Source: an uncultured Bacilli bacterium | Lineage (GTDB): Bacteria; Bacillota_I; Bacilli_A; RF39; UBA660 | Reading direction: 5' to 3' | Assembly: GCA_944332295.1 (NCBI GenBank) | Contig: CALVJR010000009.1 | Coordinates: 1-39,708 of the forward strand | Length of the DNA: 39,708 nt | In this document: piece after piece, positions 1 to 39,708 of the stretch | How the letters are laid out: every line of letters starts with the position of its first letter | Numbering within the stretch: the stretch's first letter is position 1 | Program-made: the position numbers and the translations under genes | The notes under the pieces: model-generated | Seen by the model: only the letters and a program-made list of their open reading frames with translations | What the model was told of the DNA's origin: nothing | Database searches by the model: none

Positions 1-41
1 TGAAATGGATTATATTCAGCAATAATTCCAACACTTGCCAT
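1..41 (-). CDS. tmcAL: tRNA(Met) cytidine acetate ligase TmcAL, N-terminal tip only
   Basis: Read on the minus strand from the ATG at 41-39, the sequence gives MASVGIIAEYNPF and then runs off the window. The GI(I/V)xEYNPFH start is the nucleotide-binding signature of TmcAL (YlbM), which makes N4-acetylcytidine at the wobble base of elongator tRNA-Met. A ribosome binding site (AGAGGG on the minus strand, about 44-50) precedes the ATG. The gene is divergent from murG across about 167 bp. Only 13 residues are visible, so the identification rests on that motif. Confidence 0.75.
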   Translation of the reverse strand, partial: MASVGIIAEYNPF

Positions 42-111
42 AGTATCCCTCTTTTCTTGTTAGATTAGTTTATCATAGAATTTTCAAAATGACAATTTAC
101 ATATAACATTA

Positions 112-140
112 TTTACTTATTTTGCATTATGCGGTATAAT
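112..140 (+). promoter_or_regulatory. Promoter of the murG operon
   Basis: TTTACT (112-117), a 17-bp spacer and a perfect TATAAT (135-140) lie about 68 bp before the murG start. The -35 is a poor match to TTGACA but the same TTTACT-N17 arrangement recurs before the VanW gene. The 42-208 gap is the divergent control region shared with tmcAL; nothing else is seen in it. Confidence 0.6.
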
Positions 141-208
141 TTTGTTATCATTTATGGATATATTTTTAGTTATTTGGAATAAAATTTACTGATTTAGGAT
201 GTGAAGAC

Positions 209-1288
209 ATGAGAGTTATAGTAGCAGCTGGTGGTACTGGAGGACATATTTATCCTGCGTTAGCGATTATTCATAGAATTCAAGAGATGGATAAGAATAG
301 TAAAATTTTATATATAGGAACTACCGATAGAATGGAGAAGGATATTGTCCCAGCAAAAGGAATTGATTTTGTTGGTATTGAAATTCAGGGATTAAATCGA
401 AAAAATATTTTTTCTAATGTTTCTGTTTTACGTAAGTTTTTTAAAGCTATTGATAGATCAAAACAAATAATTCGTGAGTTTAAGCCAGATATTGTGATAG
501 GTGTAGGTGGCTATATTACAGCACCTGTTTTATATGCTGCTCATCAGTTGCATATTAAAACTATGATTCATGAACAAAATTCTATTCCGGGACTTTCTAA
601 TAAATTTTTGGCTCGTTTTGTTGATGTTATTTGTGTTTCTTTACCTGGTAGTCTTTCTTATTTTCCAAAGAATAAGACTGTTTATACAGGAAATCCTAGA
701 AGTGAAGAAATTATAACAATTCCAAAAATTTCTAAGACTAAGCTTGGCTTTGTTACATCTAAAAAATTAGTATTAATTGTCATGGGATCTTTAGGATCTA
801 CTACGATGACTGAAAAGCTAAAAGATGCTATTTGTAAGTTTAAAGATAAAGATTATCAAGTACTAGTAGTTACTGGAAAAGCTTATTATGATTCTTATCA
901 AGATATTCATATTCCTAGTAATGTTGTTCTTCTTCCTTATACTGAGGAGTTAATTCAGATTATGAAAGATGCTGATTTGATGGTATCTCGTGCAGGAGCC
1001 TCTACTATTTCTGAAATTACAGGAATTGGGTTACCTTCGATTTTAGTTCCTTCTCCTTATGTTACTCATAATCATCAATATTTAAATGCAAAAGAGTTGG
1101 AAGATGCTGGTGCTTGTTCTATATTAGAAGAGAAAGATTTTACAGGAGAAGCACTCTGTACTTCTATTACTTCAATTTTATCTGATGATAAGAAGTATCA
1201 GGCTATGAAAAAAGCAAGTGCATCTTTTGGTAAAAAAGATTCTCTTACAAAAATATATCATGAGATAAAGAAGTTAGTTGGTGAGTAG
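209..1288 (+). CDS. murG: UDP-GlcNAc:lipid I GlcNAc transferase MurG
   Basis: MurG adds GlcNAc to undecaprenyl-pyrophosphoryl-MurNAc-pentapeptide (lipid I) on the inner membrane face, giving lipid II. The 359 residues match the usual length and GT28 GT-B fold. Visible are the N-terminal loop GGTGGHIYPALAI, the second Gly-rich loop GVGGYITAPVL, HEQNSIPGLSNK, and the C-terminal donor site RAGASTISEITGIGLPSILV followed by HNHQ. The ATG follows a moderate site (AGGATGTGAAG). It heads the murG-murB-divIB operon; murB starts two bases after its stop. Confidence 0.96.
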   Translation: MRVIVAAGGTGGHIYPALAIIHRIQEMDKNSKILYIGTTDRMEKDIVPAKGIDFVGIEIQGLNRKNIFSNVSVLRKFFKAIDRSKQIIREFKPDIVIGVGGYITAPVLYAAHQLHIKTMIHEQNSIPGLSNKFLARFVDVICVSLPGSLSYFPKNKTVYTGNPRSEEIITIPKISKTKLGFVTSKKLVLIVMGSLGSTTMTEKLKDAICKFKDKDYQVLVVTGKAYYDSYQDIHIPSNVVLLPYTEELIQIMKDADLMVSRAGASTISEITGIGLPSILVPSPYVTHNHQYLNAKELEDAGACSILEEKDFTGEALCTSITSILSDDKKYQAMKKASASFGKKDSLTKIYHEIKKLVGE

Positions 1289-1289
1289 T

Positions 1290-2198
1290 ATGGATGATGT
1301 TTTGAAGGAATTAGAAAAGGATAATCTTGGTAAGATAGAATATGATGTTTCTATTGATAAATATACAACCTATCGGGTTGGTGGTATTGCTAGAGCTATC
1401 TTTTATCCTAAGAATGTGGATAGTTTGATTCAATTTATCAAAAAGGCCAAGTTAAATAATATTAAATATAAATTATTAGGTTTGGGTTCTAATTTGCTTT
1501 TTAGTGATAAAAAGTATGATGGTATTTTGATAAAGTTGGATGAGTTTAATGATATTGAGTTTTTCTCGTCTTCTAAAGTTCGTGTAGGAGCAGGGTACTC
1601 ATTAGTAAAGCTTTCTTTGCAAGCCGCTAGGCGTGGTCTTGCAGGGCTAGAGTTTGCTGCTGGTATTCCTGGTACTGTTGGTGGTGCTGTGTATATGAAT
1701 GCCGGTGCTTATAAAAGTGATATGGGATATGTTGTTCAAGATGTTACTGTATTGACTCCAGATTTAAAGATTATTAAACTTGAAAATAAAGAGATGGATT
1801 TTCATTATCGTAGTTCTTTTTTGCAAACACATCCAGGGTATATTTGTTTAGAAGTGGTGCTACGTTTAGAAAAAGGAGATAAAGCTGCGATAGAAGATGT
1901 TATTCGTGATCGTCGTAAGAGAAGAATGGAGTCACAACCATTAAACTATCCATCTGCAGGTTCTGTTTTTCGAAATCCAGAAGGTATGTTTGCTGGTAAG
2001 ATGATAGAAGATTTAGGATTGAAAGGTTTTTCTATTGGTGGTGCTAAAGTTAGTGAAAAGCATGCTAACTTCATTATTAATTATGATCATGCTACTAGTG
2101 ATGATATTAAAAATTTAATTGATTATGTTAGAGATAAAGTAAAGGCGGAGTATCAGGTTGAATTAAAAGTAGAACAAGAATTTGTTAATTGGGAGTAA
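1290..2198 (+). CDS. murB: UDP-N-acetylenolpyruvoylglucosamine reductase MurB (type II)
   Basis: FAD-dependent, NADPH-using reductase that completes UDP-MurNAc synthesis. Visible: the FAD-binding segment YTTYRVGGIARA, LGLGSNLLFSD, AGIPGTVGGAVYMNAGAY, substrate-contacting YRSSF, the catalytic-serine segment SAGSVFRNP, and GGAKVSEKHANFI. The glutamate of VEQEF near the C-terminus fits the second catalytic residue. At 302 residues without the extra Tyr loop of the E. coli enzyme, it belongs to the Bacillus-type class. The ATG at 1290 is preferred over the upstream TTG (1278) and GTG (1281) because it follows the murG stop directly and GGTGAG (1280-1285) precedes it. Confidence 0.95.
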   Translation: MDDVLKELEKDNLGKIEYDVSIDKYTTYRVGGIARAIFYPKNVDSLIQFIKKAKLNNIKYKLLGLGSNLLFSDKKYDGILIKLDEFNDIEFFSSSKVRVGAGYSLVKLSLQAARRGLAGLEFAAGIPGTVGGAVYMNAGAYKSDMGYVVQDVTVLTPDLKIIKLENKEMDFHYRSSFLQTHPGYICLEVVLRLEKGDKAAIEDVIRDRRKRRMESQPLNYPSAGSVFRNPEGMFAGKMIEDLGLKGFSIGGAKVSEKHANFIINYDHATSDDIKNLIDYVRDKVKAEYQVELKVEQEFVNWE

Positions 2199-2200
2199 TT

Positions 2201-2890
2201 ATGGCTAAAAAAATAGTAAAGAAAACAAAAATTAAGCTGCTGCCTTGTTTAATAGTGCTTCTTTTTTTCGTAGCACTATCTTTTGGTATTTACTATTTTG
2301 TTCAATTACCTATCCAAAATCTTATTGTGGAAGGAACTAACTATTTAAAAGATGATTATGTTTTAGAACTTGCGGGAGTTAGAGATTATCCTAGTTTTTA
2401 TTTGATTTCTACTCGTAATATTGAGGATAAGTTGGAAGAGTCTCCTTATATTCAGAAAGCAGAAGTGAAAAGAGAGTTTTTTCATATTTTAGTTTTGGAT
2501 ATTAAAGAGAGTAAACCATTATTTGTTAATAATACGAATCATACGGTTGTTTTTTCTAATAAAGAGGAAGTTCCAGTTTTAGAAGAAGTTGATTTGTTCC
2601 GTGTTCCGAGACTTATTAATTATGTTCCGGATGATAAATATCGTTCTTTTATTCAAGGAATGGCAGATATTGAGCCTGATATTTTAGGAAAGATTTCTGA
2701 TATTGAGTATCAACCTAATGATTATGATAAAGATCGGTTTTTACTATATATGGATGATGGAAATATGGTTTATCTAACTTTGACTAAGTTTGATATGATT
2801 AACTATTATAATGATGTACTTAGTCAACTTGAAAATAGAAAGGGAATTCTTTATTTAGATAACGGAAATCATTTCCAAATTATGGAGTAG
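2201..2890 (+). CDS. divIB: Cell division protein DivIB/FtsQ
   Basis: Bitopic divisome protein that works with FtsL and DivIC/FtsB outside the membrane to control septal wall synthesis. The 229 residues have a basic cytosolic start (MAKKIVKKTKIK), one membrane segment at about 14-36, then a POTRA domain starting near IQNLIVEGTNYL and including the ESPYIQKAEVKREFF strand-helix pattern, then the FtsQ/DivIB beta domain. The ATG at 2201 has GGGAG (2191-2195) overlapping the end of murB. Its place after murB is the classic dcw order. The next gene begins three bases after its stop. Confidence 0.9.
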   Translation: MAKKIVKKTKIKLLPCLIVLLFFVALSFGIYYFVQLPIQNLIVEGTNYLKDDYVLELAGVRDYPSFYLISTRNIEDKLEESPYIQKAEVKREFFHILVLDIKESKPLFVNNTNHTVVFSNKEEVPVLEEVDLFRVPRLINYVPDDKYRSFIQGMADIEPDILGKISDIEYQPNDYDKDRFLLYMDDGNMVYLTLTKFDMINYYNDVLSQLENRKGILYLDNGNHFQIME

Positions 2891-2893
2891 AAT

Positions 2894-4246
2894 ATGGAGA
2901 AAATATATCGTAGTAGCAAGTATTTGTTTTTGTTTTTATTTTGTTTTGTTGTTTGTACATTTACTTATTCTATTATTACTAGTGATGCTATTTGGAATTT
3001 TGGTTTTAGTTATGCAATTAGTAGAGGAGAGGTACCTTATGTTGATTTTAATATGATTGTACCTCCTTTTTCGCCTTTTGTTTATCTAATTCCTTTTCTT
3101 TTTTCTAATTCTTATGTTGTATATTTACTTTTTCAGTCTATTTTGTTTGTAGTACTTTTTTATTTTTTAGAAAAATTATTTGGTAATAAAGTTTATTTAT
3201 TACTTATTTTGTTAGTTATTCCTATTCCATCTCCTTTGATACCTATTATTTTTCCTGGATATAATTTTTTACTTATCCTTTTATTTACTTTCCTTTTATA
3301 TTTGGAAAAAAGAAGAGCTAATGATTATCTTATTGGAATATTATTAGGGTTATGTATTTTTACAAAACAAAGTGTAGGGATGTTTTTACTTTTGCCATCA
3401 TTCTATTACTTATTTAAAGATAGAAAAAAGTTTTTTAAAAGATGTATTGGTATTTTAATTGTGTGTCTTTTGTTTTTAGGATATTTTTTGTTGTCTGGAT
3501 GTTTGATGGAGTTTTTAGATTATTGTGTTTTGGGAATGTTTGATTTTCAAAGTAAGAACCAAAGTTCTATTTTTACTAATTTTTATTTTTGGTTATGGCT
3601 TTCTTTGGTTTTAGTTTTAATTTATTTTTTAATTAAGAAAAATAATAAATTATTTACTAGTTATTTACTTTGTTTTTCTACTATTTCTTATCCACTTTTT
3701 GATCATTATCATGTTGGATTATTTTTATTTGTTTTTTGTTACTTAGTTTTTTCTAGGATTTCTGATTTTAGATCAAAGTTTACTGTTTTTTGTTTTGTTT
3801 TTTCTAGTATTATTTATTTCACTTTTATGATGGTGTGTCACCAATTTCAAATACCTTATATCACTAGTTTTCCTAATTTTGAAATTCTAAAGATTAGTAA
3901 AGAGACTGAGGAAAATATTGTATCATTATCAAATTATCTAAATCAAAATAAGGATAAAAATATTATATTTTTGACTAATGATGCGTATTTCTTTAAGATT
4001 ATTAATCATTTAGATATTACTTATTTTGATTTACTTAATTATGGAAATCATGGTTATCATGGGACAGAAAAAATACTTAAGAAAATTAAAAAGGAATGTG
4101 ATGCTTATTTTGTTTTATCACCAAGTGAATATCAAAGGGTTGATGTAGATAATCAATTTAATATGGATGTTGTTAATTATATTTTAGAAAACTATCAATT
4201 GATAGACGAGGAGGGAGACTATGAAATATATAAAAAAGTATCATAA
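2894..4246 (+). CDS. GT-C-like polytopic membrane protein, paralog 1 of 5
   Basis: 450 residues with one N-terminal membrane helix, a loop with acidic D31 in SDAIWNFGF, then RGEVPYVDFN followed by PPFSP. This loop pattern (acidic residue, then PYxDFxxxxPP) resembles the first outer loop of GT39/PMT_2-type GT-C glycosyltransferases, which move sugars from polyprenyl-phosphate donors outside the membrane. Roughly ten more hydrophobic segments follow, with YLIGILLGLCIFTKQSVG, GMFDF and FDHYH. About 110 residues of soluble C-terminal domain carry ITYFDLLNYGNHGYHG. GGAG of divIB serves as its ribosome binding site. Sugar-transfer activity is inferred from topology and motif only; a flippase or polymerase role is possible. 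Confidence 0.7.
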   Translation: MEKIYRSSKYLFLFLFCFVVCTFTYSIITSDAIWNFGFSYAISRGEVPYVDFNMIVPPFSPFVYLIPFLFSNSYVVYLLFQSILFVVLFYFLEKLFGNKVYLLLILLVIPIPSPLIPIIFPGYNFLLILLFTFLLYLEKRRANDYLIGILLGLCIFTKQSVGMFLLLPSFYYLFKDRKKFFKRCIGILIVCLLFLGYFLLSGCLMEFLDYCVLGMFDFQSKNQSSIFTNFYFWLWLSLVLVLIYFLIKKNNKLFTSYLLCFSTISYPLFDHYHVGLFLFVFCYLVFSRISDFRSKFTVFCFVFSSIIYFTFMMVCHQFQIPYITSFPNFEILKISKETEENIVSLSNYLNQNKDKNIIFLTNDAYFFKIINHLDITYFDLLNYGNHGYHGTEKILKKIKKECDAYFVLSPSEYQRVDVDNQFNMDVVNYILENYQLIDEEGDYEIYKKVS

Positions 4247-5555
4247 CTATATCTTTTTATTTTTGTTTTTCTTTTGTGTTCTTTCTCTTTTTAGTTTTTA
4301 TAATCATTCTTATGATTCGTTTTGGAATTATAGTTTTAGCTATGCGATTGCTAGAGGAGAGGTACCTTATGTTGATTTTAATACGGTATCTACTCCTTTT
4401 TGTGCATTTTTCTTTTCTCTTTTTTTAATTTTTAGTCATCACTATTTATGGTATATTTTTGGATGGTCTTTGGTTCTTACTTTTACTTTTTATTTATTAT
4501 TTCAAGTGATTCAACATCGAAGTTTTATTGTGTTGTTTGCTTTATTGTTTCCTTTTTTACATACGATTATTCCTACTTATAACTTATTTTGTTTTTGCCT
4601 TTATATTTTGTTACTTTATTTGGAAAAATTTCATAAGAACCATTACCTTATAGGTTTTGTGTTGGGAATTAGTGTTTTAACAAAACAGACGATTGGTGTA
4701 TTTTTTTTATTAGCTAGTGTTATTTATTATGTAAAAGATTTTAAAATATTAGGGAAAAGAATTATGGGATTTATGATTCCGTGTTTGTTATTTTTCATTT
4801 ATTTATTATTTACAAATAGTTTTCTATCATTTCTTGATCTTTGTTTTTTTGGACTTTTTGACTTTTCTAAAAATACTACAGGATTTTCTATTTATTTTTA
4901 TTTATCTATTGTTTTGTTTTTTCTTTTATTTTTCTATGTTTTTAAAAAGGATAGAAGTTTAAGTGCTTATTATACTTTAGCAACATTTTCTTTTGTTATT
5001 CCTTTATTTGATAGTTATCATTTTTTGTTATTCCTTTGTAGTGTATTAGTTTATGTTATGACTAAGATAGATATAAAAAAGAAATATTGCTATTTATTTT
5101 TAGGACTTAATATTTTTCTTTGCTTTATTAATTTTTATTGTTATCAAGGATTTTCTAGTAAAAGATTGGATTTTTTACCTAATTTAGAGTATTATTTGGT
5201 TCAACCAGAACAATATGAAATTCTTTCGGATATGAACCGAGTTTTTCTAAAATATTATGAGAAAGATAATGTTCCTGTTTTATTATCTACCAAAAATAGT
5301 TTTATTTATACGGGTAATGATTTAGATGTTAATTATTTTTTGGTTTTCTTGCATGGAAATTACGGGTATAATGGAGATGAGAAGTTAATTAAAAGAGTAG
5401 AGGAGTCTTCTAATTTATACATTATTAATGAAAATGAGATGGATGAGCTTGGTAGAAATAGGGAGTTTTTGTACGAAGTTTGTGAGTATGTGATTGATCA
5501 TTTTTCATTAGTGGCACGGGAAGGGGATTATTTAATATATGAAGCAAAAGATTAA
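4221..5555 (+). CDS. GT-C-like polytopic membrane protein, paralog 2 of 5
   Basis: 444 residues with the same plan as its neighbour. D32 lies in YDSFWNYSF, followed by RGEVPYVDFN; here the proline pair is reduced to STPF. LTKQTIG, LDLCFFGLFDF and FDSYH follow in the membrane part. The outer C-terminal domain has HGNYGYNG but not the preceding TYFDL, reading NYFLVFL instead, so it is the most divergent of the five in that motif. It overlaps paralog 1 by 26 bp, and GGAGGG inside paralog 1 is its ribosome binding site, which implies translational coupling. It shares a 32-bp exact repeat with paralog 1 (3022-3053 and 4352-4383). Confidence 0.7.
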   Translation: MKYIKKYHNYIFLFLFFFCVLSLFSFYNHSYDSFWNYSFSYAIARGEVPYVDFNTVSTPFCAFFFSLFLIFSHHYLWYIFGWSLVLTFTFYLLFQVIQHRSFIVLFALLFPFLHTIIPTYNLFCFCLYILLLYLEKFHKNHYLIGFVLGISVLTKQTIGVFFLLASVIYYVKDFKILGKRIMGFMIPCLLFFIYLLFTNSFLSFLDLCFFGLFDFSKNTTGFSIYFYLSIVLFFLLFFYVFKKDRSLSAYYTLATFSFVIPLFDSYHFLLFLCSVLVYVMTKIDIKKKYCYLFLGLNIFLCFINFYCYQGFSSKRLDFLPNLEYYLVQPEQYEILSDMNRVFLKYYEKDNVPVLLSTKNSFIYTGNDLDVNYFLVFLHGNYGYNGDEKLIKRVEESSNLYIINENEMDELGRNREFLYEVCEYVIDHFSLVAREGDYLIYEAKD

Positions 5556-6894
5556 GATACAATCTGTTTTTAAATATTTATTCTTATTTTGTTATTTTTT
5601 CTATTGTTTGGTATTGGCATATAATTTGATTCGAGGAGATAGCTATGTTAATTTTGGATTTAGTTATGCTATTACTAGAGGAGAAGTTCCTTATGTTGAT
5701 TTTAATTTAGTTATTCCGCCTCTTGCACCTTGGTTATATTCTGTTTTCTTGTTTTTTAATTCTTCTATCTTAGTTTTTTATTTGGAACAAGCCTTGTTAC
5801 TTACTTTATTTTTTGCGGTTTTATTTCGCTTACTTGGTAATAAGACATGGATTTCTTTGATATTATTATCGATTCCTTTTCCAATTGCGATGGTATCCGT
5901 TATGTTTCCAGGGTATAATTTTTTACTTTTGTTTTTTTTGTTACTCCTTATTTATTGTGAGAGGACTAATAAGAATGATTATTTAATAGGTATTTTGTTA
6001 GGATGTAGTTTTTTAACAAAACAGACTGTAGGGGGATTATTAGCTTTAGCTTCTATTTATTATTTATTTGTTAATTATAAAAAAGTGTTAAAAAGAATTG
6101 TAGGTTTTTTACTTCCAGTTTCTTTATGTTTTATTATTTTACTTCTTCAGGGAAGCTTCTCTTCTTTTTTAGATTTATGTTTTTTTGGACTTTTTGATTT
6201 TGGTCATAGTAATTTACATGTTGATTGGTTTTATTTTATTTGTTTTATTTTAGCTATACTTGTTCTTATTATTCGCATTATTAAAAAGCCTAAAGATATT
6301 TGTAATTATTATGTATTACTTTTTGCTAGTTGTGTTTATCCTATTATTGATTATTATCATGTTTCTTTATTTTTAGCAGGATTTTTTATTTTACTTTTGT
6401 TAGATGGTTCTATTCAGATAGAAATTTATAAACATTGTATTTTCTTTGTCCTTGCTTTAAGTGTTATTTGGTTTGTGATACAAAATATATATTTTGATGA
6501 TTTGAAGATTATTCATTATCCCAATTTTCAGTTTAGCTTAATTTCCGAGAGATATAATAAAGTTGTTCAGAAGTTGGATCAGTATTTAGAGACGTTAGAT
6601 GATGATGTTATTTATTTTTTAAGAGGTAGCGAAAACTATTTTTATAAGATAAAAAGTAATTTAGATATTACCTATTTTGATTTACCTAATTATGGTAATT
6701 ATGGCTATAATGGTACAGCTAAGATTATTTCTAGATTGAAAAAGATAGAGCATGGTTATGTTGTTATAGATACTGATGCTTATGAGAGTAAAGATAGTGC
6801 GCAGCAGTATGTGAAGGAAGCAGTAGAATATATTATGAAGCGTGGAGAGAAAGTAAAGACTATAGGAGTATATGAAGTGTATCATTTTGAGTAA
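5539..6894 (+). CDS. GT-C-like polytopic membrane protein, paralog 3 of 5
   Basis: 451 residues. D34 lies in RGDSYVNFGF, then RGEVPYVDFN and PPLAPW, the fullest match to the PYxDFxxxxPP loop of PMT-type enzymes. LTKQTVG, LDLCFFGLFDF and IDYYH follow, and the outer domain has ITYFDLPNYGNYGYNG. It overlaps paralog 2 by 17 bp; the site GGAAGGGG lies about 11 bases before the ATG. Small minus-strand open frames inside it are composition shadows. Confidence 0.7.
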   Translation: MKQKIKIQSVFKYLFLFCYFFYCLVLAYNLIRGDSYVNFGFSYAITRGEVPYVDFNLVIPPLAPWLYSVFLFFNSSILVFYLEQALLLTLFFAVLFRLLGNKTWISLILLSIPFPIAMVSVMFPGYNFLLLFFLLLLIYCERTNKNDYLIGILLGCSFLTKQTVGGLLALASIYYLFVNYKKVLKRIVGFLLPVSLCFIILLLQGSFSSFLDLCFFGLFDFGHSNLHVDWFYFICFILAILVLIIRIIKKPKDICNYYVLLFASCVYPIIDYYHVSLFLAGFFILLLLDGSIQIEIYKHCIFFVLALSVIWFVIQNIYFDDLKIIHYPNFQFSLISERYNKVVQKLDQYLETLDDDVIYFLRGSENYFYKIKSNLDITYFDLPNYGNYGYNGTAKIISRLKKIEHGYVVIDTDAYESKDSAQQYVKEAVEYIMKRGEKVKTIGVYEVYHFE

Positions 6895-6905
6895 GGGAGT
6901 TAGTT

Positions 6906-8231
6906 ATGATAAAGAAAGTAGTTAAATATATTTTTATCTTTTTAGTAATTTTAATATTTAATCTTCTTTGTAGTCCTATCAATTTAGATGAAATTTGGAA
7001 TTATGGATTTAGTAATAATTTATTTCGAGGACTTATTCCTTATGTAGATTTTAATATGGTAATACCTCCTTTTTATCCATGGCTTATGTCTTTACCATTT
7101 TATTTATTAGGGTCCAATATGTTAATCTTTCATATGACAAATGCTTTGATATTAATTGGATGTTTATTTTTATTAGAGAAGATGTATCAGGATAAGATGT
7201 GGATATTTTTCTTGTTTTTATTTTTTCCGGTAAATGCTACTTTTCCTAGTTATAATTTATTCTTATTTGTCTTATTAGTAGTGTTATACTATGTTGAGAA
7301 AAATTTTGTTTCTAGATATTCTTGGAGTCATTATTTAGTAGGATTTTTGTTAGGAATTACAATTCTTACTAAACATACTGTTGGATTTTGTTTACTTCTT
7401 CCAAGTTTGTATTATTTTAGAGAGTGGAAAGTTCTTTTAAAAAGAGTAATAGGGTGTTTAGTACCAATTTTTATTTTTATTATTTATTTGATTTTTAGTG
7501 ATGGATTTTTTTCATTTTTAAATTTATGTGTTTTAGGATTATTTGATTTTTCTGGTAATAGTGAAATTTTTAATATTTATATGATTTTCTTTCTTATTAT
7601 GGTTTTATTTACAGTTTATTTTATAAAGAAAAATCCTAGGGATATTCTTAATTATTATGTTTTATGTTTCTATAGTATTGTTATTCCTATTGTTGATTTA
7701 TTTCATTTAATTTATGCGTTCTTAGCATTTTTATTATTAGCGTGTTCTCATATTAAGAAAAAGTATGTGAATTATTCTGTTCTTAGTATCGTTTGTGTTA
7801 CTGTTTTAGCATTTATTACTGCTTGGAGTAATGATTTTGATATTCATTATTATCCTAATGATGTTCATCATTTTGAGATGAGGTTTATTAATTATGATCG
7901 ATTGAAGTTTACGAAAAAGATGAATCGCTTTCTTAATAAAAATAAAGATAAAAAAATTATGTTTTTAAGTTCTGATTCTTATTATTTTAAAATTATAAAC
8001 GATGAAGATGTCGGATACTTGGATTTAATCAATCAGGGGAATTTAGGATATCAAGGGAGTGAAGTGCTACTTTCTAAAATAAAAAAAATGAATATAGATA
8101 CTTTATTTCTTGTTAATCCTAATGAGACAGTTCATAATCAGACGGATCCTATAGCTTTAGCATATATTTTAGAGCATGGTAAAAGAATTCAAACTGTTGA
8201 TTTTTATGAAGTTTATGTATTGGAGGAGTAA
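6906..8231 (+). CDS. GT-C-like polytopic membrane protein, paralog 4 of 5
   Basis: 441 residues. D28 lies in LDEIWNYGF, the paralog closest to the DE motif typical of GT-C loops, then RGLIPYVDFN and PPFYPW. The later signature has His for Gln (LTKHTVG), then LNLCVLGLFDF and VDLFH. The outer domain has VGYLDLINQGNLGYQG. It starts 11 bp after paralog 3 behind a GGGAG site. An aromatic, hydrophobic membrane part followed by a Lys-rich soluble domain is shared with the other four. Confidence 0.7.
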   Translation: MIKKVVKYIFIFLVILIFNLLCSPINLDEIWNYGFSNNLFRGLIPYVDFNMVIPPFYPWLMSLPFYLLGSNMLIFHMTNALILIGCLFLLEKMYQDKMWIFFLFLFFPVNATFPSYNLFLFVLLVVLYYVEKNFVSRYSWSHYLVGFLLGITILTKHTVGFCLLLPSLYYFREWKVLLKRVIGCLVPIFIFIIYLIFSDGFFSFLNLCVLGLFDFSGNSEIFNIYMIFFLIMVLFTVYFIKKNPRDILNYYVLCFYSIVIPIVDLFHLIYAFLAFLLLACSHIKKKYVNYSVLSIVCVTVLAFITAWSNDFDIHYYPNDVHHFEMRFINYDRLKFTKKMNRFLNKNKDKKIMFLSSDSYYFKIINDEDVGYLDLINQGNLGYQGSEVLLSKIKKMNIDTLFLVNPNETVHNQTDPIALAYILEHGKRIQTVDFYEVYVLEE

Positions 8232-8233
8232 GT

Positions 8234-9559
8234 ATGAAAAAGTGGATACGATATTTGTTTATTTTTATCTTTGTTTTTTGTATCTATGAGTTTTTTGGAT
8301 TTTCTAATACTTATGGTGATTCACTGAATAACTATGTGTTTAGTCACGCTATTGTGATGGGAGAGATTCCCTATTTAGATTTTAATATTATTACTACACC
8401 TTTATATACTTTTGTTATGTCTATAGGTTTATTTTTCTTTGATAATTACTTTATGTTTATAATTGAACAAAGTTTATTAGTTACTATTATGTTTTATTTT
8501 TTATTTGAAACATATGGTAAGAAAAGTTATTTTGTATTACTTTGTATTTGTTTATTTGGATTTTTAGGAATTAATGCTACTTATAATTTTATGGCATTAT
8601 TTATGTTGGTAATTATTTTATATTTAGAGAAGAAGTATCCTAACAAAGATTATTTGATAGGGTTTGCAATAGGGTGTGCTGTTTTAAGTAAACATACTGT
8701 TGGAGCTTTCTTTATTCTTCCTTCTATTATTTATTATTTTAGGGATATAAAAAAATTATTGCGCAGGGCAGTAGGAGTCATTATTCCTTGTGGTATCTTT
8801 TTTATTTATCTCTTGTGTAATCATGCTTTTTATCGATTTATTGATTTGTGTTTTTTGAGCTTTTTGGATTTTTCTAGTGATAATGCCCATCCTTTTTCTT
8901 TTTATTTTTTTCTTAGTATTTTACTATTGATTATTCAAATAATTATTACTGTTAAAAATAAAAAAGATATACGTAATTACTATTTAATTATGGGATTTTC
9001 TTTTATGATTCCAATATTTGATTTTCACCATTTTGCGATTTATGTTATTTGTTTTGTATTACAAATTTTAGAGTTTATACCTATTAAGAGAGATTATTTT
9101 TACGGTTTAATGATATTTTTATCCGGGTTATATTCGATTATGTTATTTATTAACTATTTTATTTTATTAAAACCTGTTTGGTCTTCTGATATCTTAGGAT
9201 TTCAATATACATTATGTGCAAGAGAAGAGTATCGAGATTCTGTTAAATTTTTTTCTTTTTTTGATCAATATGATCATAAGTTGATTTTATCTCCTAATTC
9301 TATGCAATATAAAGCTAGTAGAGGAGAAGATATTACTTATTTTGATCTTTTGAATAATGGTAATCATGGTTATCAAGGTAGTCAAAAAATGATAGAAGCG
9401 ATAGAAGATATGCATAATGTTTATATTATTATTAATGTTGTTTTTTATTATGATGATAATAAATATAATCAATTTGATAAAACTATTGTGAGACATGTTA
9501 TGAATTCTTATGAAAAAGTCGATTCTTGGAGAGATTTTGATGTTTATTATAAGAATTAA
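8234..9559 (+). CDS. GT-C-like polytopic membrane protein, paralog 5 of 5
   Basis: 441 residues. D29 lies in YGDSLNNYVF, then MGEIPYLDFN; the Arg of the RGExPY motif seen in paralogs 1-3 is Met here, and the proline pair is TTPL. It keeps LSKHTVG, a divergent LSFLDF, FDFHH and ITYFDLLNNGNHGYQG. Paralogs 4 and 5 share the KH variant, suggesting a subgroup. It starts two bases after paralog 4 behind GGAGGAG and is the last gene of the operon, followed within 7 bp by a strong terminator. Confidence 0.7.
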   Translation: MKKWIRYLFIFIFVFCIYEFFGFSNTYGDSLNNYVFSHAIVMGEIPYLDFNIITTPLYTFVMSIGLFFFDNYFMFIIEQSLLVTIMFYFLFETYGKKSYFVLLCICLFGFLGINATYNFMALFMLVIILYLEKKYPNKDYLIGFAIGCAVLSKHTVGAFFILPSIIYYFRDIKKLLRRAVGVIIPCGIFFIYLLCNHAFYRFIDLCFLSFLDFSSDNAHPFSFYFFLSILLLIIQIIITVKNKKDIRNYYLIMGFSFMIPIFDFHHFAIYVICFVLQILEFIPIKRDYFYGLMIFLSGLYSIMLFINYFILLKPVWSSDILGFQYTLCAREEYRDSVKFFSFFDQYDHKLILSPNSMQYKASRGEDITYFDLLNNGNHGYQGSQKMIEAIEDMHNVYIIINVVFYYDDNKYNQFDKTIVRHVMNSYEKVDSWRDFDVYYKN

Positions 9560-9565
9560 ATTGTT

Positions 9566-9590
9566 AAAACGCTTGGCGTTTTTTTTCTTT
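9566..9590 (+). terminator. Terminator of the murG-divIB-GT-C operon
   Basis: AAAACGC (9566-9572), loop TTG, GCGTTTT (9576-9582), then a T-rich run. A perfect 7-bp stem with a strong U-tract. The loop and 3' arm also form the -35 of the ftsA promoter. Confidence 0.85.
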
Positions 9591-9601
9591 TATAGTATAA
9601 T
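9573..9601 (+). promoter_or_regulatory. Promoter of ftsA-ftsZ, overlapping the upstream terminator
   Basis: TTGGCG (9573-9578), exactly 17 bp, then TATAAT (9596-9601), 26 bp before the ftsA start. The -35 hexamer is made of the terminator loop plus the first bases of its 3' arm. Confidence 0.7.
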
Positions 9602-9627
9602 TAATTTTAAGGTAAGGAGATGCTTTC

Positions 9628-10863
9628 ATGAGTCAAGTATATACGGGAATTGAATTAGGTACAGATAGTATAAAGATTGTTGTATTAGAAAAACTTCAGA
9701 ATAAATTTCATGTTTTAGCATCTGTTCATAGTCCTAGTGAAGGTATTTCTAAAGGACAGGTTGTAGATATAAAAAAATGTGTTACTAGTGTTCGTACCGC
9801 TTTGAGACGTGTTAATGATATGCTTGGTATTCGGGTGATTCGGGTAATTGCGGTTGTACCAACTACTGGATGTCATTTAGATATTGCGGTTGGTTCTATT
9901 GAAGTAGAAAATTCTTCTTATATTACTGGAGAGGATGTAAGTAGAGTATTGAAAGATGCTTTGGTTGGTAGAATTGATGAAGAACGTGAACTTGTTACTG
10001 CGGTCCCTATTAGTTTTACGGTAGATGAACAAGAGAATATCCAAGATCCTAAGGGAATGGCTGGTGCTATACTTGAGACTAAGGTTGTTGTTGCTACGGT
10101 TCCAAAAGAGCCATTATATAGAATTTTAGAAGTGTTAAAACTTAGTGGGTTAGAAGCGATTGATGTTTGTTTTACTTCTACAGGAGATTATTATGCAGTA
10201 CGTAATCAGAGATTGCAAAAAGAAGTAGGAGCAATCATTGATATTGGTGAAGATACTACAGAGATTTCTATTTTTAATAAAGGAATTCAGATTAAAAATG
10301 CTATTGTTCCTATTGGTAGTCATAATGTAGATAGAGATATTTCTTATATTTTTAAAATTAAAGAAGAGGATTCTAGACGGTTAAAAGAGCAGTTTGCAGT
10401 TAGTATGCAAGCTTATGCTGATACTAATGACTCTGTTAGTGTACCAATAGGAAATGATAAGAAAGAAATTAGTCAGATAGGAATATCTAAAGTTGTAGAA
10501 GCAAGGCTTGAGGAAATATTAAATTTAGCGAAAAAAGAGATAAAAAACTTAACAAATAGAGAAATACGTTATATAATAGTAACAGGTGGCCTTAGTGAGG
10601 TAGCAGGATTTCAGTATTTAGTGGAGTCTGTTTTTGGAATTCATGCTAAGGTGTGTAATATAAGTACAATGGGTCTAAGACATAATCGATATAGTAGTGT
10701 CATTGGTGCAGTACAGTATTTTGATGATAAAATGTCTTTACGCGGGAAAAATGTCAGTATGATATCAGATAGTGATGTTCAGACATTGATGTCTCCTGAT
10801 GATAAGACCGTCAATAGTGATAATATTATTAGTAAAGTCTTTGGACATTTTTTTGATAATTAA
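9628..10863 (+). CDS. ftsA: Cell division protein FtsA
   Basis: Actin-like ATPase that anchors FtsZ filaments to the membrane and recruits later division proteins. The 411 residues show the phosphate-1 loop IELGTDSIK, the SHS2/1C domain region (about 80-170), phosphate-2 IIDIGEDTTEISIF, the adenosine motif IIVTGGLSEVAGF, and a C-terminal amphipathic helix (NIISKVFGHFF) that fits membrane targeting. AAGGAG lies at a good distance from the ATG. It is directly followed by ftsZ. Confidence 0.95.
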   Translation: MSQVYTGIELGTDSIKIVVLEKLQNKFHVLASVHSPSEGISKGQVVDIKKCVTSVRTALRRVNDMLGIRVIRVIAVVPTTGCHLDIAVGSIEVENSSYITGEDVSRVLKDALVGRIDEERELVTAVPISFTVDEQENIQDPKGMAGAILETKVVVATVPKEPLYRILEVLKLSGLEAIDVCFTSTGDYYAVRNQRLQKEVGAIIDIGEDTTEISIFNKGIQIKNAIVPIGSHNVDRDISYIFKIKEEDSRRLKEQFAVSMQAYADTNDSVSVPIGNDKKEISQIGISKVVEARLEEILNLAKKEIKNLTNREIRYIIVTGGLSEVAGFQYLVESVFGIHAKVCNISTMGLRHNRYSSVIGAVQYFDDKMSLRGKNVSMISDSDVQTLMSPDDKTVNSDNIISKVFGHFFDN

Positions 10864-10875
10864 GGAGGACTAGGT

Positions 10876-11994
10876 ATGGTAGGCGGATTAGAAATGGATC
10901 AATTAGCCAAAATTAAAGTTATTGGTTTAGGTGGCGGCGGTGGAAACGCTGTTAATAGAATGGTAGAATCTGGTGTTAAAGGTGTAGAGTTTATTGCTGC
11001 TAATACAGATTTACAAGTATTAAACTCTTCTAAAGCAGATGTTAAGATTCAAATTGGTGCATCATTAACGGATGGTTTAGGAGCTGGTGCAAAACCTGAA
11101 ATAGGTAAAGAAGCTGCAGTTGAATCTAAGAAAGAGATAGAAGATGCTTTAGCTGGTGCTGATATGGTATTTATCACTTGTGGAATGGGTGGTGGTACTG
11201 GTACTGGAGCTGCTCCTATTGTTGCGGAAATTGCACAAGGGCTTGGTGCTTTGACTGTAGCAATTGTTACAAAACCATTCTCATTTGAAGGAAAACGAAG
11301 AATGGATAATGCATTAAAGGGTATTGAAGAGTTAAAACAACATGTAGATACATTAATTGTTATTCCAAATGATAGATTGAGAGAGATTATTGATAAAACT
11401 ACACCAATGCTTGAAGCATTTAAAGAAGTTGATAATGTCCTTCGTCGTGGTGTTCAATCAATTTCTGATTTGATTGCAGTTGTTGGTCTTGTTAACTTGG
11501 ACTTTGCTGATGTTAAAGCTGTTATGGAAAAGAGTGGACATGCTATCATTGGTATCGGTATTGGTATGGGTGATGATAGGGCAATTGAAGCAGCTCAACA
11601 AGCAGTTTCTTCACCACTTTTGGAAACTTCTATTAATGGTGCAACAGATGCTATTATCAATATTACAGGTGGCGTTAATTTGACTTTGTTTGAAGCAGAA
11701 CAAGCAGCTGAAGTTGTTAGGGCTGCTGCTAATACGGATATTAATACAATATTTGGTTCAGTAATTAATGAAAATTTATCTGATGAAGTTATCGTTACTG
11801 TTATTGCTACTGGATTTGATAAAAAACAAGCTCCAACTCAGGTAAAAGAACCAGTGTTTAGTAATGGAGCTCCAACTAGAAGAGCAACACCAATTAAAGA
11901 AGAATATCCTGCTCCAGAAGTTTTGGATTCTAGTGATTCTTCTGATGATGGAGATTTTGATTTACCTCCATTCTTAAGAGAGAGAAATTATTAA
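10876..11994 (+). CDS. ftsZ: Cell division GTPase FtsZ
   Basis: Tubulin-like GTPase forming the division ring. The 372 residues show [20 protein letters not shown], the tubulin signature [18 protein letters not shown], and the T7 loop [12 protein letters not shown] that completes GTP hydrolysis in the next subunit. A short acidic linker leads to the conserved tail [11 protein letters not shown], which binds FtsA. AAGGAGG (10862-10868) sits 7 bases before the ATG and overlaps the ftsA stop. A start at 10894 (MDQLAKIKV) is possible but less well placed. Confidence 0.98.
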
Positions 11995-12001
11995 TTAAAA
12001 G

Positions 12002-12028
12002 AAAGTTCACTTTTTGTGAACTTTTTTC
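12002..12028 (+). terminator. Terminator after ftsZ
   Basis: AAAGTTCAC, loop TTTTT, GTGAACTTT, then TTTC and a long T-run: a 9-bp perfect stem 8 bp after the ftsZ stop. Confidence 0.9.
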
Positions 12029-12069
12029 TTTTTTTAGTGTATACTTTATTTATAGGAAGGATGGTTTTT

Positions 12070-12237
12070 ATGAGTATACCAGGTCTGCATACTACGATTG
12101 ATTATAAAAAATTAATTGAAATGCAAGCAAATCAAGTGCAGGAGATTGTTCCGCCAGAAAAGTCTTCTTTTACGCAAGGCAAAGTAAAGCAAAAAAATAT
12201 GCGAATAAATAATAAAATTAATATAAGAAAAAGATAA
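12070..12237 (+). CDS. Small basic protein of 55 residues, unknown function
   Basis: I do not recognise a family. The protein begins MSIPGLHTTIDYKKLIEMQ and ends in a Lys/Arg/Asn-rich tail (about 37-55) without hydrophobic segments, so it is probably soluble. The ATG at 12070 is chosen because AGGAAGG (12054-12060) lies 9 bases upstream. TATACT (12040-12045) just after the ftsZ terminator could be its -10. It stands between ftsZ and the convergent arginase gene with its own terminator, supporting a real expressed gene. A role as a division accessory is only a positional guess. Confidence 0.6.
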   Translation: MSIPGLHTTIDYKKLIEMQANQVQEIVPPEKSSFTQGKVKQKNMRINNKINIRKR

Positions 12238-12261
12238 AAGAGTTGAATAAATCAACTCTTT
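12237..12261. terminator. Bidirectional terminator between the small gene and arginase
   Basis: AAAGAGTTGA (12237-12246), loop ATAAA, TCAACTCTTT (12252-12261): a 10-bp perfect stem flanked by T-rich DNA on both strands. It overlaps the stop codons of both convergent genes. Confidence 0.85.
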
Positions 12262-13162
12262 AATATTTTTTTTCTACTATTTTTCCTTTATTTTCTGCTG
12301 CTCTTATAATTTGTGCTAGTAGATTGATAGCAATTTGTTCTGTTTTTCTATTTACATCTCGTAACGGATTAAATTCTACTAGGTCATAGGATACTACTTG
12401 ATTTAAATGTTTCATAATTAATTCATTTATTTTCATAGCTTCTTCTTCTGAAATTCCGTCAAATTCTGGGATAGATACACCAGGTGCTATTTCAGGATCT
12501 ATTAAATCTAAATCATAGCTAATATGTATTCCTGATGTTTTTTCTCCAGCAATTTTAAAAGCTTCTTCTACTACTTGTTCTATTCCTTTTTGTTTGATGT
12601 CTTCAGTTGTAAATACTGTAATACCAGAATATCTGATATTATCTTTTTCCCAATCATCAATACTTCTGGCACCAACGACTACTGCTTTTGTTGGTTGAAT
12701 TGTTTTTCCATCATAGAAGTATCTTAATTCGTGATTTTTGTAGCCTGTGATTGCTGCTAGAGGAAGACCATGAATATTTCCACTAACGGTTGTATCAAAG
12801 GTATTATAATCAGTATGAGCATCAAACCAGATAATTCCTATATTTTCATGTACTTTAGCGCTAGCTAGGGCACTAGCAACAGCAATAGAATGATCTCCAC
12901 CAATGGTAATAGGAAAGTATCCGTCTTTTACTTTTTCTAATATTTTGTTATATAATTCTGTGTTAAATTTATCTATTTCGTATTCATTTTTTCTTCTATC
13001 AGATAAATTTCTACTTTTTATAATCTCTTCATTTTGAACAAGAGTAAAAGTTTCTCCTTTATAAAAACCTTTTAAATCATTTAATAATTGTATGGGACCT
13101 AGATGTGCTCCATCGATGTGAACACCTAAATCACTACCTGCTCCTGCAATAAATGTCTTCAT
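12260..13162 (-). CDS. rocF: Arginase (ureohydrolase family)
   Basis: Di-manganese hydrolase; the closest match is arginase, L-arginine to ornithine and urea. The 300 residues show GGDHSIAVASA, the metal and substrate site DAHTDYNT followed by SGNIHGLPLA (Asn and Ser positions that hold the arginine carboxylate in arginases), and the second metal site SYDLDLIDPEIAPGVSIP, then VEFNPLRD. The ATG at 13162 is preferred over an in-frame GTG nine bases upstream because AAGAGGG then has proper spacing. Agmatinase and formimidoylglutamase are less likely because of SGNxHGxP. It is the only minus-strand gene among wall and division genes. Confidence 0.85.
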   Translation of the reverse strand: MKTFIAGAGSDLGVHIDGAHLGPIQLLNDLKGFYKGETFTLVQNEEIIKSRNLSDRRKNEYEIDKFNTELYNKILEKVKDGYFPITIGGDHSIAVASALASAKVHENIGIIWFDAHTDYNTFDTTVSGNIHGLPLAAITGYKNHELRYFYDGKTIQPTKAVVVGARSIDDWEKDNIRYSGITVFTTEDIKQKGIEQVVEEAFKIAGEKTSGIHISYDLDLIDPEIAPGVSIPEFDGISEEEAMKINELIMKHLNQVVSYDLVEFNPLRDVNRKTEQIAINLLAQIIRAAENKGKIVEKKY

Positions 13163-13179
13163 AAATTTCACCCTCTTAC

Positions 13180-13208
13180 ATTTTAGACTAAATACTTAGA
13201 TATATCAA
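13180..13208 (-). promoter_or_regulatory. Promoter of the arginase gene
   Basis: On the minus strand: TTGATA (13208-13203), 17 bp, TAAAAT (13185-13180), about 18 bp before the start codon. Good spacing and sequence. No obvious arginine-repressor operator is seen. Confidence 0.65.
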
Positions 13209-13263
13209 GAAAAAGTCTTTTTTTTTATTTTACTTTACTGTATAATTGTTTTGGGTGAATGAT

Positions 13264-14712
13264 ATGAAAAAATTAAGTGAATTATACCCTGGTGTTAGTC
13301 AGGATGTTATGATAAAATCTATTAAAATTAATTCTAAAGAATGTAGGGAAGGGGATTTATTTGTTTGTACTCAAGGTGTAACTGCTGATAGACATGAGTT
13401 TATTGACGATGCGATTAATCATGGTGCTAGTGCTATTATTGTTAGTCGTGATGTTTCTGAAAATAGAGTTCCTGTTATTAAAGTCCCTGATACGAATCGT
13501 GAGCTTCCATATTTATGCCAAAAGTTCTATGATTATCCAGATCATGAATTAAAAGTGTTAGGTGTTACTGGTACTGATGGTAAGACATCTACTGCGACTA
13601 TTTTGCAGACATTAATTGGAAGTGATGTTTGTGGTTATATTGGTACGAATGGAAGAAGTTGTGCTAAGTTTAGTGGAGATAATCCTAATACTACACCAGA
13701 TACCCATTTACTTTATTCTTATTTTAGAGAATTTTTAGATTGTGGTTGTAAGTATGTTGCGATGGAAGCAAGTAGTGAGGCGTTCTTTAGGGGTAGACTT
13801 CAAACTTTTCAATTTGATTTGAGTATTTATACTAATATTACTTCAGAACATTTAAATATTCATGGCTCTTTTGAGAATTATGTTGCTTGTAAATTACAAT
13901 TGTTTAGACAGACTAAAAAAGAGGGTACTTGTGTTTTAAATATGGATGATCCTTATTATGAACAAGTAAGAGCTGCTTGTAATGGACAAGTTGTTACGTA
14001 TGGTATGAGGGAAGATGCCAATCTACAAATTGTCTCATTTAAAGTATATCCTACACATACTTTGATTCAATTTAAGTATCGTGGAGAAATCATTGAAGTA
14101 GATAGTCCTTTATTAGGGGATTTTAATGTTTATAATTTAGCAGCGGGACTTTTAGGTGCTTTATCTTTAGGTGTTCCATTGGAACAGGCACTAGCTCGTA
14201 TTTCTAATATTAAAATTAGTGGTAGACTAGATTTATTAACTACTAATACTCCTTATTATGTTATGGTTGATTATGCTCATACACCTAATGGGATTATGAA
14301 ACTTTTGAATTTTGTGCATACTTTGGATATTAATCGTAGTATTGTGGTGATTGGTCAAGCGGGAGAGAGAGATTATTTAAAGAGACCACAAGTAGGAGAA
14401 GTTGTTGTTAAAAATGCTACTTATGCTATCTTTACTTATGAAGATCCTAGGAGTGAAGATCCTCAGGCTATTTGTGATGATATTGTAAAAACTATTAAAG
14501 ATAGTTATCAAAATTATGAAATTGTACTTGATAGAAGAGATGCTATTCAGAAAGCTATTGATATGGCAAAAGAAAAAGATATGGTTTTAATTCTTGGTAA
14601 GGGAAATGAAACTTATGAGAAGTTAAAAGATAAGACGATTTATTTCAATGATGAAGAGGAAGCTTATCAAGCTGTTGCTAATAGAAAAATTAGGGAAGGA
14701 GTTACTAATTAG
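13264..14712 (+). CDS. murE: MurE-type Mur ligase (UDP-MurNAc-tripeptide synthetase-like)
   Basis: ATP-dependent ligase expected to add the third residue to UDP-MurNAc-L-Ala-D-Glu. The 482 residues show an N-terminal UDP-binding domain, P-loop VTGTDGKTST, the central region NTTPDT with EASSEAF and TNITSEHLNIHGSFENY, and a C-terminal domain with YEDPRSEDP. Canonical MurE has SSHAL, DHLDFHG and DNPR (meso-diaminopimelate) or DNPA-like (lysine) at these places, so several normally conserved residues differ. The third residue cannot be told with confidence, though the retained Arg leans to diaminopimelate. The ATG at 13264 follows GGGTGA; TATAAT is at 13241-13246. A second-type MurE-like paralog with another role is possible. 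Confidence 0.8.
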   Translation: MKKLSELYPGVSQDVMIKSIKINSKECREGDLFVCTQGVTADRHEFIDDAINHGASAIIVSRDVSENRVPVIKVPDTNRELPYLCQKFYDYPDHELKVLGVTGTDGKTSTATILQTLIGSDVCGYIGTNGRSCAKFSGDNPNTTPDTHLLYSYFREFLDCGCKYVAMEASSEAFFRGRLQTFQFDLSIYTNITSEHLNIHGSFENYVACKLQLFRQTKKEGTCVLNMDDPYYEQVRAACNGQVVTYGMREDANLQIVSFKVYPTHTLIQFKYRGEIIEVDSPLLGDFNVYNLAAGLLGALSLGVPLEQALARISNIKISGRLDLLTTNTPYYVMVDYAHTPNGIMKLLNFVHTLDINRSIVVIGQAGERDYLKRPQVGEVVVKNATYAIFTYEDPRSEDPQAICDDIVKTIKDSYQNYEIVLDRRDAIQKAIDMAKEKDMVLILGKGNETYEKLKDKTIYFNDEEEAYQAVANRKIREGVTN

Positions 14713-14726
14713 TAACTTCTTTTTGT
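14696..14726 (+). terminator. Terminator overlapping the 3' end of murE
   Basis: Stem of about 10 bp (14696-14705 with 14712-14721, one G-U pair), 6-base loop TAATTA, then a T-run. The murE TAG stop (14710-14712) begins in the loop. Confidence 0.75.
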
Positions 14727-14755
14727 TTTACTTTCTTTAGTTTTCTTGCTATACT
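14727..14755 (+). promoter_or_regulatory. Promoter of the VanW gene
   Basis: TTTACT (14727-14732), 17 bp, TATACT (14750-14755) with an extended TGc before it. The start codon is only 21 bp downstream. Confidence 0.6.
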
Positions 14756-14776
14756 TTACTATAGTAGAGTGATAGT

Positions 14777-16024
14777 ATGAAAAAGATGAGTATTAAAAGA
14801 GGATACCGGTTGACTAAAAGAGAGATTGTTATATTAATTTTACTGGGTGCTGCAATTCTTTGTTTTATTTTGGTACTGTTATATTATTATGTGCAAGTAT
14901 ATTCTTATTATTCTAGGGTTTTACCTAATACTTACTTAGGAAATTATTTGATTTCTGATGTTAGTTTTGAGGATTTAGAATCTGTGATTTCTTCTTTTGA
15001 AGATAAGGTGTTAGATGAGAAAAATACTTTTCGATGTAATAATAAAGAGTATTTGTATTCTTATAGAGAGTTAGGAGTTGAAATTGATAAAGATAAAATT
15101 ATAGATTCTATTACTAATTATCAAACGGCTTTAGATTGGCAAGAGTTAAATCGTATTTTAGATGATAATACAAGGTATACTTTTCATTATTTTTTTGTTT
15201 ATGATAAAGAAAAGATAAGAGAGTTTTTAAATACCTTAAAATCTGTTGTTGATGTTACTAGGGTAGATGGTCATTTTTCTATCGGGGAAGATCATAGTTT
15301 ACAATATGTTTCTGGTGTTAACGGGTATTCTTTGAATATTGATTCTTCTTTAGATTCTATACTTTCTTATTTAGATGGGAAAAATCAGAAGGGTTTTGTA
15401 GAACTTGATGGTACTATTGATCAGGCTTCTTCTAATGAATCATATCAATCTATTGATACTAAGGTTTCCTCTTTTACAACAAAGTTTAATCCTTATATTT
15501 CTCGGGCTAATAATTTACGAGTTGGTTTAGATTATATTGATGGAGTTATTGTTCCACCAGGAGAAGTTTTTTCTTTTTATAAGTATGCTGGACCATATAA
15601 TAAAAAAGGATATGTTTTTTATTATGAATATGTAGGTAATGGAGTATGTCAGATTGCTACTACAGTTTATAATGCTGCCTTGTTAGGGGGATTAGAGATT
15701 GTTAAACGTTCTCCTCATTCTGCTAAATCTCCTTATGTTCCTGGAGGACTAGATGCTACTGTTGCTAGTTCTTCTAATGGTTGGAATATTGATTTTCAGT
15801 TTAAAAATACTTATTCTTATCCTATTTATATTTCTGCTTATGCAGTAGGTGGAGAAGCACATGTTGATTTTTGGTCGAATAAGGATGCTCTTGGTGGTAA
15901 GACTTATTCTACTGAATCTGTTCAGATAGGAAAGAGAGGATATACTACTTATTTACATACTTATCAAAATGGGGTCTGGATAAGACGAGATAAAATAGCA
16001 ACTACTTGGTATAGTAAAGATTAA
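14777..16024 (+). CDS. VanW family protein, membrane-anchored
   Basis: 415 residues: one membrane helix at about 19-43, an outer region (about 60-215) fitting the peptidoglycan-binding-like domain often found before VanW, then the VanW domain (about 235-370) with VNGVCQIATT-type core read here as GNGVCQIATTVYNAALL, EIVKRSPHS, YVPGGLDATV and FKNTYSYPIYI. A short C-terminal part follows. VanW was named from some vancomycin gene clusters, but the domain is common in Bacillota without resistance and has no settled activity. A GTGAT-type site precedes the ATG. Its neighbours are wall-synthesis genes. Confidence 0.88.
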   Translation: MKKMSIKRGYRLTKREIVILILLGAAILCFILVLLYYYVQVYSYYSRVLPNTYLGNYLISDVSFEDLESVISSFEDKVLDEKNTFRCNNKEYLYSYRELGVEIDKDKIIDSITNYQTALDWQELNRILDDNTRYTFHYFFVYDKEKIREFLNTLKSVVDVTRVDGHFSIGEDHSLQYVSGVNGYSLNIDSSLDSILSYLDGKNQKGFVELDGTIDQASSNESYQSIDTKVSSFTTKFNPYISRANNLRVGLDYIDGVIVPPGEVFSFYKYAGPYNKKGYVFYYEYVGNGVCQIATTVYNAALLGGLEIVKRSPHSAKSPYVPGGLDATVASSSNGWNIDFQFKNTYSYPIYISAYAVGGEAHVDFWSNKDALGGKTYSTESVQIGKRGYTTYLHTYQNGVWIRRDKIATTWYSKD

Positions 16025-16046
16025 ATATTTATTTAGGATGGTGATT

Positions 16047-16946
16047 ATGAAGAAGCTAGATAATAATATATATTCTTGTGATATTTCTGATATTGATAGC
16101 TTATTTCAAGAACGGGATTGTGATTGTAATAAAGGTGATTTTGGTAAAGCAGGTATTTATGGCGGGAGTGTAGAGTATTCTGGCGCTTTAAAGCTTGCTT
16201 CTTTATCATTAGCAGCTTTAAGAAGTGGAAGTGGTATTAGTAAGATACTTGTTAGTGAGAGCTTGCTACCTTTATTAGGGCCTAATATCTTGGAACAAAC
16301 GTTAGTAGTTTTACCAGATTATGAGGATTGTCAATTTAGAGAGAAGTTATATGATTCTATTTCTGATTTAAATTCTTTGGCTTTTGGTATGGGACTTGGA
16401 AATGATTGTCATTTGGTGGAAGTTTTAGAGTTTCTTATTCAAAATTATACTGGTAATTTAATTATTGATGCGGACGGGTTAAATACTTTGTCTAAAATGA
16501 AGTTAGATATTTTAAAGGATAAAAAATGTAATATTATTCTTACTCCTCATGTAAAAGAGTTTTCTAGACTTTGTGGTAGAAAGGTAGAGGAGATAAAAGA
16601 TGATTCTTTGCATTTTGTTTTAAAGTTTGCTAAAGAATATCAAGTGATAGTATTATTAAAGGGTCATACTACTACTATTTCTGATGGATGGAATACTTAT
16701 TTTGTTACTACTGGATGTTCTGGTATGGCAACTGCTGGTAGTGGAGATGTATTATCTGGTATTCTTGCGGGTATGCTTGCTTATCATAATTTTACTATCA
16801 AAACGATTGCTGCTTCCGTATTTCTACATGGTATTGCAGGATGTTTGGCAGAAGAGAGAAATACAGATATTTCTATGATAGCGAGTGATACAATTTCTTA
16901 TATAGGTGAAGCAATTAAAATGATTCGGAATCATAAAACTAAATAG
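16047..16946 (+). CDS. nnrD: ADP-dependent NAD(P)H-hydrate dehydratase
   Basis: Repairs damaged, hydrated NAD(P)H at the expense of ADP. The 299 residues are the dehydratase (CARKD, ribokinase-like) domain alone; the epimerase domain fused in many bacteria is absent. Visible: GDFGKAGIYGGSVEYSGAL, IIDADGLNTL, ILTPHVKEFSRL, VLLKGHTT, and the nucleotide and catalytic loop CSGMATAGSGDVLSGILAG. The ATG at 16047 is preferred over 16038 because GGTGAT then stands at a normal distance. It follows the VanW gene by 22 bp and is probably cotranscribed. Confidence 0.92.
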   Translation: MKKLDNNIYSCDISDIDSLFQERDCDCNKGDFGKAGIYGGSVEYSGALKLASLSLAALRSGSGISKILVSESLLPLLGPNILEQTLVVLPDYEDCQFREKLYDSISDLNSLAFGMGLGNDCHLVEVLEFLIQNYTGNLIIDADGLNTLSKMKLDILKDKKCNIILTPHVKEFSRLCGRKVEEIKDDSLHFVLKFAKEYQVIVLLKGHTTTISDGWNTYFVTTGCSGMATAGSGDVLSGILAGMLAYHNFTIKTIAASVFLHGIAGCLAEERNTDISMIASDTISYIGEAIKMIRNHKTK

Positions 16947-16988
16947 CTTTTCTGTTCCTTTTATGATATCATTATGTAGGGTGATAAC

Positions 16989-17456
16989 GTGATAAAAAAA
17001 GTTTTAAAGGGCATTTTAGTTATTGTGTGTATGATTACTATCTTTTATTTTTCATCTGATAATGGAGAGGAATCTAGTTATAAAAGTGATAGTGTTATTT
17101 TAAGTGTATCTTCTTTTTTTGGCGTTGATCATTTATCGAAACAGGAAAGAAATGATTTGATTGATACCTTTGTAGTGCCTGTTAGAAAAACAGCACACTT
17201 TACTATTTATTTTATATTAGGTATTACTTTTATTAGTTTTTTGAGAGAATTTTCTATTCCTGTTAAAAAGTTATTATTACTTTCTATTTTTTTAGCATTT
17301 CTTTATGCTTGTAGTGATGAGATACATCAGTTATTTATTTCAGGACGTACTGGTAAAGTTTTAGATGTTTTTATTGATACTTTAGGTGCTAGTTCGGGAG
17401 TTTTTCTTTACTATTTATTATTTCGAAAAAAATTAAAGGAGGTGCGATATGAGTAA
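16989..17456 (+). CDS. VanZ family membrane protein
   Basis: 155 residues with about four membrane segments. The VanZ pattern is present: FYFSSDNGEES after the first helix, RKTAHFTIYFILG, SDEIHQLFISGRTGKVLDV and DTLGASSG. VanZ members can give low teicoplanin resistance in enterococci, but most are housekeeping envelope proteins of unknown activity. Start is GTG at 16989 with GGGTGAT ahead; TATGAT (16962-16967) may be its -10. It overlaps the flippase gene by 8 bp, so the two are likely coupled. Confidence 0.88.
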   Translation: MIKKVLKGILVIVCMITIFYFSSDNGEESSYKSDSVILSVSSFFGVDHLSKQERNDLIDTFVVPVRKTAHFTIYFILGITFISFLREFSIPVKKLLLLSIFLAFLYACSDEIHQLFISGRTGKVLDVFIDTLGASSGVFLYYLLFRKKLKEVRYE

Positions 17457-18867
17457 AAAGAAAGAGCTTGCTAAAAATACGATTATTATATTTTTAGGTA
17501 AGGTATGTACACAGTTGATATCCTTTTTACTATTACCGTTATATACTAGTTATTTACTTACAGAAGAGTATGGTTTAGTTGATTTAGTTACTACTTATGT
17601 TACTTTGATTGTTCCAATTATTACGATGGAACTTGAGATGAGTGTTTTCAGGTATTTAGTAGATTGTAGAAAAGATAAGAATGCAACAAAGAAGGTTTTT
17701 AGTAATGATTTTATTATTTTACTTTCTTCTTTAGCTATTTTTGTTGTTCTTTATTTAGTTGTTACTTGTTTCTTTCAGTTTGATTACCGTTATCTTATTT
17801 TAATTGATATTGTTATTTGTACTTTTTCAGGTAATTTTTTACAGATTGCTCGTGGAGTAGGTAGAACGCTGGATTATGCTATTAGTTGTATTATTACTGG
17901 TGTAAGTACAATTTTACTTAATATTTTGTTGATTGTTGTATTTAGACTTGGAGCTTTTGGTATGATTACTTCTATTGCTGTTGCGAATGGTCTTGGAGCT
18001 TTATATTTATTTATTCGCCTTAAGATGTGGCAATATATTGATTTTCGTAAAAAAGATAAGAAGTTGATTAAAGAAATGTATCAATACTCTATTCCGCTGG
18101 TTCCTAATGGAATTAGTTGGTGGATTGTTAATGTATCTGATAGAACAATTATTACTGCAGTTATTGGTACTGCTGCCAATGGAATTTATGCAGTTAGTAA
18201 TAAGTTTCCTACAATTTTATCTAGTTTGCTTGGAATTTTTAATTTATCTTGGAGTGAGTCTGCAGCCTTACATATTGATAGTCCGGACCGAGATGAGTTT
18301 TTCTCTGATATTTCTAATACTGTTACTAAATTGTTTACTTGTCTTGGTGTTGGTATGATTGCTTGTATGCCATTTGTATTTCCATTTTTAGTTAATAAAA
18401 GTTATAATGATGCTTATTACTATATTCCAATATTAGTACTAGGAGCTGTTTTTAATGTTGTTGTCTGTTTGTATAATGCTGTCTATATTGCGAAAAAGAT
18501 GACAAAACAAGTAGCGCTTACTTCTATTATTGGAGCAGTGATTAATATTGTTGTAAATATTGGTCTTATTCATTTTATTGGCCTTTATGCTGCGGCTATT
18601 TCTACTGCAGTTGCTTACTTTGTTATGATGGTCTATCGCCATTTTGATTTAAAGAAGTATATGAATATTACTTATGAAAAAGGATTATTTATTAAAACAA
18701 TTTTAATTTTTATTTTTGCCATTGTTATTTACTATCAACGTAATCTATATTTAGATATTTTAAGTTTAGTAGTAGTAGTTATTTATTCTTTCTTGATGAA
18801 TAAAGACTTTTTACTGGCTAGCTGGAATACAGTTATGAGAAAATTCTTTAAGAGAAAGGCTCATTGA
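17449..18867 (+). CDS. Wzx-like polysaccharide flippase (MOP superfamily)
   Basis: 472 residues with about 12-14 hydrophobic helices. The start (ELAKNTIIIFLGKVCTQLISF, then LPLYTSYLLTEEYGLVDLV) is typical of polysaccharide biosynthesis/Wzx transporters, which flip polyprenyl-linked oligosaccharides across the membrane. Other marks are QYSIPLVPNGISWWIVNVSDR and the later ISTAVAYFVMM. A strong AAAGGAGGTG site lies inside vanZ. It could supply lipid-linked sugars for the GT-C-like paralogs upstream in the window; that link is inference. Confidence 0.88.
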   Translation: MSKKKELAKNTIIIFLGKVCTQLISFLLLPLYTSYLLTEEYGLVDLVTTYVTLIVPIITMELEMSVFRYLVDCRKDKNATKKVFSNDFIILLSSLAIFVVLYLVVTCFFQFDYRYLILIDIVICTFSGNFLQIARGVGRTLDYAISCIITGVSTILLNILLIVVFRLGAFGMITSIAVANGLGALYLFIRLKMWQYIDFRKKDKKLIKEMYQYSIPLVPNGISWWIVNVSDRTIITAVIGTAANGIYAVSNKFPTILSSLLGIFNLSWSESAALHIDSPDRDEFFSDISNTVTKLFTCLGVGMIACMPFVFPFLVNKSYNDAYYYIPILVLGAVFNVVVCLYNAVYIAKKMTKQVALTSIIGAVINIVVNIGLIHFIGLYAAAISTAVAYFVMMVYRHFDLKKYMNITYEKGLFIKTILIFIFAIVIYYQRNLYLDILSLVVVVIYSFLMNKDFLLASWNTVMRKFFKRKAH

Positions 18868-18892
18868 TTTTTCTTTTGTTTTGTGATATAAT
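18864..18892 (+). promoter_or_regulatory. Promoter of the 162-residue protein gene
   Basis: TTGATT (18864-18869), 17 bp, TATAAT (18887-18892) with an extended TGa. The -35 overlaps the flippase stop codon. Confidence 0.75.
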
Positions 18893-18921
18893 TAGCACAT
18901 ATTAATTTATGGGGGAAGGTT

Positions 18922-19410
18922 ATGGATATAAAAGAGAAAACGGGAACTTTGGAAGAAAAAATAAGGTATAGTCAATTTATTATGGAAGAATATTCTAGAG
19001 AAATAATAGCTGTTGATGCCGAACAAGAAACTTTATCTTCACAGCAACATTTGTTTGACTCTTATGAAACACTTTTAGAAAGAACTGGTCAAATTAGTTT
19101 GATTTCAGATGCTATATTTATTGGATTGTTTATGGCAGTAAAAACTATTAAAGATCCTAATTTAGCTGTGACAGCATTGCAAATAGGGATTGCATCTTGT
19201 GTAGGGCTGGTATCTGGATATACGCTACTTAAATCTTCTTTTGTTTCACCACAAAGAATTGAAAAGGCTATGGGAGATTTGAGTGAGTTTGAGATGAAAT
19301 TATATAATAATCGTGAGCGTTATAAAGGACTTACTAGTGCTTATTATGATTTGCAAAATCAAAATAATAGTTTAGATATTACCAACGAGAATAAACTTAA
19401 AAGAAGATAA
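18922..19410 (+). CDS. Small membrane protein with flanking coiled coils, unknown
   Basis: I do not recognise a family. The 162 residues have a charged, Gln/Glu-rich helical start (about 1-58), two hydrophobic segments (about 60-76 and 84-104), and a second charged helical stretch (about 112-162). This is the shape of a two-helix hairpin membrane protein with cytosolic coiled coils. It has its own strong promoter and a GGGGGAAGG ribosome binding site, and precedes the SigK-like gene by about 50 bp. Confidence 0.65.
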   Translation: MDIKEKTGTLEEKIRYSQFIMEEYSREIIAVDAEQETLSSQQHLFDSYETLLERTGQISLISDAIFIGLFMAVKTIKDPNLAVTALQIGIASCVGLVSGYTLLKSSFVSPQRIEKAMGDLSEFEMKLYNNRERYKGLTSAYYDLQNQNNSLDITNENKLKRR

Positions 19411-19459
19411 AAACTTTATAATTCGACAAATAAAAACATATAATTCATTAGGTGATTAT

Positions 19460-20158
19460 ATGTTTTTTCAATTATTTTCTATGTTAAAAGATTTATTTTG
19501 TTTTACAGGATCTTATTCTAATGAAGTTTTTCCTGAACCACTTACTCCTAAGGAGGAAGAAGAGTATATTTTAAAAAAAGAGCAAGGGGATGTAAATGCT
19601 CGTAATCAATTAATAGAACATAATTTAAGATTAGTTGCTCATATTGTTAAAAAGTTTGATCCTAAGGTTAGTGATGCAGATGATTTGATTAGTATTGGTA
19701 CAATAGGGTTAATTAAGGGCGTTGATAGTTTTTCTAGTAAAAAAGGTGTTAAGATTACTACTTATTGTGCTAGATGTATTGAAAATGAAATTTTAATGTA
19801 TTTTCGTAGTAATAATAAATATAGTAAAGATATTTCTATTAATGAAGCTGTAGGTTTTGATAAAGACGGAAATGAGATTGCGATACAAGATGTATTAAAG
19901 AGTCCTAAGCCAGATTTTGTTGAAGATATTAATATTAAAGATAATATTATTTTATTAAAAAAATATATGAAAGTATTACTTCCTAGAGAAAGAGAAATTT
20001 TAGTTCGTAGATATGGTTTGGGAAACCAAGATGAAGAGACACAGAAGGAGATTGCTAAAAAACTTCATATTTCTAGAAGCTATGTTTCTAGAATAGAAAA
20101 ACGTGCTCTTACAAAGATTTTAAGAGAATTTATTAAAGATCAAAAGTATGAATCTTGA
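19460..20158 (+). CDS. sigK: SigK-like RNA polymerase sigma factor
   Basis: 232 residues. The sequence is closest to sporulation SigK/SigE: FPEPLTPKEEEEY, IEHNLRLVAHIVKKFDPK, DDLISIGTIGLIKGVDSF, TYCARCIENEILMYFRS, then region 4 with LPREREILVRRYGLG and the recognition helix ISRSYVSRIEKRALTKI. The first about 17 residues (MFFQLFSMLKDLFCFTG) are hydrophobic and align with the pro-sequence that SpoIVFB removes from pro-SigK in Bacillus. GGTGAT precedes the ATG. No spore structural gene is recognised in the window. SigE is the main alternative; general sigma-70 is unlikely because rpoD is separate. Confidence 0.85.
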   Translation: MFFQLFSMLKDLFCFTGSYSNEVFPEPLTPKEEEEYILKKEQGDVNARNQLIEHNLRLVAHIVKKFDPKVSDADDLISIGTIGLIKGVDSFSSKKGVKITTYCARCIENEILMYFRSNNKYSKDISINEAVGFDKDGNEIAIQDVLKSPKPDFVEDINIKDNIILLKKYMKVLLPREREILVRRYGLGNQDEETQKEIAKKLHISRSYVSRIEKRALTKILREFIKDQKYES

Positions 20159-20178
20159 TTATTGATGTAGAATAAAAA

Positions 20179-20207
20179 TAGACGTATCTTTTTAGATGTA
20201 GTATAAT
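20179..20207 (+). promoter_or_regulatory. Promoter of the polysaccharide deacetylase gene
   Basis: TAGACG (20179-20184), 17 bp, TATAAT (20202-20207), 21 bp before the start codon. Confidence 0.6.
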
Positions 20208-20228
20208 AGTAATAGTGAGCGTGGTTAT

Positions 20229-21731
20229 ATGAATAGAAGAAATTATCGTAGATATCATAGAAATTATCATAGATATCGTTATAATCGTTATTATAAACTT
20301 TATCAAAAAGTCAATGCATTACAAAGAAAAAGATTAGCTGATTATTCTATGCGAAAAATTACGGAGTGTACTTTGTTTTTAGTACTTGGTATTTGTCTTT
20401 TATTTTTGTATCATATGTTAGTTTTTCCAAGAATTGATTTAGAGGGCTCTAAGGTTATTGAAGTTGAATATCAGAGTAAATATAAAGAACCTGGATTTGC
20501 TTCTAGTTACTTTGGAGAAAATCTTAGTCCTATGGTAAAAGTTAAAGGGAAAGTTGATACGTCTAAGATAGGAGAATATCCTATTACTTATCAAGTTACT
20601 TATCGTGGTTTTTCTACTACGAAAACGAGAATTGTTAAAGTAGTGGATTCTAGTTATCCAGAAATCACTTTTACGACGGATGCTAAAAAATTGTATTTAT
20701 GTCCAGATAGTAAGTATTTGTATGATGATTATAAAGCGGTTGATAATTATGATGGTGATATTACAGATAAAGTGAAAGTTACACAAAGTGGCAAAAAACT
20801 TACCTATGTTGTTTCTGATACTTTTGGTAATAAGACTGTTGTAGAACGAGATGTTTTTTATAAAGATGTTTTAGGACCTACGTTAGAACTTGATGGAGGA
20901 GATGTTACTACTTTAGCTGTTGGTGATACGTTTACTGATTCTACTTATCAAGTTAGTGATAATTGTGATAAAAATGTTAAAGTAGAAGTTAGTGGAGATA
21001 TTGATACTAGTAAAGCTGGTACTTATGAAAGGGTTTATACAGCTACTGATTCTTCTTCTAACACTACTAAAAAGGTACAAAAAGTAATGGTTTTTGAGCC
21101 TAGTAAACAGGGTGTTATTTATCTTACTTTTGATGATGGTCCTAGAAGTGGTACTACAGATATTATTTTAAATATTTTGAAAGAAGAAAATGTAAAAGCT
21201 ACTTTTTTTGTTACAAATAGTGGACCAGATGATTTGATTAAGCGTGCTTATGATGAAGGTCATGCCATTGGACTTCATACCGCCAGTCATGATTATTCGG
21301 TTGTTTATGCATCAGGAGATTCGTATTTTAATGATTTAGCTTTAGTTTCAGAGAGAGTAAAAAGAATTACTGGGGAAGAATCTAAGATTATTCGTTTTCC
21401 AGGTGGTTCTAGTAATACGATTAGTAGAAAATATTCTCCTGGTATTATGAGTTATTTGACGCAAGAAGTAGTAAAACGTGGATATCGATATTATGATTGG
21501 AATATTGATTCTAGAGATGCTGAAGGTGGAAGATTTAATGCAGATGAGATTACGAAGTTTGTTACGTCAAAATTATCTCATGATAAAGTAAATATGGTAC
21601 TTATGCATGATATTAAAGTTACAACTATGGAAGCATTACGAAATATTATTCGGTATGGTAAGGAGAATGGTTATGTCTTTGATAAGATAGGTCCTTATAC
21701 CGATATGGTTATGCAACATGTAAATAATTAG
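20229..21731 (+). CDS. Membrane-anchored polysaccharide deacetylase with Ig-like domains
   Basis: 500 residues. A cytosolic start extremely rich in Arg, Tyr, His and Asn (1-25) is followed by a membrane helix at about 46-66, about three DUF5011/Ig-like beta modules (about 70-290, the later two with DxxxPTLEL and DNCDKNVKV marks), and a C-terminal NodB domain. All five NodB motifs are present: TFDDGP (near 302), the metal histidines HTASH, RFPGGSSNT, YYDWNIDSRDA and VLMHDI, so it should be active. Likely substrate is peptidoglycan GlcNAc, as in PgdA, changing lysozyme sensitivity. The ribosome binding site is weak. Confidence 0.9.
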   Translation: MNRRNYRRYHRNYHRYRYNRYYKLYQKVNALQRKRLADYSMRKITECTLFLVLGICLLFLYHMLVFPRIDLEGSKVIEVEYQSKYKEPGFASSYFGENLSPMVKVKGKVDTSKIGEYPITYQVTYRGFSTTKTRIVKVVDSSYPEITFTTDAKKLYLCPDSKYLYDDYKAVDNYDGDITDKVKVTQSGKKLTYVVSDTFGNKTVVERDVFYKDVLGPTLELDGGDVTTLAVGDTFTDSTYQVSDNCDKNVKVEVSGDIDTSKAGTYERVYTATDSSSNTTKKVQKVMVFEPSKQGVIYLTFDDGPRSGTTDIILNILKEENVKATFFVTNSGPDDLIKRAYDEGHAIGLHTASHDYSVVYASGDSYFNDLALVSERVKRITGEESKIIRFPGGSSNTISRKYSPGIMSYLTQEVVKRGYRYYDWNIDSRDAEGGRFNADEITKFVTSKLSHDKVNMVLMHDIKVTTMEALRNIIRYGKENGYVFDKIGPYTDMVMQHVNN

Positions 21732-21757
21732 ACTAATTTTTATTTTTAGTGTATAAT
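21728..21757 (+). promoter_or_regulatory. Promoter of yqeG-yqeH
   Basis: TTAGAC (21728-21733), 18 bp, TATAAT (21752-21757). The -10 ends 17 bp before the yqeG ATG, giving a leader of about 10 bases. Confidence 0.55.
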
Positions 21758-21774
21758 GTTTGGTAGGTGGTAGT

Positions 21775-22293
21775 ATGGGTATGTTTAAACCATCGATGTA
21801 TCGCAAAGATATTTTCGATATTGATTATAAAAAATTAAAAGATAAAGGCATTCGTTGCCTTGTTTTTGACTTAGATAATACTTTAGGATTATTGGATCAT
21901 GAAAGATGTCCATTAAAAACTAGAAAATTAATTAAAGGTTTACAGAAGGATTTTTTAATTCTTATTGCTTCTAATAATTATATGAGAAGAATTAAACCTT
22001 ATATGGAAGATTTAGGAGTAGGAGGAGTTGCCTTTTGTATGAAACCTTCTACTAGAGGTCTTAAGAAAATTCAGAAAAATTATGGACTTAAGAAAAAGGA
22101 AATGGTTATGATAGGAGATCAGATTGTTACGGATGTACTTGCTGGAAAAAGATTTCATATTATGACAATTTTAGTTGATCCTTTAGGTAAGAAAGATTTG
22201 AAGATTACAGGACTTAACAGGTATTGGGAAGATAAAATTATTCGTAGATACGAAAAGAAAGGTGAGTTTAAAAGAGGTAATTATTATGACTAG
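21775..22293 (+). CDS. yqeG: YqeG family HAD-IIIA phosphatase
   Basis: 172 residues. HAD motif I is VFDLDNTLG (DxDxT), motif II IASNNY, motif III the Lys of MKPSTRGLKK, and motif IV GDQIVTDVLAGK, all in order. Family members are phosphatases of the YqeG/PGP type; the substrate in Bacilli is not settled. The ATG at 21775 follows AGGTGG; 21781 is an alternative. It overlaps yqeH by 8 bp, the conserved pairing found in Bacillus. Confidence 0.9.
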   Translation: MGMFKPSMYRKDIFDIDYKKLKDKGIRCLVFDLDNTLGLLDHERCPLKTRKLIKGLQKDFLILIASNNYMRRIKPYMEDLGVGGVAFCMKPSTRGLKKIQKNYGLKKKEMVMIGDQIVTDVLAGKRFHIMTILVDPLGKKDLKITGLNRYWEDKIIRRYEKKGEFKRGNYYD

Positions 22294-23296
22294 TCAAAAG
22301 AAATGTTTAGGTTGCGGTATTTTATTGCAAGATGAAAATATTTTACAAGAAGGGTATACTACTAGTTTAGAAAATGATATTTGTCAAAGATGTTTTCGTA
22401 TGAAGAATTATGGAGAATATCAAACCCTTGCGAAATCGAATGAGGAGTATTTATCTATTTTAAAAAGTGTAGGAGAGACTAAGGATTTAGTTTTATATAT
22501 TACAGATTTACTTAATGTAGATAAAGATATGGAAGAGATTCGCCGTATGATTCCTAATAAGATGATTTTGGTTTTGAATAAGAAGGATGCCCTACCTAAG
22601 TCAGTAAAAGAAGAAAAGTTAATCCAGTATTTTAAAGATATGAATTTAGGATTTGAAGAGGTTATAGTTGTTAGTGTTAATAAGAATTATAATATTGATT
22701 ATTTATTAAAAAGAATTAAATATTATCAGACTAGTAAGACTGTTTATGCGATTGGACATACGAATGCTGGAAAGAGTAGTTTGATTAATAAATTAATTAA
22801 GAATTATTCTGATAAGACACAAGAGATTACGATGTCCCCACTTCCTTCTACTACGTTAAGTACGATTACGATTGAGATTAATGATTATTTAACATTGATT
22901 GATACTCCTGGTCTTGTTGATAATGGTTCTATTTTAAATATTGTGGATGCTTCTATGGTTAAGAAAATTTCACCAGTAAAAGAGATTAAACCTAAGACTT
23001 ATCAAATTCGAAAGAATCAGTCTATTATTATTGAGGATTTTTTACGAGTAGATTATGTAGAGGGTGGAAAGAATAGTTTCACATTATATGTTGCGAATAG
23101 TTTAAAGGTAAAGAGACTTCTTAATTCTTCTAATAAGGATGATTTAAAAGATTTAAATAAAAATACTTATCAAGTAAAATATGGAGAAGATTTGGTTATT
23201 TCTGGACTTGGATTTATTAAGATGGTAGATAAATGTGAAATAGATGTTTATATTGATAAGAATGTAGATACTTTTTTAAGACGAAATATGATTTAG
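22286..23296 (+). CDS. yqeH: Ribosome-assembly GTPase YqeH (circularly permuted)
   Basis: 336 residues. GTPase for 30S subunit assembly. An N-terminal zinc finger (CLGCGILL followed by CQRCF) precedes a GTPase domain in permuted order: G4 (VLNKKDALP), G5 (VVSVNKNYN), then G1 (GHTNAGKSSLINKL), G2 region, and G3 (LIDTPGLVD). A C-terminal RNA-binding-like region follows. The ATG at 22286 lies within the end of yqeG behind AAAGAGG. Confidence 0.94.
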   Translation: MTSQKKCLGCGILLQDENILQEGYTTSLENDICQRCFRMKNYGEYQTLAKSNEEYLSILKSVGETKDLVLYITDLLNVDKDMEEIRRMIPNKMILVLNKKDALPKSVKEEKLIQYFKDMNLGFEEVIVVSVNKNYNIDYLLKRIKYYQTSKTVYAIGHTNAGKSSLINKLIKNYSDKTQEITMSPLPSTTLSTITIEINDYLTLIDTPGLVDNGSILNIVDASMVKKISPVKEIKPKTYQIRKNQSIIIEDFLRVDYVEGGKNSFTLYVANSLKVKRLLNSSNKDDLKDLNKNTYQVKYGEDLVISGLGFIKMVDKCEIDVYIDKNVDTFLRRNMI

Positions 23297-23324
23297 AAAA
23301 ATATCACTTTTGTGATGTTTTTTT
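23297..23324 (+). terminator. Terminator after yqeH
   Basis: ATCAC (23303-23307), loop TTTT, GTGAT (23312-23316), extendable through a G-U and A-T pairs to about 11 bp, then seven T. It directly follows the yqeH stop. Confidence 0.8.
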
Positions 23325-23372
23325 ATTGCTTTTTTATTGTGCTGACCTTAGAATACTAGTGAGGTGATTTTA

Positions 23373-23948
23373 GTGTTTCTTTTTCGTACAGCTTTAGAGG
23401 TGGAAGAAAAGTATGATGAGTATATTAATTCTGATTCTTCTGAAAACTCAGAGGATGCTGTAAATTGGTTGCAATTTTATATTGGAGAAATGAATGATTT
23501 TGTTGATGTTGGATTTCATGAGGTTAGAAAAGATAAAGTGGAATATGTTAAGGCTTCTTTTTTGAGCACTTTTCAAAGTATTATCTCGGGAATTACTAAT
23601 CCTCTTGCTATTAAAGCAGAGATTGAGATTATTGGGGAGCAAATTAAATTAGCTCAGACTTTTTGTTCGTTGGAAGAGGAACTTTTAGAGTGTATTAATG
23701 ATAGTAATTATCAAGAAATTTTAAAATTAGGAAGTTTTTGTTATTCTACTTATGTTGACTTAGAACAAGGTATGATTTTAAGTCAGGATGCTATTTATTA
23801 TAATATTGATGCAGGCTTGGATTTTGAGTATCATCCTTCTATGGTTTCACCTATTATAGATTCATCTTTTTTGGTTCAAGATTTTTTTAAGAATAAGATT
23901 TCAGAGATAAAAAATGTAGAAGTAGTGGAAAAAATTAAGAAAATGTGA
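23373..23948 (+). CDS. Acidic helical protein of 191 residues, unknown
   Basis: I do not recognise a family. The GTG at 23373 follows GAGGTGAT; the upstream in-frame GTG (23364) overlaps that site and is unlikely. The protein is acidic, mostly helical in pattern, without signal or membrane segment. Notable parts are an early Ser/Glu/Asp stretch (SDSSENSEDA), FYIGEMNDFVDVGF, and a C-terminal VEVVEKIKKM. The dnaG promoter overlaps its last codons, and dnaG follows at 33 bp. Confidence 0.65.
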   Translation: MFLFRTALEVEEKYDEYINSDSSENSEDAVNWLQFYIGEMNDFVDVGFHEVRKDKVEYVKASFLSTFQSIISGITNPLAIKAEIEIIGEQIKLAQTFCSLEEELLECINDSNYQEILKLGSFCYSTYVDLEQGMILSQDAIYYNIDAGLDFEYHPSMVSPIIDSSFLVQDFFKNKISEIKNVEVVEKIKKM

Positions 23949-23954
23949 TATAAT
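23926..23954 (+). promoter_or_regulatory. Promoter of dnaG-rpoD-trmK
   Basis: Weak -35 TGGAAA (23926-23931), 17 bp, perfect TATAAT (23949-23954) with extended TGa. The TGA stop of the preceding gene (23946-23948) is the TGa element itself. Confidence 0.65.
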
Positions 23955-23981
23955 TAGTAATGTTTTATAGGAGTGGTGTCA

Positions 23982-25703
23982 ATGAATAATGAACTTGCGA
24001 GTGAGATACGTAGTAAGTGTGATATTGTTGATATCATAGGTGAAAGAATTCCTTTGGTTGCAAGAGGAAAAAATTTCTTTGGTGTTTGTCCGTTTCATGA
24101 TGACTCTAATCCTTCGATGTGTGTGTCTCGTGAAAAACAAATTTATACTTGCTTTTCTTGTCATGCGACAGGAAATGTTTTTACTTTTTTAATGAATTAT
24201 GAGCATATGGATTTTAGAGAAACTTTGCGATATTTAGGAGAAAAAGTAGGTGTTGATGTCTCTTCTGTTCATGTTGCAAAGAAAAATACTAAGTTTGATC
24301 CTTTTTATGAGGCGTATTCTTTTTCTTTAAAATATTTTCAAAATAATTTGTTATCTAAAGTAGGGCAGGATGCTAGAAGTTATTTAGCCAAGCGTAATAT
24401 TGATGATAGTGTTATTAAAGAATTTGAAATTGGTCTTTCCCTAGATACTAGTGATGACTTGACGAAGTTACTTACTAGTAAAAAATATGATTTGGCTAGT
24501 TTAAATCAGATAGGACTTTCTAGTGATGCTAGAGATGTTTATATTGATAGAATTATGTTTCCACTATATGACCTTACTGGTAGAGTTGTTGGATTTAGTG
24601 GTAGAATATATAAAGATCATGGTTTAAACAAATATTTAAATACGAAAGAGACACCAATCTTTAAGAAAGGTCAGTTACTATATCATTATCATATTGCGAA
24701 AGAAGAGTGCAGGTTAAAAAAATCAGTTATTGTTATGGAAGGATTCATGGATGTCATTAGAGCTAGTACGATTGGTGTTCGTAATACGGTTGCTTTAATG
24801 GGAACGGCTCTTACTCATGAACAATTACAGTTACTTAAAAGACTTTCTAATAATATTATTTTATGTTTAGATGGTGATGATCCAGGAGTACATGCAACAC
24901 TTTCTATTGGTGATATGTTACTTGAAGAAGGATTAGAACCTAAGGTACTGGTGCTTCCTAATCCAGATGATCCTGATAGCTTTATATTAAATCAAGGTAA
25001 GGATAAGTTTTTAGGACTGTTAGATAGTGCTGTAACTTTTAATGATTTTAAACTTCGTAAATTAAAAGAGTCAGTAGATTTTCGAAGTGATGAAGAAACT
25101 GCTAAGTATATTAATCAAGTTTTAGTGGAAGCTGCTAAAGTGCATGATCCGATTCGAGTAGAAATAATATTAAAAAAACTTGCAAAAGAATTTGATTTGA
25201 GTTATAATACACTGGAAATGCGTTTTCGTGAAATAGAAAAACCAGAACCAAAGACACCAAAAATAGTAGTTACATATCAAAAAAAGAAAAAAACAAAGTA
25301 TGAAAAAGCTATGGAACAAATTCTTTATTTTATGTTAAATAATGACTGGGTAATTAGTCAATTCGAAAAAGAAAGATTTATCTTTCCTAATGAAGAGAGT
25401 AGACTATTAGCTAGTGAAATTGTTTATTATTATACAACGTATGGTCATATTAATATTCCAGATTTTTATACTTATGTTCAAGATAAAGAAGAAGTTGTAA
25501 ATTTTCTTAATGATATTTTAGCGTCTGATTATTTAGAGACTACTTCACGTGATGATTTATTTGAATATTTTGGAGTGATTCGAGAATATAGCCGCACTCA
25601 AGAGATTAAAAGACTTACAAATTCATTACAAAAAGAGGTAGATCCTATAGAGCAAGCTAAAATTGCTGAGAAAATTCGGAAGTTACGGATAGGAGATAAA
25701 TAG
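23982..25703 (+). CDS. dnaG: DNA primase DnaG
   Basis: 573 residues. Makes RNA primers at the replication fork. N-terminal CHC2 zinc domain: [11 protein letters not shown] with [14 protein letters not shown]. Then the primase core with YNT-type nucleotide site and a TOPRIM domain ([10 protein letters not shown], with acidic LCLDGDDPG). A divergent C-terminal helicase-binding part follows a Lys-rich linker (near 430). ATG 23982 is chosen because AGGAG lies 8 bases upstream; two in-frame GTG codons before it overlap that site. rpoD starts two bases after its stop, the classical dnaG-sigA macro-operon. Confidence 0.96.
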
Positions 25704-25704
25704 A

Positions 25705-26796
25705 ATGGTTGGAGAAATTAAGACAATTGATGAGAGAAAAGAAAAATTACTAGCGTTAGGTAAAAAACAAGGGTTTATTACATATGAGCAATTGGCAGAT
25801 GAGTTAAAAGGTTTAGATGTTGATAGTGATACTTTAGATGACCTTTATAATGCTTTGATGGAAGCAGAGATTGATATTGTATCTGAAGATGGTAGTGATG
25901 ATGCTACTGGTGAGGAGATTACAGAAGAAGTACATGTTGAGGATTTAACTTTATCTAAGGATGTTAAAATTAATGATCCCGTTCGTATGTATTTAAAAGA
26001 GATTGGTCGTATTAACTTACTTACTTCTGATGAAGAGTTTGAGTATGCTAAACGTGCAGAAGAAGGAGATGAAGAAGCAAAGAGAATGCTTGCTGAATCT
26101 AATTTACGTTTGGTTGTTAGTATTGCGAAAAGATATGTTGGACGTGGAATGTTATTTTTAGATTTAATTCAAGAAGGTAATATTGGATTGATGAAGGCTG
26201 TAGATAAGTTTGATCCTACGAAAGGATATAAGTTTTCTACTTATGCTACTTGGTGGATTCGTCAAGCGATTACTCGTGCTATTGCTGATCAAGCAAGAAC
26301 AATCCGTGTTCCTGTTCATATGGTAGAAACGATTAATAAACTTGCTCGTGTACAACGTCAATTAACACAAGATTTAAATAGAGAACCAACCGATGAAGAG
26401 ATTGCTAAAAAATTAGGAATTTCTATTGATAAAGTACGTGAAGTATATAAGATATCTCAAGATCCTGTTTCTCTAGAAACTCCAATTGGAGAAGAGGATG
26501 ATTCTCATTTAGGAGATTTTATTAAAGATGAGAGAACCATGGGACCAGAAGAGTATGCAACTATTGAGATGTTAAAAGAAGAACTTCAAGGTGTTTTAGG
26601 AACACTTACTGATCGTGAAGAAAAAGTATTACGTCTTCGCTTTGGTCTTGACGATGGACAATGTCGTACCCTAGAAGAAGTTGGTCAAATCTTTGGGGTT
26701 ACGCGTGAGAGAATTCGTCAGATTGAAGCAAAAGCATTACGTAAATTGAGACATCCATCTCGTTCTAGAAAATTAAAGGATTTTTTGACTGATTAA
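25705..26796 (+). CDS. rpoD: Primary sigma factor RpoD (SigA)
   Basis: 363 residues. Housekeeping sigma-70. Region 1.1 is present (about 1-80), then region 1.2 ([13 protein letters not shown]), region 2 ([23 protein letters not shown] type, with [18 protein letters not shown] for the -10), region 3, and region 4 ([20 protein letters not shown]) for the -35. The linker is short compared with proteobacterial RpoD, as in Bacillota. GGAG near the dnaG stop is the ribosome binding site. Confidence 0.97.
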
Positions 26797-27467
26797 TGAA
26801 AATTAATGATAGATTAAAAAAAATAGGGGATTTAGTGGAAGCTAATTCCTTTTGTTTAGATGTTGGATGTGATCATGCTTTTTTAGATATTTACCTGGTA
26901 CAACGAGGAGAAAATATTAAAGCAATTGCTAGTGACGTTAAAGAAGGACCATTAAATCATGCGAGAGAAAATATAAAAAAATATCACTTAGAAGATAAGA
27001 TAGAATGTCGTCTAGGAAATGGACTGGATACTTATAGTGATGATGTTGATACTATTATTATTTCTGGACTGGGTGGAAGAAGTATGATAGGTATTTTTAA
27101 AAGTCATTTGGAAGTATTAAAAAAAGTAAATGCTATTATTCTTAGTCCTAATAATTATCAGGAGGATGTAAAGAGATTTCTTTGTAAGCATCATTTTTAT
27201 CTTTCTAATGAAGAACTTGTTAAAGAGGGAAAATTTATTTATCAGATACTTGTCTTTTCTAGAGGGAAAAAACGATATTCTAGGAGAGAATATTTCTTTG
27301 GACCAGTTTTACTAGAGAAAAAAGGATTATTGTTTGAGGAATATTATCAAAGAGAATTAAAATCGAGAGAAATATTACTTCAAATTTTACCTAAAAGCTA
27401 TCGATGGAAGAAGTTCTTGACGAAAAGGGAAATTAAGATGATAAAAGAAGAAGTAGAAAAGAAATAG
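26796..27467 (+). CDS. trmK: tRNA (adenine-22-N1)-methyltransferase TrmK
   Basis: 223 residues. Methylates A22 of tRNA using SAM. Rossmann methyltransferase motif I is LDVGCDHAFLDIYLV, then ASDVKEGPLNHA, the family motif IIISGLGGRSMI and ILSPNNYQEDVKRFL; a charged helical C-terminal region completes the protein. Start and rpoD stop overlap as TAATG. It matches B. subtilis yqfN, which also follows sigA. Confidence 0.94.
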   Translation: MKINDRLKKIGDLVEANSFCLDVGCDHAFLDIYLVQRGENIKAIASDVKEGPLNHARENIKKYHLEDKIECRLGNGLDTYSDDVDTIIISGLGGRSMIGIFKSHLEVLKKVNAIILSPNNYQEDVKRFLCKHHFYLSNEELVKEGKFIYQILVFSRGKKRYSRREYFFGPVLLEKKGLLFEEYYQRELKSREILLQILPKSYRWKKFLTKREIKMIKEEVEKK

Positions 27468-27487
27468 TTTTCACTTCTTTTTCTTTT
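27447..27487 (+). terminator. Terminator overlapping the 3' end of trmK
   Basis: Arms 27447-27460 and 27468-27480 pair over about 13 bp with one bulged A. The 7-base loop (27461-27467) contains the trmK TAG stop. The T-run reaches 27487. Confidence 0.7.
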
Positions 27488-27496
27488 GTCGGCGTT

Positions 27497-27691
27497 TTCA
27501 TCTGGAGGAAATATTATGTTTGAAGGATGAATGAAGTATATGATAGAATTAAACTAGAAGAAAGAAATAAAAGAAAAACTACGGTAGCTACTACCTTCTG
27601 TTAAACAATCACGAAATAAGGTTACTTAGTCTGTGAAGCAGGAAACTTGGAAGGTGACGACCAAGGCGAATTAAGTTTACTTAATTCTTTT
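27497..27691 (+). ncRNA. Candidate structured small RNA between trmK and the CDF pair
   Basis: The 264-bp gap (27468-27731) has no plausible gene but is less AT-rich and more hairpin-forming than other gaps. Elements in order: TTCATC (27497-27502) can pair with GATGAA downstream (about 27526-27531); hairpin GGTAG-CTA-CTACC (27583-27595); a GTGAAGCAGGAAACTTGG stretch (27633-27650) whose CTTGG pairs with CCAAG (27661-27665); then a perfect terminator. A promoter is not certain; TATGAT at 27539-27544 is one option. It is not RNase P, SRP or tmRNA by eye. Similar GAAGCAGGAA strings occur in IS605/TnpB-type right-end RNAs, so a solo reRNA remnant is one alternative; a metal-responsive leader of the CDF genes is another. 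Confidence 0.45.
27668..27691 (+). terminator. Terminator upstream of the CDF pair
   Basis: GAATTAAG (27668-27675), loop TTTA, CTTAATTC (27680-27687), then TTTTG. Perfect 8-bp stem with no gene directly upstream, so it ends a non-coding transcript. Confidence 0.8.
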
Positions 27692-27731
27692 GTTCTGATA
27701 TACTGGTTATAGTAGAGTAGAGGGTGGTTAT

Positions 27732-28601
27732 GTGACTAGAGAACTAAAAGCATTAGCGTTTAGTATGTGCTATAACTTTATTATTACGATTATTAAGATT
27801 TTTGGAGGATGTTATTTTCAGTTAGGTTCTTTGTTTGCTGATGGAATGCATACTATGAGTGATTTTATTACTGATTTGGTTTCTTTTATTGGTGTTAAGT
27901 TATCGAAAAAAAGGCCTACGAAAGCACACCCTTTTGGTTTTGGTAAAGTAGAGTATCTTACAAATTTATTTGTTGGCATGCTTCTTATTGTTTTAGCTAT
28001 TTATATTGTAGTTGCTGGCTTTTTAGGGGAAGTATCTATTCCTAGTAATGTTGTCTTCTTTTTATTGCTTACGGTATTTGTCTTAAAACTTGTTGTCTTA
28101 GTCTTTTTGTTTTCTATGATTCGACGTATTCATAGCCAGGTACTACTTACCTCTTTTAGAGAAGCTAAAGCAGATTTATATTCTACTGTTATTGTATTTA
28201 TTGTCGTAATATTATTAAAATTTTCTTCTCGTTTTCCAATATTAGAATATGCTGATGTTTTAGGTTCTATTGTGATAGGACTTATGATTTTTCATCTGGC
28301 AATTTCTATTATTATTGAAAATTCTTTGTGTTTACTGGGAGAAGCAGAAATAGATCCTTCGAAAGAAAAAGATATTTTGGAGTTTATTCAATCGATTCCT
28401 GGTGTTAAGAAAGCTAAAGTTACTTTAGTTAAATATGGAGATTATTATAAGATTCATGTATTGGTAGAAGTAGAGAAGAGCCTTAGTTTAAAACAAATAA
28501 CAAATTTGGAACATAAGTTAAAGCGTGAGTTAGTTAGACACAGGTCTTTTCACGTAAAGTATCCTAGTGTTTATATTACGACTGATTTAGAGAAGGAATA
28601 G
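27732..28601 (+). CDS. Cation diffusion facilitator (CDF) transporter, copy 1
   Basis: 289 residues. Proton-coupled divalent metal exporter of the CDF family, with six membrane helices and a C-terminal dimer domain (about 205-289, SIPGVKKAKVTLVKYG type). The helix-2 metal site is H40-x3-D44 (ADGMHTMSD) and helix 5 has E144-x3-D148 (EAKAD) where most members have His or Asp before the Asp. HPFGFGKVEYL after helix 2 is typical. Start is GTG at 27732 behind AGGGTGG; the ATG two bases earlier meets a stop at once. Substrate could be Mn, Zn or Fe. Confidence 0.88.
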   Translation: MTRELKALAFSMCYNFIITIIKIFGGCYFQLGSLFADGMHTMSDFITDLVSFIGVKLSKKRPTKAHPFGFGKVEYLTNLFVGMLLIVLAIYIVVAGFLGEVSIPSNVVFFLLLTVFVLKLVVLVFLFSMIRRIHSQVLLTSFREAKADLYSTVIVFIVVILLKFSSRFPILEYADVLGSIVIGLMIFHLAISIIIENSLCLLGEAEIDPSKEKDILEFIQSIPGVKKAKVTLVKYGDYYKIHVLVEVEKSLSLKQITNLEHKLKRELVRHRSFHVKYPSVYITTDLEKE

Positions 28602-28609
28602 GTGATTTT

Positions 28610-29476
28610 ATGGGAAAAGAAGCTAGTGTTTTAATATTTAGTATGGTGTCTAATTTTATTATTTCTGTATGCAAGATTGTTGCGGGAGTTATTTTTCAGT
28701 TTGGTTCGTTACTTGCAGACGGGCTTCAGACTTTTAGTGATTTTGTTACTGATATCGTGTCCTTTCTGGGAGCAAAAATTTCTAAAAAACAACCAACTAG
28801 AAATCATCCTTTTGGATTTGGTAAAGTAGAGTATCTTACCAATTTATTTGTTGGAGTACTTTTGTTTTTACTTGCTATTTTTATTATTTATCATGGTATT
28901 TCTAGTAGTTTTCATATTCCATCTTTATCTGTTTTATGGTTACTTCTTATTTGCTTTGTAATTAAGGGTGTTGTTTTATTCTTTTTATATACAGTTGGCA
29001 AAGATATTAATAGTCAGTTACTTATTACTTCTTTTGAAGAGTCTAAGATGGATATGATTGCATCTTTAGGCGTGGTTATTGCGGTTATTTTATTACAGTT
29101 TTCTCAAGATATTTATATTTTTCGTTATGTTGATTTGATTACTGGTGTTGTGATTGGTCTTTTAGTTTTAAAAACTTCTATTGATATTCTGGTGGAAAAC
29201 TCTATGAATTTAATAGGTAAAGTAGAAGTTGATTCTAAATTGTCTCACGATATTGAGAAGTTTTTGTTGAAAATCAAAGGAGTAGAGAAAGTAAAGATTT
29301 ATTTAATACGTTATGGTAAGTATTATAAGATTCAGTTAATTGTTGAGATGGATTCGAGACTTACTTTACGTCAAGTTACGAAATTAGAAGAGAAAATAAA
29401 AAAAGAACTTGTTCGTCACCGTTCTTTTCATGTAAAATATCCAACTATTTATGTTACTAGTCATTTAGACAAATAA
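28610..29476 (+). CDS. Cation diffusion facilitator (CDF) transporter, copy 2
   Basis: 288 residues, a clear tandem duplicate of the preceding gene with near-identical segments (HPFGFGKVEYLTNLFVG; RHRSFHVKYP at the C-terminus). The helix-2 site is Q40-x3-D44 (ADGLQTFSD): the first ligand is Gln, which is a poor metal ligand. Helix 5 keeps E144-x3-D148. It may work as a heterodimer partner, carry a different metal, or be regulatory. AGGTGAT precedes the ATG, 8 bp after copy 1, so the two are one operon. Confidence 0.86.
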   Translation: MGKEASVLIFSMVSNFIISVCKIVAGVIFQFGSLLADGLQTFSDFVTDIVSFLGAKISKKQPTRNHPFGFGKVEYLTNLFVGVLLFLLAIFIIYHGISSSFHIPSLSVLWLLLICFVIKGVVLFFLYTVGKDINSQLLITSFEESKMDMIASLGVVIAVILLQFSQDIYIFRYVDLITGVVIGLLVLKTSIDILVENSMNLIGKVEVDSKLSHDIEKFLLKIKGVEKVKIYLIRYGKYYKIQLIVEMDSRLTLRQVTKLEEKIKKELVRHRSFHVKYPTIYVTSHLDK

Positions 29477-29500
29477 AAACTCCAGATTTTCTGGAGTTTT
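29476..29500. terminator. Bidirectional terminator between CDF copy 2 and the PepSY gene
   Basis: AAAACTCCAG, loop ATTTT, CTGGAGTTTT: a 10-bp perfect stem usable from both convergent sides. Confidence 0.85.
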
Positions 29501-30053
29501 AATCATGTATTCTATCTTTATCGTAGTGTAGAACATTTCCTGTTCTTGATATATCGAAGTCGTATTCATAGGTTGCATCGCGCCATTCAATTTCGTACAT
29601 GCCATCTCCATCATGGTCTATTTCTGCTTTTACTAGTGTTACATCATTTTCATTTAAATTGGCATGGTTTAGGGCAATTTGTTTTGCTTCTTCTAATGTG
29701 ATTTCTTGTTGTGTTGAGTTACCATTTTGATTACCATTTCCGTTGTTTGTTGTCGTGTTTGTAGAATTTAATGGATAATCTGTATAGATAATTTTTCCTT
29801 CTTTAGCATCAATTTTAGCTTCATACTCTTGGTTGTTATAGTAGAAATCTACTTCATATTGATTATTATCCATTTCAAAGTCTACGTTTTCAAAATAGAT
29901 ATCTTCTTCATCTACGCTGATGTGTTTTGCAAGATTTGTTTTTGCTTCCTCTTTACTAATAAAGGCTGTGTTCATGTAGATTAAGAAAGCTGCAATAATA
30001 ATAACAATTACAATAGCAAGTAATCCAATTAAAATTTTTAGCCATTTTTGCAT
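29499..30053 (-). CDS. Membrane-anchored protein with two PepSY-like domains
   Basis: 184 residues. An N-terminal signal anchor (about 5-29) is followed by one PepSY-like unit (ISKEEAKTNLAKHISV to EGKIIYTDYP, about 32-96), a low-complexity Asn/Thr/Gly linker, and a second unit (ITLEEAKQIALNHANL to TGNVLHYDKD, about 117-181). PepSY domains often inhibit or bind peptidases outside the cell; the exact role here is unknown. GAGGTGAT precedes the ATG on the minus strand. Confidence 0.8.
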   Translation of the reverse strand: MQKWLKILIGLLAIVIVIIIAAFLIYMNTAFISKEEAKTNLAKHISVDEEDIYFENVDFEMDNNQYEVDFYYNNQEYEAKIDAKEGKIIYTDYPLNSTNTTTNNGNGNQNGNSTQQEITLEEAKQIALNHANLNENDVTLVKAEIDHDGDGMYEIEWRDATYEYDFDISRTGNVLHYDKDRIHD

Positions 30054-30070
30054 GTTATCACCTCACTGTT

Positions 30071-30099
30071 ATTGTAATATAGTTTTATTTCTTTGTCTA
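30071..30099 (-). promoter_or_regulatory. Promoter of the PepSY gene
   Basis: On the minus strand: TAGACA (30099-30094), 17 bp, TACAAT (30076-30071), 17 bp before the start codon. Confidence 0.5.
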
Positions 30100-30100
30100 T

Positions 30101-30457
30101 TTATTTTTTATTAATTCCAATCATTCCTCCTAGTATGGAAGTAATTAGTATTATACTGTCATATATAAGTAATCTTATCTTTAAATCTTGACCTGTTACT
30201 AGTGTTATTAAAAAGCATAATAGTATCATAAATATTCCTAGTTTTATTCCTTCTAAGTAACCTTTACTGGTTGCTTTTTTTCCTAGTATGATACCACTAA
30301 TTAATATATTTACTAATAATATGATTAGTTTTAGAGTTTGATAGATATTTGATGATATGATATTAAAGTGATAAAGTGTTGTTATAATCAATAGACAGAT
30401 TACTATTGATAGAATTGTATATAAAAACCGAAATGAATATTTTTTTATTATTTCCAT
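30101..30457 (-). CDS. TIGR04086-type small membrane protein
   Basis: 118 residues with four hydrophobic helices and short loops (KKATSKGYLEGIKLGI between helices 2 and 3). This matches the TIGR04086/YrzE group of small Bacillota membrane proteins, whose function is unknown. GAGGTG lies before the ATG on the minus strand. It is divergent from the DUF421 gene over 72 bp and lies 47 bp upstream of the PepSY gene on the same strand. Confidence 0.7.
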   Translation of the reverse strand: MEIIKKYSFRFLYTILSIVICLLIITTLYHFNIISSNIYQTLKLIILLVNILISGIILGKKATSKGYLEGIKLGIFMILLCFLITLVTGQDLKIRLLIYDSIILITSILGGMIGINKK

Positions 30458-30529
30458 AGTGCACCTCAGTTAAATTTATGTTTTTGTATAAAAAATATGA
30501 AATGATTTAAACTAATATTAGGTGATATC

Positions 30530-31174
30530 ATGAGTTATTTTACTGTTTTATGGAAAACTTTATTTTTTTATCTTTTAATTACGATAATTTATCGTATTAT
30601 GGGAAAAAGAGAAGTAGGGGAACTTTCTATTATGGATTTGATTGTTTCTATTTTTATTGCGGAACTAGCAGCGATATCAATTGATAATTATAAGCAGAAT
30701 ATTTTTTTGTCTGTTATTCCTATTATTTCTTTAGTTATCGTACAATTAGTGGTTTCTCGAATTTCTTTAAAGAGTAGTAAAGTACGTAGTATTTTAGATG
30801 GAGATCCTTCTATGATTATTGAGCGAGGAAAAGTTAATTTTAAAGAGATGCTAAAGCAAAGATATAATTTGGATGATTTATTAGTACAGCTTCGTAATCG
30901 AGGAATTAAATCGATTGAAGAAGTTGATTATGCTATTTTAGAGACTAGTGGAAAGTTATCTGTTTTTAAGAGAGATGATGATAAGAATCGAGTTTATCCT
31001 TTACCAATTATTATTGACGGGAAAGTACAAAAAGATGTGTTAAATCAGATTGGTAAGGATATGGTATGGTTGATGGATGTGTTATCTAGAGAAAATTATC
31101 AATTAGAAGATGTGTTTTATGGATTTTATCAGAAGAAAAAATTGTTTTTAATACGTAAGGAAGCAATAAAGTGA
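30530..31174 (+). CDS. DUF421/YetF family membrane protein
   Basis: 214 residues. About three membrane helices at the N-terminus (YRIMGKREVGELSIMDLIV is the family signature), followed by a cytosolic YetF domain with ILDGDPSMIIERGKVNFKEM, LDDLLVQLRNRGI and VDYAILETSGKLSVF. Family function is unclear, with links to sporulation and stress in Bacillus. GGTGAT precedes the ATG. Confidence 0.88.
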   Translation: MSYFTVLWKTLFFYLLITIIYRIMGKREVGELSIMDLIVSIFIAELAAISIDNYKQNIFLSVIPIISLVIVQLVVSRISLKSSKVRSILDGDPSMIIERGKVNFKEMLKQRYNLDDLLVQLRNRGIKSIEEVDYAILETSGKLSVFKRDDDKNRVYPLPIIIDGKVQKDVLNQIGKDMVWLMDVLSRENYQLEDVFYGFYQKKKLFLIRKEAIK

Positions 31175-31192
31175 CAAATTGCTTCTTTTTTA
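31160..31192 (+). terminator. Terminator overlapping the 3' end of the DUF421 gene
   Basis: GAAGCAAT (31160-31167), 10-base loop containing the TGA stop (31172-31174), ATTGCTTC (31178-31185), then a T-run. Confidence 0.8.
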
Positions 31193-31218
31193 TATGGTAT
31201 TTTTTTTATGGTGATACT

Positions 31219-32385
31219 ATGAAGACTAAATTTTTGATAATTATATTTTTTTTATGTTCTATTTTTTTAATTTTTACTTCTTTTGATGAGAAAGAAGTTG
31301 TTTTAGAAAATACAAAAGAGAAGAGAGGTGTTTTTATTAGTTATATAGAACTATCTAAGTATTTGAAGGGAAAGAGTGAAGAAGATGGGATAGGAGAGAT
31401 TCGGCGGATGGTTTCTAATATTGAAGAGTTAGGATTTACTATGATTTTACTTCAGGTGCGTAGTTTTAGTGATGCTATTTATCCTTCTGATATTTTCCCT
31501 TGGAGTGCAACAGTTAGTAGAGAAGAAGGAATTTCTCCTGGATATGATATTTTGAAGTCTTTTATAGATATTTGTGATAAAGAGAAAATAGAACTTTATG
31601 CTTGGATTAATCCATATCGTATCCGAGGGGATGAAGATAGTAGTGATATTAGTAAGGATAATCCTGCTTATTCTTATTTAAATACTGAAGTTGTAGAGGT
31701 TAATAATGGTATTTTTTATAATCCAGCTAGTGAAGAAGCTAGGAGGATTATTGTTGATGGCGTTGAAGAGTTAGTTCAGAACTATTCTGTCGATGGTGTT
31801 ATTTTTGATGATTATTTTTATCCTAATGATACGATTGATTTGGAAGAGTATGAAAAGTATCAGAAGGTGCATTCTGATGTTTCTATAGAGGAGTTTCGAT
31901 TCCTCCAAGTGAATGAGTTGATTCAAGATGTTTATCAGGTTTGTCATCAAAACGATACTTTGTTTGGCGTTTCTCCAGATGGGAATATTGAAAATAATTA
32001 CCAAAAACATTATGCAGATGTTAAAACCTGGGCTGGTAAAACTGGATATGTAGATTTTTTGATGCCACAGATTTATTATGGTTTTTACAATGAAACAAAA
32101 GCATTTGTTTCTGTTCTTAATGCTTGGGAAGAGTTAGCAACTAAAGTGGAACTATTACCTGTTCTTGCTTTTTATAAAGTAGGTGCTGTTGATAATTTTG
32201 CGAAAAGTGGAAGTACAGAATGGATGGAAAATGATGATATTATTATGAGAGAAGTTCTATTAACTAGGAATTTGAAGCAATATCAAGGATTTTCTTTATT
32301 TCGATATGATTATTTATTTAACTCAGAGTTAAGAACTTCTACGACGATGGCAGAACTTAAAAATATGAAAAAAATATTAAAATAA
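31219..32385 (+). CDS. Glycosyl hydrolase-like 10 (GHL10/DUF187) exported protein
   Basis: 388 residues. N-terminal signal anchor (about 3-22), then a TIM-barrel GHL10 domain: RGVFISYIEL, LGFTMILLQVRSFSDAIYPS, ELYAWINPYRI, VDGVIFDDYFYP (acidic residues at the end of a core strand), FGVSPDGN and VDFLMPQIYYGF. The family is a predicted glycoside hydrolase, often wall- or exopolysaccharide-related, and is common in Bacillota. ATG 31219 follows GGTGAT; upstream in-frame codons are an extension through the terminator. Confidence 0.88.
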   Translation: MKTKFLIIIFFLCSIFLIFTSFDEKEVVLENTKEKRGVFISYIELSKYLKGKSEEDGIGEIRRMVSNIEELGFTMILLQVRSFSDAIYPSDIFPWSATVSREEGISPGYDILKSFIDICDKEKIELYAWINPYRIRGDEDSSDISKDNPAYSYLNTEVVEVNNGIFYNPASEEARRIIVDGVEELVQNYSVDGVIFDDYFYPNDTIDLEEYEKYQKVHSDVSIEEFRFLQVNELIQDVYQVCHQNDTLFGVSPDGNIENNYQKHYADVKTWAGKTGYVDFLMPQIYYGFYNETKAFVSVLNAWEELATKVELLPVLAFYKVGAVDNFAKSGSTEWMENDDIIMREVLLTRNLKQYQGFSLFRYDYLFNSELRTSTTMAELKNMKKILK

Positions 32386-32434
32386 CCTTTTTTTTCGTCA
32401 AATTTATGATATTATAATGATAGGGTGATGATAA

Positions 32435-32995
32435 ATGAAGGTAAATAATAAGGGATTTACATTGATAGAATTACTTGCTGCTATGGTGATTCTTGCGGCG
32501 ATTATGGTAGTGGCAGTTCCTAATGTCATGGGAATATTAAATAATAGTAAAGCAGATACTTATGTGGAGGATGCAAAAAAATTGCTTTCTTTGGCTGAAT
32601 ATGAGTTTCGTGGCAATCCGGCATACCGTCCACCTCAGAATGATTGTGTAGTTATGACACTAGGGTATTTAGATAATACTGAGTTTGATAATGCACCTAA
32701 TAATGGTAGTTATGAAAAAGATAATTCTTATGTCATAATTGTAAATACTCCAGAGGCAGGAACTACAAAAAACAGATATCTTTATTATGTTACATTAGAT
32801 GAAAAAATGGATACAGATAATCATCGTGGAATTCTTTATAAATCGTCTGACGAATTAAACAGTAGTGATGCTTCAGATTTAATTACTAATGGTACAGGCA
32901 CCAATATTTTAGCTAGTGCTAATACTGCTAAATCTCATGTTGGTTGCAATAATATTACTAAGATATATACTACCGCAGATGCAGCTAGCACATAA
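32435..32995 (+). CDS. Type IV pilin-like / pseudopilin protein 1
   Basis: 186 residues. Class III signal NNKGFTLIELL with the prepilin peptidase site after Gly7 (G|FTLIE) and a hydrophobic helix (about 8-30) with Glu at mature +5. The remaining domain is soluble and Asn/Asp/Thr-rich, with exactly two Cys (about 66 and 173) that could form a disulfide. TATAAT (32413-32418) and GGGTGAT lie just upstream. It may be a ComGC-like competence pseudopilin or a pilus subunit; no assembly ATPase or prepilin peptidase is in view. Confidence 0.85.
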   Translation: MKVNNKGFTLIELLAAMVILAAIMVVAVPNVMGILNNSKADTYVEDAKKLLSLAEYEFRGNPAYRPPQNDCVVMTLGYLDNTEFDNAPNNGSYEKDNSYVIIVNTPEAGTTKNRYLYYVTLDEKMDTDNHRGILYKSSDELNSSDASDLITNGTGTNILASANTAKSHVGCNNITKIYTTADAAST

Positions 32996-33044
32996 GAGGT
33001 TGTAAATTCTTTTGTCAATTATTTGTAAAAATAATTTCAGGGTA

Positions 33045-33073
33045 TTGCAATTTAGAAAATTCCATAGTATGAT
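33045..33073 (+). promoter_or_regulatory. Promoter of pilin-like gene 2
   Basis: TTGCAA (33045-33050), exactly 17 bp, TATGAT (33068-33073). The 112-bp gap between the pilin genes otherwise shows no feature. Confidence 0.65.
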
Positions 33074-33107
33074 TATTTTGTAAAATAGAAAGAGAGGAAA
33101 GTTTAAA

Positions 33108-33731
33108 ATGAAAAAGTTAAACAGAAATGGGTTTACCCTAATTGAGTTACTTGCAGTTATCGTTATCATGGGTATCTTAATGATGGTAGCTATTCCTGCA
33201 ATGTCTCGTTACATTGAAAATTCTAGAAGGGATACATTCTTATCAACTTCAAAAGAGTATGTTAATGCCGTAAGAAATATGTGGGCATCAGATAGTTTGG
33301 AATGTGTTACTAGTGTTAGTGGTAGGACTACTGAGTCTATGGTATCTTCAGGAGTTGACGTAGGTGATTGGTATGTTATTATCGATACTACAAATAATAA
33401 TGCTGTTAATTTACTAGATCAAGGAGGTTTATCTTCTTGGGGTAATCGTGATTTGAAAGGATATGTAAGAGTTCACGTTGAAAATATTGGAGCTTCTGGT
33501 AGAGAAACAGATAGAAGAACTACTTATTTCGTAGCTTTATCCGATGGTACTCATGGAATTTCAGATAGGACAACTGCTGCTGTTTCTGTAGATGATTTAA
33601 AACGTTCTCATGTTAAAGTAACAGGTGTTTCTTATGATAGTGTAAAACCTACTAGAAGAGAATTATCTACATTTAGATTTAGTAGTTCATCTTCTTATAA
33701 TGATAAAGTTGGACTTTGCTCTGAAGCATAA
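33108..33731 (+). CDS. Type IV pilin-like / pseudopilin protein 2
   Basis: 207 residues. Class III signal NRNGFTLIELLAVIVIMGIL, cleavage after Gly8, Glu at mature +5. The C-terminal domain is Ser/Thr/Arg-rich, with just two Cys (about 64 and 204) spanning most of the domain, as in protein 1. AGAGAGG precedes the ATG and a strong promoter lies upstream, so it can be expressed at a level different from its neighbour. It is a paralog of protein 1 in architecture but not in the soluble part. Confidence 0.86.
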   Translation: MKKLNRNGFTLIELLAVIVIMGILMMVAIPAMSRYIENSRRDTFLSTSKEYVNAVRNMWASDSLECVTSVSGRTTESMVSSGVDVGDWYVIIDTTNNNAVNLLDQGGLSSWGNRDLKGYVRVHVENIGASGRETDRRTTYFVALSDGTHGISDRTTAAVSVDDLKRSHVKVTGVSYDSVKPTRRELSTFRFSSSSSYNDKVGLCSEA

Positions 33732-33747
33732 TTAAAGAAATATGATG

Positions 33748-33775
33748 AAAGACTTCGAAAGAAGTCTTTTTCTTT
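33748..33775 (+). terminator. Terminator after pilin-like gene 2
   Basis: AAAGACTTC (33748-33756), GAAA loop, GAAGTCTTT (33761-33769), then T-run. Perfect 9-bp stem. Confidence 0.88.
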
Positions 33776-33813
33776 CTTTTTTTCTTTGGTATACTTATGT
33801 AGGAGGTTATTAT

Positions 33814-34698
33814 ATGTTATTAATTGGTAGTCATGTTGGATTTAGAAAAGATAGTCAACTTCTTGGTAGTTTACAAGAGGCGTTAAGTTACCGTGCTAAC
33901 ACTTTTATGTTTTATACAGGTGCTCCACAAAACACTAGCCGTTATCCGATACAGGATGGACTTACAATAGAGGCTTTGTCTTTGATGAAAGAAAAAGAAA
34001 TTGATTATTCTAAGGTAGTTGTGCACGCTCCTTATATTATTAATCTTGCTAATGATAAAGATCCTGATAAATTTATGTTTTCTGTTAGATTTTTACAAGA
34101 AGAATTAGAGCGATGTGAACTATTAGGTATTAAGTCGTTAGTTTTACATCCAGGTAGTCATGTAGGACTTGGTGTAGATACTGCTATTTCTAATATTGCT
34201 AAGGGACTTAATATGATTTTAGGAACACACGATGTTACTATATTACTTGAGACTATGGCCGGTAAGGGTACGGAAGTCGGTTCCTCTTTGGAAGAGATTA
34301 AGAGAATTATTGATTTGGTTGATGATAAAGAGTATATTGGTGTATGTATTGATACATGTCACTTGAATGATGCCGGATATGATATGAGTAAGTTTGACGA
34401 TTTTTTAGATCAATTTGATTCTTTGATTGGTATTAGAAAAATAGGTTGTGTTCACGTTAATGATAGTAAAAATCTTTTAGGTGCTCATAAAGATAGACAT
34501 GAAAATATTGGTTTTGGAACTATCGGATTCGATAATTTAATTTCTATTATTTATAATGAAAGACTAGAAGATGTTCCTAAAATATTAGAAACTCCTTATG
34601 TAGATAGGGAGTATGCTCCTTATAAATATGAAATAGAGATGATAAGAAATAAAGAATTTGATTCAGGAATTCTTGATAAAATAAGAAAACAAGCGTAG
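33814..34698 (+). CDS. nfo: Endonuclease IV (Nfo)
   Basis: 294 residues. Zinc-dependent AP endonuclease of base excision repair, TIM barrel. Metal and substrate motifs: GSHVGFRKD, VVHAPYIINLA, LVLHPGSHVG, LLETMAGKG, CIDTCHLNDAGYD, and VHVNDSKN with HKDRHENIGFG. AGGAGG stands before ATG 33814, so the longer upstream open frame is not used. In Bacillus it also pairs with the DUF2624 gene (yqfS-yqfT), which here is nearby on the other strand. Confidence 0.95.
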   Translation: MLLIGSHVGFRKDSQLLGSLQEALSYRANTFMFYTGAPQNTSRYPIQDGLTIEALSLMKEKEIDYSKVVVHAPYIINLANDKDPDKFMFSVRFLQEELERCELLGIKSLVLHPGSHVGLGVDTAISNIAKGLNMILGTHDVTILLETMAGKGTEVGSSLEEIKRIIDLVDDKEYIGVCIDTCHLNDAGYDMSKFDDFLDQFDSLIGIRKIGCVHVNDSKNLLGAHKDRHENIGFGTIGFDNLISIIYNERLEDVPKILETPYVDREYAPYKYEIEMIRNKEFDSGILDKIRKQA

Positions 34699-34714
34699 GC
34701 TTGTTTATTTTTTT
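34687..34714. terminator. Terminator overlapping the end of nfo, likely bidirectional
   Basis: AAACAAGC (34687-34694), loop GTAG holding the nfo TAG stop, GCTTGTTT (34699-34706), then ATTTTTTTT. The 3' arm also reaches the stop of the convergent HExxH gene. Confidence 0.85.
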
Positions 34715-35496
34715 TCGTATGTTTTTCTTAAAATTTTTACGTTTTCTGGAGTAAGTTTTTCCTTTGCTTCTTGAATTAATTGCTCTTGTCTTTCTATATA
34801 TTTTAGGGATGGTTTTTGTTTGATTTTTCTTCTTAATCTATTTTGATAAGAGATTAGTTTTTCTTCTAGTACTATTTTTTGTAGGACATAGGGTAAATTG
34901 TTGATTGCATATTCATTTGCTTGTCTTTCCATTAATAATGAATCATGATATTTTATATATTCTTTTCTGTTTGTAGCAATCAAAAGGTCATTAAATAATT
35001 CTTCTTGTTCTATATTTTTTACTCTTGTTAAATATTCAAATTGTCGTATATGAAAGGTTTCGTGTAAGAGGTCAAAGGTTATTTCCATTAAAAGTTTATA
35101 AAAAATTTTTTTCTTTATTGTTTGTTCACTTTCAAAAATAGCTCTGTCTACTTTTATTGTATTTCCGCTATTTGGTGTTTTTCTTGCTTCCATTATTGCA
35201 TCTGTATATGTAAATTTTAAGGCTATATTATTTCCTTGATTTTCATTTAAATAATTAAATAGGTGCTGTGTATATAATAACAAATCAGAAGGCGAAAAAA
35301 GTTCTTGAGATAGTACATATTTATGAATAAATATTGCTAAGGTATCTTTATCTACTTTTGTATTACCGTAAAGAATAGTATTTACTAGGAGTTCTTTTAA
35401 TACTTTTTGTTCTTCTTTGGATAAAGGTTCTTTTTTACTTTTTTCATTTAGATTAGCTATAAAATTGTTTTCATATTCTAGTATCTTTTCTGCCAT
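34705..35496 (-). CDS. Unknown protein with a zincin-like HExxH motif
   Basis: 263 residues, no recognised family. The centre has LLHETFHIRQFEYL, that is H145-E146-x-x-H149, in a predicted helix, followed about 45 residues later by MERQANEYA (E190 or E195 could be a third ligand). This order is that of gluzincin-type metallopeptidases. The N-terminus is charged and helical and the C-terminus Lys/Glu-rich coiled coil. No signal peptide or membrane segment, so it should be cytosolic. Its minus-strand neighbour upstream is the DUF2624-like gene, 56 bp away. AAAGGAT precedes the ATG. Confidence 0.7.
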   Translation of the reverse strand: MAEKILEYENNFIANLNEKSKKEPLSKEEQKVLKELLVNTILYGNTKVDKDTLAIFIHKYVLSQELFSPSDLLLYTQHLFNYLNENQGNNIALKFTYTDAIMEARKTPNSGNTIKVDRAIFESEQTIKKKIFYKLLMEITFDLLHETFHIRQFEYLTRVKNIEQEELFNDLLIATNRKEYIKYHDSLLMERQANEYAINNLPYVLQKIVLEEKLISYQNRLRRKIKQKPSLKYIERQEQLIQEAKEKLTPENVKILRKTYEKK

Positions 35497-35552
35497 CTTT
35501 TCGTTATCCTTTCGGTTTTGTTATTTCCTTATTATATTATAATTATAGGTAT

Positions 35553-35804
35553 TTATAAATATTTATTTTTGTTTTCATTATATAGATTTAATAATTGCTG
35601 GTATAAATTAGGATTTAGTTTTCTTTTTAATTCTATAAAACTTGTTTCATTTCCCTCCAAAATTTCGCTATAATTTTTCATAATAAATTGGTATAATATA
35701 ATTGTTTCGGAGTCTGTTAGAGAAATATTTATGGTTTCTCCATAATCTTTTATCATTCTTGGAGTTAATTTTGGTATATAACTTTTTATTAATTCTTTAT
35801 ACAT
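35553..35804 (-). CDS. DUF2624/YqfT-like small protein
   Basis: 83 residues. The pattern LTPRMIKDYGETINISLTD followed by ETIILYQFIMKN and a Leu-rich helical end resembles DUF2624 (B. subtilis YqfT), a small helical protein coded next to nfo. The match is by general pattern and gene context, not a strong motif. GAGGTG lies before the ATG. Function is unknown. Confidence 0.6.
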   Translation of the reverse strand: MYKELIKSYIPKLTPRMIKDYGETINISLTDSETIILYQFIMKNYSEILEGNETSFIELKRKLNPNLYQQLLNLYNENKNKYL

Positions 35805-35846
35805 ATTTCACCTCATTAAAATATATGATATAAGTTTTAAAAAATG

Positions 35847-35855
35847 TGATAGAAT
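35847..35855 (+). promoter_or_regulatory. Extended -10 promoter of the PBP gene
   Basis: TGaTAGAAT; no good -35 at 17 bp. The start codon is 26 bp downstream. Confidence 0.45.
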
Positions 35856-35881
35856 AATTATTAAGAAAAGAGGGATAGATT

Positions 35882-37948
35882 TTGAGTAAGTTACGATTAA
35901 ATCAGCAAGAGAAGAAGATTAATTATAATCAAATTATATCTAGACGATTTCTTATTTTTTTGGTTGTTCTTCTTTTATTATTTAGTGTTGTTGGAATAAA
36001 ATTATATTCTGTTATGATAGTAAAAAAAGATGAGTATAAGAGTGAATTAAAAGAATTATCTTATACTAAAGTAGAAGGTACTAGCTCTCCTAGAGGTAGA
36101 ATTTATGATAGAAATTATAATATTATTGTAGATAATAAAGCTGTTAAAAGTATTACTTATAAAAAAGATAAAAGTATTAGTACTAGTAAAATGATAGAAT
36201 TAGCTTATTTAGTTTCACCGCATTTGGAACTTTCTTATTCTAGTTTAACAGATCGAGCTAAAAGAGAATTTTATCTTGCGAAATATCCTGATTTGTGTAA
36301 GAAGAAGATTACTAGTAAGGAAAATGAAAAAGTTAAGACAGGAGAACTTAGTACTACGGATTTAGAAGAGTTGAAAATTGAACGTATTACAGAAGAAGAA
36401 TTAGCAACACTTACGGAAGAAGATTTAAAAGCAGCCTATTTATATTATCTTATGAATCGTGGTTATACTTATGATGAGAAGGTTATTAAAGAAGATGCTA
36501 CGGATCAAGAATATGCTTATATTGCTGAACATAATAGTGAGCTTGACGGATTTAATACAGTTTTAGACTGGGAGAGAGTATATCCTTACGGTGATACTTT
36601 TCGTAGTGTTTTAGGTACGGTTTCTACGACAACGCAAGGTCTTCCGGCAGAAGAGAAAGATGAGTATTTAGCTAAAGGTTATGCTTTAAATGATCGTGTT
36701 GGTCTTAGTTATCTTGAGAAAGAATATGAAGAGTATTTAAAAGGTGAAAAAGCAGAGTACCAAGTAGTTAATTCCCATGAGTTAAAGCTTGTGAAAGAGG
36801 GAAAAAGAGGTAATGATATTGTCTTATCGATTGATATTAATCTGCAACAGGAAGTGGAACGTATTTTAACAGAACAAGTATTGAAGGCGAAAAGTGAACC
36901 TAATACAGAGTATTATGATCATTCTAGTGTAGTTATTCAAGATCCTAATACTGGTGAGATTTTAGCCATGGCTTCTAAGCAGATTGTTGGTGATAAAGTG
37001 GTGGATAATACGACGAGTATCTTTTTATTACCTATTACTCCTGGTTCTGTTGTCAAGGGTGCTTCGATGCTTGTTGCTTATAATACGGGTGCAGTAAAGA
37101 TTGGTGAATATATGCTAGATGAATGTGTTAAAATTGCTGGTGCACCTGAGAAATGTTCTTCTGTTAACAATCTGGGTACTATTAATGATATTACTGCACT
37201 TGCAAAAAGTAGTAATGTCTATCAGTTTAAAGCGGCGATTCGTGTTAATGGACAAGAGTATTCTAGGGGAATGAAACTTAATTTTAATCAGAGTGCATTT
37301 GACACTTATCGCAATATGTATCATTCTTTTGGTCTTGGTGTTGCGACTGGAATCGATTTGCCTTCTGAAGGATTAGGGTATGGTGCTAAACAAGATACTA
37401 ATTCTGGTAATTTACTTGATTTTGTCATGGGACAATATGAGTCTTATACACCTTTACAACTTTCTCAGTATATTTCAACGATTGCGAATAATGGTAGTAG
37501 ACTCGCTCCACATTTATTAAAAGAAGTTCATGGAGCAACGGATGATGCTTCTTTGGGAAAGACTATTTTGACTGTTGAGCGGGAAGTTTTAAATACTATT
37601 GATACACAGCCAGAGTATATGGCACGTGTAAAAGAAGGTTTTTATGCTGTTATGCATTCTAGTGGAGGATATGGACGTGGATATATCGATGATCGCTGGG
37701 ATGCAGCTGGAAAAACTGGTACTTCTCAAAGTTTTGTTGATACAGATGGTAATGGTATTATAGATACGGAGACCATAACGTCATCCTTTGTTGGTTATGC
37801 ACCTGCTAATGATCCAGTTATGAGTATTATGGTTACTTCTCCCAATTCATCTCATCCTAATTCTAATACGGATTATGCTAGTTTAGTAACATTACATATT
37901 ACTAAAGAAATTACTAATAAATTTTTTGAGATGTATTATGCACAGTAA
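35882..37948 (+). CDS. Class B penicillin-binding protein (PBP2/PbpA type)
   Basis: 688 residues. Transpeptidase that cross-links peptidoglycan. Membrane helix about 23-45, pedestal with SSPRGRIYDRN, then a transpeptidase domain with S389-VV-K392 (TPGSVVKGA), S443-S-N445 and K611-TG (AGKTGTS). The order and the segments FGLGVATGIDLPSEG and YESYTPLQLSQYISTIANNG resemble the elongation PBP2b/PBP2A group rather than FtsI. A helical Glu/Lys-rich insert sits about 125-205. Start is TTG at 35882 behind AAGAGGG; no ATG is available nearby. No PASTA domain. Confidence 0.9.
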   Translation: MSKLRLNQQEKKINYNQIISRRFLIFLVVLLLLFSVVGIKLYSVMIVKKDEYKSELKELSYTKVEGTSSPRGRIYDRNYNIIVDNKAVKSITYKKDKSISTSKMIELAYLVSPHLELSYSSLTDRAKREFYLAKYPDLCKKKITSKENEKVKTGELSTTDLEELKIERITEEELATLTEEDLKAAYLYYLMNRGYTYDEKVIKEDATDQEYAYIAEHNSELDGFNTVLDWERVYPYGDTFRSVLGTVSTTTQGLPAEEKDEYLAKGYALNDRVGLSYLEKEYEEYLKGEKAEYQVVNSHELKLVKEGKRGNDIVLSIDINLQQEVERILTEQVLKAKSEPNTEYYDHSSVVIQDPNTGEILAMASKQIVGDKVVDNTTSIFLLPITPGSVVKGASMLVAYNTGAVKIGEYMLDECVKIAGAPEKCSSVNNLGTINDITALAKSSNVYQFKAAIRVNGQEYSRGMKLNFNQSAFDTYRNMYHSFGLGVATGIDLPSEGLGYGAKQDTNSGNLLDFVMGQYESYTPLQLSQYISTIANNGSRLAPHLLKEVHGATDDASLGKTILTVEREVLNTIDTQPEYMARVKEGFYAVMHSSGGYGRGYIDDRWDAAGKTGTSQSFVDTDGNGIIDTETITSSFVGYAPANDPVMSIMVTSPNSSHPNSNTDYASLVTLHITKEITNKFFEMYYAQ

Positions 37949-38023
37949 TTTCTGTTGAAGTGTGTAATTTAATTACTTCTTATGCATATTTTTTCATTAT
38001 GTATAAGCTCAAAAATGTCAAAT

Positions 38024-38052
38024 TTGATATTTTTTGTTTTTTGTGATATAAT
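38024..38052 (+). promoter_or_regulatory. Promoter of the GH25 gene
   Basis: TTGATA (38024-38029), 17 bp, TATAAT (38047-38052) with an extended TGa; one of the strongest promoters in the window. Confidence 0.8.
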
Positions 38053-38079
38053 CTAGCCACATTTGAGAGAGGTGTTTTT

Positions 38080-39618
38080 ATGGGACGATTAATACGTCAT
38101 AAAAATGAGAAGAAAAAAATATTAATTCCTGCTGGTATTGCAGCAGCTATTGCGGTTGTTGCTGGTTCTTATCTTTACAGTGAATCTGGTAAGGTTACTT
38201 TGGTTACAAAAGAACCTACCACCATGGATGCTTTTTCTGATAAATTAGGTATTGATTATGACGATTTAAAACGTTGGAATAAGAAGCTAGGTGAAGAACT
38301 ACCAGAAGGAGTAGAGGTTGTTGCGAAAATAGATTTAGATAAGAAAGATGATCAACAAAAATATACGATTCAAGTTGGAGATACAGTTGAGTCTATTGCA
38401 TCTTCTTTTGGTCTTACAGAAGAGACTTTGGCTAAAGTAGATAAAGCTTTAAAAAGTAATGAATCTATTGCTAAGAACTATGGAGAAGAAGTAGAAATCT
38501 ATAGTCGAAATTCTACAAGTTATAAGAGTATTAATTATATTATCGAAAGTGGAGATACTTTAGGTTCTATTGCTTCCTATCTTGGTGTTAGTATTAGTGA
38601 TATTAGAGAACAGAATGAACTTACTAGTGACACTGTTCTTGCAGGACATGTATTATCTGTTACTGCTTCTATGACTGATGAGAAATACGAAGAAGTTACT
38701 GATCGTAATGAGAAGTTGGCTTATCAATTGTACGTGGATTTAGCACAGGGAGATGTTAAAGCTCCTGAGGTAGAAAGTAGAAGTGTTGAAGAAGAAAGTA
38801 CTTCTGTTCAAGATACTAGCAATTTTTTATCAGGTATTGATGTTTCTTCTTATCAAAATGAAATTGACTGGACTAAAGTTAAAGAAGCTGGTGTCGATTA
38901 TGCAATTATTAAAATGTTTGATTCTTATTTTATGGAGTATCAAAGAGATCCTGAGACATTGGAACTTAATGGTACGTTAAGTAAGTTAGATAGTCAATTT
39001 TTAAATAATATTCATGGTTGTGAAGAAAATGATATTCCTTATGGTATTTATATTTATAGTCGTGCTGTTACAGAAGAGCAAGCAAGGGTTGAAGCTTATA
39101 AATTTTTGAAGTTTGCTAAACAGTATCAGATTCAACCATCTTGGCCAATCTATTTTGATGTTGAACCTTTAGATAATGAGCCATTTTATGATGAGAATGG
39201 TAATGCAGTCAATGCTCGAGACTTTTTTGCGAACCATCCAGATCAAATCGTTAATAATTTTAAAGCCTGGGCAAATATCTTAGAGGAAAATGGTTATTAT
39301 TGTGGTATTTATTGTAATGATAATGGTTTAAAACAATTAGATCCTGATGGTAGTCAGTTAAGTGATTATGCGGTTTGGATTGCTAAATTTAAATATGGTG
39401 CTGGTAGTGGAGTAGTTAATAATAATGAATTGCTTGATGTTACTTATTCAGGTAATTATGGAATTTATCAATTTTCTGAAACTGGTACTTGTCCGGGTGT
39501 TGATGGTTTTGTCGATAAATCTTATGCTTCTATTAATTATGGTAAATTTATAGAAGCAGGAGGGTTTAATCAACCATTAACTGATGAAGAAGCTAGTAAA
39601 ATAAAAGCTTTGCAATAA
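38080..39618 (+). CDS. LysM - GH25 muramidase
   Basis: 512 residues. Wall hydrolase cutting the MurNAc-GlcNAc bond. N-terminal signal anchor (about 12-32), a degenerate LysM-like region (about 40-88), LysM (YTIQVGDTVESIASSFGL, about 94-140), LysM (INYIIESGDTLGSIASYLGV, about 150-195), an acidic Ser-rich linker, and the GH25 domain from about 250. The catalytic acids are D254 (SGIDVSSYQ) and E362 (FDVEP). SD is AGAGAGGTG. The LysM parts hold it to the wall. Confidence 0.92.
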   Translation: MGRLIRHKNEKKKILIPAGIAAAIAVVAGSYLYSESGKVTLVTKEPTTMDAFSDKLGIDYDDLKRWNKKLGEELPEGVEVVAKIDLDKKDDQQKYTIQVGDTVESIASSFGLTEETLAKVDKALKSNESIAKNYGEEVEIYSRNSTSYKSINYIIESGDTLGSIASYLGVSISDIREQNELTSDTVLAGHVLSVTASMTDEKYEEVTDRNEKLAYQLYVDLAQGDVKAPEVESRSVEEESTSVQDTSNFLSGIDVSSYQNEIDWTKVKEAGVDYAIIKMFDSYFMEYQRDPETLELNGTLSKLDSQFLNNIHGCEENDIPYGIYIYSRAVTEEQARVEAYKFLKFAKQYQIQPSWPIYFDVEPLDNEPFYDENGNAVNARDFFANHPDQIVNNFKAWANILEENGYYCGIYCNDNGLKQLDPDGSQLSDYAVWIAKFKYGAGSGVVNNNELLDVTYSGNYGIYQFSETGTCPGVDGFVDKSYASINYGKFIEAGGFNQPLTDEEASKIKALQ

Positions 39619-39644
39619 TATTTGAAAAAAGGCTGAAATGAAAA

Positions 39645-39676
39645 AGTAAATTCCACTTTGAAAGGTTAAATTCCAT
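39645..39676. repeat. 20-bp-period direct repeat of TAAATTCCA
   Basis: TAAATTCCA occurs at 39647-39655 and 39667-39675, exactly 20 bp apart, in the gene-free 90 bases that end the window. Subterminal repeats of this kind are seen at the ends of IS21-family elements, which would continue beyond the window. No transposase is in view, so the origin is uncertain. Confidence 0.4.
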
Positions 39677-39708
39677 GTTTATCAGATTTTAATTAATAAA
39701 CATTCTTA

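Follow-up and report, generated by a model that had tools for sequence, protein, structure and literature searches.

Elsewhere in the class to which this uncultured Bacilli bacterium belongs, divIB is directly followed by ftsA. In the stretch of DNA analysed here (39,708 nucleotides, hereafter the window), the gap between these two genes is filled by a block of five intact paralogues on the same strand, raising the question of what these proteins are and why they are found in the division cluster. The earlier note had described five same-strand paralogues of 441-451 residues, had given their overlaps and gaps and had considered the site unusual for Bacilli; the ORF coordinates match this description exactly, and the gene order in the rest of the class agrees with it. 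The neighbours that it named (murG, murB, divIB and ftsA) were recovered with Pfam, which also confirmed ftsZ as a neighbour. The features discussed are the following:

209..1288, + strand, murG (Pfam)
1278..2198, + strand, murB (Pfam)
2189..2890, + strand, divIB/ftsQ (POTRA_1, Pfam), directly upstream of copy 1
2894..4246, + strand, predicted GT-C copy 1, 450 aa
4221..5555, + strand, predicted GT-C copy 2, 444 aa, from a rarer orthologous group
5539..6894, + strand, predicted GT-C copy 3, 451 aa
6906..8231, + strand, predicted GT-C copy 4, 441 aa, from the most widespread orthologous group (57 loci)
8234..9559, + strand, predicted GT-C copy 5, 441 aa
9566..9582, + strand, hairpin then T run, a possible weak terminator between copy 5 and ftsA
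9628..10863, + strand, ftsA (Pfam), downstream border of the slot

Copy 1 lies 3 bp after divIB, the spacing from copy 1 to copy 5 is -26, -17, +11 and +2 bp (overlaps of 26 and 17 bp, then two gaps), and 68 bp separate copy 5 from ftsA. A promoter-like site (9573-9601) overlaps the hairpin in this last gap and, together with the hairpin and its T run, suggests that a separate transcript may begin at ftsA. The co-expression previously proposed for the block is upheld by gene order toward murG, murB and divIB and is less sure toward ftsA. A conserved terminator before ftsA was rejected, as only 3 of 47 related loci have the hairpin.

The block was found in all 15 genomes of the genus having ftsA assembled and, with one to six copies, in dozens of related gut MAGs. 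This survey of related genomes indicates that it is not a one-off, being kept across the genus and at the same site in related genera, and in a sample of the phylum its proteins were restricted to this bacterial family. Some copies are located away from the division cluster in relatives, next to ezrA or rmuC or before murG, and linkage to divIB is thus not obligatory. The slot of relatives also holds genes for PMT_2, DUF6056 and STT3-like GT-C proteins, as well as pairs formed by a CDP-alcohol transferase and an LtaS-like protein (5-TM sulfatase). A mobile insertion was dismissed, with no tRNA in the window and a synteny conserved across genera. The GC content of the block, 0.23-0.26 vs 0.28-0.36 in the flanks, fits membrane proteins rich in Phe, Leu and Ile.

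All ten pairs of copies are homologous over nearly their full length, with 31-41% identity (E 1e-50 to 1e-98). A recent tandem duplication was rejected, since the five copies fall in separate old clades common to several genera; judged by these phylogenetic groupings, they are old orthologous groups rather than recent duplicates. The motifs reported earlier, an acidic residue after helix 1, a PYxDFN loop and a TK-type motif, were found in the five copies, as D, PY(V/L)DFN and (T/S)K(Q/H)(S/T)(V/I)G, and two further motifs absent from that list, P..D..H and GNxGYxG, are also present in all of them. In copy 1 these correspond to D31, PYVDFN at 48, TKQSVG at 157, PLFDHYH at 267 and GNHGYHG at 384.

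About 11 membrane helices are predicted, plus an extracytoplasmic C-terminal domain. In the structure that AlphaFold predicts for copy 4 (pLDDT 96.8, pTM 0.94), TM1 spans 2-22 and is followed by two first-loop helices at 27-40 and 56-62, then by about ten further TM helices. GT-C class A enzymes are delineated by a core of at least seven TM helices in which the TM1-TM2 loop carries two juxtamembrane helices; an Asp at the tip of the first of these two helices is termed catalytically essential in all such enzymes (PMC12041299). The model of copy 4 has this core, and D28, within a D28-E29 motif, opens its helix 27-40; an Asp after helix 1 is present in 145 of 150 relatives. Among the 50 VIA matches listed, all are GT-C enzymes or the GT-C-like GPI-transamidase subunit. 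ArnT is the best structural match over the full length, outer C-terminal domain included (Z 16.9, 401 of 441 residues, 4.8 A, range 1-440), and is also the best Foldseek match (E 9.5e-6), along with AftA (1.7e-4) and PglB (2.9e-3). The fold had no match at E <= 0.001 in a viral structure library. In line with the GT-C-like nature proposed from the sequence, the five proteins are, as far as predicted structure tells, membrane proteins of the GT-C (class A) fold. The K+R content of the loops (inner 16.6 vs outer 2.6 in the window copies, and inner exceeding outer in 150 of 150 relatives) predicts that the catalytic-type Asp and most of the conserved polar motifs are on the outer face.

These proteins form a family scarcely recognised by general libraries. 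The PMT_2/GT39 resemblance proposed earlier is real, though weak by sequence: copy 3 scored 28.8 bits in one profile search of the genome contigs, for a curated PMT_2 (PF13231) cut-off of 26.1 bits, hmmscan reported PMT_2 for none of the five copies, and 11 of 55 relatives matched it with E values no higher than 0.1, the lowest being 7.8e-7. An hhalign profile comparison with a PMT_2 protein bearing a PYRD motif gave E 0.0047 over 187 columns. Identity with ArnT by profile was rejected: the alignment with E. coli ArnT (E 0.48, 31 columns, with a MurJ control at E 0.61) paired only the TK motifs, which is non-significant by itself. No relevant match, PglB and OST chains included, was returned by a PDB sequence search.

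Comparison with known systems places the five proteins close to, and apart from, several GT-C enzymes. ArnT (GT83), the undecaprenyl-P-L-Ara4N:lipid A transferase, shares the Asp after helix 1 in addition to the fold; it differs in sequence, the window proteins are about 100 residues shorter, and lipid A is not expected in a Bacilli host. Mycobacterial AftA, AftB and Emb are also GT-C class A enzymes, which build wall polysaccharide with lipid-P-sugars (Z 13.0 for AftA and 12.1 for AftB), but they are larger and belong to another lineage and gene context. The oligosaccharyltransferases STT3/PglB share the class A fold (OST Z 13.2), whereas ArnT is the nearer match of the window proteins; the STT3-like companion family of the slot is nearer to STT3/PglB (Z 17.9) than the window proteins are. 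Wall-polymer GT-Cs of Gram-positive bacteria often have a PMT_2 match or no domain match, and those with PMT_2 (GacL, CsdD/CsdF, GttB, GtsC, GtlB), compared here by description only, resemble the window proteins in being GT-C proteins of about 8-13 helices with weak PMT_2 similarity and an expected polyprenyl-P-sugar donor (PMC8035078). For these, a partner GT-A synthase is given, often within the polymer cluster (PMC8035078), in contrast to five copies in a division cluster without such a partner there.

Neither a donor synthase nor a flippase gene is present in the divIB-ftsA slot of the window. The genome does encode candidates for these parts of a multi-component transmembrane glycosylation system: a putative GtrB-like GT2 donor synthase with two C-terminal TM helices, proposed from family and topology (G000:C1:86094-87083), unlinked to the block, and a Wzx-like protein (Polysacc_synt) as possible flippase, in a glycan cluster with dTDP-rhamnose-type genes recognised by sequence inspection and an ABC exporter. 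The genome also has a DUF2304 gene with a GT2, a DUF2142 protein, an O-antigen-ligase-like protein and three LCP proteins. The GtrB-like GT2 is present in 15 of 16 genomes of the genus, and both it and DUF2304 also occur in relatives devoid of the block. A DUF2304/GacJ-type partner was discarded as an obligate companion, only 5 of the 16 genus genomes having one.

From these elements we infer a catalytic activity, a donor, an acceptor and a coupling to division for the five proteins, and the context supports the glycosylation of a wall or lipid-linked polymer. They are probably undecaprenyl-phosphate-sugar-dependent transferases adding different side chains to an exported wall polysaccharide, perhaps in step with division. 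Each copy would take one sugar from its lipid carrier on the outer leaflet and attach it to an exported envelope polymer at a specific position, with the Asp that opens the first juxtamembrane helix (D28 in the copy 4 model) as putative catalytic residue. The most likely polymer is a rhamnose-type wall polysaccharide whose cluster is elsewhere in the genome. Their separate old lineages suggest probable differences among the five copies in the sugar, the linkage or the site on the acceptor. Being in the murG-murB-divIB operon, the genes would be expressed in keeping with the synthesis of lipid II and of the septum.

The same enzymology could operate with no role in division, the divIB-ftsA gap of this lineage being a tolerant, well-expressed insertion point gathering envelope-glycan genes. 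The assorted unrelated envelope enzymes of the slot, the variable copy number and the copies found at other sites give this a real, if minor, chance of being right, against which stand the retention of the site throughout the genus and the nature of several of the other sites, ezrA and murG being division or wall genes in their own right. It is decidedly unlikely that the product is a membrane-anchored lipoglycan or glycolipid, assembled or decorated in replacement of teichoic acids, rather than a wall-linked polymer: the three LCP proteins and the ABC-exported polysaccharide cluster point to the latter, even though the nearest fold, ArnT, modifies a lipid, LtaS-like genes occupy the slots of two related loci (L107 and L112), and standard WTA/LTA synthesis is predicted to be missing from related orders (PMC10868615), which may not be the host's.

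PMT-like O-glycosylation of emerging divisome or secreted proteins would agree with the PMT_2 similarity, with the STT3-like companion of some slots and with the match of Pmt4 and Pmt1-Pmt2 to the core of copy 4 (Z about 15), but those alignments are limited to residues 1-314 while ArnT matches over the full length, making this improbable. Glycosylation of lipid II or of nascent septal peptidoglycan itself, suggested by the operon shared with murG and murB and adjoining divIB, appears very improbable, as copy number varies freely, unlike that of peptidoglycan genes, and we know of no GT-C protein that acts in this way. Degenerate, non-catalytic scaffolds for DivIB/FtsQ would account for the position and the tight spacing to divIB and are scarcely credible, given that the Asp, Lys, His and PYxDFN are retained in all five copies and nearly all relatives and that purifying selection acts on the orthologues (dN/dS 0.11-0.42).

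The preferred reading, side-chain addition to a wall polysaccharide, has a counterpart in streptococci, where decorated rhamnose polysaccharides steer septum placement; in S. mutans, GT-C side chains on the rhamnan, with the GroP transferase SccH, affect it, but the GT-C genes sit in the polysaccharide cluster (PMC11754754). Here, several distinct GT-Cs are found inside the murG-divIB-ftsA-ftsZ cluster across a lineage of uncultured gut Bacilli. A bolder and rather unlikely extension is that this cluster absorbed a non-redundant set of glycosyltransferases acting on the outer face, and that what they make labels the septum or the new pole, a wall glycan with up to five or more lineage-specific sugar decorations being deposited in time with lipid II and DivIB as a division-coupled glycan pattern. 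The block would represent a physical and testable link of wall-glycan decoration with division, and its products are candidate enzymes for organisms possibly devoid of standard teichoic acids.

Five paralogous genes of 450, 444, 451, 441 and 441 codons, here numbered copies 1 to 5 from 5' to 3', occupy the interval between divIB and ftsA (the slot) on a single strand, with overlaps of 26 and 17 bp followed by gaps of 11 and 2 bp, as the earlier note had described. Copy 1 starts 3 bp past divIB and ftsA lies 68 bp past copy 5; Pfam matches identified the neighbours murG, murB and divIB, together with ftsA and ftsZ. The copies are mutually homologous across almost their whole length (31-41% identity), and the motifs already noticed in all of them (an acidic residue after helix 1, which is D, PYxDFN and (T/S)K(Q/H)(S/T)(V/I)G) are accompanied by P..D..H and GNxGYxG. 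Ahead of ftsA lie a hairpin with a T run and a promoter-like site, suggesting that in some species the block is the last part of the murG-murB-divIB transcript, but the hairpin is rarely kept (3 of 47 related loci). Further downstream, an arginase-family gene is retained near the ftsZ-murE position in many relatives.

Features of the window:
2894-9559 (+), copies 1 to 5
9566-9601, hairpin with T run and promoter-like site
12260-13171 (-), arginase-family gene on the opposite strand, between ftsZ and murE
14777-17456, VanW-like (with PG_binding_4) and VanZ-like genes, downstream of murE

No credible match to Pfam or NCBIfam was returned by hmmscan for copies 1 to 5. In a profile search of genomes copy 3 scored 28.8 bits for PMT_2, barely above the cut-off of 26.1, and among 55 relatives 11 matched PMT_2 and five GT87. 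The proposed GT-C fold was borne out by the predicted structure of copy 4 (150-row alignment, pLDDT 96.8, pTM 0.94), for which the Foldseek matches at E <= 0.001 were three, ArnT (twice) and AftA. ArnT also topped the VIA re-alignment, with a Z of 16.9 across 401 residues, a value that by itself calls for caution in a helical protein; but the proteins in the VIA list are all of one kind, and the match spans the whole model. The remaining rows shown were ALG3/6/9/12, Pmt, OST/PglB/AglB, AftA/B/D, Emb, PimE, DPY19 and a GT-C-like GPI-transamidase subunit. The copies combine a known fold, predicted to be GT-C, with a little-recognised family and an unusual genomic place.

Model helices and loop charges predict an N-in topology with about 11 helices and an outer C-terminal domain; K+R averages 16.6 in inner and 2.6 in outer loops of the window copies, and inner loops exceed outer ones in 150/150 sequences. 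The conserved polar residues on the outer side are D28, D48, N50, N117, K156, D214, N218, D264 and H267 (copy 4 numbering, 441 aa), columns 134-137 seeming conserved but corresponding to a copy 4 insertion, mostly gaps elsewhere and without meaning. The first juxtamembrane helix of the model begins at D28; 145 of 150 relatives have Asp there, and a catalytically essential Asp at the corresponding tip position has been stated for all GT-CA enzymes (PMC12041299).

The GT-C island in the division cluster is real and lineage-wide. The family is present in all 15 genomes of the genus with an assembled ftsA, counting that of the window, and conservation at the same site was confirmed in 14 of them, with one to five copies directly upstream of ftsA; in the remaining genome, G011, copy 5 is cut off by the contig end. 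Nine loci (L055, L057-L060, L064, L065, L070, L071), from other genera of the same bacterial family and from two genomes belonging to a different family of the class, read divIB then directly ftsA. One genome among other genera of the family (L060) has a 1147-aa ORF between murB and divIB (7417-10860). The protein family was found in 8 of 395 genomes sampled from the class and 3 of 392 from the phylum, all in the same bacterial family. When 84,980 species genomes were scanned, the best 80 of 171 matches gave at least 71 loci, many from gut or rumen MAGs and labelled Bacilli, Tenericutes, Firmicutes, Erysipelotrichaceae, Bacillales or just bacterium, with a single "Clostridia"; one to six copies occupied the slot at 43/43 of those with divIB and ftsA assembled in order, a count from a scan that selects for the family.

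A tree of 167 family members places the window copies in separate clades (supports 78-99, quick method), which are represented at 57 loci for copy 4, 33 for copy 5, 29 for copy 3 and seven each for copies 1 and 2. The putative catalytic site reads Asp-Glu in 58 of 61 members of the copy 4 clade and mostly Asp then S, T, P, V, Q or A in the others. From these sequences, the separate clades and the differing residue after Asp argue that the copies are old and that they probably cannot replace one another. Compared with one close species they are 75-88% identical in amino acids (FtsA 96%, FtsZ 99%, MurG 93%), diverging faster than their neighbours with dN/dS still well below 1.

In related genomes, other envelope enzymes have accumulated in the slot. 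Clear PMT_2 proteins (E 2e-9 and 7e-11) occur there, as do DUF6056, an FAD oxidoreductase, and a CDP-alcohol phosphatidyltransferase paired with a 5-TM sulfatase-domain protein of LtaS/GacH-type architecture. A 470-aa companion, possibly a small OST-like enzyme of bacteria, had no match in Pfam; its model is an STT3-like GT-C (pLDDT 86; Z 17.9 to human OST over 426 residues), the STT3/oligosaccharyltransferase-like match spanning its whole length. A family of 474-478 aa is probably also GT-C. Its HENWRDE motif is invariant after helix 1. Copies of the main family also occur outside the slot.

Features of related loci (coordinates local to each):
L084:2423-3925, L096:4720-6216, L050:6108-7361(-), L107:10698-13210, L112:5604-7992, L130:10708-12246, set of PMT_2, DUF6056, CDP-alcohol phosphatidyltransferase plus LtaS-like sulfatase, and FAD oxidoreductase, in slot
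L087:1437-2846, L088:8949-10370, L091:9325-10737, L131:1142-2572, L140:11183-12634, 470-aa companion, in slot
L129:11953-13386, L130:9282-10703, L139:9274-10707, L140:8190-9617, 474-478-aa membrane family, in slot
L097, L099, L135, copies adjoining ezrA
L111, L134, L141, copies directly 5' of murG
L085, L090, copies 3' of rmuC

Elsewhere in the window's genome (G000), a polysaccharide cluster at about G000:C1:84-106 kb contains RmlA/B/C/D-like genes, recognised by sequence inspection, an ABC exporter, GT1, GT2 with DUF2304, DUF2142, and Wzx-like and O-antigen-ligase-like proteins. The genome also encodes three LCP proteins and a GtrB-like GT2 carrying two helices at its C terminus, the latter present in 15 of 16 genomes of the genus. 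This glycan gene set is similar to the GacIJKL/SccNM arrangement, where GT-Cs put side chains on exported rhamnan (PMC8035078, PMC10821137, PMC11754754); in S. mutans, rhamnan side chains with GroP influence septum placement (PMC11754754). Copies 1 to 5 would use undecaprenyl-P-sugar as donor and a wall polysaccharide as acceptor, with specificities that may differ among them and an activity that would be coupled to division.
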